Positions 1 to 64,000 of a DNA stretch of 64,000 bases are shown here, piece by piece. The stretch covers positions 2,356,001 through 2,420,000 of the forward strand of contig NC_065574.1 in assembly GCF_937616625.2 (NCBI RefSeq), given 5' to 3'. The notes beneath the pieces are model-generated. The model did not search any database and was not told where the DNA came from. It was given only the letters and a program-made list of their open reading frames with translations. Position numbers and translations under genes: made by a program. The DNA comes from Mercurialis annua. Taxonomy: Eukaryota; Streptophyta; Magnoliopsida; Malpighiales; Euphorbiaceae. Within the stretch, counting starts at the first letter, position 1. Every line of letters begins with the position of its first letter.

Positions 1-245
1 TGTTAGGTCTGTCGCTTAGTTGAGTGAAGAGTCTGTCCTTTTTTATTTGTTTACTGTTTCTCTAATGTATGTCAGTTTAAGGCGTTGAAATGGATAAGAT
101 TTAATTCGATTTCATCTATGATTACTAGAGGATTTGATGTTTCTGGCAAGGGTGAATAGCATGTAATGGAGTTTGTGAATTGTTTCCCGCGATGATAAGT
201 TAATCAGATTTATTGATGCCTTTTATGTGTTTGATTCGTATACAG
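1..245 (+). other. Intron of the MTV1-like gene
   Basis: T-rich, non-coding sequence ending in TATACAG at 239-245, just before the first visible exon. It is read as the intron separating the ENTH exons upstream from those in the window. Confidence 0.65.
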
Positions 246-3200
246 GCTCTGAGGTTGATAAAGTATGCAGTGGGAAAGTCCGGTGTAGAGTTCAGGAGGG
301 AAATGCAAAGACATTCTACTGCAGTACGGCAGTTATTTCATTATAGAGGTCAGGCGGATCCTTTGAAGGGTGATGCTCTTAATAAGGCTGTGAGGGACAC
401 AGCCCATGAGACTATCTCTGCTATTTTCTCGGAGGAGAATAAGGCAGCCCCTGCAGATGATCTTAACAAAAGGATACAAGGATTTGGTAATACAAATTAT
501 GAAATGCCGACAGAGGATAGGAAATCGTTTCTTAGTGAGGTAGTTGGTATTGGAAGTGCTTCTATTAAGCAGGGCATTAGTAGCTTTACGCAAGGCCATT
601 CACTAAAGAAGAATGACAATGGAGGCTACAAGGGTCCTACTCTTCGAAGGTCCTTGACCATAGAAAATGACAACTCAGATAGATATGAACCAGTTCAGTT
701 ACATAATGAAACTCAGGGTACTTATGGAGTTCCAAAGAGTGGGACTACTAGTGGACCTTGGGGCCAGGAAACTAGGGTATTGAGTGCAGGGACGAAAAAT
801 GAGGAGTCTAATTCAAGTTACACGCAGAGTAAGACTCGTGAGGAGAGATTGTTGGAGACTATTGTAACACCTGGCGGTGTACGTCTGCAACCCACCCGTG
901 ACGCTATTCAAGTTTTTCTAGCAGAAGCAGTAAAGCTAGATGCATTGGTCTTGAGTCGAGCCCTTGAATCTAAGCTCCAATCTCCTATGTGGCAGGCATG
1001 ATCTTTATGCTTTCTTGTAATGAATACTTTTATTATCTCAAATTTATACCCTCCATTGCAAAAAGGACATTCTGCAGAGCATTTCATATTAGTTATGAGT
1101 TTTATTGATGTCATATTGCTGGATATTTTGGTACAGTGTTTTATCACAATATATATTATGGGGAAAAAGAGAGAAATTTAGGTTCTAAGTTCTTATGCTT
1201 ATGGAGTGGATTTATTTTTAATGTGTTTCTGGTGGTTATTGTTTTCAGGTTCGTGTCAAAGCTCTGTGTGTGCTTGAGTCTATCCTGAGGAAAAAGGATG
1301 ATGATCATTTTGCAATTATTGCTTCATATTTCATTGAAAATAACAATACTGTAATTAAATGCTCTGAGTCTCCTCAATCTTCTCTCAGAGAAAAATCTAT
1401 GAAGGTATGCACTTTGTCATTAGGTTCTGCTTTTCCTTTGCTTATTTCTTTGCCCCTTCTTTCCCCACAGGGAAAAATTAGGGGAAACTGTGATTATTCA
1501 TAGATTTGATAAAATATTATCATGACACAGGTTCCATTAGATGCTAGGTTTTCATTCTAACTTTTGTAGAGAAGTAAGATATTTGATTGCTAAACATTAG
1601 ATCATGGAAGAGCAATTGCTGCCTTGAAATTGTAATTTTTAGCCTCTTACAATTATTTTTTTAGATCACAATGGTGCTTCTTTTTTAGAAGAACATCTTA
1701 CTGATCTTTTGTTACTTCATAGTTCTTATGGTATTTTACTATTGGTTAATAATCCTTTTAGATTTCATTTCAATCATTGGATATGAAATATCTGATGATT
1801 TTTTTTGTTCTGGTGATTTTCTTTTCTGCTTTGCTCCTCCGCAAATCATTAATTTTATTGTAGGCCGAGTATGATCTTATATATTGGAGAATCTGAAATG
1901 CTGATGTTAGATCACATAGGGGCAAGATATATGCAATGGCTTAGTATGTGTTTCCTTTGATGAACAGGTGTTGAGTCTCTTAGGTGGCGAACAGGCAGGG
2001 GGCTTGACTAGCAAGTCAGTAAAGGCTGAGACGCCTCCCGTGCAGATGCCTGACTTAATAGACACTGGAGATGCAAATGATTTTTTCGGAACAGATGATC
2101 CTACAATGAGGCCAAGTGACCAGGCAGGAAATCTGACGGCACCTACAACGAGTCCGTTAATAGATGATCTATTTGGAGATGGTTATGGTCCTGGTGTAAG
2201 CTCGAGCGAGCAGAAAAGTGAGGATGATCCATTTGCAGACGTCTCATTTCACCCCAGCGAGAGTAAAGAACATCGAGATGATCTCTTTTCTGGGATGACT
2301 TTTGATGGTAAACAGGATACAAGTGATAATCATCTGTCAACAATAAAAAATGCACAAGAGCCGTTTGATATTTTTGGGTCAATTTCCGAACTTCCATTGG
2401 AGCAAGAAAATCATAAAACAGATGTTAATAATTTAATGGCTGGAATGTCCATAAATGAAAATGTCCTAAAGGAAAAGCTCCCGGAAATTGCTTCTGGGGT
2501 TCTTCCAGAAAATATCTTTTCAGTGCCGACTAATCTTTCTGGACATCAGCTACCTAATGATGCTTTAACTAGCATACTTGGTTCACAAGTGTCTGGGATG
2601 AATGTGAATCCAGTGTTTCCTTCTGGTAGTATGCCATACAATGTACCTCCGGGCCTTATGTTAAACCCAGCTTTTCATACTCAGCCAATAAATTACGGTG
2701 CCATGGGGAATTTTCTTGCTCAACAGCAATTTCTGGCTACAATGTCCAACTTTCAACATTTAAGTACCCTCAATGCGCAAAACTCTGGAGTTGGTCATGC
2801 TGTTGGCACTAATGGAGGTGAATATTCGTCGGCTCTTCCTGATATTTTCCAACCAAGTTATCCAAATCAAGCTCCTGCTTCTACTGTGAACAATTCTAAG
2901 AAAGAAGATACCCGTGCATTTGATTTTATCTCGGTAAGTTCTGAGTTCCTGCAATATTCGGTGACTTTTGTTATATATATATATATATGAAAGTTTTGCT
3001 TCTCATATAAGACTATTATGCTCGCCATCCTTTTGTTGGATAACGTATTGATAGATCCAGTACAAAAGTTGAATGGGTAGGGAGTTGTATTGGATCTTGA
3101 TATCAAATTATGTAGGTTGACAAACACTGGATGGTGGGATCCATGATTAGTAAATTACACTCGCCCTGGTGTGTAGCTAAAGAATATATGTCCTAGTGAT

Positions 3201-3703
3201 GCAAAATAGGAGCATAAATTATTGAGGGCACCTGTGGTTTTGGTTTTAGTATTTGCTTTAGGAATTTGGTGGTCCACAATTGTATGTTATGTTGCAAGGG
3301 AACTTGTCGAGTTCCACATTTCAGCATTTCGTTTCCATTTTCAAAAATTCTTTGAAAACCTTATATTTTTATATTTACAATCTACTTCTATAAAATAACT
3401 GTTTTGCTGTGTCCCTTTCACCATTTCACCGTTTCCATTCTATTCAAAGAGAACTACAAAATTAATTCTGGTGATGCAATTGTTGAGAAACCTGTTGTCA
3501 TCAGTTGTCTTTTCTTCTATCATCTTTTGATGAACAAGCCTCAAATGTTTGTTTTACCATTTTAAATATATGTTTAATCTTGCATGATGTATATGTTATT
3601 CTGAACAAGATGAATAATATCATATTGTTATACAGTACTAAGTATCCTGTCTGTGTTGTAGGATCATGTTGCAGCAGCCCGTGATTTAAAACGGGTGGTT
3701 TAA
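246..3703 (+). CDS. MTV1: MTV1/tepsin-like ENTH-VHS trafficking adaptor (3' part; begins before the window)
   Basis: Exons 246-995, 1249-1404, 1968-2933 and 3662-3703 (stop TAA) join in phase 0 into 637 residues; the N-terminal ENTH exons lie left of the window. Seen: the end of an ENTH domain (HYRGQADPLKGDALNK), then a second helical VHS-like domain (about 840-1400, with MWQ/VRVKALCVLESILRKK across intron 1), then a long acidic, Asn/Ser-rich tail with adaptor-type motifs (LIDDLF, DDPF, DIFG, and LFSGM at about 2283-2300). Known of the family: plant MTV1 and animal tepsin are clathrin/AP-4-associated coat proteins of the trans-Golgi network; MTV1 acts in transport to the vacuole. LFSGM resembles the tepsin motif that binds the AP-4 beta ear (inference). 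Intron 1 has a GC donor (CAG|GCATGA at 996). The last exon is only 13 codons and is the least certain part. Confidence 0.85.
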
Positions 3704-4067
3704 GTCCGAGCTTGTAGAGCTCAACCATGACAGGGCGAATATAGCAGAACAGGTAAAACATTTTTGGCCAATAATGAGCTGTTGGTACCATGGCGTGCTT
3801 CCAAGAAAATAGGATTACGAATGATGGTGTGGGGATATCCCGGAACTAGATATCTATACTTCAGAAAGAGAGATGTTATGGCTTTCAGTGTTTCTATTCA
3901 GTCAATTGTATCTTCTTTTGCAATGGATTTGTGAAGCATTTGGTGTTTTTCTTTTTCTTTTTTCAGGTTGGTTTTGTATTTCCCCACTCTCACAACAATG
4001 CTACTGGTACATGTATTTGAACATATTTAATAATAAGGCAGTGTTGTTTCTCTAAACTTGTCTATAG

Positions 4068-4420
4068 TGTTGAGTCAACCCGTGACTCGAAAAATACTTA
4101 AAATTGGCTCAATGTTAATCCAGTCAATCGCTGAGATGAGTTTAAGCATCAGAATACTCAACAAGTTTGTGAGGCTAATCGTGTTCGGATTAATTCTTTT
4201 TTATCCTTTATAATTATATATATTCACAATGCTATCATTAGTTTTATATTAAGATTTAATTTAAAATTTATATATAGACAATTGTGTTGATTTTGAGCAT
4301 TTCAATCAAGTTTGAGTTGAGTTTCCAACTTTGAATGTTACAGTCGAGTGAGCTCGATTGCATCTCAGTTCAACTTGATTACATTTCAATTTTAGAATCG
4401 AGTTAATTTCGTCTCTATTT
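4068..4420. repeat. Dispersed repeat rich in GAGTCGAG/CTCGA motifs, copy 1
   Basis: AT-rich middle flanked by segments with repeated CTCGAAA, GAGTTGAGT and CGAGTGAGCTCG words. The layout (motif-rich flank, 'taccctttataattatatat' core, motif-rich flank) matches a second copy at about 11757-12175 inside a COX19 intron. No target duplication was found. It lies between the convergent ends of the MTV1-like gene and the next gene. Confidence 0.5.
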
Positions 4421-4643
4421 CGTTGACAATCAGAAACAAACATGGAAAAACAGGTAGTAGTTTGGAACAGAAAAGGATTCCTAATATAACCGGTTGAGTA
4501 TGGAAATAATTTACTTCATCATCTTTGCGGTTATTAATGGACGCCTAACTATACAATGAAATATGTCATGCTTGTGTATGATTCAGTATCATGTATTAAC
4601 AGACTCTGCATTTACAATTATGAACTGTAGCCGAACATAAAAT

Positions 4644-7600
4644 TTATTGAACAGGATCTGCAGATTGATCTTTGCTGTCGATCTTAGGTGACGGATCTTG
4701 AAGGTTACTCCACGGTCGAACTTTCATGTTCTTAGTTCTGTTCAGTTGCTTCACCATATCAAGCCGCTCATAAGAGTACGGAGAAGGTATCTAATCACAG
4801 GCCATGCATACAAGAATCAGAAGATTGTTAAAAGTTACCATTTACCACAAAAGAGAAACAATTGAACAAAATGTTACCAAGTTTGGCATGTACTTCTTTA
4901 TGCCTGCTAGCATGGCTGCATGGCCGACAGCCGAGACCTGCATGTAGGAAAAAAAAGAAGCTTAAATTGCACGAAAACTTCTCGAATTATACGTTTCAGT
5001 GATTCATTTCATTTTCAGAAATGCCTCCGAACTCCAAAACTCTATATCATTTTCCATTCGGCAATTTATATCTTCGTGCTATCAACACACTAACATTAAT
5101 GACTAGGGCTTACAGGAAGTAACATTAAAATTGTAATTGGGATCAGTGTAGCGATGTCGTTAAATGTTCGCTTCAATTTCTTTCGTTCCCTCCTCGAACT
5201 TTTGTGACCACGCAATTGCTTCACGAGTAATTCCATAGTATCCATGATGTCTACAAACAGCAATTGGGTTCCCATCCATATATCCTTTAAAATTAGTTCA
5301 GTTAGAAATCTAGCATCTGAAATTTATTTGAGATCTACTCATTGACAACAAAAAAAATTCATTTGGCTTACAGCACTTGTAGATACTAATTTGACACCAT
5401 ATCTCCTAAGTAAACTCTTATGCACAGAACTTGATTTGGTTGTAAATTCTGTCACAGCAGAGCTATCAGTCTGCTCCTACAAGGCATAGAAAACAGTTAT
5501 GACCAAAAGAATTGCATAGATATGCCGCCTAGTAGATATATACGCGAATGTGTTGCACAAAAACTTATAGTTTTATGTTTCGGTTTTACATTTTCGTTCT
5601 CAGAAATGCTTCGGAAACTCAAAAACTTTATATTTATGGCCTATTCTTGTGAAAGCTATTGTTTCACCATTTCCTATTTCAGGGTTTCTCGTTTCAGCTT
5701 TTCCGTTTCTGTGCAACATAGAATCCATCGGCGTATCCTTCGGAACCAACATAATGTGGCAAAAAGGCTGTTACCAGCCAGCCGTACCTTTCTTGGCTCG
5801 ATGCCTTCTTGAGATTTAGCTTTTAAGCACCCCTTTAGCATCAGCTCTCGTGGCTTCGCTTGTGTTAACAATGCCACTGAAAATTTGTTTGCCTCCCTTA
5901 TATCAATAAATTGAGTGTGATCGGAGGAACCTGCCTCCCCAATCTTTCGTAATTCACTGCAAATAATTCTTACACATTCCATCTCCACTTGCAATTGTTA
6001 ACAATATATCATCGAAAATAGAAAGCATACCAGGATCTATCATAAACTGCACGGTAGTCCTCGAGACACTCAGTTAATAAGCTTTGGCTGAAAAAATGAA
6101 CATACCAGCATTAAATCAATTAGCAAGAATAGCAAAAATAAAAAACTGACATTAAGATGTTTCAACCTCCGGAGCAAGAATTGAAGTGATTCTGCATCTA
6201 ACGGATGTAGAGATGAACGGCTGAAGTGAGCAAAGCCAGAGAAAACGTCGTAGCAAACAGTAAAAACCGTAGATAGGATAATTTCTTTCTCTGCTTGAGT
6301 TGCATGCTGCTTTGACCGTTTTCTCCTTCCCCTCTTGTTAGAATACGACCCTTTCTTTTCTCGATTGTTCATTGGACTGCATGTAGCGTAAAAATCAATC
6401 CATCCAATTTCTTCGGTTACTACCTACAAATATAAGTTCTATAAGATTAAAATACTTCATATAATGTACTTTCTAAAAAATTACTACAAATATTTACCTC
6501 CATGAAACATTCATATGCTGATACAGAAGCAAGTTCAGGGTAAATAAAAAGGATGCCACACTCCAAGTAACTGCAGACAAACAGCATTCGACGTATTACA
6601 GAAATTTCCAAGGAATAAAAGAATAGATACTGAATATTCATTGTCCAATTCATGAAGTTACTTGAGGAAGTCTTTAACTAGTTCGTCAAGATCCTTAACA
6701 CTCATTCTTGACAAGAACAATCGAGTCTTCCTTCCCAGATATGCAAAAAGCCCAAGAGTAGCCAAACTGTCTGCCTGAACCTGTTAAAAGTTGACATAAT
6801 TTTATCTCGTCGTCACTGGATTCACATCAAGTTTTAATAGATCAAACATAGTAACATGAAACGAAATGTAGTCAAACATTAAAAATGCCGAGCCCTCTGA
6901 AAGTTTCTGGCTTTAGTTACATACAAAGAAATTACTGTCTGAAAAGACAAAAAGTTCCTGCTTCTGAATGATTTTTCTGTCTTGCAAATAAAAAAATAAT
7001 ATGAATACATGAAAAGTAATATAATATTGCTGTATATAAAAATCTTAAGTACAGTTTGAGAGTTTGATGAACCATAGAATTCACCTTTTCAAGAGATTCG
7101 TGTGTGCCTTTAACAACGATTTCTTTAGAGAATGCTACTGAGAGTTTTTGCTGAGCTAACCCGATCCAGAACTCCAGGTCTTCAATTTTGTTGCAAGGCA
7201 GAACTTTTGCTCCAAAATGCGACAAGAAGTTGAGTTCAAACCCCGCGTCAATTGCCAAGTGGTGCAGTTTATCCACTTCAACAAGACTATGTGAAAGATC
7301 CATCAGCACTACTAATACATCATCTATTGACAACACAAACTTAGGACAGGACGTTCTTCCGGAACCCAGTTTCCCAACAGCGGCGCAGCAGCTTATCGCT
7401 ACAACTATTCCTGCAACACCACTGAATACATATATCTGTGCACTAAATTTACAAAGCAATAGATAAATGTCAACTACATTAAGCTAATATAAGAGAATTC
7501 TTTAAACAAACCTTCCAGCGTATTCCATGGACCATTTCTTCAGCAACGGAACGAAAAAACCTGCTATACGAGGTAATTCCACAACTCTAAACCATTGTAC

Positions 7601-9279
7601 CAGGTTTTCATGCTTCATTTTTAACTGTCCTTCAATGTACTCCTCCACCAAGTTTATTGTTGGGGTCAAGCTATCGTAAATGAACGAGCAAAAGCATTAG
7701 ATTGAGATACTACCTATAAAAACAAGTGGCTGCAGTAAGATTCAGAAATGTCATATATGATAGTGAGTCCAGAGGTAAAAACTGCTCTTTGTCCAGGCTT
7801 AAAGCTGGAATTCTATTTTGGTCAAAATATTTAAATATCTTTTTATTAAACATCATTTTCTGTAATTTATTTAGTTGAAGTAGAATTATATGATCGCAAA
7901 ACATATATTTATCACTCACATTTCTTTTACCGGTGATGCATTGTTGTGTCGATCAAGAGAAAGCAAACTCTCTACTTCAATTGCCGTTTTCAACAAAGCA
8001 TAAACAGCAACCTGAACAGCGATAATAGTCAATGATTCTTGTTCCAAATTTTCCACCTCGACTCAATTAAATTATCTCTGATAGTTTTTAAAGGCAAAGA
8101 ATAAAACATGAGCAGAAATATGGAATGTGCATTATACAGAACATCAGTCATAACTAGTTGAATTCTAAAATTAGCACACATTGCAATAGGATCATCCCGA
8201 ACGTCAATTGTGTGAAATAGAAAATGGTAAGAACGCTGTAAAATGATAGTATATGATTACTATTTACCTGATAAGCTATACGTTTATGCCATTCATGGAC
8301 ATCCTTCCCATTCCAAGCCATTGCAAGCTCTGCACCATTCCCGCGCAGTCCAAGTGACTGAACTGCAAGGGAAAAGCTTGCTGCAGCTTCATGCAATACC
8401 CATACAAGACAATTTACACGATTAAACTTTACGTCATTAGTTTCAACATTCGCCACCATAGCACTATCGTCATAGTCTGTTTTCTCTACAGGAGTAGAAG
8501 AAGCTTTAGATGATAATGCTCTCAAAGGAACACATGAAGAAGAGTAACACTCGAATAACAATCCAATTGAATCACTATTGATCTGAAACAGAATTTTTCT
8601 ACATCCCTTCCTGTTTAACTTTAATAAATTGCGCATATCAACCTTTGTCCTTCTGACTTTTGATCCAAAACACTCTCTGTCACATCAAAAGTGCTGAAAT
8701 TTACTGCGCGTACGTCTACAATACAATTTGGATATATAATAAATAGTACAACACAAACATAAATGTCCCCAGTTATGTTCTAATCCCGTCGTACAACATT
8801 ATTAAATTCATAACCATTAAGAAAGAAAAAATGGACAAAATCTAGTATATTTACCCTTTATGATTCATCAATAGAAACTGCATATCCTAAACATGTTGTA
8901 TTTACAATTAATGAATCAAATATCTCTATAACTAATGAAAAAACAAATATTTTTTCTCCGAAAATTCCTGCATAATTTTTGGTCCTTCGAATCGATGCAA
9001 TAAGGCAAGAACATTCCTACCCTACTAATTAATAGGCCCATTTAAATATAAGCTGAATTTATCCTACCCAGAAAAACTTAACCTGAGTAAGTTATTAAAC
9101 AGCTATGATCATATACTAAAGCATTAAATCCTCAATATTTAAGCCATCAACAATAATTTAAACCAAAAGAAGATCAAGAACACACAAGTTAAGATCCTAA
9201 GTTCAGAATAAAGATCAAGAAGACAAGTGTCTTACGATTGAAATGGCTTAGGCAGTTGCAGAGAGAATTTGGAAGCCAT
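4644..9279 (-). CDS. Conserved-looking plant protein of unknown function, possibly plastid-targeted (13 exons, 675 aa)
   Basis: Exons in transcription order: 9279-9236, 8676-8268, 8011-7920, 7670-7512, 7421-7085, 6780-6662, 6570-6498, 6423-6167, 6087-6031, 5956-5788, 5476-5372, 4937-4878, 4790-4644. They total 2028 nt, and every phase matches. The start MASKFSLQLPKPFQS, the basic Ser-rich N-terminus and the lack of early acidic residues suggest an organelle transit peptide (inference). The body is largely helical. There is a Gly/Ala-rich hydrophobic stretch (GSGVAGIVVAISCCAAVGKL, exon 5), a basic stretch in exon 8 (KRGRRKRSK) and a Pro/Asp-rich tail ending DPVQ. I see no catalytic motif and do not recognise the family. 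Weakest sites: the exon 8 donor (GAG|GTTGAA) and the exon 2 acceptor. The gene is convergent with the MTV1-like gene. Confidence 0.75.
5160..5285 (-). other. Coding-looking block inside intron 11 of the 13-exon gene
   Basis: About 41 sense codons followed by TAA read on the gene's own strand, beginning GYMDGNPIAVCRHHGYYG. The composition looks like protein (His, Cys, Trp, Gly), unlike the AT-rich intron around it. It does not join in phase to exon 11. It may be an alternative terminal exon or a relic captured from another gene. Not identified. Confidence 0.35.
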
Positions 9280-9994
9280 TAAAGCTGAGATTAAGGAGAA
9301 AATAAGTTATGGATAAAAAAGCTGAGAAGCCATTGAAAGATCTTATGAGAAATATTGTTTTTTCAAGCGTAGTTAACGAGGAAAAGTGAGAGGGAGACAA
9401 CAAGGGAGTTGTTTATCATTTCTTGGTAATGCTTAAATGCATTTTATTGTATTGTATTGTATTGTACTAACTGTGTCTTAGGATTCATCTCCCGCCAGCT
9501 TTCTAGCTTTTTGAAGCTTTTTTGGACTGTTTTATGAAACTGTGGATCAATTTATTCTGAAAATTACTTATTCCTCAGAAATTTTGACATGCTTGAAGGT
9601 CTTCCAAATGAAACCTTAAACTAGAGGAACGTAAGCACGTAAATTTTTCGATAATTCTCAGTAAGCTCGCAGTCGGGTTGCTAAATGTTTGTAACACAGA
9701 TGTCCGCGAAAAAAGGTTTTAGAGAAAGTGTTATCATGCGCAAATCTGTCGAAATAATGAGAATTTGCGGCATACCGTCGTAATTCACAAGGAAATATTT
9801 AAGCATTGGATTAGCGACAGAAACGTAACTAGAATATCTTCAAAATGCATCATTGGTTCGACAAAGTTGGGAAATTAGACGAGCAATTCAAGAAATATTT
9901 GGCATTTAAAGATAAATCCAGAGGTTACAAACTTACAATGCACAAACAAATTTGGTGGTATATCCTGTCAAAAGAATATGAAAGTTCTCACTGT
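9280..9994. other. Intergenic: promoter side of the 13-exon gene, 3' side of COX19
   Basis: AT-rich with no convincing exon. It holds the presumed promoter and 5' UTR of the minus-strand 13-exon gene and the 3' UTR of COX19. A short TATTG repeat (attgtattgtattgtattg) sits near 9446-9465. Confidence 0.5.
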
Positions 9995-12357
9995 TCAGTA
10001 ATTTATTCTCTCATTGTTCTTCTCTTCTAAAGCTCTCTCATTGTTCTTCTCTTCTAAAGCTCTCAAATCCTGTTCCTTTCGGAATCCAAGTTCTGACATG
10101 TCTTGCCTTGCCATCAAGTTTCTGCATAGAACCATAAAAAATTAGGCTAATCGCACAAAAGTATTTGCAATAACAAACATGATGAAAAAACCGATCTCAA
10201 GTGCTACGAGTTTTTGTGTAATAAACTAACAATATTTGACAAATTTTATTTCGTTTACAGTTCTTGACAAATATTTACAGAAGTCTTTTACCCTCCCTCC
10301 AAGACTTACTAAGTTGCTAAATAGCACTATCATTTTTAGCTAAATAGAATGATTGATCTCCTCAAATTTCATTTTACGCCCCGACAACAAACCATCATGA
10401 TGAGTACCCACCCGGTTCATCTTACCACGAAAGGAATTAAATTATCAAATCAATACGAATCTGCAGAATTTCAATCCTGTGCTTAGCATTCTAGCATAGT
10501 GATCGGCTCGAAGAAATAGCATAATTCTCTGAGAGTACTGAAGATCCGCATGAATAGTTAACTAGCTCACTATATGTTTAGTAGTAGACTCATTTTAATA
10601 AACCATACAAGCAGTCTACTGCTTTATGGTTCTCTTTAGCTGTAATGTGAAAACTGTTGTGTAGATTGTACAATACTTAATAACTGTTCCACAAATACCA
10701 TCCAACAGAATATTGAAAATAGCTACTGATGGTTATGTAACTAAAAACTCAACGGTCAAGGTTAACTTCTGGCTTAACTAAACAGTTGCAAATCAATCAC
10801 ATCAAGGTTATTCATAGAGCATATATGCCTGCCGATTTTTCCAACCTGATTTACAGAGACTAAACAGAAGTTGATATTGTTCCATAGAAGATAAACAAGA
10901 ATAATCAGCAGCTAATAGAATCAATGTGATTTGATGAGGTCAATTCAAATCTCCAACCACACATACAAAATGGACACTTTTTTTGTCTAACACAAAAAAT
11001 AAACATTGATTAGACACGATTACTTCAGCTATGTATGTGCTTACTGCTTTGTATTAGCATGAAATCCCACATCATCCACTCACCCCCTCGACATAATCCA
11101 AATATATCAATCCCCATGAAATGTACCCAGAATTCCATTTATTGAACAAAAAAACAAAGAAAACAGCTTTAAAACAATTTAAAGTTACATAAAAAGAATA
11201 AACATCAACTATATAGATACTAATAAATAGACAAACTTACTTTTCCATGCGACATTCCAGGTACTTTTTGGAGAAAAGTCGACATTTTTCAGATAGATGA
11301 CCAGAAGTTTTGAGACAATTCAGGTAATCTTTCTTATCCTGTAACCAAACCAATATAGGAACTAAGAGAACCTAAACAAATAAGAACTTGAACATAAACA
11401 ATGATAACAACAAGAAGATCAATGTTTCATACTTGTCCATATCATTAGTAAGCTTATGCTAAGGGAAACAAGTTTACGATGCCTTCGAAGAAACATTACC
11501 AAGTCACATTCATGCATATGATCCAAAGGAAAGACTCCTTTTTCTGGAGGTGCAGGTCTCAGTCCTCTATTTCCACCAAATGCACCACCTGCCAAACATT
11601 GCTAATCTCATAAGAAAATATCCAAGAAATATTTCATGTGATAAAAAAAGAATCAATTTTCCACAATTTCTTACCAGAGTTAACCAAAACTTAAGACTCA
11701 GAAGAGTTTCAAACATATAGACCATAGTATAAGAGATTGATTGGGCATAGAATAGAGGTGTAACCGAGTAGAGCCAACTCGCGAGCTACTCAGGATCGAT
11801 CCAAAAAATACTCAAAACCAACTCGATCCATATCGAGTCCAGCTCGAGTTCGAGCTACTCGAGTTAATTATTGAGTCGAGTTTCAAGCTCCAGAATACTT
11901 GATTCGATGAGCTTACAACCCTATTCGAGCTAGAGTTAATTTACCTTTTTACCCTTTATATTTATATGTATTTACAATAATGCTTTATATTTTATATTAA
12001 TTTTTAATTTTTAAATATTTATATAGATAATCGAGTCGAGCTCGAATCTCAATTATTCTACCGACTTCGAGCTCGAGCTCCTAAAATGAAACTTAATCAA
12101 ATTCGAGTGGAGCTTCAAATATTAGAGTCGAGTCGAGCTCAAGCTTGGCAGTGTTTCGACTCGACTCGATTACTCAACTAACACAATCTTAAAATAACTA
12201 TCTCACTGTAATCATAATTATTGCAAATGATTACTTTTCAAGAACCCTAATTTTTATTTCAATAACACAGCCAACAAACAATAGCAAACATGGCATAATC
12301 AAAATAAACAAAAACTAATTAAAGCAACAAAAAGATGACAACTTTACCAGCACTCAT
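9995..12357 (-). CDS. COX19: COX19, twin CX9C cytochrome c oxidase assembly protein
   Basis: Four exons: 12357-12348 (10 nt, MSA+G), 11588-11500, 11338-11241 and 10121-9995, giving 107 aa with all phases matching. Seen: GGAFGGNRGLRP, then C31-X9-C41 and C52-X9-C62, the twin CX9C coiled-coil-helix-coiled-coil-helix fold, and RQDMSELGF after it. Known of the family: a small soluble protein of the mitochondrial intermembrane space (and cytosol) that helps deliver copper for assembly of cytochrome c oxidase; the cysteines form two disulfides. Odd: the C-terminus holds a tandem duplication of RALEEKNNE, caused by a 27-bp direct repeat at 10009-10062. Intron 1 contains a dispersed repeat (about 11757-12175). 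The 10-nt first exon is supported by phase and by family similarity. Confidence 0.92.
10009..10062. repeat. 27-bp tandem duplication in the COX19 last exon
   Basis: Two exact 27-bp units (10009-10035 and 10036-10062, starting TCTCATTGTTCT). They keep the frame and add nine residues to the COX19 C-terminus. Confidence 0.93.
11757..12175. repeat. Dispersed repeat rich in GAGCTCGAG motifs, copy 2 (COX19 intron 1)
   Basis: Begins GGTGTAACCGAGTAGAGCC and ends near GACTCGATTACTCA. It is dense in CGAGCTCGAG/GTCGAG words with an AT-rich centre, and its layout resembles 4068-4420. Its ends are imperfectly inverted (GGTGTAACCGAG versus TGAGTAATCGAG). It is probably a degenerate MITE; no clear target duplication. 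Confidence 0.5.
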
Positions 12358-12794
12358 TTGGAAAAAGAAAAATCCGATGCTTTGAGCTCTGTATTTTGTT
12401 TTGCAATGGTGATCCGTTTACTGTTAGGTTGCAAGTCCTAATAAGTCGGGTCGGGTATTTTGTGAATAGTAAATCGACACAATTGAGGACCTAGATGTTA
12501 CAAAACTTTGGCAAATCAGCTAAACGAGAATTTAACTGTATGTAAGGGTAAAAATGGTAAAACAGTAATTCTTTGAGCCGGTTTCTTAACTCGTCGCCGG
12601 AAAATGTTACTGTTACTGTTGTCGACGGGAGACGGGAAAAGGGTAGTCGGTGTTGATGATTGGTTTGGAAGAAGAGGATGGGAAGTTTAACCTCCACGAC
12701 GTAAACGATGTCGTTTTAGTTCATTATAAACGAAGTCGTTTGATGTGAAGCCTACGTGTAACGTACGTGGCAAAGAACTACAGCTTCAATATTA
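12358..12794. other. Upstream region of COX19
   Basis: Presumed 5' UTR and promoter of COX19. A 68-codon minus-strand open frame at 12491-12697 has no recognisable protein feature and is not called. The stretch ACGACGTAAACGATGTCG (about 12696-12713) is locally GC-richer than its surroundings. Confidence 0.35.
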
Positions 12795-12803
12795 ATTTTC
12801 AAA

Positions 12804-13187
12804 GGGCTTAATTACTTAAAAACCACTCACCTTGAACTTTTTTTTCGTTTATACCCTGACCTAGGAAAAAATTCATTTATACCCTGACGTATATATTTAT
12901 GTTTCACCTTTACCCCGAGGCACTAAATTAACCTCTTTTCATTAAAAAAAAGTTTAAAATAGTTCTTCATTTTTAACCTAAGCTAATTAGAGTTTAATTA
13001 GAATTAAATTTTTCTTTAAATGAAAGACTATTTTAAGCTTTTTTTTAAAATAAAAAGAGGTTAATTTAGTGACTTGGGGTAGAGGTGAAACATAAACACA
13101 TACGTCAGGGTATAAATGAACTTTTTTCTAGGTCAGGGTATAAACGAAAAAAATATTCAAGGTGGGTGGTTTTTAAGTAATTAAGCC
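12804..13187. mobile_element. Mutator-like foldback MITE with 9-bp target duplication
   Basis: The two halves are long inverted repeats. The left end GGGCTTAATTACTTAAAAAC matches the reverse complement of the right end (...GTTTTTAAGTAATTAAGCC, ending at 13187). It is flanked by an exact 9-bp direct repeat ATTTTCAAA (12795-12803 and 13188-13196). The arms contain repeated TATACCCTGAC units. A 9-bp duplication is typical of Mutator-like elements. No coding capacity. Confidence 0.85.
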
Positions 13188-13401
13188 ATTTTCAAAACAT
13201 AATTATACAACGAACATTACACCTAGATCGTGGGTTCAATCCCTTACACAAGCGTTTTTTTTAATTAATTTTAAATTTTTTTAAAAAACCAGTCCATATT
13301 TATCAAAAATTATAAAAATTAACGAATCAAAATATCAAAATTACATTCCTTATGGATACTTCTATCAATCTATATCTATATCTATATTATAATATAATCT
13401 T

Positions 13402-14249
13402 GAGCTCCAAATTAAGCATCATGCATATTTTGACAAGTGGATCGACTACAAATTGCCATGTGGCAATTACTCATTTAAAATTGATTTATTATTTTATTAA
13501 AAAAACTAATAATTAATATTTTTTAAGTTATAAAATATGAAAAGTTAAAACTTGCAATAATTAAATTAGTTTCATAAACTTATTAATATTAATAGTATAA
13601 AAAAACTCTTAAGATTTTATAATTTATATAAGTTTAAATTAAATTAAATTAATTGTTTTTATTTTTAATATATAATAATATAAAAATCTTTTAATCCTCA
13701 TAATTTTAAAATACATCCTATTAAATGTTACATATTTTAAAATAATATTTTTATTTCATTATATGCTAAAAATATGAATAATTTTAAAATTAGAGCTCCA
13801 AATTAAGCATCATGCATATTTTGACAAGTGGATCGACTACAAATTGCCATGTGGCAATTACTCATTTAAAATTGATTTATTATTTTATTAAAAAAACTAA
13901 TAATTAATATTTTTTAAGTTATGAAATATGAAAAGTTAAAACTTGCAATAATTAAATTGGTTTCATAAACTTATTAATATTAATAGTATAGAAAAACTCT
14001 TAAGATTTTATAATTTATAAACATGAAAAAACTCTTCAAATTTCATGACCGTCAAATTTATAAAATTCTATTAGTTTAAATTAAATTAAATTAATTAAAT
14101 TAAATTATTTTTTTTATTTTTAATATATAATAATATAAAAATCTTTTAATCCTCATAATTTTAAAATACATCCTATTGAATATTACATATTTTAAAAAAA
14201 TATTTTTATTTCATTATATGCTAAAAATATGAATAATTTTAAAATTAAA
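13402..14249. repeat. Direct tandem duplication inside the Helitron
   Basis: Two copies, 13402-13792 and 13793-14249, each starting GAGCTCCAAATTAAGCATCA and nearly identical through the first 200 bases. The second copy has an insertion of about 50 bp near 14020-14080. Low divergence suggests the duplication is fairly recent. Confidence 0.85.
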
Positions 14250-14496
14250 TTTAGTTAATTAAAATTTAAAGTTATAGATTTTTATAAATGTGATCGTTAC
14301 AAAATTTGAAGAGTTTCTATTTATGTTTATAAGTTATAAAATATTAAGAGTTTTGAAATATTATTAATATTTTTAGGTTATGAAATTAAATGTATTAAAT
14401 ATATTTTTTACCTTTTCATATTTGTTTAAGAACGTTTTGTATAACATCTAACTTTTCATATTTTTCAGTTAATTACAACTTCTTTGTAATGAAATG

Positions 14497-14497
<1 letters not shown>

Positions 14498-14570
<73 letters not shown>
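14498..14570. repeat. (TA)n microsatellite, about 73 bp
   Basis: Uninterrupted alternating TA run of about 36 dinucleotides within the Helitron. Confidence 0.97.
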
Positions 14571-14572
<2 letters not shown>

Positions 14573-15742
14573 ATACACACATCCTTAATCATAAACAAAC
14601 ATGGTTTTTTAGAGTTTCTTATATCTATTTCTTTCTATTTTTTTATACTTGATATTGTCTTATGCAACTCTTTCCCGCTATAAAAGAGTTTCATAATGAA
14701 GTACGCTTATAGTAAGTATTGTATATCTTTTTGATATTGTTTAATTTATGTGTATGGTTGTTGTTGTTGAATGTTAATATATTTTGTTGACATTCGACCT
14801 AAATTGCTAAATAATTCAAAGAAACGAGAATTGAATGCCATTGAAATATATATGTTTTAGACATGAACTATGCTATCGTAATTATATGATTTCAATGAAT
14901 ATGTTGATGTTATGAGGTTCATCAAAACAATTCAACATAAAAGATTTATTTTTTTTTGCATTAAATTGATTTAAGACTCACATTTATTTTCCGTCAAATG
15001 TCTTTTTATTCATTTATATTACATATATCTAATTTTTTTATTATATTTTTAAAAAAACAGTATGTTAATAAAAACATTGATTATGAATTTTAAATGTTTA
15101 ATTATAATATTATTATTAATATGTTATGAAATATGAAATGTTTTTGAAATTAAATAGAAATAATTAAAATTTAATCTTATTATATTTTTTAATTTTTTGG
15201 TTATGAAATTTAATGAATTTTTGTTAAAACTTAATGAAATTTTCTTAAACTTTATGAGTAGTTATAATTTATGTTTAAAAGGTATAAAATATGAAGAATT
15301 TTTATTAATGTATTAAATATATGAAATTTAATTTTTTTATTATATTTAAAACTTATGAAATTTATCATATTAATAAATAATGATATTGAAAATATTTTTT
15401 AAATTATTAAAATCACCCGCGCAACGCGCGGGAATCGACCTAGTTTAGTCATAGTTATGAAATATATAAAATTATTTTGCCTTCATATATAAGTTGAACA
15501 TAATACTTTAAATCAAAATGTAGTATATCAAAACAAGTGGAAATAAATTTGAAGATGAAAGAAAAATATATACATTTTTTTTTCTGTTCTTTACAGGATA
15601 TATATATATATATATCTCTATAAAATGTTCATCTTCCTGTCTACAATTGTTTTTTGAAAAAATCAATTGCTGCTAGATCTTCTTTTTTGTACCAAAATCT
15701 GTAATAACTTTTGTTGTATGGTAGTATTATAGCTTATGCAAG

Positions 15743-18638
15743 CTATGGGCTAGGAGAAGATATAATGGCAGCTGGTAATCTTTGTGGATGCTGAATTATC
15801 ACCACGATCGGCTCCTCGGAACTTCTATCACAGGATGATGAAGATGAAATTGGCTGCATAAGCATCAACAACATTTCAGTACACAAGCCAACAGATTATT
15901 AGCAGGCTACTAACACCGTAAAAACTACTATGGCTAGCTCATGCGGGTGCGGGCTTGACTTACCACTCCGATGTGCCATTGACGACAATTGAAATCTTTA
16001 AAAGTTGCAGCATCCATTTCCTGCAATAAGAAAGAGTGAATTATTAGAAAAGAAAAGTGAATGTGTGACTGAATTCGAGATGAAATTTTCCGTTTTCTGT
16101 TTTCCGAGCGGGAATCTTGCACAGAACTTTCTCGATTCCTACATTTTAAAGTTTCCGGAAATTGAAGCACCTAATGCTTGTGAAACTTGAAAATTCTATA
16201 TTTACAGCCTATTCTTGAAAAGGAATTATTTTCCGATGTTTTAAAATTTGGTTTCTCCCGTTTAAGCATTTCTGTTTCCGTGCTAGATAGTTTGATACTA
16301 GTAATGGTAGCATATTGGATGTTAATGTGTTGGAAATTAATGAAAGAACAACCACTGAATCCTCTGTTATGGATGAATTCTTTAATATATCAGGCAGACT
16401 GTAAGACACAAATATAACATGAGTGATTACCACTTACCATACGGTAAATTGGAGGTGCCATTATCTCTCCTTTAGATTTTACAGTCGGCATCACGTAGAA
16501 ACGCGGTGCCAAGTCTTGAGACCGAAAAGTCCACCTGTAAATGTGGCATAAATGAAAAGGAACTCAGTGCATTAGAACAGCTTATAACAAACTTCCACAA
16601 TGTTTCGTGATAATCTTCCATTAGAATGCGACCATCGAGACTGCAAAAATGAGCTTACGACCACATGGGAGGGTTATTCAAACATACCCGATGTACAGCA
16701 ATATGCAGAATTGCGCCCATTCTTTAAGTAACAACCGCAGCCAATAATTTTCTGAAGACGTATCCACATTAATGTGAATCTGAAAATTAATATGCTTAGT
16801 GCCCCAGTGATCAATGCATACTCTGAAGAATAGATGACAAATGGACAATTGAAAATTTCATACCACAGTTTCAGCCATTACAACTATTTGCATTGCACCC
16901 TGAAATTTCCTGCAGATAGACATTGAAGTTCGAGAAAATGTTTTTTCAATTAAATGCAAGATCATCATTAGTAAATATTGTAGACTTGGTATTATTGTGC
17001 AATTACCAATATTATCAGGAATTAATTTTATATGAGCAACACATACTTGAACATTAAGTACTTTGTATACACTGCATCATGCATATCTCGAACATCCTCG
17101 TCCTCTACAAAGTTTAATTGTTCCCTCAACATTGATAGATTTTGCGATATCTGGTGGAATATCAGATAGAATGAAGTCAAATAATTCAGCAGCAGCAGCA
17201 CCTACAACGCAGCATACAGGAAAAAAATCAGGGTTTATCGTAGGAAAACCCGGTGAGGACAACAATTCTGCAAAATCAGAACAATGTAGCGAAAAGTAAA
17301 AAATAGGAGAATAACAAGATGGAAAACTTACTGTGAAATACGGCACAGAAGCTCTATACCCCACGAGAGTCAAGTAAAAGACACATCCAAGTGCAGCTGT
17401 AGCACGTCTCTCAGTTACTGAAAGGCGCTCACACATAATGCAGTAACCATGTGAAATAAGCAGGAATGACACAAAAGAAGCTGTCTGAAAGAGCACTCCG
17501 GTTATATAAACCCCGAATGATAACCACAGCGAGCATATTTCATGATAAAAGCAAGAGTACCTGCATGAATCGTACTTGGGATCTTTTATACACATTTCAG
17601 CTTACAAATTAATAAAGCAACCCATCACATATAGTCACAATGTCAATGGGAACATTACAATAGTCATAATACACTCGGTAAAATGAAAAATATTTTCAAA
17701 ATCTTATGCTGCAAAATATTGAAGTGTTCTTCAATAATACGTGCATGAGAAACATAACAAAAGACATCAAGTACCTCCATTTTAACACCAAAAATGTTCA
17801 TTTCATTATTTTTCTTCTTGCAATTGGCGTAGTTTATGCGTAGTTTTCGCTATAATTAGGAAACCTACCAGAAGAGGAATGAAAGCGTGAGCTGCAAAGC
17901 TTTAATCAATGGCACAGATGCCAGTGTCCACTCCAAATTACTCGTCTGTTCTAGTATAATCACAAAACACAGACAAAAATTACAAAGAAATTAATAGTTT
18001 ATCTTAAAAATAAATACCAATTGCAAATTCAGCTTAAATTATCACAAATTAAACAAAACAAATTATTTACATACAAATATGGTCATCTTAAAATTGCACG
18101 AAAACGGGACCAACTTCAAATTCATCCATTCCAAGAATGAAAATAATTACTAGACTAATAGACGGACACAGAAACAGAAAAACAGGACACTTGGACAGTG
18201 ACACATAAAACAATGTTAAGATTTTATACATTAAAAAAAGTTCCATGTCTGAAACGCCAAGTGTTCGACATTTCTGATTGAATGAAGTTCGTGTTAACGG
18301 CCAAGAAATCAAATATTTAACCGGGGTTTTCTTATGTCACTTCCTCAGAAACAGAACCCAGAAAATACCAGCATTCAAAATTTCAAAGTTTACCAAAACT
18401 CAAACATTTTAGTTACACTCCATTACCAAAATAACACAAAAAATAAAGAACAAAATTAAAGTAAAGTAAGAGATGAAGAATTAATCACCTGAAAATGGCG
18501 GTTTTTAAAGGTATTAAGAGTCCAAGAAAAACCAGAAATTAACCAAATGAAAAGTAAAGCAAGATAAACTGAAGGAAGTGGCCTATAAGACTCGTCAATT
18601 ACTATTCGAAACGCACCAATACTTTCTTGTAAATCCAT
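15743..18638 (-). CDS. Multi-pass membrane protein, probably of the lung-7TM/GPR-like group (337 aa)
   Basis: Nine exons: 18638-18489, 17945-17869, 17560-17332, 17201-17047, 16909-16864, 16779-16688, 16534-16438, 16020-15964, 15853-15743; 1014 nt with all phases matching. The ATG at 18638 (MDLQESIGAF) is the first in frame. Hydrophobic segments alternate with short loops: YLALLFIWLISGFSWTL, VPLIKALQLTLSFLFW, GVYITGVLFQTASFVSFLLI, ALGCVFYLTLVGY, VLLLNYLTSFYLIF and WAQFCILLYIGW. Arg/Glu loops (CERLSVTERRA) and a soluble Pro/Ser-rich tail ending SSPSP also occur. The pattern looks like plant seven-transmembrane proteins related to GPR180/lung-7TM families, but I identify it only by topology and flavour. 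Location and role are unknown. Intron 7 contains a degenerate hAT-like repeat. Confidence 0.75.
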
Positions 18639-18699
18639 TTTGCAAGTACCCACTAATTTTTTCTGATTCAAAATTACTATTACAGAACTCAAAAATTCT

Positions 18700-20963
18700 G
18701 AGTCTTTTTGTTTCGGTTTCTTGAGTTCGTGGTTTTTCAGGTGTAAGTTGTCAGCTTTTATACTTTAGTAGCTATTCCTTATACACGTGTCCTATGATTT
18801 TAAGTAACAATAATTTTTTGTAACAAATCAAAATTTAACTTAATATTTTTAAAATTTAATTATATGACCACTGTTGCTTCCGTTAATTCGGAAAATAATT
18901 ATTAATTAAATCTCAAATTTATTGTATAATAGATTAAATTTATTATAGGGATAAAAATGAACTAAATTACTCTTTTATTTTAACTAAAAGGTTTAAAATC
19001 GGATTTGAATATATCATGTGGCATACACCATTTAAGTTTTATTTTATTTTATACTTGTTTTTACATCATATGGCTTCTTAAAATTACAGGTAAAAATAAA
19101 TGGAGTGGGATATAAGTTTAGTAGTTTGATTATTGAGTTTGTTCACCTAATATTACATTCTTATTAATGATCCAAAACTAAAGAATTATAAATTTATTAG
19201 ACTTGTTTTGAACATACGTCTTTAAGAAGGTCAAACCAAGTTTGCCTTTCAAATTATAACATTTTTTTTCTTTTTCAAGGGATATAGCACATTACAATTA
19301 ATTTCAGGTTTAATATTATGCTAAATAAGATAAATATAACTTACAAAAGTAACAAATAATACACCATAGTATTATTTTTTTTGTTATATAATTGGGGAGG
19401 GGAGAGCGCTTGTGGGAAGATTTAAACTTACGACCTACCAATTTACTGTCCACTGCTTATACCATAGAATTTATAATTCATTGGTACACTATATTATACT
19501 TAACTTCAATTTAGTTTTTTTTTCTTTTCAATTTAATGGTATCACCCTTATCATTTGCATAAGTTTTCCAACTTTCTATCTTTTTATTATAATCAGAAAA
19601 GTTTTATCTTGCATCTAAATTTTTTAAGTCGAAGTATAATATTTTTACCGCGTAGAAACTTCTAATATAGTATTTGATTGATTAAGTACATAGAAATATC
19701 ATTGATTTTATTATGAACAATGAAAACCTTTTTGAACTTTATATTTTATTTTTGGACATAAAATGCATTGCTTGAGTATCGGAGTAGAAATTAATTTTAG
19801 GAAAAATGCATATTTGAATCTTTTTACTGTCACATTATTTTGAATTGGATTCTTTAACCATAATTTGTATACATGGAATTCTGATACTTTAATTTTATTG
19901 AAATGAACTCCATCACACAAAGTATCGACGTTAATTTTTTTGTAAAAATCTATTAATATATGTGTAATTTTATATTCCATAATTTTAAATCAGACCAAAA
20001 CAAAACAATCGAAGGGTGTTTTTAAAAAAAATAAAAGTGCAGCAATTCAATTCAAAAAAAATTAATATAAAAAAATAATAATAAAAATATCTCAGACGTA
20101 GTAACGATGCGTGAAGTACACCCACTCTATACTGAGAGACCTAATGTGTACAAAACTAAATAAATAGAGACTCAATCTTGATAAATACTAATAGAGGGAT
20201 CTAAATTAAAAAATATATAATAGTGCATGGATATAAATATATAATTTGCCTTTTATTTTATGGATAATATGTTATTAAAAAGGGCATTAAAGTAATTTGA
20301 ATGATTTAGTTGATCCTCCAAAGTCGAGGTGGGCAATGAAGGGGAAAGAGTGGTTATATTGCGTGACTACATCACTAAGCATTCTCACCAACTTCATTTC
20401 CCTCAAAACTCACACAACTTATTAACATTTACACACTGATTTAATTCTTCATCTCTTATTTATATATGTTATGCTTATCTTAGTTTGATCTAAATTTATT
20501 TAAGGTCTAGTTTGGCACAACTTAATAAATGATTTTATGAATTTTTTACAATTCATTTTTTGCACTGGATTTTTTAAAGCTAAATATGTCAGTTTTCCTC
20601 AAAAAAAAAAGTTTAGGTTAGCCAAATTCTAAAAACAAATCACAAAAGAAAAAAAAAACAATATCCCAACGTTTTTTAAAGGATGGGTTTGAATAACTAT
20701 GGTTTTGACCAGCTACCATGGACGGTCATGCACCATTTGAGAAAATTGTTGCAACTAATTTTGGATATTTTAGCCAATTTTAATACATGCTTCTCTCTAC
20801 CTTATAGTGGCATTACAATTTTTTTTGTACCAATTTATGTATTCTTGCTTACAATAATAAATTATATTAAAATATGTTATGTAGATTAATTTAATAATTT
20901 TTAAATAATAAAAATAATATTAAATGTATAAAGAAATGTATACTCTACCTCTTCAAAAATATA
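18700..20963. other. Gene-poor AT-rich intergenic region
   Basis: No convincing exon on either strand. Near 19390-19440 there is a segment 'attggggaggggagagcgct', resembling one at 39709-39728 (gggggagggggagcgctcg). Read on the minus strand it is reminiscent of a SINE-type repeat end, but it is too short to classify. Confidence 0.4.
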
Positions 20964-21244
20964 CTTCCTCCGTTCTAATAGAATTGTCCACTTTAAGAAT
21001 ATTTTTTATCCCGAAATTCTTGTCCACTTTCAAAAATAACTAATTTTAACATTCAATTTTTCTATATTATCCCTGTTTTAAATTTACTAATTAATAGATT
21101 GAAAGTAAATTGCAAGTGGATCCTATATTAAATAGGGATATGGCAAAAAAAGTAAAAAAAATTTACAAATTTTATAAACAATAATTGTTATTTTTAAATT
21201 TTGTGATAAACGTAAAATGGATAATTTTATTAGAACAGAGGGAG
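20964..21244. mobile_element. Mariner/Stowaway-type MITE
   Basis: Terminal inverted repeats CTTCCTCCGTTCTAATAGAA and, at the right, ...TTAGAACAGAGGGAG, flanked by TA on both sides (20962-20963, 21245-21246). The CTCCCTCCGTYC end and TA duplication are typical of Stowaway-like elements. No coding sequence. Confidence 0.85.
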
Positions 21245-21484
21245 TATATTATTTGGTCAAGTTTATGGTGAAAAACAAATCCAAGAATCAGGAAAAAGAA
21301 AATGAATCAATCAAAATAAGGAAAATTGAAAAACAGTTATAGGTTTGTTTTGGACTCAAAATGATAAATACATATTTTCAGATATGGGCTAGAAGCCCAA
21401 TAATGAGATATCAAAATAAAGCCTTATTTGAAGTAAATTCGGTCCATATTAAATATATCGAGCTAGCATGTGAAAAAACATTAA

Positions 21485-21895
21485 GAGCATCTGTAATGGC
21501 TTCTTTAAAATTAACAAACTCTCCAATTTAAAGAGTTTTGCCAATAAATTAAAGTTCAATAAACTTTTTAAAATTCAAATTTAAAGTAGAGAGTGAAAAT
21601 GACTCTCTACATGTGGAGAGCCATTTTCACTCTTTAAATTTCAAATTTTAAAATAAGTTAGTTATTTTTCATTTGAAGTATTGTTTTAAATTTTTGAATT
21701 TTAAAACTGAATAAATAAATTAATATTATTAATATATTTTATTTTTTAATACTTTTATAAAAATAAAAATAAAATAAAGAGTTAATATTAGAGATTCTAT
21801 TGGAGTAAAACTAAATATATAACTCTTTATATTAAATATGCTATTTATTTTAATATATATGCCCTTTAAAATAAAGAGTACCATTGGAGATACTC
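21485..21895. mobile_element. PIF/Harbinger-like MITE with TAA target duplication
   Basis: Left end GAGCATCTGTAATGGCTTC and right end ...CCATTGGAGATACTC are inverted repeats. TAA flanks both sides (21482-21484, 21896-21898). An internal palindrome lies at about 21590-21633 (GAGTGAAAATGACTCTCTAC against its complement). No coding sequence. The GAGCATCTCCAATGG-like end is a common plant MITE end. Confidence 0.78.
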
Positions 21896-21899
21896 TAAA

Positions 21900-23146
21900 G
21901 ATGTTCATGAAATATCCCATACTTTGATTCATGTAATAATAACATAAAGTATAATATATCTAACAACTAATTTAGTTTGGACTATTTATAAAAATTGTAA
22001 TAATAATTTTATAAAATTGTTTTTTTATAATTTTATAAAATAAATATTATTTAAAAAAAAGTTTTATGGAATAATTATTTTATTTTATGCTATTGTATTT
22101 CATTAACTAAACATAGCCTAATTTTAATATTATAATTGTTTAAAATTATTCAGCTAAGCAAATATATTTATCCATAAATATTTGTTCTATTAGGATTTTA
22201 GATGAGATTAGTAATTATTTTCAAAGTTAATCTTCCTATTAAATAACTTACAAAGCTTTTGTACCTTAGTAATCATATACTCCATATAATTAACGAAAAT
22301 AATTAATTAACTAATAAATAAGGTTATATATTAGTCTTTTTCAATATTAAATTTTTTTGTTTAGATGAATAATTTAGAAAATTGAAGGAGTGTATAGTTT
22401 TTTTAGAGAGTATATGTTGGATAATGGACATTAGGGTACCCAAATTATTGTTATATTTTATTTTTGGTGAGTAAACTTTGATTTTATTCATATTTTTTTA
22501 CTAAACTTTAAAACTATTTCAACATAAATTTGTAAGCCAAAATAATGACGTGGCAACTGGATTATACTACTTGAAGTCATCTTTTGTTTATATTTTCATG
22601 AAAAATTTGTCAGTTATGAATAATTTCAATTGAATAAGAATTTTTTTTGGCCAAATTATATAAAAAAATAAGTAAAAGTTGACAGACAGATAACGTTTAT
22701 TAATCAAATTGAAAGAAATTAAGTTTGATCGCTAAAATAATATATTTTGATAGTTTGAATACTCCGTATCGATTATTCTGATATATCTTAGAATCATAAA
22801 CAAGTGATGTTGAAGAGAAATGTGTAAATAACAATCTATCTTGTACAAACATAAGAAATAAATAAGCAAAAAATGTCATCTTTCCATATTTATGTTAATT
22901 AGTTGTTCTTTGGCAAGTTGTAGGTTAGCATGTGCATGGATGGAGTATCTAATGTTATTATTTTTGCACTAATTTAGCATGTGGATCTTCTTGTGTGCTT
23001 TCTACAGTTTTGTATTTTGTATATTTAATGATAACTTCAAATTTATATATTACTGAATCTTAAACTAAAATTACAATTTTCCATTAGCAAAGTCTAATAA
23101 TGGAATGGCCAAATGGTCCATAATTTAAATGGTATATAATCCGCAG
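21900..23146. other. AT-rich intergenic region
   Basis: No gene, RNA gene or element end recognised. Confidence 0.5.
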
Positions 23147-23156
23147 GATAATATTC

Positions 23157-23494
23157 GGCTTAATACATAGTTTGACCTCTGAACTTATACCATTTTACCC
23201 ATCTAACCTCTAAACTTAACGTCTCACCTATCGAACCTCTGAACTTGTTAAATAATCCGATTTAACCCCTAAACTTAATAAATACGTAAATATTGAACCC
23301 CTCCGTGCCACCTGTCACTTGAAACATTCTAGAAGAAATTGTGTACGGAGGGGTTCAATGTTTACGTTTTTATCAAGTTTAGGGGTCAAATCGGATTATT
23401 TGACAAGTTCAGAGGTTCGATAGAGGAGACGTTATGTTTAGGGGTTAAATGGGTAAAAGGGTACAAGTTCAGGGGTCAAACTATGTATTCAGCC
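23157..23494. mobile_element. Mutator-like foldback MITE with 10-bp target duplication
   Basis: Left arm begins GGCTTAATACATAGTTTGAC; the right arm ends ...GTCAAACTATGTATTCAGCC. Exact 10-bp direct repeats GATAATATTC flank it (23147-23156, 23495-23504). Each arm contains several repeats of a unit like CCTCTGAACTTA / CCCCTAAACTTA. An apparent 74-codon frame at 23339-23563 is a by-product of the arm repeats. Confidence 0.88.
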
Positions 23495-24021
23495 GATAAT
23501 ATTCTGATAAGATCGTGGGATGAAATACTCCCACAAACGCCAACAATCCTCTTTCTTCAATAATAAAAAAAATTAAAATATTTTTTTTTGATAAATTATT
23601 TGTACTAAAAGTTAATTATCATTATTTTTATGGATTTACATATGAATTACTGCATCCCTTCTATTTCAAAAATTAAGTATAATTTCGCAATTTTTATGTT
23701 ATATATAACTGAAATCTTTTTATATTATAGAAAACTAAAATGTGAGGATACCTAGAAACTTTTTGAAAGTTTATAGCTCAAACGGTAATTTGGACCTAAT
23801 TTTTTTAGAATAACAGAAATAAACCCTTGTATTAATTCAACGGCACGAGGTTTGGAATTCTGAAGTGAAAGTGAAAAATATAATCAACATTGCTTTCCAA
23901 ATGATAAAATTAACTTTTTACTCGTTCATAAAATTAAAATAACTTCTTTCTGAATAATTCAACATTGACTTCTTTAGAATTAATTAGGTACCATATGCAA
24001 AATAGTTTGCTGATTCAACCT

Positions 24022-24290
24022 TGAACAAATTAGAGAGAAAACCTTTTCTTTATTAATAACAAAATAACCGTTTTTGTTACAGAAATAAGAGAATCATCTG
24101 AGTTCTTATATAGGAACTACATGATCTCACTAATCCGAATCTACAATCAATCACAGGGAACAAACTCCCTTGTAACAGATTTTAACAGAAAACAAAATAA
24201 CTGCTATGAACCTAAGTATGCAATTCACATGATTCTGACAGCTGGAGTTGCTGAGCTGGAATTGCTGAGCTGGAATGACAAGTCATATTA
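24022..24290 (-). repeat. 3' LTR of the copia element (269 bp)
   Basis: Shares almost all positions with 28817-29085. On the minus strand it starts TAATATGACTTGTCATTCC and ends AATTTGTTCA. A TATA-like CTATATAAG lies at about 24106-24114. Confidence 0.93.
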
Positions 24291-24297
24291 CGCCCCC

Positions 24298-27200
24298 TCA
24301 AGCTGGAGCATAAAGATCAAGAATGCTCAGCTTGGAAATTGCTGTGGAAAATGCAGTAGGAGCTAGAGACTTAGTAAAGCAATCTGCTACTTGATTTTCT
24401 GTAGAGATTGGCAGCAGATGAATAAGATTGGATTGCAGCTTTTCCCTAACCACATGACAATCAATCTCTATGTGCTTTGTCCTCTCATGAAACACAGGAT
24501 TCTTAGCTAATTGAATTGCAGAGTTACTGTCACAATAAAGCTGGAATGGTAGAGAAACACACTGCTGTAGATCATGAAGCAAGTATGCAAACCATTGCAA
24601 TTCACATGTAAGAGAAGCTAGGGCCCTGTACTCTGCCTCTGAGCTTGACCTGGATACTGTGGTCTGTTTCTTGGATTTCCAGGAAACTAAAGAATCACCA
24701 ATGAAAACACAGTATCCAGAAACTGACTTTCTAGAATCAGGACAAGTTGCCCAGTCTGCATCAGAAAAAGCTGTGACTTTGAATTCTGGCTTTGAACTGA
24801 AGAATAGACCTTGACCAGGAGATTGTTTCAAGTATCTCAAAACTCTATGAGCTGCTTGAAGATGGTTGACAGTAGGGCAGTCTAAGAATTGTGACAACTG
24901 CTGAATAGAGAATGACAAGTCAGGTCTAGTATTACATAAATACAGAAGTTTACCTATCAACTTTCTGTATTCTGAATTGTCTTCTAGCAAAGCAGAATCA
25001 TTCTTGTGTAACCTCTGAGCTGCAACAAGAGGAGTAGAGACAGATTTTGAATCAAGGAAACCAGTATCCTTCAAGAGATCCAAAGTGTATTTTCTTTGTG
25101 ATAAATTGATGCCTGCAGCTGATCTGGCAACCTCAAGACCTAAGAAATATTTCAATTTTCCTAGATCCTTGATGCTGAAAGCTGAATGGAGATACTGTTT
25201 TATGTTTGTGATTTCAGTAAGAGAATCACTAGCCAATATAACATCATCTACATAGATTAAAAGAGCTATGAAATGATTATCAGAAGATTTGATCAAGAGA
25301 GAAGGATCAGACTCAGCTTGATGAAAACCTTTGGCTAATAATGCAGAAGTAAGCTTTGCATTCCACTGTCTACTTGCTTGTTTGAGTCCATAAAGGAACT
25401 TCTGCAATTTACAAACTTTGCCAGATGATGAACAATTGAAACCAGGAGGGAGTTGCATATAAACCTCTTCACACAAATCACCATGTAAGAAGGCATTATT
25501 GATGTCTAATTGGTGTAAAAACCAATTATGTTTTGCAGCTAAACTCAATAACACCCTGATAGTGGTCATTTTTGCAACTGGGGAAAATGTGTATTGATAG
25601 TCTACTCCTTCAGTCTGTGTATATCCCTTTGCTACCAACCTGGCTTTATGCCTTTCTATGGTTCCATCTGCCCTGTACTTGATCTTATATACCCATTTGC
25701 AGCCTATTGGTTTCTTGCCAGTTGGTAGATCAGTAATGGACCAAGTGGAATTCTGTTCAAGAGCCTGAATTTCCTTTTGCATAGCATCTTTCTAGCATGT
25801 GTATTTAATTGCTTCATCATATGTATGTGGTTCAACTGAGCTGACAAGATTGAGAGCAAAGTGTTTGTGTGTTTGTGATAGTTTTTGGTAAGAAAGGACT
25901 GTTGAAAGACAGTGTGGACTGGTGTGAGGTTTAGATAAAGATGCTGGGATAGAACAGGTGTAGTCTTTTAAGTGAGCTGGTAAATGAGTGGATCTGTTTG
26001 ATCTCCTTAATGCAGGAAAATCAGATGCAGGGAAGATTGAGGGTGGTGGTGAAGGTGAGGTGGTATTGGTTATTTCTGCACTCCAAGGACTAGAGTGAGA
26101 GCATGCAGAAGGAGAATTTGTGACAATTGGTAAAGGTGATGATGGTGAAGAATGAGTTGGTGTTGACAATAGATCCAGACTTAAGTCTAAGTGAGGATTT
26201 GAAGCATTAGTTGACAGTTAAACTGAATAAGGAAAGACAGTTTCATAAAACTGCACATGCCTGGATATGAAGATTATGTGCTGCTGCAAGTCATATATCA
26301 CATAACCTTTGGTGTTTGGTGGATAACCAAGAAAAACACCTTTAGTGGCTCTTTCATCAAACTTCTGTCTATGAACTTTATTAGTACTAGCAAAGACCAA
26401 ACAACCAAAGACCCTAAGATCAGTGAATTGAGGTAGAATGCCATAAAGTTGCTGATAAGGTGTGTGATTTTGAATGACAGGTGATGGAGTCCTATTATTT
26501 AAATAGACTGCTTGTAAAACACAATAATTCCAAAATTCTAAAGGTAAAGAAGATTGGAACCTGAGTGCCCTGGCCACATTTAGAATATGCTGATGCTTCC
26601 TTTCTACTCTACCATTCTGTTCTGGAGTATATGTGCAACTGGTCTGATGTATGATGCCATGTTTGTGATAAAAATCTTGAAATTTGAACTCAAGACCATT
26701 ATCAGAACGAATGACTTTAACAGACTTAGAAAACTGGGTAGTTGCATATAGAATGAAATTCTGCAAATGCATCCTGGTTTCACTTTTATTTCTCATAAAG
26801 AAAACCCATGTGTATCTTGTATGATCATCTACAATTGTGAGGAAGTATCTGAAATCATTGATGGACTGTATTGACACAGGTCCCCAAATATCAACATGAA
26901 TCAAGTCAAAAACAGAGTTTGAACTTGAACTACTAACTGGAAATGACAGTTTCCTTTGCTTAGCAAAGTGACAAGTATCACAAACTTCTGAAAAATTATC
27001 ATCTATTGTAGAATCTAACTTCTTCAAAAGTTTAAGTCTTAAATTTGACAAATGTCCCATACGAAAATGCCAGAGCTGAGATTGTTTCCTTTTGTTATCA
27101 AGAGATGTTGCTGCATTACATCTCTTCTGTTTGCAATCAGTTGTTGCTAACAGATAAAGCCCTTCTTTCTTTTCAGCCATACCAATCATCCTCCACTTGA

Positions 27201-28746
27201 TCACATCCTGAATGTAACACAGTTCATGATACAAGATTAAGCATATACTTCTATTTTCAGTGAGTTTGCTGGCTGAAATTAGATTAAAATCAAAAACTGG
27301 TACATAAAGTACATCATGCAACACCAAGTCTGCAGATAGTTCAACAGAGCCTATATGAGTTACTGCAATATGCTGTCCATTTGGTAACTTAACACTGACA
27401 TTTGACACAGGTTTGCTGTTTTTGAAGAATTCAAAATTGCACAGAATATGATCTGTAGCACCTGTATCTAGAATCCATGTATTTCTGTAGGTAGATGCAC
27501 TAAAATAACATGAATGAATTGTACCTTCATTTTCCTTGCTTGGTTTAAAGTGTGACACAAGAGAATTAACTTGAGCAACCTCTGAAGTTTTTAACTGACT
27601 GCTTGACTGGATCAAACTCATTATCTTGTTGTACTGTTCAGGAGTAAAGGGAAAAACCTTTCCTGAGGAATTATTATCTGCTGAAAACTGATTATTCTGA
27701 TCATTCACATTGCCTCCTTTCTCACTGAAATTCTGTACAGAAGAATTATCACTTTGAATTTGGTTAGCATAGGAACTTTCAGCTTTCTTCTCTCTCCTGA
27801 ATCTTGATTGGAAGCCTGGAGGATATCCATGCTTCTTATAACAAATGTCAACTGTATGATTATCCATGCCACAGTAAGTGCATATTTTCTGTCTATTGTT
27901 CCATGATCCAGACCAATTTCCTCTTCTAAAACCTCTATTCTGATTCATTCCTCTTCCTCTCACATAACAAACATTTGACTCATACTCATCATTATCATCT
28001 ATATCTGATTCTGCCTTTGCAAGAAAAACATTAGACTCTCCATTATTCTTTCCACTCTCTCCAGAATTCTGCCTTTCATGCTGTATTATCATTGCAAACA
28101 CTTTGTTTATAGGAGGTAAGGGCTCAAGCATCAGAATCTGAGTCCTTACATTAGAGAAATTCTCATTTAATCCCTTTAGAAACTTAATCACTCTATCATT
28201 AGATTGATGTTGCTTAATCACAGTAAGCAATCCACAAGAACACTTTGGATTACAAGTACAAGTAGGTAATGCTCTAATATTCAACAATTCATCCCAAAGA
28301 GACTTCAACATAGTATAATACTCAGTAACAGACTTAGAATTCTGCCTTAAGCTGTAAATTTCTTCCTGAATATCCCCCATTCTATAAGCATCTCCCTGTG
28401 AGAATCTATCCTTAAGATCAATCCAGATTTCTAAAGCAGTATCTAGATTTGATATACTTTCAGCAATTGTGTTGGAAACAGCTCTATATAACCAAGACAT
28501 TACTAATGTATTGCATCTTTCCCACGCATTAAACATATCATCATCTCTATCAGGCATAACAATAGAACCATCAACAAATTTGTATTTGTTTTTAAAAATC
28601 AAAGACATTCGCATAGATTTAAAACAGGAACTGTAATTACTACCATTCAAGACCTTAGTAACAAGATTAAGGGAAGGATTTTCACCAGGATGCACAAAAT
28701 ACGGACTGGAGAGAGATTCCTCTGCTCTAAACATTTGATTCGCCAT
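24298..28746 (-). pseudogene. Copia gag-pol polyprotein, single frame broken by two stop codons
   Basis: One frame of 1482 codons runs 28746 to 24298, interrupted by TAA at 26218-26220 and TAG at 25792-25794 with no frameshift. Domains in order: gag of the UBN2 type (LNGSNYSSCFKSMRMSL), CCHC zinc knuckle (CTYCGMDNHTVDIC), aspartic protease (WILDTGATDHI), integrase zinc motif (H-x-H with CDTCHFAK) and catalytic core (D in HVDIWGP, SDNG, E in NGRVERKH), reverse transcriptase with YVDD, and RNase H (FSDADWA, SSSEAEYRAL). The order integrase before reverse transcriptase defines Ty1/copia. The second stop replaces a position usually occupied by Trp in this family. Without readthrough the element would not make reverse transcriptase itself, but it could be mobilised in trans. 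Confidence 0.93.
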
Positions 28747-28800
28747 TGTTGTAGCTTCGCAAGCTCTGCTATAAGCTTTTAAACTTAGAGACTGGTATAA

Positions 28801-28816
28801 TCCAGCTTTGATACCA
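28801..28816 (-). other. Primer-binding site (initiator tRNA-Met type)
   Basis: TGGTATCAAAGCTGGA on the minus strand, adjacent to the 5' LTR. It differs from the usual TGGTATCAGAGC at one base. Confidence 0.88.
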
Positions 28817-29265
28817 TGAACAAATTAGAGAGAAAACCTTTTCTTTATTAATAACAAAATAACCGTTTTTGTTACAGAAATAAGAGAATCATCTGAGTTC
28901 TTATATAGGAACTAGATGATCTCACTAATCCGAATCTACAATCAATCACAGGGAACAAACTCCCTTGTAACAGATTTTAACAGAAAACAAAATAACTGCT
29001 ATGAACCTAAGCATACAATCCACATGATTCTGACAGCTGGAGTTGCTGAGCTGGAATTGCTGAGCTGGAATGACAAGTCATATTATAGGAACTAGATGAT
29101 CTCACTAATCCGAATCTACAATCAATCACAGGGAACAAACTCCCTTGTAACAGATTTTAACAGAAAACAAAATAACTGTTATGAACCTAAGCATACAATC
29201 CACATGATTCTGACAGCTGGAGTTGCTGAGCTGGAATTGCTGAGCTAGAATGACAAGTCATATTA
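28817..29265 (-). repeat. 5' LTR of the copia element with tandem U3 duplication
   Basis: 28817-29085 is a full 269-bp LTR. 29086-29265 is a second copy of the 180-bp outer part (28906-29085), differing at about two sites. Both copies end in the LTR terminus. The duplicated part lies upstream of the LTR TATA-like sequence. Confidence 0.93.
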
Positions 29266-29270
29266 AACCT

Positions 29271-32200
29271 TAAAATTTCAAAAAACAATCGTTATTTAAT
29301 TGCTGATTGAAGTTTAATTTATTTTTTTACAACATCGTCAAGTAAAACGCAATTCAAAGTTTGTGATAACATTAATATGATGAAAATATGAAAATTCTAC
29401 AATAATAATCATTTGATATTAAATTTATACTACAGATTATAAACTATAAAATGGAACCTGAAAATAATTTTATAATTTAACCATCACTACAACAGACAAA
29501 ATCATAAATAAAATGATTTAAAAATGATTTATAAGACAAAATATCTAATGAAAAGGTGGGAAATCTAATAATTGGATGACCCAGAAGATCAAATCTTTTG
29601 AGTTGTAATATTTTTATTTTTTATTAATAATGTTCTGGCAGATATAATATATGAATGCAGTACTGTACTAGTCCTCGTGCTCGGTGCCTGCATGAAGCTT
29701 CTGTATTCTTGCAGAACAATGGAGGAGTTGGTTAAAATTTTCTTTTTCTTAGTCAAGTTTCATATTATATGCATAATTTGGTTCAAACTGAACCAAATTA
29801 ATTTGTTTAAAATTAAATCGGACTACATTTTTTAAAAGTTTAAAATTTGCAAGTCAAATCAGTCGATTTGATCGATTTGGTCGCTTCAATTTGTATAACT
29901 GCTTTATTAATCAAACTGAACCTAGTTTGATTTGGTTCGATTTTTACCCCTTATTCTGAAGTTTAAGTATATGATATATATGGCTGCCACCACATTTTTA
30001 ATTGGCATAATCAACTGCCCTCGACAACTTTGAGGACGTAATGCCAATGGCTCATGTGATGATGCACTTATAATGTGTCTATATAAATTAATGCAAGTTT
30101 TAACTTGACTAAATATATTTTAAGTTTTTAAAACTATTTGCTTTATTTTATGTAGTCTTTAATTAATAGTTTATTAACTATTTATTGTGTACACTCGCGA
30201 TCTTTTTTTGGCATGAAATTAGAGCGTTTCATGCCAATCAAAACGGTGATATTATTTATAATATTGTCCACATAAAAACCACATGTGTTCAAAATAAATA
30301 GTAAATATAAATATAAAAATTTATTAAAGACTGAATAAATAAAAGTTAATAGTTTAAAGATTTTAAGATGGGTTTAGCCTTCTAATTTTTGTCTCTAAAA
30401 TTAGTCAATCAGTGTAATGAATTTTGTACTAATATTTTGATAATGATGGGATGATTATAGTGTAATTACATCACATAGAGTCCAATTTATTTACATTAAA
30501 AGAAAGCCGAGACTCTCTTCTTCTAGAAACAGTTCATTTTTTATAATCTTAAATTTTGAAACATAAAGGGAAAAATAAAAAAAACCTAGGTGAATTACCA
30601 AAAATGGGATTATTTTTTAGTTTAAACCAGAAAATCTATCATTTATAACACAATCTCTCTCTAAAAGTAGTAATTGATAAAAGTTTTTTGTATGTATAAT
30701 TATAGATGTCGACAAGAAAGATAGGAACCAAATTGTACATTATCCTTTCTTATATTGGGGAAGCATAGAAGTTTTTGCACTTTGGTGTTAATGTGCAATT
30801 CCAACCACAAAAAATAAAATACTAAAAGATCACAAAAGGGACAAGTTGAAATATATGATAATAACATACTTTAATACAAAATATATAATGCATACAAATA
30901 ATTATATAATATAATATATTTCCGATCAACCATACTTTTACCAATTCGTGAAATTAAAGATGAAATTGTCTTCTTGCTCCAATTTGGGTTCTTTAAATAT
31001 GTTAGTTATTTCATAAATAATACTGAAAAACTCAAAAAAGATATGGTGAGTTAGCTTCCTTTTATACAGAATCTAAGAAGATGTTGCTTTTTGTCTTTGT
31101 CCTCCAAATTTAACTTCAACTTTTGCACTACTTTAAGACAATCTCTCACAAAAAGGAACTCAAAATCCACAATAATGGTCAGAAAAATTAAAATTTGAAA
31201 GTTAAATATCAATTGCATTATTGGCATCAGAGGGCATAATGAAGGGATAGAGCAAGCGGCCATCTTTCTAACTCTCAGTTATAAAACCATCATTTATCTA
31301 AAAAAAAAAAACTGTCAGTTACCGATTATTATTTTTAAAAATTCGATTTTATTTTTCTTCTTTTAATTGATTCATTTTATATTATTGTCTAATTTGCAAA
31401 CATTTTTTTTCTCATGGGTATTAACTAAAAATCCAAATTGATAAAAGGATGAAGGCTTAAAAGGCTCCTTTGTCTAAATAAAATAATTTATTTGTCTAAA
31501 TTATTTTTTTAATAGTTATATTTATCATAAAAATGTCTATCAATTATAAAATAACTATTCAACACAACTAGGGCGAAGCCAGGATTTGCCCAAAAACCCA
31601 CTCAACTTCTATTTTTCAACAGAAAATATTTTAATTTTTTTATAAAAGAAAATATACTAATAATTTTGGATTTTTGTACAATTTGCCCCTTTCAAGTTTT
31701 TTTTTCAAAAAACCCTTCAATTTTTTTTGAACTATAATTATTAATTTTAAAATTTTGTATAATCCGGTTCCCCTAAAATTCGACTATAGTTTCACCAGTG
31801 AACACAACCGTTGTGTTACATCGTTCATACAATAATCTAATGAAAATTCTCAAAAAATAATCTAATGAAACGTTTGCAATATTAATATATTTGATAGTAA
31901 AAAGGTAATAAAAATTAGATATTTGTGATATTTACATTGTAATATTGATTAGTTTATTATAAGCAATCTGAAGTTATGATGGAGAGAGTAATATAGAAGG
32001 AGACAAAAAAAGTGGAACCCTAACGGACAATAGAATAGCGACGTGGAGAAAGTAATTGAAGAAATAAAATTGAAATTTGTTTGGTAGAATTCAATAGTGT
32101 ATCATATTCATAGTCCCACCATTAATCCAGCTTCTTCTTCTTTTAACTTTCGTATGCTTATACCCATTCTTCATCGGCTCCCATTCTCTAAACCCTAACT

Positions 32201-33689
32201 TTTCCCATTCACTTCAATTATATATCTCCCTTTTTGTCTTCTTTTACTTTCCTTCTTCTTTTTACTACATTATTGACTAATCCATCGGATATTCAAAATC
32301 GAACTGGCCTACCGTATACAATATTGAAATCGAACTAAATAATTTGATAATTCGATCAGTTTGGTTAAAATACAAAATGTATAAAAATGTTAAAAATAAA
32401 TTAAATGTTTGGTTTATTTGACCAGTTCGATTAAAAAATCAAAAATCTTAGCTCTTTAATACCAAATCGACTGATATTTAAATTTATCATAAAACTTAAC
32501 GACCAAAAGTTAGCGATTAAATCGGTTAATTTGGCCGGTTGATTTTTTTTTCTCACCCCTATTGGTAGGTATCAACTTATATTGCATGTTGTTTATTACT
32601 ATTAATTATTTGTATCATCGGACATTTTTTGTGAACTTCTTTTCTATAAATTGTAAGTGTTTAATTTTGAGGACATGATGGTTTTAGAGATGTATATTTG
32701 GTTTAGATCGAAGATGATTAATTTTTGTAAGACGAGGGTATTAGAAAGTGGTAATTTTATAAAATATATGTTCTGATAACTTATTTATATTTTAACCTGT
32801 CAAGTTTTGATTTTTTTTCTGATTTTTTATATTTACGAATTTTTTTTTTTAATTTCATAAATACCTTTTTCGGTTTTCAATTTCGGTTTTTGGTTTTTTT
32901 GTTTCGATCGACCGAACAGACCGAATCCACCGATTGCACAACCCTATTTTTCATTTTTTAATAATTTTTTTTATAAATTTTTTTCCTGGATTTTTTTTTA
33001 TATTATGACAATAGTGTATATATGGTTTTTTTATAGTGTAAAATTAATGTATATATAGTGTTAATTATTATTTTTTATAGATTTCTTTCCTGGATTTTTT
33101 TTATTTTTTTATTTTTTAATAGTTTAATAATAGTGTATATATAGTGTTTTTATGGTATTTTAATAGTGTAAGATTAGTTTATGTATAGTGTATTTATGAC
33201 ATTTGTAGTGTTTTTTGTAAACAAAAAATTATAAATCTACAATAATTTATTTACAAAATATTTAAATTATTACAAAAAACCTAAAAAATTACACAAATCT
33301 AAAAACGAGTCGAGAAATCCATAGAGTGAACGGAAGAGACGAACGGACTAGCGGCAACGGAAAAGACGAACGGAAAAATGACCCGAAACGACGAGAAATC
33401 TATCGGAAAGTAGACAACGGAAAAGTAACCGGAGAAGAGAAACTGAAAATCAAACGAAAAGAAAAAGAAAAAAAGAAGCAGAAAATAAGTGAGAACTTTG
33501 AGAGAGGAAAAAGAAGAAAGAGAAAAAAGAGTGGATATGTAAAAATTTAACCTAAAATATAAGGTTTTTTTTATGTAGTGTTTATTTTTGATAAATAAAT
33601 TGGCTTATTAGGTAGCGTAGGAAATAAGGGAAAGATGGCTAAAATGGTATAATTTTTTTTTCTAAAAATAGGTATTTGAAAATAGTCTC
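29271..33689. other. AT-rich intergenic region
   Basis: No supported gene. A pyrimidine-rich, promoter/leader-like stretch with a telobox AAACCCTAA (32190-32198) lies at about 32150-32270 but leads into no open frame. Around 33000-33200 there are loose repeats of TAGTGTATATATAGTG. A 74-codon Lys/Arg/Glu frame at 33326-33550 is a purine-rich tract, not a credible gene. Confidence 0.45.
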
Positions 33690-33889
33690 TATTAAAAATA
33701 TTGGTGTGATTAATTGATAGGAATAATTGATTATAAATTGGTGAGAACGTAGTAATCCATATACTTATGAAATGTACTTAGATTCAACCATAACCTAATC
33801 ACCAGAACTAATTAATAAGTGATTAAACTTTCACATTTATAAATTCATTTATATTTGCATCTCTTGGCAATGTGGGATTATTTTTAATA
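33690..33889 (-). repeat. Solo LTR-like copy of the miniature LTR element family
   Basis: Resembles the LTRs at 46226-46961 and 47241-47473: shared TATTAAAAATATTGG start, CAACCATAACCTAATCA, TTCACATTTATAAATTCATT and GTGGGATTATTTTTAA end. No internal region or second LTR lies next to it. Confidence 0.7.
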
Positions 33890-34548
33890 GAGAAAAAAAT
33901 CTGTAAGAATTTTGTATAGTTTTTTTTAATTTTAAATCAAACTGAACTGTATTTTTCTTTTTAATTTGCATTAGTTTAAATCAATCAAAATTTGAGATTT
34001 GGTTTGATTATTTATTTTGATCTGATTTTTATACGCTCCTATGTGAATAATGTGTTAAATTCTTATTGCTCAAAGGTATATTACAAATATATGTCAGCTA
34101 TTCAACAAGTGTCTATTCATTTGATGTAAATAAAAATTTCCTTTTTTGTATACTTAATGTCTCAACTTGAAAATATCCAATCAGACATACACTAAAATTA
34201 AAGAATTCTGTCAAAATCGGGTATGAAAAAGAAGTTTTTTTAAATGAAATAATTGAAAGGTAAACACATAGAAAACTCGATTTTTTTCTATTTCTTTTCA
34301 AACTCTTTTAATTTTATTTAACATAGATACCGCTCTATGTCCAGAGTCACTGCTTCTAAATAATTTGGACGGAGCAGACTAAGTGGTGGTACGCATACAG
34401 TTTGAAGTAAGTTCTAATTTGGATTACGTTAGAAATTTTTAAGATTATCGACAAAACTAAAAAAAAGATTATATTCAGATTGTCGAAAAATTAGAAGTGA
34501 ACTAAATGATTAGATGGAATTTAGTTGAGATTGAAAAAAAAATGAGAA

Positions 34549-34752
34549 GAGGATCAATTCGGTCTCTTAATTTTTAATTCAGGGTTAAATAACTCAATTC
34601 GTCGATTTTGACCAATTAAGTATGATATTCTCAATTTTAAATTGGACAATACTCTTTTATCTTTAGGTCAATCAAGGATAAAATTACATCATTATATAGA
34701 AAGTGAGTTATTTGATTTTGACTCACAAGTTAAGGGACCAAATCGACCCTTT
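34549..34752. mobile_element. Short foldback repeat in the ERF promoter
   Basis: Left GGATCAATTCGGTCTCTTAA and right TTAAGGGACCAAATCGACCC form inverted ends. Further inside, AAATAACTCAATTC pairs with GAGTTATTTGATTT. No target duplication was found. It ends about 32 bp upstream of the ERF TATA box. Confidence 0.65.
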
Positions 34753-34783
34753 ACTCAAATATTAATGGTAGGTTAAGGGTCAC

Positions 34784-34790
34784 TATAAAG
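34784..34790 (+). promoter_or_regulatory. TATA box of the ERF gene
   Basis: TATAAAG, 131 bp upstream of the ATG, followed by a CT-rich leader (TTTCTCTTTCCCTCTCC) typical of plant core promoters. Confidence 0.7.
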
Positions 34791-34920
34791 GAGCGTACAC
34801 TCTCTTCCAGCAAAAACTCACTTCATCATCTTTCTCTTTCCCTCTCCAATTCTCTCTTCATTTTGTATCCATACATTCCATAATACCTTCACCTACTACA
34901 CTCCGTCGCCATTACTCAAC

Positions 34921-35607
34921 ATGTCCACCAAGAACGCCGCTAAATCTCAAGACCTCGTCGCAGAAAAATCAAGAACATCCTCAAAAAGACCACGAAATAA
35001 CAGCAATAACGACGACAATAACGGCGGTTTACATCCAGTTTATAGAGGCGTTAGAATGAGAAGCTGGGGCAAATTTGTATCAGAAATCCGACAACCGCGA
35101 AAGAAGTCGCGAATATGGCTCGGAACATTCCCCACAGCTGAAATGGCGGCGCGTGCTCATGACGTTGCAGCTATGAGCATCAAAGGTGATTCAGCTATAC
35201 TAAATTTTCCGCAACTTATCGACTCACTTCCTCGTCCGGTTTCGTTAATCCCCCGCGACATTCAAGCTGCCGCTGCTAAAGCTGCTGCAATGGTCGAGTT
35301 TGACTCGTCGCAGTCGTCTTCGTTGTCGTCGTCTTTGATATCTCCTTCAACTCCGTCGTCATCGTCAGAATCATCCGATGATGTGGCAGAATCGGAGGAA
35401 TTAAGTGAAATTGTGGAGTTGCCGAATATAGAAGGGAATTTTGAGTTGGTAAAACCGAGTTATAGTGAGTTTATATTAATGGATTCCATTGATGGATGGG
35501 TTTATCCGCCGCTACAAGATAATATTTACTGTGGAGAATTTTCTGATCAATTACTGCAATTAGAGAGTTTGTTTTCCAGTAACTTTGGAGCTACAGGTTG
35601 GGAGTAA
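34921..35607 (+). CDS. DREB subgroup A-4 type AP2/ERF transcription factor (228 aa, intronless)
   Basis: Nuclear DNA-binding regulator. One AP2 domain at residues 41-97 ([16 protein letters not shown] ... RIWLGTF ... [14 protein letters not shown] ... LNFP). Val14 of the domain and the [10 protein letters not shown] core place it in the DREB branch. The flanking [20 protein letters not shown] resembles the segment following AP2 in A-4 members. The N-terminus is basic (KRPRNN, possible nuclear signal). The C-terminus is Ser-rich then acidic, consistent with an activation region (inference). Domain position 19 is Gln rather than the usual Glu of DREBs. Likely counterpart of Arabidopsis ERF036 (At3g16280) by position between MTV1 and FTSHI2. 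DREB proteins bind DRE/CRT elements; targets here are unknown. Confidence 0.93.
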
Positions 35608-37645
35608 ATTAATTCGATCTTTCGGGACGAATTATGCGCGTCAATAGTAAGATTCTGTCGAGCGCGTGCACATACTGTTTGAACTATAGCTCGTTAGTTG
35701 TCCGATTTAGTTCTTTTTCTTTGATTAGGTTAGTATTTTAGCTTTGTGATGTATAGGAAATGATTTATACTACTATTTTCTGGATGGACATAATTGATAA
35801 ATGATCAATTTTTTTGTTTAATTTGAGAGCTTTTTGAGTCGGATACATTTGTTTTTCACCTTCAAATTTCATATTTCGTCACAGTTAAAGATAAACTAAT
35901 GTTTATAAAGGTAGATTTTATTTTCTAGTTAAAAAATGATGACTATTTTGTCTAAAAAGAATTATTTGGGAGATATTCTAGCAAGAGACAGCTGGAATAT
36001 AAATTATATTACTATCTTGTCGTAATAGATCAGAAATATGGTAATTTAGAATGACTCCAATAATATGGAAAAGTGAGTGAAAAGTAACTAACTTTTTTTT
36101 TCAGAATTAACATTCGATTACTAAAAATCTCATTTGTTAGATATTTCATAATTTAAAGACGGTTTGAGCCACGATCTCCAAATACATTTAAAGACGCCTT
36201 AACCAACTAGATTAAATCCACACGGGCAATCTAACGAGTACTTTAACAACCAACAAAATTCAATTTGCCCCAAACATTTAGCAAAAAAATCAAATAAAAT
36301 CAAGTTTGTAATTTTGGAGAAATACACTTTTATGTTACTAAATTTCTTTATATATAGAAATATTTATTTTTGAACCAACAAATTGACTTGATTAAATTTG
36401 ATATCATTTATACCAGTAATTAACTAAAACATCGTTTTAAGAAATTAATTAAAACATAGCAATTATAGTATAATTAATCTTGTTGATTCATTTAAATGAA
36501 ATGATTTTCATAGTATAAATTTGACCCTAGAGTAAACTAAATTTTATACAACACATGGGCCATGATGGTCTTAATATAAACTTTTCTATTTTTGTTGTTT
36601 TGTCTACGTATAATGCCAATTCATATATTGTGTACAGCTATGCCCTTCGTTTGGAAAGTTTTGATCATTTTGGCACTAAATTAACACAGTTGGGTCCAAA
36701 TTCTTTTGTTTTGCTTATAATAAAATTATGCAATTCAACTCAAAATTGAGCTGTTAGTACACTTGTAAAATTGAAACAGTCTATTAATGAAAAAATATCA
36801 CTACCCAATTTATAATTTAATCTAGCTTAAGAATCAATATCAGTTTTAGAATCAAACATACATTGGATGCCAATATTAATTGGGGCAACATACATATATT
36901 TGTCCTTTAGCTACATTCCATATTTCATCCTATTTAATATCACATTATGATTAAATAATTATCTTTTTAATTGAACATACCGAGTTTATGGATTTTAATT
37001 AGAATCTGCTTAACAAAATTAATTAAACTTTAAAATATAAAACCGAACCAATTGATTTATTTGGTTAATTCGGTGAAACTCATAAATATATAGAAAATCG
37101 TAATTATAAAAAATTAATTAATTTAGAGAATCAATTTTTTTTAATCATAACTTAAGTAAATTTTCTTATTAATTGAAATGAATTAACCAAATAAATTAAA
37201 AAATTAAAATATTCAATCAAAATAAATCAATTAAATCGATTAATTAATTTAGTTTAAAGATTGTTAGCTCCCCCCTACTCTCAATAGTTACATTTGAAAA
37301 ATAAATGTATTTTAATTATTTGATTAGATATTAACTTTTTATTTGTCAACTTCTAAACCAAGCAAGCATAGTCTAGATATATCGATATCCAACACTTAGA
37401 AATAAAACTGAAATTTCAAACTTTTACATATCTTATTTATAATCATTATTCACAATATTTTATCTATAATGTTTTTGTATCTAAATCCGGCTTATTTGAA
37501 ATTTAATTATTTTAATATTACAATATGTATATATGAATTTGGACACTTGAAATAAACAGAATAATTATTCAAAACATTGCATACGAAAAAATGTACAAAT
37601 GTACGATTCTATACGTTAAATGACATAAATTTTGTACAATATAAG
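35608..37645. other. ERF 3' flank and AT-rich intergenic region
   Basis: No gene recognised. Presumed ERF 3' UTR to about 35830; the rest has no element ends that I can define. Confidence 0.5.
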
Positions 37646-37654
37646 AAAACAAAA

Positions 37655-37990
37655 GGCTTAACCCATTTAGAGACCCCTGTACTTTACAACTTTTTTTCCA
37701 TAGGTCCTTATATTTTATTTTTGTATTATCTGGTCCTTTTACTTACCTATTTTCAATTTTCAGGTCCTTTTTGAGTTTTTTCCAGTCTCTCTACTTACAA
37801 TTGTTTTTTTTCCAGTCCCTATACTTACAATCTTTTTTTCCTCCAGTCACACAAAATGACAGGAAAAAACTCAAAAAGGACCTGAAAAATAACAATAAGT
37901 AAGTAGAGGGATCAGATAATACAAAAATGAAGTATAAGGACTTACGAAAAAAAAAGTGTAAAATACAAGGGCCTCTAAATGGATTTGGCC
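37655..37990. mobile_element. Mutator-like foldback MITE with 9-bp target duplication
   Basis: Left GGCTTAACCCATTTAGAGAC and right ...CTCTAAATGGATTTGGCC are inverted. Exact 9-bp flanks AAAACAAAA (37646-37654, 37991-37999). The arms carry repeats of a GGTCCTTNTA / CAGTCCCTATACTTACAA unit. Confidence 0.85.
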
Positions 37991-37999
37991 AAAACAAAA

Positions 38000-40291
38000 T
38001 TGCACATATTTGTACCGTTAGAAGTCGTTGTTGTCATGACATAGGCAGAATGTACCGTTACAAGGGAAAAAAATATTCTTTGACTTTGACATAAAGTATA
38101 AGTGAACATTATATGCGACAAGTTTAAGTTGGTTGAATTACAAACACATTTATTTATTGCATTTTTGAAATTAAATGATACACCGTTACATATCACGCTT
38201 AAGGTATATATATTCGACCACTAACTTTAAATTAAAAGAGAAAAGAAAAAAAATATCATGTGATTTGCAAGATAGTGGGCTTATTTTATCAATGATGATT
38301 TAATTAAACTTTACTTTTTACTATTTATTTTTGACAAAATATTTATATACATCCATAATTTTTAAATGTTTGTCAAATAAATTATAGTTTTAAAATTTTG
38401 TCATATTTATCATCATCTGACCTTTGTCAAATAAATCCATAATCAGTTTGTATTTAATATGGCACAATATTATACACATATATGTATAAATTACTTAGTA
38501 TTATATAGCGTATATAATATCATGTCACGTCAGCTCTACATCGGTTAAGGTATATTTGACCACTGGCGAAAAAATAATAGCATCTATGGCATGATTTTAA
38601 AATTAAATATGATATATTTGATAAATAATTAAAATTATTGGTAGATATGAAATTTTGTCTTTACGTTTCATAAGTATGTATTTTAATAAGTGATAAGAGA
38701 AAATATACCATATTATGATTTTTTAAAAGTTCAACATAAAAAAATCCAACCTACGTTCCAATCAAAGCTATAACACGTGTTTAAAATTGCGGATGATTTA
38801 CATAGTCGCACTTTAGAATATGGAGTTAAAGACCAATAAGCAAACCAAAAATTATTCAAATTTTTTTTGGATAAATAAAATTATTCAAAATTCTTAGCAA
38901 AAATGTATGTAATTTCTTTATATACCAATTTTTATTAATATAATTAAATTTCTTTTTCATATTCATCCTTTTCAATTAGTTTGACATTGAAATGCTTTCA
39001 AAGCAATATAACACTTGTAGATCGCTTAAATAAAAAATCAGTTACAATGTATTTAGAATCATTAATTTTTCTAGCACGCCCCTAAGTAATGTTTAAAATG
39101 ATTTTTAGGTCTTGTTTCGAAAGCGAATTAGAGGCCAGGCGGCAAGTAATCTTTTTTATATAACATTAACCAATTGTAGTAGTACCAATAATAGAGTCAA
39201 AAATTTAAACATAAAAAAAGATTCCAAATTTCTTGAATTGCTATTGTATGAATTGATAAAAGTATATTTATTTTGGTTGTTGATAAAATTCACGTGGCAA
39301 ATAAATATTAGGCCACGTAAAACTATGAAACCCAATGTGTTATTTTAAACCCATCTTGATTTTCATATGAATTCTTAATTTAAACTTCTTGGTGGCATCC
39401 TATCATAAAAATCCTTCATTAGTTATATTAACCAAAGTAGTTAAACAAAGTTGCAATTGCAAATATTTTAAATAAATTAACATAAGAAAAAATTAAAAGA
39501 ATATAAAAAATAAAGGCTTAAATTTATCATATCATATAAATTTGACATTTGTATTTGAACGGATCCTTTTAAATCATGTTATATTTAGCTAGCTAGCTTG
39601 AGGACCTAAATCATAAATCCAAATAATTAGAGACAATGGACTTATATCCACAAGTTTATTCGCCAAATAACTATTATTTTTAAATTTTATTGTTTTTTTT
39701 TTTGATAATTGGGGGAGGGGGAGCGCTCGTTGGTTAAATTTTATTGTTAGATCCATCATTTTTATTAACCTTGTCAAATATATCCATGTCTAATTTAGAC
39801 CTGACGTGGACACAATGCAATACGCGAGCATTATATGAGATGTCGGTATATTTGACAAAGACCATACAAATTGATAAACTAAATTGATAATATTTTCAAA
39901 TTGTATATTTAACAAACGAGCTATAATTATTGGTAGACAAATTTTATTTTGCAACTAACTAATGCACATTTTCTAGATTACAAATAATGGCACACCCTCA
40001 ACCAGAGCAGAAAAGCTTGAGTTTGTTCGACCAAAAATGTCAAAATCAAGAACACAATCCTTGCATTATTGGTTTTACTCTGGGAGACAATTGAAAACTA
40101 TAGAGCATTTAACTTTGAAAATGACATTTTCCTTTGAGACAATGAAAATGACATTTTACTCCTGTTACATAAATTATTTTTACAGTTTTTTGTTTATAAT
40201 TTTTCATCTTCATAATTATTTAATATTTTTATACTATAGAGATCAAGTACTTTCATATCCAATATATCCTAATTAAAATAATTTTTTCTTA
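38000..40291. other. AT-rich intergenic region
   Basis: No supported gene. 39702-39728 (T-run then gggggagggggagcgctcg) resembles a segment near 19390 and may be a short SINE-like fragment. Confidence 0.4.
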
Positions 40292-40300
40292 TATTTATCA

Positions 40301-40654
40301 GGCTTAATTACTAAAAATACCTCAATGTTTTCAATTTTTTTCACTAAAACTCCAACCTTTCAAACATATTACTAATTTTGACGAAATTTCAAAAAAATAC
40401 GGAAGTTTTTTTATTTATGGTGCAACTTTATTCCTTTTCAATAAATAGTTAATTATCACAATTAGGTTGTAATTGATGAGATTAAAGAATGTGATCATAA
40501 ATAAAAAAATATAAAAATGATTGACCTTTAAAAAAAAATTGGCTACAACTAAAATATAAATATCAAAATTAGATCAAAATTGATATTTTCAAAAGGTTAT
40601 AATTTAAGTGAAAAAGGATTTAAAAAAGTTGAGATATTTATAAGTGATTAAGCT
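40301..40654. mobile_element. Mutator-like foldback MITE, near-perfect 9-bp target duplication
   Basis: Left GGCTTAATTACTAAAAATAC pairs with right ...TATAAGTGATTAAGCT. Flanks TATTTATCA and TATTTATTA differ at one base. The arms are more diverged than in the other copies, so it is probably older. Confidence 0.7.
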
Positions 40655-41424
40655 TATTTATTATAAAAATACTAAAAAATTACTAGTAATTATCGGAAAA
40701 AACATTCACTTTAATTATCAATAAGTAATATTATATAATTCACCTATTTTAACTCATATTCTTGTACCACCTGACGTGATAATTAAAGACTGAATGTATT
40801 ATTATTTTTTTAAAAATATAGTATACTTTTGAAAGATAATTGAACAAATGAAATATTACGAAAGAGTTATAAAAGATGGATTAAATAAATGGGATATAAA
40901 GCATTTTTCATTACCAATGGTGCTGTATATATATCTTTATCAATTATAATAGATCCATTCAATTATTGCATTACCTTTTTTTTCTCGATTCTATCACTCT
41001 TTTAATTCCTTTTAAATGATAAAATTAGTATATAATATATTTGTTGATGATTTTTTCATAAATTATTATTATTGTCATTGTACTAGTGGTACCACAGAGT
41101 TAAGAACATTAAGAAGCCTCTAAGGCCATCATTGACTAGCAAAATGATCATGTAATTATAACGTTCATTTTAACAACTAGTGACATGATTACATGTTAAT
41201 GTATATATTAATTTCAAGAGTAATTAGCATGATTGACAAAAAGAATACTGTCCACCTCACAGTTAATTAGTTAACAGAATTATCAATGTCACCGTTAATT
41301 AATTAAAAGAATTGTCAATGTCTCATCACCTCACAGTTAATTAGTTAACAGAATTATCAATGTCACCGTTAATTAATTAAAAGAATTGTCAATGTCTCAA
41401 GTTCAAACCGGAAAATAGATACTA

Positions 41425-41706
41425 CCTCCGGTCCATGATATTTATCGCCTTTGTAAATTTTTTTTTTCGGCGATAAAATTTGTCACTTTAAAATATTAAA
41501 AGAGCATTAATTTATAGTGTTTTATATTTACCTCCTATTAATTCATTAAAAGAATATAATATATAATTAAAATAATATTCATAAACGTAAACAAGCTCCA
41601 ATATAAGATTAACTTAATAAAAGTATTTATAAATTCGAACATATTAATTATTTTCTTAATTCTTGTGTTAAAGCCAAATCTGACAAATATTATGGACCGG
41701 ATGAAG
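41425..41706. mobile_element. Mariner/Stowaway-type MITE
   Basis: Left CCTCCGGTCCATGATATTT, right ...ATATTATGGACCGGATGAAG, inverted, with TA on both sides (41423-41424, 41707-41708). Just upstream lies a direct duplication of CACAGTTAATTAGTTAACAG (about 41259-41398, two copies). Confidence 0.8.
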
Positions 41707-43074
41707 TAGTAATTTGGTGAAACCATAAAAATGGTCTAAAAAGGGCCAACAAGTTTAAAAAATATATTCTTAAAAATCATTTTCACTCAATATTAAAAAA
41801 TTCTCACTCATCGCCCAAAAACACTTACTTTGTCCACTTTGTATAAAAAAAATATCAATATTTTTAAGCTTATATAGTATCTTTTAAACTTAAGTGATTT
41901 TTTTCAGTAATTTTATGGTTAAACTTAATTATTTTTAATAAGGAACTTCTATAGAAATCAATTTTATTACCATGAAGAATGATGAAATTAAAAAATAAAG
42001 TTAAAAAAATGGTGACTGGATAGAGGGTGAAATAAAATAATTGATTAAACAACTGAAAAAATAATTAAAAAATAATCAATAAAACAATTTTGCTCATGTA
42101 AAGTATTTTGTGTCATGAGGATCCAACTTGGTGTAATTAAATTTAGAAGTTACATTTTTTCTTTAAAATTGACTTTTTAAAATTAAGGCAGTTTCCATGA
42201 GATGTAATTAAAAAAATTACATGTTTTTGGGTTTATAAGTTCTGAGATCACCCACTTTCTGACAATTTGCAATTTTTACATAAACAATCTCCCACTATTT
42301 CATCTCTCGCACTTTTTTAACATTTTAAGGTATAAACCTAACCAAATTAAAAAACTGTAATCTTTATTTTTTGAAAGTTAGAAGTTACCTCGTGATTTTT
42401 ATATAAACTAAAGTCAGAAAGAGACACAAATGACAAAGAAAGATAGCCTAAACTTGTTAGTTAATATAGAAAATCAAAGAAATATATAATCCTCGTGTTA
42501 ACTAGATCTCATAAATTAATTCACATGCATTTGATATTTCTTTTTGTATATTAAGAAAGCCTAAAAGAATCAAAAAAATATTTTTGAATTATATACTTTC
42601 ACAATAAAGGCGATCTTAATCTATATTATATAAGATGAAAAAAAATTTAAACTCGAGAATTATAATGTATCTGCTAAAATGACCAATCAGACTAACAAAA
42701 TTCACATTTCCTATTGCTATTTTATAATATTAATGATTAAGTCAAAAATCCAAAAGTTTTAGGTATGGGAAATTGTCATCAATTGTATAGGAATTCATAA
42801 GGAATAAAGATTTATGGATGATCAAGGTCAAAATAAGCGGGTTTAAGAATTATTTATTAAGAAATTATTTGAATTTTTAGGTCTTTATGTATTTTTTCGA
42901 AAGAAACATAAATTTAGCAATTAAAATGAGCTTTATTTTTCATAATTTCATCCTTTGATTATGACAATTAATATGGTTAAACTGAAGGAGGAGATTATAG
43001 TGAGTTTGATCAAAAGTTATTTTTTTTTATAATTTTCAAATATAAAGGAACTTGGTTAATTTGATCTATAAGGG

Positions 43075-43532
43075 CTAAGAAGCACGGAAACTCCTATGAA
43101 GTTGTGTGTCCCATTTCGAAAATATTTTGGAAACCATAAACTCTCGGAAACTCATAAGGAAATGTTTTGGACCGTTTCCATAAATAAAAAAAGTTATATA
43201 GTTATAAAAAAACCTAAAAAGTTCTCAACCAATAATTATTTTAAATCATTTACCCATAATTTTTATTGTCTATTTTATCTACAATCAAATTTATCTTTTT
43301 ATTTTTATTTAATTTAATTATATTTGGTTTATTTTATAAATTGGCATCAATGTATAAATATAATTTAATATATATATAATATTTTATAATTTCTAATATT
43401 ATAAATATATCCCTATATTTTTTATTATTTACACGTTTCCCCACGTTTTGTCCTTTATTTTAAAAAATTGCCGTTTTTCCGTGTCTGTTTCGTGTCGTTT
43501 CCGGTTCCCGTTTCTATTTCCGTGCTACCTAG
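43075..43532. mobile_element. hAT-like MITE (GCACGGAAAC ends)
   Basis: Ends CTAAGAAGCACGGAAAC and ...TTTCCGTGCTACCTAG are inverted. Flanking 8-mers TATAAGGG and CTTAAGGG match at six of eight positions. Same family as 55025-55478. Inside are several TTTCCGTNTC words and a non-coding AT-rich middle. Confidence 0.7.
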
Positions 43533-43540
43533 CTTAAGGG

Positions 43541-46225
43541 TTTTTACTAAATATTCCTTTTTTTATTGTCTTTCATTTTAAAACTTAAAACAACTAATTA
43601 GAAACAATAAATACAGCCAATAACATTTTGTTGTTACATTTATAATCTGACCACCACACCAATAATTTCCAAGTTGTAAAGGGTCAATATCTTGAGATGC
43701 AAATAAAGAAAGTGAGATTTTTGTTATTTTAAAAAATTGAAAAAAAGCACAAGACAAAGACCGAAAAATTAAAAATACAAGAGTGATTGAGAAGGTCTTT
43801 TGTGAAAAAGTTTGTGGGTTCCTATATAAATAGACAGAATAAAACATTCATTTATAAGGGAAAGTGACTAGGCAACTGTTAAAATTCTTCAAAAATATTT
43901 AAGCATCATTTTGTTTTTGTATTTTTATTGTCTTTTCCTCCCACTAATTTGGATCAAGAACCCTAAACCTTCGGTTGAAAAGGAAATTTATATTTTTTTT
44001 CTAGGCAAATGGGATCTCTTTCAATTTCTACAAGTTACTTGTTAGAGCAAGAAACATGCATATGCATGCTTTGTTTAATTAACTTAGCTTTGTTTAAGTT
44101 AGTTAACTATTGACTTGCCATTCATTTTAAAAGACAAAATTATATTAGTGGTGTCTAAACTTTTATAAATCTATATATAAACGTCTGTAATTTTTTTAAT
44201 TAGTGTTTCACTCTTTAAAAAGTGCATTAAAAAAACATATTAGAAAAATATATCATTTATACATCATTTTGTTTTGCTAACATGATAATGAAATTTAAGA
44301 AAATTTGACACTTATTTTTATCTTTTCAGCATAATGGTAACCAAAAAAACAATTCTAAATACATGTTTGATATATTTTTAAAAAATAAAATATTGGTAAA
44401 AATAAAAATAAAAGTTCAGGCACTAAAATAATATATTAGGAAAAGTTAAAAAGCTATCTAATTTTTTTTTGAAAAAACAAAAACAAAAACAAAGAAAGGC
44501 AAAGGAATTGGTCCATTAATTAGTGATGCATTTTCAAGGTGGTTGGAATGATTTGATGGTACTAAGTTGATTGAACAAAAGCAATGAGCCCCATCTCTTT
44601 TAAGGGCATTGTCTTGTATTGAATTTCTACACCCTTCAAGTTAAGGACATGGGCTTAATGGCATAGTTGCATGGAGCAAGATTTTTTTTCTCATGTGGTA
44701 GACCAAACCAGATAAGTAAGGTGGCAAAAATGATGATGATGCTAGTGGGTCTTAGTTGTGCTTGTGCATGAAAAATATGAGGTTTAAATATGTGCCATTT
44801 TTGTTGCAAAATCTGTCCATTCTCTTATATAATTGACCCTCTAAACCTACTACATGGACCCAAATAGGTATTATAGCACATGGTTACATATTTCTCAACT
44901 ATTTCTTTGTTGGTTTACAGAAATTTTACCCATAAGTTAGGAAGTACTATACATGTATATGACACTACCATTGTGTCATGCTATTGGGTGGTGGTTGGGC
45001 ATCTGATCCGCCAATTGATTTATATTATTCGATGTCCCGCTGTTATCATTATACTAAAATGCGAGAGATGAAAAAACGGTTGATTACTGAAAAGGAAATT
45101 ATGAAGTAATTTACGATAAAATAATGTTAAAGGAAATAGAAAAACAATCGATGATAGTCAAATAAATAGCTACCTACACTACCTCTTAGCTCCACCGTTA
45201 GTTATATCATTGAACGGTGGGTAAATGAAGAGAGAGAGACATGATAAAACGATTAAAAATAATTATTAAAAGAAGTAGAATGGCAATTAGAAAAATAAAT
45301 AATGACTGCCATTGTCGGATCATCCATCTTTTATATCTATATATCTGAATTTCAACTTTAAATATATACAATAATGGAACTAAAAAATGACGAGAAAGGT
45401 AAGAAAGAAAGAAAATGATAGATGATTGAAGAGAGCGATAAAATAAAATAAATAAATAATATTAAAAATAAATAGAAGAACAGTAAGAAACAACTGGTAA
45501 CCTGCCCTAATTATATCTATGTATGTTTATAGCTTATATTCAAAATGGTGCAAAATCTTATTATTGATTATTATGTAGATTATACCCACCTATTGATAGG
45601 AATTTTGTGAAAGAAATTAAAATGAATATGAACATCCTGTAATTGCAATACCATCACTAGGGTTTGTCTAACCTATAGAAAAGAAGTACATCATATCTTA
45701 CTGCCTTGCTGGCTCTGGTCCATATAAAAACTTTGTACTAAAATCTAATGGAATAGAGCTGATTTGGTGGTTATCATTAATTAATCAATTTGATATTTTG
45801 AGGCCCTATTCTATTTTATAGAGATCAACTTCTTGTTGCCCTAATAAATGCTTCATTGCCTTCCCATAAAGCCTTGTTTTCTGCCTTTTTACCATTTTTA
45901 TTTTTCTGTATATCTAAGTCTAATAACTACTACTTTTCACAAAAAGAAAAAGACTATTAGAGAGATTATAAATTGATGATGCAATCCTTTGTTTCATATA
46001 AAATTCCCTTAGTCAGCTTCAAAAATTAAAAAAATCCTTATCATAAACAAATAAAATATTAAGACGTTTTCTTAAGAAAGCTAGAAAGTAAAATATTTTT
46101 AAAATTATTAGAAATAATTATTATATATCCCGTCACTTTAGGTTCGAAAATACGATTATATTAATATTAGATTAAATTTAATATTTCTTTCTTTAATTTT
46201 TAAAATTACTATTTTTATTTGTCTT
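43541..46225. other. AT-rich intergenic region
   Basis: No supported gene or element boundary. Short open frames here lack protein-like composition. Confidence 0.45.
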
Positions 46226-46264
46226 TATTAGAAATATTGGCGGAAGTAATTGATTTTATATAGA

Positions 46265-46830
46265 CTAATTTCGCATTACGTGCTATGCACGCAGCTCGTA
46301 ACATAACTCGTCAATGAACATATTAGAAAATTTATTATAATTATATCAATTTTTTATTTATAATTAATATTAAATTAGTTAAGAATTTTTATAAAAGTAA
46401 ATATAATATATTCAGTTATTAAATTTTTTTCCATACTGAATTTATTCTTCTTTTGGTTTTATAATAACCAAAATTAAATAATTAACTTAATTTTATTAAT
46501 AATATTTTTAAAAATAATAAAATAGAAATTTAAATAATAATATATTGACCAAATACAGTATTTTAATTTTATAGTTCAATCAAACTAAAAGATAGGTATT
46601 CCTACTAATTTGGAGACAATTTAGTTATTTTTTACATACTAAAAACTAAATGGGAGATAATTTAGCTACCTATTCTAATTAGGACTTTAATTATAATAAT
46701 AATTAATTAAATAACTAATTAGTTAATGACTATAAAATCTTTATTTACTAGTAAACTGAAAAGGATTATTCAGTAAATTTGCATGCCCCCCATCCGTACT
46801 TTTATATATATTATAGATAGATATAGATGA
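46265..46830 (-). mobile_element. Small Helitron inserted in the TRIM 3' LTR
   Basis: On the minus strand it starts TCATCTATATCTATC and ends with a hairpin GCGTGCATAGCACG followed by TAATGCGAAATTAG, a decayed form of the usual CTAG end. Removing it restores an alignment between the two TRIM LTRs (ATTTTATATAGA joined to TAATGTGACAGCC). AT-rich, non-coding. Confidence 0.75.
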
Positions 46831-47250
46831 TAATGTGACAGCCTACATGCATATAAAATGTGTTTAGATTCAATCATAACCTAATAACTAAAACTAATTA
46901 ATAGATGTTGAACCTTCACATTTATATTTGCATTCCTTAACATATAGGATTATCTTTAACACTCCCTCTTAAGTGCAATCGGAACTAGACATCCGGTTAT
47001 CACTTAAAATTGACTCTCCCTGATATTGAAACTTTGATTTAACACACAATGAATACACCAGACTGGGCCGCTAGAAATGAATATCCAAACGGACAATCGG
47101 AAAATTAAGACTCACGCCAGACTCACTTAAGTTTTGGTTTAATATATGCAGCGCCAATATCGGACCGGGCCGCTGGGATTAAACATCCATACGGACAACC
47201 GATAAAATTAGAAATCCGGATCAGATCCGCTCTGATACCATATTAAAAAT

Positions 47251-47350
47251 ATTGGCAGGAGTAATTGATTTTATATAAGTGAGAGTGTAACAACTCACAT
47301 ATTGGCAGGAGTAATTGATTTTATATAAGTGAGAGTGTAACAACTCACAT
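47251..47350. repeat. Perfect 50-bp tandem duplication
   Basis: 47251-47300 and 47301-47350 are identical, each starting ATTGGCAGGAGTAATTGATT. Confidence 0.97.
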
Positions 47351-47679
47351 AAAAAAAATGTTTTAGTTTCAACCATTACCTAATAACTAGAACTAGTTAA
47401 TAGGTGGTTAAACTTTCACACTTATAAATTTATTTATATTTGCATTCTTAATATTGTGGGATTATTTTTAACATACTTTTAGATATTAATATATCAATTT
47501 TATGGAAATTAAATATCACATAAAATAATGAGATTTGAAAGTTTAGTAAAAGAAAGCAATTTTGCTACAATATCAGAGGATAATAGTTATTCTTTTATCA
47601 AATTTTATCAGAAGAAAGTTAAAAGTGGTTGTTCTATTAGAAAGATATAAAGTGGTTTAGCTTTCTGTTTAAACAAATA

Positions 47680-47752
47680 GCGCCCATGGCCTAATGGATA
47701 AGGCGCTTGACTTCTAATCAAGCGATTGTGGGTTCGAGTCCCACTGGGCGTG
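47680..47752 (+). tRNA. trnR-UCU: tRNA-Arg (anticodon TCT)
   Basis: 73 nt. The acceptor stem GCGCCCA pairs with TGGGCGT (one G-U), discriminator G. D arm with CCTAATGGATAAGG, anticodon arm TTGACTTCTAATCAA with TCT at the anticodon, T arm GTGGGTTCGAGTCCCAC. No intron. A CAA trinucleotide upstream and T-runs just downstream fit Pol III transcription. The cloverleaf is intact, so it is probably functional. Confidence 0.96.
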
Positions 47753-47756
47753 CTTT

Positions 47757-47770
47757 CGTTTTTGTTTTTT
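47757..47770 (+). terminator. Pol III T-run terminator of tRNA-Arg
   Basis: Runs of five and six T residues begin a few bases after the tRNA. Confidence 0.65.
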
Positions 47771-48778
47771 AAATATTTTTTTCTATATTAAACTCACCTT
47801 CATTCAGTCTAATTACGTGGTTAAATCTGAACCGAGGAATTTGATAAATGAAAATAGGAAATAATGAAAAAACGTGGGATGTTTTAGTGCACCAATTGAA
47901 TAGTACATGTGGCCAATTTCTTTATAAGTCAATTCCTACAAAATATCATTGAGGACACTGACATTAATAAGACAATATAGCATGTCTTCTTCTTATAAAT
48001 TTATTTTATTATTATGAAAATGAAAAGCGCAAAAAATATTCAAGTATTAATTATATATTCAAATGCACAAAATATTACCTATTTTCATATATTTTTGGTA
48101 TTTAATATAAGCTTTTAATTTTGGCATATAAATATATGAACTTTTAAAATTTTACAATAAATGACAACCGACACCCAGTATTTCAAAATCCAGACCGGAC
48201 CGGTATCATTTATTATAAAATTAGAAATTTTATGTTAAATATGCTAAAATTAAAAATTTATATTAAATACCAAAAACATGTGAAAATTGATGATTTTTTA
48301 TGCATTTAAGCCTAAAACTAAAGGTAACACTAAAATCTTACCAATAAACTATACTAAAATTTACTTAACATCATGGTAGAAATGTAGAACAAAGGATCAC
48401 TTTACCCCCTGAACTTAGCACAAAGTATCAAAAACATCCAAATTAGCAAAACGGGATCACTTTTACCCTGAACTTGTAAAAAATGGTACAAAACCCCCCC
48501 TCCCCACTCTCACCAAAGAGAGTGAGATACACTCTCCGGTTTTGATGGTGGTTTCGGTTTTCTAAGGTGGTTTTTGATAAAAAAAATAGTCCTAATTGTT
48601 TTTAAACATTTTAAATTAATACCTAATAATTAAAAAAAATAAAAATTAATCCTTTTAATTTAAAACTTTATATCACAAATTAACCCAGAAATTTCATTAC
48701 ATACAACAAATTAACTCTAAAATTTATATTTTTAACAAAAATAAATTAATTTTTTTTAATTTTTTATAAAAAAAAAAC

Positions 48779-49037
48779 AGACCCGGGGTCTGTTCTTCTT
48801 CCTCAAGAACAGACCCCATGGATCTGTTCTTGAGGAAGAACAGATCCAGGTCTGTTCTTGGAAGAACAAACCTGGATCTGTTCTTCCCAGAACAGACCCT
48901 GGGTCTGTTCTGAAGAACAGACGCCGGCGTCTGTTCTTCAAAGAACAGACTCCGGCGGTCTGTTCTTTGAAGAACAGACCCACGTCTGTTCTTTGAAGAA
49001 CAGACTCCGGCGGTCTGTTCTTCAAAGAACAGACGCC
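48779..49037. repeat. Alternating inverted/direct array of GTCTGTTCT and AGAACAGAC
   Basis: About nine GTCTGTTCT-type and nine AGAACAGAC-type copies alternate. Each orientation recurs about every 25-33 bp, so neighbouring copies can form successive hairpins. Linkers include CCGGCG and CCTGG palindromes. It lies at the middle of the larger foldback. Confidence 0.93.
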
Positions 49038-49306
49038 GGAGCTGCTGCTCAGCTCTTCTTCTTCGGCGAGGAGCTCTTCCTCGCCGGAAATTTTAAAAAA
49101 ACTTGATTTTTTTTTTGAAAAAAAGTTCAAAAAGACCCCTGGATTAATTAGAAGTTAATTATGATTAATTGGTATTTTGGAATCTCACTCTCCAATTTAG
49201 TGCCACATCAGCATTGGGGGGCTTTTTGAACCGGTTTTGCCAAGTTCGGGGTAAAAGTGATCCGGTTTTGCTAATTTGGACGTTTTTGATACTTTGCGCC
49301 AAGTTC

Positions 49307-49327
49307 GGGGGGGGGGGGGGGGGGGGG
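49307..49327 (+). repeat. Poly-G tract (21 G)
   Basis: Uninterrupted run of 21 G in the right arm of the large foldback. Length could be affected by assembly or sequencing error. Confidence 0.9.
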
Positions 49328-49355
49328 TAAAATGATCCTTCGTTCTAGAAATGTA

Positions 49356-50101
49356 CATATATAAAAAAATTTACAATTTATAATATAAATAAAAAATATG
49401 CTAAAAGTATACTAATATTATTTTAATAATTTACTTATAATATAGTAAAATACATATTAAAATTAAATACTATGTTTTATTTGTTGTGATACCAATTCTT
49501 TTAAATTATACTAATAATATATCATAATTATAATTTTTTTAAGTCAACTTGATATTTTATATATATTAAAGTCAACTCCTACTTATATAAATATTTTTTT
49601 GATTTTTGATATTTTTATAAAAATTACTTTTATTTATCATTTTGAATTTCCAAATTTTTGGATGTATATATTAAGTCAAAAAATGAAACTGAACGTGGAT
49701 GTAATTTTCTTGTGAATAGACAGATACGTATTACAGATACGTAGAAGACTCTACTACTTGATGTACAGGTACATACTTCAACAAAAATTTGATTAATTCT
49801 TGAAAATATCCCTTTTGCTACAAAACAAGCGATTAAGATATTTTATTATTTAATTTTATTCATAATTGCTGTCCATTTTTTAAGTGAATTAATTGAAAAA
49901 ATTTATCGACGTGGAACCTTAATTGCCTCATATGTGTCATTACAAAGAACTATCAAACAAGCATGTCATCAATAATGAATACATTATACATAGATCCTTT
50001 TCAAAATCAAGAAATGAAAAAGACAAGTTTATCATAACGTGTGAATCTTTGTATGTTCCCTTAAAGAATGAATTCTGTATTTTTTTTATGTTATTAATAT
50101 A
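49356..50101. other. AT-rich intergenic region
   Basis: Nothing recognised beyond AT-rich sequence. Confidence 0.5.
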
Positions 50102-50472
50102 AGTTTAATTATTAAAAAAAAACCTCACCTTTTAGATTTTTTTTATTTATAGCCCAAACTTTTAAAATCTCCAATTTTAGTTTACTTTTTATTTTTCAGT
50201 TTCAATTATATTCAATTGTTCAAATAAAAGTGAAAAAAAGTTTAAACATGTCGTTCATACTGTCTCATATTATTCTAATCAATCATTTTATCATCAAAAA
50301 TTCCAAATATGAAGTAATATGAAGCGTATATTGAATATTTTCCCACTCAAATTTGAGCAATTGGCTATAATTGAAACTGAAAAATGAAAAATGGGCTAAA
50401 ATTGAAGATTTTGAAAGTTTAAGCTATAAACGAAAAAATCGAAAAATTTGGATATTTTTAAAGTATTAGGCC
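50102..50472. mobile_element. Foldback element, probably Mutator-like (degenerate)
   Basis: Left AGTTTAATTATTAAAAAAAA and right ...TTTTTAAAGTATTAGGCC pair. Inside, TTTATAGCCCAAACTTTTAA pairs with TTGAAAGTTTAAGCTATAAA, and CAGTTTCAATTATA with TATAATTGAAACTG. Flanking 9-mers match at seven of nine positions. Confidence 0.65.
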
Positions 50473-51566
50473 TTTTATATATAATCTACAACAATAAGCT
50501 ATTTTGAATCATTGATTATTCATTAGATGTTATTCCATTTTCTAAAAATCGTGGGGTTTCCCCGTAGCTAGCCTAGCAGAAAATTGGTTTGATACTGCTA
50601 TATTATGATTACTTTTAATATTCAGCTTCTTTTTCATATAATTCATGGCGTTTTTATGTAAAAACATGTACATATCTTATTTAAAATGAAAATAGTATGG
50701 TGTCAAACAATCTTAACAATGTACTTCTAATTTGTGCAACTAATGGGGAGGCAGCGACCTTAGGCTTATATATAGTCGGAAAATCATCTTCTCTCCTCCT
50801 CATTTATACATATACACATTTTTTATCGATTTTGTTGTCGTATAATTTTTATGGTTTGTTCAAGACTCTTGGACTGACTTTAGTTTGTTTTGTTGTTGTT
50901 TCTTGATAAATTAAATTTTTTATACCTCCAATAATAATTGAATTAATCTTTAAAAAAAGTTTGTAAGACAAATACGTTTATGATTATAGCATGAGCATGT
51001 TTTTTGTCAAATCATTAGATCTATCTTGAATCTTATGCATGTAATTGGTGATGTTCTTGAGCTAATACAAAGATTATCATATTAATTTTAAAAAATTAGT
51101 TTTATATTCCGCTAGTGACAATTTTTTTGCTGTTATGGGTCCTTGCATAATGCACTCAAAGTTACATACTATTCATGAAAATTTCCATGGAATTAATCAT
51201 GCATAAATTTCTATAGTTTGTTCAACTTGCACTACCGTATAATTCAGATAAGAAAGATAACTTGTAAAATTGCACCTCAATGATTGTGCACTTTCAATCT
51301 TTCATTATGCTTAATACCCAAATGATTGTAGTTTATTCAGGTTACTTGTAAAATTACGCATCAGATGAGAAACAAGCTGTTGAGTTTTAACTTTTAAGTG
51401 AAATATTAGAAGAAAAAAAAAAAACTAGTCCGCTTTGCATCTCCGGGCAGAGCCGCAAAACGTCTAAAAGAGAGCGACCTAATCCGCGACTCAGCCTTTT
51501 GGTATTTTCGTCTTCTGCTTGCAACTGTTTCAACACAAGCAAATACAAAGTAATGACACTAATTAT
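50473..51566. other. Intergenic region and ankyrin gene 3' flank
   Basis: No supported gene. A TATATATAG-containing stretch near 50770 looks promoter-like but leads to no credible frame. A short GC-richer segment at about 51428-51500 is unexplained. Confidence 0.4.
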
Positions 51567-53737
51567 TTACATGAATTTAATATGTATGATATCCCAATGA
51601 TTGTGCACTTTCAACATCAGAATTACTGGATTGTGGGTGAGACTGGAGTTTTTCTTCATTGATAGCTTGTTCACTCTCAATAGAAAAAATCTTCTTGTTT
51701 CTACCTCTGTCTTTTCTCCATTTTTCTTTCTCAAGCAATGTCTAACAATATGAACTCCCAAATATACAAACACAGTAGCCATGCTACCAGCACCGATAGC
51801 GATCAGAGCCTCGAACATCCACAACTCTTGATCACATGGAAAGATCACCCATCCACCTGCGACGAAAGCTGTTGCCATGAACGACACAGCCACCCACAAA
51901 ACCTTATGCGTAATCACCATAAGTGTCATCAGTTTTTTCCTGTCAAAGGGTATAATACTCACTAAAACAATAACAATGCACAAAGATGTGAACAATGCGA
52001 CGCTGTTACATATCGCGAAGATCTTAAAAGCTACTTTTGTACCGGCAGAAGCCTGTCCTTTTAGCGTCCCTTCGTCCTGATTGACGCCTCCAGGAGGATT
52101 CAGACCCACAGTAAAAGCTACTGATGCTATCAGAATGGCTACTAATATGATTGTGTTTCTTGCATTTTGTAATGCTTCCTTCTGCGTCTCGTATTGTCCT
52201 TTGCGTCGGCTCTTGTGGTGCTTCATGAATCCTTTCCTCTGTCTATTTACTTGCTTGTGTCTATCGGATTGGCTTTGCTCGGAGGAATCCTGTTCAGATT
52301 CGGCATCCTTATTTTCTTCAAATTTCATGATGGTATCAGCTCCAGGATTGTTGCATACATCCACTACAAGCTGTCTGTGCGATTCCTTGTCTAAATTCCG
52401 ACTGATCAAATTTGATCGAATGTCATCTCTAAAATTAGTTTTCTCATTCTTAGCATTCATAGATTTTACTAGCAGAATTCTAGCATGTTTGGATTCAACA
52501 CAGTCAGGCAATTGATTGAGAAGATCGAGTGCTGTTTGCCCTTGGTGATTTCTAAGCTGTACATCAACCTTTGTCGCCCAGATTATGTATTCTGCCAACT
52601 GTTACGACAATTAATGTTGGAAAAGAGTTAACAAAAAAAGACTTAATCTAACCAGATTCAGAAATCATCCCAAGAAAGATAAAATGTAAATGAGAAATAG
52701 ATTCTTACACGATAGCAGCCCACAAAGGCAGCAACATGCAAGACCGTATTACCAGATTTATCTATCTTCTGCATCAGATTGGTGTTTTGGAGCGCCTCCG
52801 ACATGCTGATGAAGGCTTCGTATTTGCCAAATTTAGCAGCAAGATGAAATGCTGTTTCTTCATATTCGGTGCGAAGATTGAAAGATGTTGGTGCTAGTGC
52901 CACAAATTCAGTGAGGATGGCTGTCTCGCCATTCATTGCAGCAATGTGCAAAGGTGTGTAACCATTTTTGTCATACATGTTGGCACTTCCTGCTGCAAAC
53001 TCTAGAACCAATCTCGTAAGTTCCAACTCGTTCCTTTCACAAGCGTAATGCAGTAATACACGACCATCCTGCTGGTCAACTTTCAGAGCAAAACCTGGCC
53101 GCATTCTCAGTATTTCCCTCACAATTTCTGCATATCCTGAGTTTTAAACACGGGGCAATAAATATTACATAGAATGATATTCAATATAAAATAATACTAG
53201 ACTTTTATTTATCAAATTATACCTTTAATTTTGCAGTTTTAGCTTCAGAAGTGTTGTGAAATAGTTAACGAGTAGAGTATGCAACTTACTTGGTTTTTGT
53301 ATTGGTATGAGTTCATGCAGACCGATCCTTTTTTCTTCAATGTCCATTAACCAATGTTGATTTAAAAGGAGCTTCACCACATCAAGGTGCCCTCTACCAC
53401 AAGCTATAAGAAACGCGCTGTGGTTGGCACGGCTAGGCATAGAAGCGATCCACGGATTGATATCCAACAGCAGCGTAGCGATATCTGCATTTCCATTGTG
53501 ACAGACTTCATGCAAGGGAGTTTCCCCATAGGCGTTCTCCATCGCAATCAAATCAGGACTTAGCTCGACAATTTTCCGGGCTATTTCAGAGTGTTCCATT
53601 CTTGAAGCCAGGTGCAAGATTGTGTCCAGGGATTTATCACATGGTTGTTGGAGTAGTATGCTTCTGTTCTCCTGGACCAATCTTTCGAATGACGGGACAT
53701 CATTTAGCTTCACAGCTTCTAAAAGCCTTGGATCCAT
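51567..53737 (-). CDS. Ankyrin-repeat membrane protein with PGG domain (ITN1/ACD6-like, 635 aa)
   Basis: Three exons, 53737-53290, 53136-52709 and 52598-51567, join to 1908 nt with matching phases. Start [20 protein letters not shown] is the usual opening of this family. Ankyrin repeats span about residues 1-330: [74 protein letters not shown]. An acidic/basic linker leads to the PGG domain ([17 protein letters not shown] ... LNPPGG, about residue 460) and about four membrane segments. Known of the family: plasma-membrane or ER proteins linked to salt stress (ITN1) and salicylic-acid defence (ACD6); which applies here is unknown. A Mutator-like MITE lies 65 bp upstream of the ATG. Confidence 0.9.
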
Positions 53738-53801
53738 TTTAAGAAATGTATTAGAAAAGAATGTCACTAAATAGTTTTCACTTTTCAGGGCTGCAATATG
53801 A

Positions 53802-54217
53802 GGGTTATTAGCCAAATGGTACCCAACCTTTATTCCTTGTATCAAAATGGTACCCAACCTTTAATTTTTATCAAAATGGTACCCAATCTTCTAACGTTTG
53901 TTTCAAAATGGGTTTTTTAATAATTTCCGGCCACTTTTGATGACGTGACAACCGAAAAATTAATTTTTTTATATTTTTACCACATCACATGATAAATAAA
54001 ATTTTATATAATTTAAAAGATTAAAACGAACTTTTGTTTTATATCAATAAAAAAATCAATTTTTCGGTTGCCACGTCATCAAAAGTGGCCGAAAAATATT
54101 AAAAAAATCATTTTGAAACAAACATTAGAAGATTGGGTACCATTTTGATACAAATTATAGGTTGGTATCATTTTGATATAAGGTGTAAAGGTTGGATACC
54201 ATTTTGGCTAATGATCC
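53802..54217. mobile_element. Mutator-like foldback MITE in the ankyrin gene promoter/5' region
   Basis: Ends GGGTTATTAGCCAAATGGTA and, right, ...ATACCATTTTGGCTAATGATCC. Exact 9-bp target duplication GCAATATGA (53793-53801, 54218-54226). Each arm has about three copies of a unit like AAAATGGTACCCAACCTT; deeper in, CACTTTTGATGACGTG pairs with CACGTCATCAAAAGTG. Confidence 0.9.
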
Positions 54218-54413
54218 GCAATATGAACATTATTCCATGAATAAACGTGTTCATGGAAAAGTCGCGAAGGAGAGGCATATTCATAAACTCATAATTGCTC
54301 ACCTTCCACTACAATCAGTGTCCCTAACCGAGAAACTGCAGATAACCCCACATTTGAAGAACTTTAGAGTTGACTCAATAGTCAGTAGCTCAAGTCTTCC
54401 TAAAAAGAAATAC

Positions 54414-54911
54414 GGTCTAATACCTTAAAAAAAACTTCGACTTTATAACCTCTTTTCGATTTTGATATTGAAAAATTGTCAATTTTACCATATTTTACAT
54501 TTTATCGTTTCAATTATATCCTTAAATATTAAATTGACGTCTTTTTTATTTGGAAAAATTTAAAAACGTTCTCCATATATAGCATATATTAATTGTACAT
54601 GTTTAAAATTTATTTAGATTTAGTTAAATTAATTAAGAATTTAAATTAGTTTTGATTTGCTTATGGTTTTTAATTAATTTTTAAAAATAAAGAACTTATT
54701 TGTACTTTTTTAATGGAAGTGAATTTAATTTTATTTTTAAATATGAATAATTATTTGATTTCATCATTTAAGTAAAAAAAAAACAATAATTAAAAAATTG
54801 GGGTACAATTGAAATGATAAAATACGAAATAGGGTAAAATTGATAAGTTTTTAATGTCAGAATAGAATCGAAAAGGAGCTATAAAGTCGGAGGGTTTTGA
54901 CGCATTAGGCC
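54414..54911. mobile_element. Foldback element, probably Mutator-like, no clear target duplication
   Basis: Left GGTCTAATACCTTAAAAA and right ...TTTTGACGCATTAGGCC pair, with CTTCGACTTTATAACCTC matching GAGCTATAAAGTCGGAGG and TTTTACCATATTTTAC matching a later complement. It lies 188 bp from the previous foldback. Confidence 0.7.
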
Positions 54912-55024
54912 TATAATTAAACAAGTCACATTTTTTCTTAATATTGACTTTGGCTTATGCACAGCATACCAAAAGTGTTATGCAATTAATCAAGCACAAA
55001 ACAAAACTTTCCGGATTCACCAAG

Positions 55025-55478
55025 CTAGATAGCACGGAGATTTTCAATCAAAGTTTCACGTCTCGAAACGTGTCGGACACTTATAGACATTTTAGATATA
55101 AAATTTCATTTCTTATATAAGAAATTTCTAAATTAACACTGTTTTACCATCTCCGTGTCAAAGTGCCTCATTTTTCTGTGTACGTGTCTGTGTCCGTCAC
55201 TACAAGAAATTTTGTATTTGGCAACAAATTTTTTTACAGCTAATTTATTTTTGCCGCTAAAAAACATTTTGCAGCATTAATTTCGAAAGTTGCTGCCATT
55301 AGTTAAGTTATAGCAGCATTTTACAGTAAATTTTGTTACCAATTATTTAAAGCAACGTTTTATTAGCAGTAACATGTCACAATTTTTTTTTTGCTATATG
55401 TTAATAATAATAATTTTCCACTACTAGCAACAAAAATATTTGCTGCGAATAGTATTTCTTGTAGTGCGTGCTATCTAG
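55025..55478. mobile_element. hAT-like MITE with 8-bp target duplication, split by a CACTA MITE
   Basis: Perfect 14-bp inverted ends CTAGATAGCACGGA. Exact 8-bp direct flanks TCACCAAG (55017-55024, 55479-55486), the hAT size. Non-coding. A CACTA element sits inside at 55198-55466. Confidence 0.88.
55198..55466. mobile_element. CACTA-type MITE (269 bp), nested
   Basis: Starts CACTACAAGAAA and ends TTTCTTGTAGTG (12-bp perfect inverted ends). Flanked by the 3-bp duplication CGT (55195-55197, 55467-55469). A related segment without it at about 59392-59399 (GTCCGTGC) is an empty site. Confidence 0.92.
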
Positions 55479-55897
55479 TCACCAAGTTACTAACTTTTAC
55501 ATTTCAGGATTAGCTCTAAAAATGTAAATGCAATATTAGATATGGGACAGATGAATGTTCTATAAAATATAAATAAAATAATTTTCATTTACGATTGAAA
55601 TGCTTATTAAATTTCAGAACATAATTGATTGTAAAAAAGTAATTTCTAACCATTAATTTGTTCACTCCTTGAATCATTGATCACATAATAATTAAAAGAT
55701 GCAATACCAACAATGTTTAGAGATAATACAAAGGCAAATTCAAATTCTTTAATATTAGTAAAACCAAGTAGTGTTCAATTAATAAACCAACAATTCAAAT
55801 ACAAATTGTTCAAATACATATAATCCCAAAACAACTAAAATTAAGAACTGATAAAAACAAATTAACATAACGACTTAACATAACGAATTAAAATGTT
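55479..55897. repeat. Duplicate of the phytocyanin 3' flank, copy A
   Basis: Closely similar over about 410 bp to 59405-59817 (for example TTTACATTTCAGGATTAGCTC and GAACATTCATCTGTCCCATA-type segments in both). Similarity ends where copy B reaches the phytocyanin stop codon. Confidence 0.9.
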
Positions 55898-56628
55898 CCA
55901 ATTACTGGGGAATGCTTCAACTTCTGTAGAGCTGAAAAGCTACTACTCTGTTTTAAGAATCCAATTTGACTGGTCGATTTAACTGGTTCGATCTAAACTA
56001 GATTATTCCGGTTTGATTCTTTGTTTAAAACCCAAAATGTGCCAAAATAATATTGCTTTGGTCACAGGTCCTCATCTATCTAAGGAATTGGTGCTGGTGT
56101 TGTTCTTTAAAAAAAATCTTTTTGGATGTTGAGTTGCTATTTTAATTGATGAAGAATAATATTATATATTTTTAGTTCAATTAAGGACACAATTGAACTC
56201 GTTCATGTTCATGTTGTACATTTTTATTCTAAATTGACCTAGAAACGGTGAGTATTGTCCATTGATTATAAATGGCTTAATGCAAATTAATTGACCACGA
56301 CGTACAAATTCAGAAATCAGGATAATCTTTTGGGCATTTCAATATTTGGGAAGTAGATGACATGAGAAATTCACCGAGAAGGTGCAAATTTGTTGACAAT
56401 GCATAGTAGCAAGAGAGAAATTGACAATAAATATAAACTTGTGATATCAATATAAATCAAACCACTAAATTTTAGAAGTAGAAATGGAAATATGAGATGG
56501 GAGTTGAGGAATTGGAGTTGGCCAAATTGGTACCGCATAAGTAAACAACTTATTAGAACGCGCAAGGGCAAAAGTTTTCCATGTATTGGTCCTAAAATTC
56601 AGTCGACGAGGCAATCACTTCCATATTT
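55898..56628. other. Intergenic region 3' of the F-box gene
   Basis: No gene seen. 56600-56628 carries a shortened repeat of the end of the F-box gene (TCGACGAGGCAATCACTTCC). Confidence 0.4.
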
Positions 56629-57340
56629 TCAGTTGACGAGTCTTACCATATTTTCAGCTGACGAGGCAATCACTTTCGCCCATTTTCCAGTCTCCGATGA
56701 GAACACATCCACGTGAAACTCAGTCGTATCACCTGTTGAACAAAAGGCTGTTAGTAGAATAGCCCAATAAGCTCGACAAATGCAAAATCGACGTACCTGT
56801 TTGAGTGTTGAACCGCGGAACAGCCACCACCTTGAATTTACAACTGGAGTTGATGCACATCTGTTCGTTCATTTCGAAGTAAGGATCACATATGAAACCC
56901 ATACACGAAGGCACACGAGGAGGGCCGGGAATTGCAGCCCATTGCCTTGTAAAAGGGTTGCAAACGAAACTTGCAAAACGGGAGGATGAGGAAGCCAAAC
57001 TGGATGCACGGTGTAAATTAAAACCATATATGCACAACAATAATCCATTGCAAGAACCCACAACAATAATTGGACCCTTTTTTCTTCTATAAAGAGGCAA
57101 GAACTCGAGGGACAATGCAGGCTGATCATCATCACACTGCTGTTCTTGACGGAGATGGTGGAAGGCGACGGAGCGAGCTATAAAATATGGATCGGATATC
57201 AGAAGTAACCAACGTTTGCAAATTGTCTTGCATACGAAAGCAGATTTATAAGGAATTCGCATAAGAATTTCACACAGCAGATCATCACCAACACAGTGTA
57301 ATAAGCTTCTTCTGGCCTTCTTTTTGCCATTAGTAACCAT
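56629..57340 (-). CDS. F-box protein, C-terminally truncated (215 aa)
   Basis: Two exons, 57340-56797 and 56732-56629, around a 64-bp intron; phases match. Residues 11-55 form an F-box (LLHCVGDDLLCEILMRIPYKSAFVCKTICKRW in sense), the part that binds SKP1 in SCF ubiquitin ligases. After it come GSCNGLLL and FVCNPFTRQW, signatures of the F-box-associated domain that normally recognises substrate. Family members run to roughly 350-400 residues. Here the frame stops soon after VDVFSSETGKW, where short direct repeats (GTGATTGCCTCGTC) have rearranged the 3' end. It may be a pseudogene or make a shortened protein. Confidence 0.75.
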
Positions 57341-57589
57341 CAGTGGCGGGCGGACCTAAATTGATTGTACTTAAAGGTTGTAAAATGGGTAAAATTGACA
57401 AAACATAAATTAAACGTCACACCATTGTTAATAAAAGCAAAACATCATAAAATTTTCAAGAAATATAACCAAAAAAAAGATTGGAAATAGACCATGTCTT
57501 TTTCTTTTCTGTGTATTCAGTTCCCTGTAAACGAAAACCCTAAAATAAATAGTGATTTACTTGTTTCATAGAGAATTACGAATTATATA

Positions 57590-57902
57590 CTCCCTCCGTC
57601 CCGTAAAGATAGAAAAAGCACCCATTTTACAAGAATTAAGAAAGTAGTTATTTATAGGTAATTTGTGATAATTTGTCTAAATTACCCTTTATAATCAATT
57701 AGTTATGCACATTTTCCAAAGCCACTTTACTCATTATAGCACTTACAACTCATTTATTTATCTTTTCAAAATATGCATTTAATGTTTTATGATAATCATG
57801 TAGGGGTATTTTGATAATTTTTGACTTAACTAACTCCACTTTTTCTATTTTTATGGGACAAAAAAAGGTGGTACTTTTTCTATGTTTATGGGACGGAGGG
57901 AG
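57590..57902. mobile_element. Mariner/Stowaway-type MITE
   Basis: Left CTCCCTCCGTCCCGTAAAGA and right ...TTTATGGGACGGAGGGAG, inverted; TA flanks at 57588-57589 and 57903-57904. It lies about 250 bp upstream of the F-box gene start. Confidence 0.88.
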
Positions 57903-57984
57903 TAATAGTTTTTTTTTTTAAAAGAGAATTTAGAATTATATTTAATCGACTCCAGGACATTTTGTTTGTTCACATCGAGTGCTA

Positions 57985-58325
57985 TTTGGGAACAAATAAA
58001 AGTCTCATGCATGAATATAATTTATTTCCTTTTTTTTGTTTTCTTATTATTTACTATTTAAGCACAAATAAGAGTCTCGTGCAAAAATATGGATATTTCC
58101 ATATTTTATCTTATTTATTTTCTTCATATGTACAGTTTGAGCACAAATACGAGTCTCATGCATAAATATAATTTATTTCCTTTTTTTTTCTTAATATTTA
58201 ATATTTAAGTACAAATAAGAGTCTCATGCATAAATATGGATATTTCCATATTTTATTTTATTTATTTTCTCCATATTTAAAATTTGAGCACAAATAAAAG
58301 TCTCATGCATAAATATTAAATATGG
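57985..58325. repeat. Minisatellite around CACAAATAAGAGTCTCATGCAT
   Basis: Five copies of ACAAATAAGAGTCTCATGCA-type units starting near 57992, 58062, 58141, 58209 and 58289. Spacing alternates about 70 and 80 bp, suggesting a dimeric unit of about 148 bp. Confidence 0.85.
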
Positions 58326-58329
58326 ACAG

Positions 58330-59280
58330 TCTCGTGTATAAACATGGAATTTTTAATGTTAATGTATTATTTTCTCCATATTTACTATAGTATAGAGGAA
58401 AGTACACCGTTCACCATTTTTTTTTTTTTTACAAAACACTGTAAATTTTTTAAATTGCACTTCATATTATGACCGACTAAAACTTTAAAAATACACTTCA
58501 TACTAAAAAATTTAAAAAATCAAATTTGTTCATAAATGAAAAAAATCAAAATAGTTTGACTTTATTCTTGATTAATATATCTAGTTGTCCACAATTGAAA
58601 TATACTTATTAAAATTTAGCCGAAATTAACATTTTTGAAAGATTCGACCATAAATAAAAACAATCAAAATGATAAAGAGTATTTTAAAGTGATTAGGACT
58701 TCTACATATGCATATAATCAATGGATTGCAACTATTGCTTTTGATCAAGTTAATAAGAAATTACTGCAATTACAGCTAAGATAGTTAAAATTGCAAACTC
58801 TTAGACTTGAAACGAAATCCTGTTCCTAAACCGCAGTGAAAAGTGATTATATTTTAACGGGAAAAAAAAAAGAACTTTCATTCCCTGAAATTAGAGGGAA
58901 AAAATTAATGTTTTTTCATTAATTTTAACAATCATTGTTTTATTCTGATATTTTAGTTCCATTTAATAAAAAAAAATTACAGGAAATTTTGGTTAATAAA
59001 TACAGCCAGAATAGAAATAAATATTTTTTAAAAAATACATGACACGAAACTTGGTCCAAGGAATGCTAACTGGATACGGGACACGAAACTTGGTCGCGGA
59101 CACAGCAAAACAGTGTTATTTTAAGTAGGATCTTTGCTGATTCGTGTAGTGAGTATAACAGCTTCATCATGGAACAAGAAGATAAAGAAAAGAATTTATA
59201 GAACTATAATGTAAAACCAAGAAGTTATAGAACATAAACTGCAAACAGCTCTGGAAGGCCACTGGCACTAAGATAACCAA
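58330..59280. other. AT-rich intergenic region
   Basis: No gene. 59040-59105 carries a short duplication (GACACGAAACTTGGTC twice). Confidence 0.45.
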
Positions 59281-59285
59281 GTCGG

Positions 59286-59404
59286 ACACGTTTCAGACAT
59301 GAAACTTCATTTTTGACAATAAACTTTAAATTAACACTCTTCCGCCATCTCCGTGTCAAAGTGCCTCGTTTCTCTGTGTACGTGTCTGTGTCCGTGCTAC
59401 CTAG
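59286..59404. mobile_element. 5'-deleted copy of the hAT-like MITE
   Basis: Matches the right part of 55025-55478 without the CACTA insert and lacks the left end. It ends TGTCCGTGCTACCTAG, followed by TCACCAAG as in the other copy. Confidence 0.75.
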
Positions 59405-59817
59405 TCACCAAGTTGCTAACTTTTACATTTCAGGATTAGCTCCAAAAATGTAAATGCAATATCAGAGATGGGGCAGATGAATGTTCTATAAAATATAAAT
59501 AAAATATTTTCATTTATGATTGAAATGCTCATTAAATTTCAGAACAGACTGTTAATTGATTGTAAAAAAGTGATCTCTAAGCATTAATTTGTTCATTCCT
59601 TGAATCATTGATCACATAATAATTAAAAATTGCAATACCAGCAATCTTTAGAGATAATACAAAGGCAAATTCAAATTCTTAAATATTAGTGAAACCAATT
59701 AGTGTTCAATTAATAAACCAACAATTCAAATACAAATTGTTCAAATACATATAATCCCAAAACAACTAAAATTAAGAACTGGTAAAAACAAATTAACATA
59801 ACTAATTAAAATGTTTA
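59405..59817. repeat. Phytocyanin 3' flank, copy B of the duplication
   Basis: Counterpart of 55479-55897; it ends at the phytocyanin stop codon (59815-59817). Confidence 0.9.
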
Positions 59818-60520
59818 AAATGACCATACTAAATTAACTAATATTGTAGCAGCAACAAATACTGAAACAGAACCAATCCTGGCAGAGATCAGAGTTCCTG
59901 AACTTGGCTGTGGCGACGGTGCATTGTAATTATTAGACTGATCAGGTGGATTCGCAATGGACGGTGGAGATCTTGGATGATGCTCGCCCATTACTTCAGC
60001 AATCAAACGCTGGCCTCTTTTGCAGTGATTCGGAGCTCCGCTTATGAAGTAAAATGGACCCGATTTGTCAAAGTTGAAAATGCTTCTTCCATTGTTGAAT
60101 GCAACAATTGGCTTGGTGCTGCTACAATGGAAATATCCAAATTTCTCCACTTGTACTACTGAGTCATTCTTGTACACAAATACTGCGAAAAAACGTCAAG
60201 ACGCAAAACGCTGAAACGAGAGACTCTGAAGTACTAAAATGTAAGACTTGACGAGAAACAGAAACGAAAAACGCTGAAACAGAAATGAAACGCCGAAACG
60301 TAAGACTTAGACAAACAAACTTACAGAGAGAATCTCCGACTCGGAACCGATTATTTTCAGCCCATTTGGTATAAACAGCATTGGTGGTGTTAGTGTTACC
60401 ACCAGGTTCCTGCCACCCAAATTCATCGCCAACTTTGAAAAGTTTACCAGCATTAGCCAAGCCATTAATGGAAACAAAAAACACTAGAAAACTGATGAAA
60501 AACAGACCCGTAATCTTCAT
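59815..60520 (-). CDS. Early nodulin-like phytocyanin, GPI-anchored type (187 aa)
   Basis: Two exons, 60520-60325 and 60182-59815; phases match. Residues 1-24 are a signal peptide (hydrophobic, LANA|G). The plastocyanin-like domain spans about 25-130 (GKLFKVGDEFGW, RFRVGDSL, SIFNFDKSGPFYFISGAPNHC). Cys85 and Cys119 can form the conserved disulfide. His118 remains, but the first His copper ligand position (around residues 71-74, KNDSVV) holds no His, as in early nodulin-like proteins that do not bind copper. A Pro/Ser-rich stretch (arabinogalactan-type) and a hydrophobic C-terminal tail fit a GPI-anchor signal, so the protein is expected at the outer plasma membrane. The 142-bp intron contains a hAT-like repeat fragment. 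Confidence 0.9.
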
Positions 60521-60616
60521 TCTGATGAACTGTTTTTTTGCAAGAAATTGTTTTAATTAACCAAAACGAAATTAAATTTGAAGTGAAGTAAAACATTAGG
60601 GTTTGAGAGTGGGTTA

Positions 60617-60626
60617 CATATATAAT
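60617..60626 (-). promoter_or_regulatory. Possible TATA box of the phytocyanin gene
   Basis: ATTATATATG-like sequence about 100 bp upstream of the ATG on the minus strand. Confidence 0.45.
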
Positions 60627-60629
60627 AGT

Positions 60630-61416
60630 TGTAATGAGTAGTGGGTAGTTTTTGTTTCAACAACGTGGTACTGGGATTTGGCGGCTAGTGGTTGCTTTGA
60701 CATGGATCGTTAGAGGCAAACGTGGATTTTTTTAATGAAGTGGAAGTTAAAAACTTTCTAGTAGTACTGAGATAAATTTGACCTTTTCAAAGTTATTTTT
60801 TCTGGGATTTTTAGAAGGTTAAAATTGAGTAGAGAATGCTGTATATGGTAGTTAAAGTTATTCTTACTGATTATTGATGATTTAAATAAAATAATTAATT
60901 TAAAAAATTGGTCTGGCTTAAACATATGTACGATCTTTAAAAATGAGCTTGCATGCTTCCGTGTACATGCTGCATCTAATTTATGCAAAAACCGAACCAA
61001 ATCGAATAATTGAAAAAAGAAAAATAGTTGCTCACTTTTAAAGCAAACTAAACTATAAAAAGACAAACTGAACTGAAAAATATATTAGCCTTGATTTAAA
61101 ATTAATAAAGAATTTATCCGGTTCTTTCACGCAAAAAAAATAAAAAAATTATCCGGTTTAATTTGATTTTGGAAAAAAAAAATCAAAATTTTAATTTGAT
61201 TTAACCCGAATATACACCGCTACAGTCTCGTCCTATGAAAATGATAGAATAATTAACTAGTTCTACAACAAATGATTTGTATTGGATTGCTCAACAAATT
61301 TGATTCATCCAAAACTTCCCCAGCACTGAACACTTGACATTCAAAGTTTTCTTGGAGAACACAGCCACTGCTGTTCTGCAGTTTGCATAGTCAATCAGCT
61401 CATCGAAGAATCTTGC
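60630..61416. other. Intergenic: phytocyanin promoter and FTSHI2 3' flank
   Basis: No gene recognised; an open frame at 60758-61066 lacks protein-like features. Confidence 0.45.
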
Positions 61417-63978
61417 TTATAAATTGCTCACAATTGTTTCCTTCTGATTCATCATCATTTCTTGAAACTCGGCACGCTTGGCTATCCGAAGATCGAGTAC
61501 ACTTGGCGGCATAGGATTGATAGAACCATGCAATTCAACTAGATGAAAAAATTCTTGTTTTGTTAAGCTTTTCTTCTGAACAAGTTCATCAACAAGGGCA
61601 TCCATCAGCTTACGGTTCCGCTGCAGAATCTGATACAGAAACAGATTTTTGCATCAGGAAATTGCATGTAAAGATATATTTTCCATTCATATGACATACC
61701 TCTTTTGAATGCTCATAACACATATTTAGAATCCGCAGCGCCTCTATATCAATTTCCTGTAATTTTGCAGAAAGATATCATTGCTTCGGCATGATAGACA
61801 GAAATTCAAGCAATTGGTAAATTTCAATCCAAATGCAGCTCAGCAGAAATAGAAAAAAAATTACAGGGGCCGGAAATTTTATATATGGTTCCTTGATCTC
61901 CAAGAAAAGCCATAGAAGTTAGAATGTAGACTTACATTAATCCGATCTGCAACCCAGAAGTTAAACTGACCATAATGTTTCTCAGAAAGGCCACCGAGGA
62001 CATAGGTTCGTGCTGCTGATCTTGCATTATCTGCTGTTTCTGCCCAAATCGTACTCAACTGCAACAATACCACATAATGAAGCAACTAAGCAGAAATAAT
62101 TTCACTACATAGCCCATGGTGAAACATATCGAGTCCTATATGCACAAACATGTATAGTTGTATACATTAACAACAGAGGGTTTTTTACCTGACCCTCTCC
62201 ATACCAGAGCTCGTCAGCTGCACGTGGTGCGAGTTGAACAGTAATGTGATCCAGGAGAGATTGCCGACTGCGTTAGAATAAAATATTATATGGTTTAAAA
62301 ATGCGATAAATATAATTCCCTAAAGTAGTTTTAGTGAAGTGGAAATAAATTTACTTAAAAGACAGTGGCAGTTCTCTTAATAACAAACTACGTTTCTCGT
62401 AATAGTATTGTTAATTGTTATATCACAGTTTTGCATTTTTGCCTTAAGTTGAGACATATTTTCAATGGTCTTTTAGGATTTTGATGGTCAGTAAGTAAAA
62501 CAGATAAAATAATGACTCATGGGAAGAGATACCTAAGCATTCCTTCCTTAAACTTTATATGATCCATTTTCATCCGAACATAACCAAGTTCCCTGCCAGC
62601 TCTAGGAGAAATTGTGACCTGATCTCACAGAAAAATTAACAATCATTCATTTACAAATACCACGAATTCTTCCGCATTATTTGGTATAGCACCGTGGCTA
62701 GATATCAGATATGGTATAGCAAAAGTTCTACTCAGGAATGAAAATATGTAGGAGAAAGACTAATGCTTGTTACTAAAGATTGCATTTCATACTTAGATAT
62801 TTTACTTTTACACATAGAAACAAGTGTTGGATTACGTTGCTTCAGAAGCTTCATTGAAAAAAAGCGAGCATCACTGCAATAAATATTAAGAAAGATCCGA
62901 CTCAAAATCTCAATTTGAGAAGTACAAAGATATAACATACGCAGCTTAACACAAGTAGGACTACTATATGCAAGAAAATGAATTAAAATAGACGAGATCA
63001 AATTTAAAGGCCATACAAACTCAATATTCTTGAGATCTGGAAAGTTCACAGCGACAACAGCCATGGCTGCTTCATTGATAGCTACTTGCTTCCATGTGTC
63101 GGGGCTTCTTTCCTTCCTATCTAGCATTCCTCTTTCTTCTATTTGTGCAGCTTGTAATAAGTCGTCGGTTGTAATCTGCCAAGACAAAATTACTTTTCAC
63201 TGGTACTCTCATCAATCCCAAGGGTTTTTTTCGTTGTCTATAGAACAGCAACCGGGGTTCCAAACATTACTCCCCAAAACTTCTGTGTACCAAGTTCAGT
63301 TCAAGGAAATTCAAATCATACTGACCGACTTTACAAGATTCCACATTACCTCAGGCCTCGTTTCACGCATCATATTGATTGCAGCAACCTCAATTATGTT
63401 TGCCAGCTCAGCACCAACCATCCCATCTGTCATACTAGCAACAGCCATGTAGTCTATATCATCGGCCATAGGTTTTTTACGAGCATGAACCTATTTAAGA
63501 ATTAAGAAATCAAACACGTGGAATACCTATAAAATCTAGAATTATCATAACAATTGGAAAGGTAAGGAGGTATATATATATATATATATATATATATCAT
63601 CACCTTCAGAATTTCCATGCGGCCTATAAGGCCAGGTTTGGGTATATAAATTTTTCTATCAAAGCGCCCAGGTCTGACAAGTGCAGGATCTAGAATGTCT
63701 GGTCGATTGGTGGAAGCAATAGTGATCACCTCCCCTCTTCCTTCAAACCCATCCAAACATACAAGAAGCTGAATATATGAATAATGTGGATATCAATGTC
63801 CAAGAGGAGGTTTAATTTGTAACAACACCATCAATAAAGTGTAATATTTGTTAATGCCCCAAATTCCCAAACCAACCTGATTTAGAGTTGCATCACGTTC
63901 TTGTCCACCAGAGCCTTTAATCAAGCCTCGCTCCCTTCCAACAGCATCCAGCTCATCAATAAAGACAACAGATGGGGC
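61417..63978 (-). CDS. FTSHI2: FTSHI2-like plastid FtsH homologue without protease motif (3' part; continues past the right edge)
   Basis: Nine exons in view: 63978-63877, 63768-63604, 63490-63350, 63175-63017, 62618-62533, 62267-62189, 62058-61936, 61756-61700, 61629-61417; 374 residues, all phases matching. Seen: Walker B ([11 protein letters not shown]), second region of homology ([20 protein letters not shown]), and the C-terminal FtsH peptidase region. The zinc motif HEXXH is replaced by NEAAM ([12 protein letters not shown]), so it is an inactive FtsHi type. Known: Arabidopsis FTSHI2 (At3g16290, EMB2083) is a chloroplast envelope AAA protein, part of the Ycf2-FtsHi motor that pulls in preproteins, and essential for embryos. 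The Walker A exon and transit peptide lie outside the window. Confidence 0.93.
63571..63598. repeat. TA microsatellite in an FTSHI2 intron
   Basis: About 14 TA dinucleotides starting a few bases after a 5' splice site (exon ends at 63604). Confidence 0.9.
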
Positions 63979-64000
63979 CTGTCCAAACAAGAAAAGGATA

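What the first reader, a model, noticed from the sequence alone, without database searches (positions are those of the whole stretch)
48779..49037. GC-rich core of alternating GTCTGTTCT/AGAACAGAC copies at the centre of a 959-bp foldback
About nine forward and nine reverse copies alternate at a regular spacing, giving a chain of small hairpins nested in one large hairpin. It is an island of high G+C in AT-rich DNA and leaves both strands open over long stretches. A simple MITE does not explain such order; it suggests repeated inverted duplication, a captured sequence, or selection for structure or protein binding.
Basis: seen in the sequence. Interest (0 to 1): 0.82.

Follow-up and report, generated by a model that had tools for sequence, protein, structure and literature searches.

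The report
Jumping gene with a hairpin-array core
A small plant jumping gene carries in its middle a row of little DNA hairpins whose number differs from copy to copy, and its relatives keep such a row while using other hairpin sequences, which makes it a good natural test case for how palindromic DNA is born and spreads.

Summary
The window is plant DNA. The foldback is a 959-bp non-autonomous element (48387-49345) with a perfect 10-bp target-site duplication, best read as a Mutator-type (MULE) MITE. Its core holds 19 alternating half-sites (9 forward, 10 reverse) and two further GC-rich hairpins. It belongs to a large family: 620 exact TIR ends in the 451-Mb genome; 53 of 71 distinct copies examined have perfect 10-bp duplications. 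The core is a palindromic minisatellite, 4-17 units in 27 copies, and differs between copies whose arms differ by about 1%. Units were gained by direct tandem duplication of one or two units; inverted blocks of three or more loops were not found, but single loops occur in both orientations. Of 20 elements picked by their ends alone, all 20 have a GC-rich, strongly folding core, yet 11 have 0-3 of these half-sites; some of these carry equally ordered arrays of other palindromes. Hairpin architecture persists while stem sequence changes or is replaced. No capture from a host gene was found. Whether the structure is selected or self-generating is undecided. New variant of a known kind (transposons carrying tandem repeats).

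The parts
48377..48386 (.). target-site duplication, left (TAGAAATGTA, 10 bp)
   Evidence: the 10-mer occurs only twice in the window
48387..49345 (.). complete element, 959 bp, non-autonomous MULE-type MITE
48387..48500 (+). left terminal inverted repeat, with a repeated stretch about 60 bp apart
   Evidence: arms 86% complementary over 96 bp; repeat at 48394 and 48454
48570..48772 (.). AT-rich left arm (GC 0.12 over 48570-48777)
48773..49034 (.). palindromic minisatellite: 19 alternating half-sites GTCTGTTCTT/AAGAACAGAC, 9 forward-reverse units
49039..49055 (.). first 3' GC-rich hairpin (GAGCTG..CAGCTC; a longer form is seen in several relatives)
49064..49086 (.). second 3' GC-rich hairpin (GGCGAGGA..TCCTCGCC)
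49217..49345 (-). right terminal inverted repeat, with a run of 21 G at 49307-49327
49346..49355 (.). target-site duplication, right

Best explanation
It is a non-autonomous MULE-type MITE whose centre is a palindromic minisatellite. Shown: the element moves as a unit (10-bp target-site duplications of different sequence), belongs to a large family, and its core differs between copies by gain and loss of whole ~27-bp palindromic units, with direct tandem duplication of one or two units visible, while the arms differ by about 1%; single loops occur in both orientations; other members of the family carry equally ordered arrays of other palindromes. Inferred: the transposase comes in trans from a MULE of this genome; the palindromes make polymerases stall and slip during replication or gap repair at transposition, which duplicates or deletes units and now and then flips a loop by template switching; any palindrome sitting in the GC-rich centre can be the seed, so one array is replaced by another over time.
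For: Perfect 10-bp duplications in 22 of 28, 8 of 12, 10 of 13 and 13 of 18 further distinct copies, 53 of 71 in all (tally). TIR pattern 322 + 298 times in the genome, reversed-pattern control 0. 150 MULE transposase-domain (PF10551) matches, 150 of 1158 candidates scored. K-units per copy 4-17 in 27 copies; among the 15 closest pairs by left arm (0.8-1.3% different) unit number differs by 0-6; two copies in L046 with 387 of 390 identical left-arm positions have different arrays. Tandem blocks: 16 of one unit, 4 of two units; direct n-grams far above shuffles, inverted none from n=3 upward and 1 at n=2. Subfamily-specific loops present in both orientations in A, B and C: 21 exact reverse-complement pairs in all, shuffled letters at most 1 per class. 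20 of 20 TIR-chosen elements fold strongly in the core (z -8.5 to -39.3), 11 of them with 0-3 of the window's half-sites; alternating half-sites of other stem types (CGTCTCTCA, GCTCGTCT) in several of these. 30 GC-rich stretches elsewhere in the window (GC 0.40-0.50): median z 0.2, lowest -2.5.
Against: No autonomous element with these TIRs was identified. The mechanism of duplication is inferred from end products; no new event was seen. Compensated stem changes, which arm-copying by template switching predicts, are rare in the 33 copies counted: 1 of 158 in one hairpin register (permuted mean 4.4) and 18 of 153 in the other (permuted mean 5.3), all 18 the same inherited change. Loop flips in identical neighbourhoods (3 of 30 same-length pairs with two or more differences) are no more frequent than the loop vocabulary gives. 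Neighbouring loops are opposite more often than same (32:18, 25:10, 12:8), significant alone in one subfamily only (P 0.10, 0.012, 0.12), which direct duplication alone does not predict. Tandem Repeats Finder found no tandem array in the GC-rich segments of L092 and L107, so not every core is a regular array.
Confidence: 0.7

Rival explanations
1. The hairpin array is selected for in the source elements: it does a job in transposition (for example a cruciform or protein platform, or fork stalling that favours copying) or as RNA, so a hairpin core is kept while its sequence drifts or is exchanged.
For: 20 of 20 TIR-chosen elements keep a strongly folding GC-rich core though 11 have 0-3 of the window's half-sites; unit periods of 24-29 bp recur in different stem types (26 and 29 in the window type and L104, 24, 25 and 27 in L094, L093, L098; 20 in L099); stems changed on both sides in L031/L032.
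Against: Stem substitutions are about as frequent as in the arm (0.034 vs 0.033; 0.020 without one inherited change; sites were found with at most 2 mismatches, so this is biased low) and mostly not compensated. This is not decisive, since inserted copies are expected to be free of constraint. Unit number falls to 1-3 in copies with perfect duplications such as L040, L041, L033 and L035.
Confidence: 0.3
2. The array arose by repeated inverted duplication (hairpin-primed copying).
For: In the window copy 6 of 8 neighbouring units match better inverted than direct (in the other register 3 inverted, 1 direct, 3 ties); both orientations of loops exist in three subfamilies; opposite neighbours are in excess.
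Against: No inverted repetition of three or more neighbouring loops within any of 27 copies, against 35 direct ones. For the window copy alone, a random-flip null gives P 0.19.
Confidence: 0.07
3. The GC-rich core is a captured host sequence (Pack-MULE).
For: GC 0.51-0.63 in flanks of 0.21-0.26 and a window of 0.31.
Against: No related protein in two searches at E up to 10, though the same database does find plant proteins; of 13 further core matches 13 adjoin the family's left arm and 12 have TIRs on both sides. Only 40 of 314 candidates were scored.
Confidence: 0.06
4. Assembly artefact.
For: None beyond the 21-G run.
Against: Copies have their own ordered arrays with shared ends, and most have intact target-site duplications. 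Reads were not available.
Confidence: 0.01

Closest known systems
MULE-type foldback MITEs such as MuTAnT (Medicago) and FARE (Arabidopsis)
   Same: Non-autonomous, long TIRs, foldback, duplications of similar length (PMC4486113, passages read, gives 9 bp for MuTAnT and names FARE1 as a foldback group now placed in MULEs).
   Different: The MuTAnT passages read describe a hairpin formed by the TIRs; no separate internal array of small palindromes is mentioned there. Duplications here are 10 bp.
SIRC, short interrupted repeat cassettes of Arabidopsis (PMC10342631; abstract, introduction, discussion and results part 1 of 2 read)
   Same: Short direct repeats of 10-29 bp with spacers, most enriched in MITEs; some repeats contain short palindromes (4-9 bp arms in 211 SIRCs).
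   Different: SIRCs have 2-8 repeats and mostly no or 3-bp palindromes; here up to 17 units, each a palindrome with 10-bp arms, and more than one stem type in one element family.
MITEs or foldbacks carrying tandem repeats: Xmix/Xstir and miDNA4 (Xenopus), pearl/CvA (bivalves), Tetris (Drosophila), DINE central tandem repeats (from reviews PMC9659126 and PMC6947457, passages read; Tetris abstract)
   Same: A mobile element holds a tandem array and is a source of new repeats.
   Different: No palindromic hairpin arrays are mentioned in the passages read (the terms palindrom and hairpin occur 0 times in both reviews), nor exchange of one palindrome type for another. Tetris repeats of ~220 bp lie in its TIRs, not in the centre.
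Template switching at short inverted repeats (PMC8604942, PMC8794818; passages read)
   Same: Known to flip loops between arms longer than 9 bp (yeast) and to create hairpins; arms here are 10 bp, loops mostly 0-7 bp.
   Different: Those are single hairpins; arm homogenisation, its other mark, is not seen generally here.

Membership tests
Mutator-like (MULE) MITE | target-site duplication of about 9 bp (9-11 bp, range recalled; 9 bp called typical in PMC4486113) | tested here: met
   53 of 71 distinct copies perfect at 10 bp. In the window copy 8 bp with one more terminal base is also possible, but 10 bp fits the family
Mutator-like (MULE) MITE | long terminal inverted repeats | tested here: met
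   86% over 96 bp in the window copy; inverted arms of about 115 bp at 86-93% in 12 of 13 further copies (L082 lacks one side)
Mutator-like (MULE) MITE | no coding capacity, many copies | tested here: met
   no Pfam match of the two longest frames of the core; 620 TIR ends
Mutator-like (MULE) MITE | mobilised by a MULE transposase with matching TIRs | tested here: inconclusive
   150 PF10551 matches in the genome; none of the 31 listed on contig C1 lies between two listed TIR hits within 15 kb; one search lists TIR places on C1 only, up to 71.3 Mb
Pack-MULE | internal fragment of a host gene | tested here: inconclusive
   no protein relative; 13 further core matches all beside the family's left arm, but only 40 of 314 candidates scored
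SIRC | 2-8 short direct repeats separated by diverse spacers | tested here: not met
   up to 17 units; spacers come from a small shared vocabulary of loops
hAT MITE | 8-bp target-site duplication (recalled) | tested here: not met
   duplications are 10 bp across the family

The most novel reading that the evidence does not exclude
This clade of MULE-MITEs carries a hairpin-array organ: a central chain of ~20-29-bp palindromes that is required, or strongly favoured, for the element's success, kept by selection on structure alone while whole stem sequences are exchanged, so that one palindromic minisatellite replaces another without loss of architecture.
Probability: 0.3. Interest if true: 0.85.

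Novelty: new variant of a known kind. Interest (0 to 1): 0.66.

Why it matters
Palindromic repeats are thought to be unstable, and how long hairpins and hairpin arrays arise is an open question. Here many separate insertions each carry their own version of one hairpin array, with unit number, unit order and loop orientation readable like a minisatellite code, and sister subfamilies have built the same architecture from other sequences. That allows rates of duplication, deletion and flipping to be measured, and the question of selection on structure versus self-generation to be tested. Such arrays are also potential sources of small RNAs and of new satellites (from general knowledge; not tested here).

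Tried and rejected
Reading open frames as coding: rejected (protein searches; Pfam). Binding motifs (heat-shock element, auxin-response, W-box and G-box type patterns, recalled): none in the core. Compensated stem changes as evidence of template switching: looked strong in the single window copy (two cases; P 0.05 when order is permuted, 0.0006 under random change), but did not hold across the family, so I dropped it. In-place loop flips: 4 adjacent exactly inverted loops in the window copy (P 8e-5 against independent loops, 0.19 against random flips), but not above vocabulary expectation across copies. A direct-shift self-alignment was badly set up (overlapping pieces align to themselves) and is not used; prefix/suffix counts of length 8 and more are wrong for short arrays and not used. 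Searches without result: plasmids, viral contigs, bacterial/archaeal genomes, literal TIR and unit strings in papers (0 papers). Literature searches for precedents; besides the papers named under Closest known systems, passages of the plant MITE review PMC12595863 were read. In the listings and passages seen I found no report of a MITE family with exchangeable palindromic arrays; most papers of subscription journals are not in that library.

Rows left out: L030 (same copy as L020), L019 (overlaps L007; truncated; used again as L019e1) and L029 (no array on the right side) from array counts; L038/L039 were kept apart and L031, L032, L034, L042 and L019 were not given (33 copies counted); L006, L010 and L029 were cut by hand because no end pair was found. 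L101 and L102 look like one duplicated copy and were counted as two.

Full report
WHAT IS THERE. The window lies in a plant nuclear genome: copia retrotransposon, AP2 gene, ankyrin/PGG gene and F-box gene (plant relatives of the ankyrin protein), in an assembly of 451 Mb in 55 contigs. The reported core sits in the middle of an element of 959 bp, 48387-49345, with TIRs beginning GAACAAAGGATC/GAACGAAGGATC and a perfect 10-bp duplication TAGAAATGTA. The arms are 86% complementary over 96 bp. Between two AT-rich stretches lies a GC-rich core of 19 strictly alternating half-sites GTCTGTTCTT/AAGAACAGAC, followed by two other hairpins. Chance is excluded (2000 shuffles: at most 2 half-sites). The open frames are not remarkable (35% of shuffles have as long a run).

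A FAMILY. The genome search scored 40 of 1602 candidates and gave 30 loci; with places I examined 71 distinct copies. Perfect 10-bp duplications: 22 of 28, 8 of 12, 10 of 13, and 15 of 20, of which 13 of 18 are new copies; together 53 of 71. The 23 duplications tallied in the first set are 86% A+T. The exact TIR pattern occurs 322 times forward and 298 times reverse in the genome, the reversed control 0 times. MULE transposase domains are plentiful (150 matches from 150 of 1158 candidates scored), but none of the 31 listed on contig C1 lies between two listed TIR hits. Duplication length and long TIRs place it with Mutator-like elements; this placement is by structure, not by a matching transposase.

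THE CORE VARIES LIKE A MINISATELLITE. In 27 copies from the first search the array has 4-17 forward-reverse units; copies with 1-3 units occur in the second set. The first loops (CCGGG 24 of 27, CCGGG-CTTCCTC 23, with CCCATGG-GAGG 16) and the last (CA 24, TCCGGCG-CA 11) are shared; further inward the copies soon differ. Copies whose left arms differ by 0.8-1.3% differ by 0-6 units (15 closest pairs); in L046 two copies with 387 of 390 identical arm positions have different arrays. Tandem blocks are plain: 16 of one unit and 4 of two units in 27 copies, and L084 repeats one unit many times. Three neighbouring loops recur directly within a copy 35 times (shuffled mean 1.8) and inverted 0 times; at two loops the figures are 63 and 1. 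Growth is therefore by direct tandem duplication.

LOOPS IN BOTH ORIENTATIONS. Direct duplication alone would keep one orientation. Yet in three subfamilies (35, 8 and 6 copies) the asymmetric loop special to each occurs both ways: CTTCAAAG/CTTTGAAG 43/35 in A, CTTGAGAG/CTCTCAAG 17/30 in B, CTTCAGAG/CTCTGAAG 10/19 in C, both in the same copy in 14, 8 and 4 copies; 21 exact reverse-complement pairs of loops in all, with at most 1 per class after shuffling letters. Neighbours are opposite more often than same, 32:18, 25:10, 12:8 (P 0.10, 0.012, 0.12; copies are related, so these are not independent). Loop flipping by template switching between arms longer than 9 bp is known from yeast (PMC8604942, passages read). 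Against it: compensated changes in the stems are rare in the 33 copies counted (1 of 158 and 18 of 153, the 18 being one inherited change), and flips in identical neighbourhoods are not in excess (3 of 30). So flipping is likely but old or rare; homogenisation of arms is not shown.

STRUCTURE KEPT, SEQUENCE CHANGED. To avoid choosing by similarity to the window copy, I took elements by their ends only: the first 20 of 35 forward/reverse TIR pairs among the 100 places that one search lists, all on one contig. All 20 have a GC-rich core (0.48-0.63 against 0.26-0.35 in the rest) that folds far better than shuffles (z -8.5 to -39.3; 15 shuffles each, so z is rough), and pairs within 60 bases account for 89-100% of the energy. 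The arm stretch 131-380 of the same elements gives z of -3.7 or weaker in 16 of 20; the other four (-6.1 to -9.4) are elements whose core begins inside that stretch. GC-rich stretches elsewhere in the window (GC 0.40-0.50, so less GC-rich than the cores) give z no lower than -2.5 (median 0.2, 30 stretches). The window's half-site (at most 2 mismatches) is found 5 or more times in 9 of the 20 and 0-3 times in 11. At more than 60 bits the arms form one group but the cores five: GTCTGTTCTT type (5 plus the window), TTCGTCTCTCA type (9), TGCTCGTCT type (2), a GATGAACAGACC/TCACTTCC type (3), and L100 alone. Two of these groups are not independent of the first: the GATGAACAGACC stem differs little from AAGAACAGAC, and L100 holds 7 half-sites, so the firm count of clearly different stem types is three. 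The TTCGTCTCTCA and TGCTCGTCT types show alternating half-sites in L093, L094, L095, L096, L098 and L109 and, less strictly, L099; in L101, L106 and L108 few were found; Tandem Repeats Finder gives periods of 24-27 bp for L093, L094 and L098 and 20 for L099, and nothing for L092 and L107. Thus more than one palindrome has been built into the same kind of array at the same place.

ORIGIN AND FUNCTION. Capture of a host gene is unsupported: no protein relatives (with showing that the database finds plant proteins), and 13 extra core matches all lie beside the family's left arm, 12 with TIRs on both sides. My best reading is a self-generating palindromic minisatellite inside a MULE-MITE: hairpins stall or misalign the polymerase during replication or gap repair, units are duplicated or lost, and whichever palindrome is in the centre may seed the next array. 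The rival is selection for a hairpin core in the source elements. Neutral-looking drift of stems in inserted copies (0.034 against 0.033 in the arm) does not decide between them, because inserted copies need not be functional.

LIMITS. Only scored candidates of the genome search were seen; the 20 TIR-chosen elements come from one contig; no reads, expression or second species were available; the plant is unnamed. Reviews read in passages list MITEs and foldbacks that carry tandem repeats (Tetris abstract) and SIRCs; none of those passages mentions palindromic arrays exchanged within one element family.

Noticed in passing
12805-13187, 23157-23494, 37655-37990, 53802-54217: Other foldback elements in the window with 8- to 10-bp direct repeats at their ends (the first perfect at 8 bp, one mismatch at 10); the last three have ~28-30-bp tandem units in their arms.
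   Followed up: partly
49307-49327: Run of 21 G in the right TIR; 15 in L022, 6 or fewer in the other 24 copies measured: a homopolymer expansion or an assembly matter.
   Followed up: partly
24018-29265: Copia element with 98% identical ends at 24018-24290 and 28813-29085 and a 180-bp tandem duplication at 28904-29265.
   Followed up: no
55464-55881 and 59390-59812: Direct repeat of about 420 bp, 92.7% identical.
   Followed up: no
47680-47752: tRNA-Arg (TCT) gene close to the element.
   Followed up: no
48061-48307: Another imperfect palindrome (75%, 247 bp) just left of the element.
   Followed up: no
L031:287-1475 and L032:866-2070: In this subfamily two different palindromes are arrayed one after the other (ATGAACAGAC type, then GAGGAGC..GCTCCTC type) within one element.
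   Followed up: partly
L046:915-2869 on the reverse complement of the locus: Two copies of the element in tandem, both preceded by GTAACAAAAT, the first truncated inside its array.
   Followed up: partly
L101 and L102: Two elements 14 kb apart with the same length and the same core measurements, apparently a local duplication.
   Followed up: no
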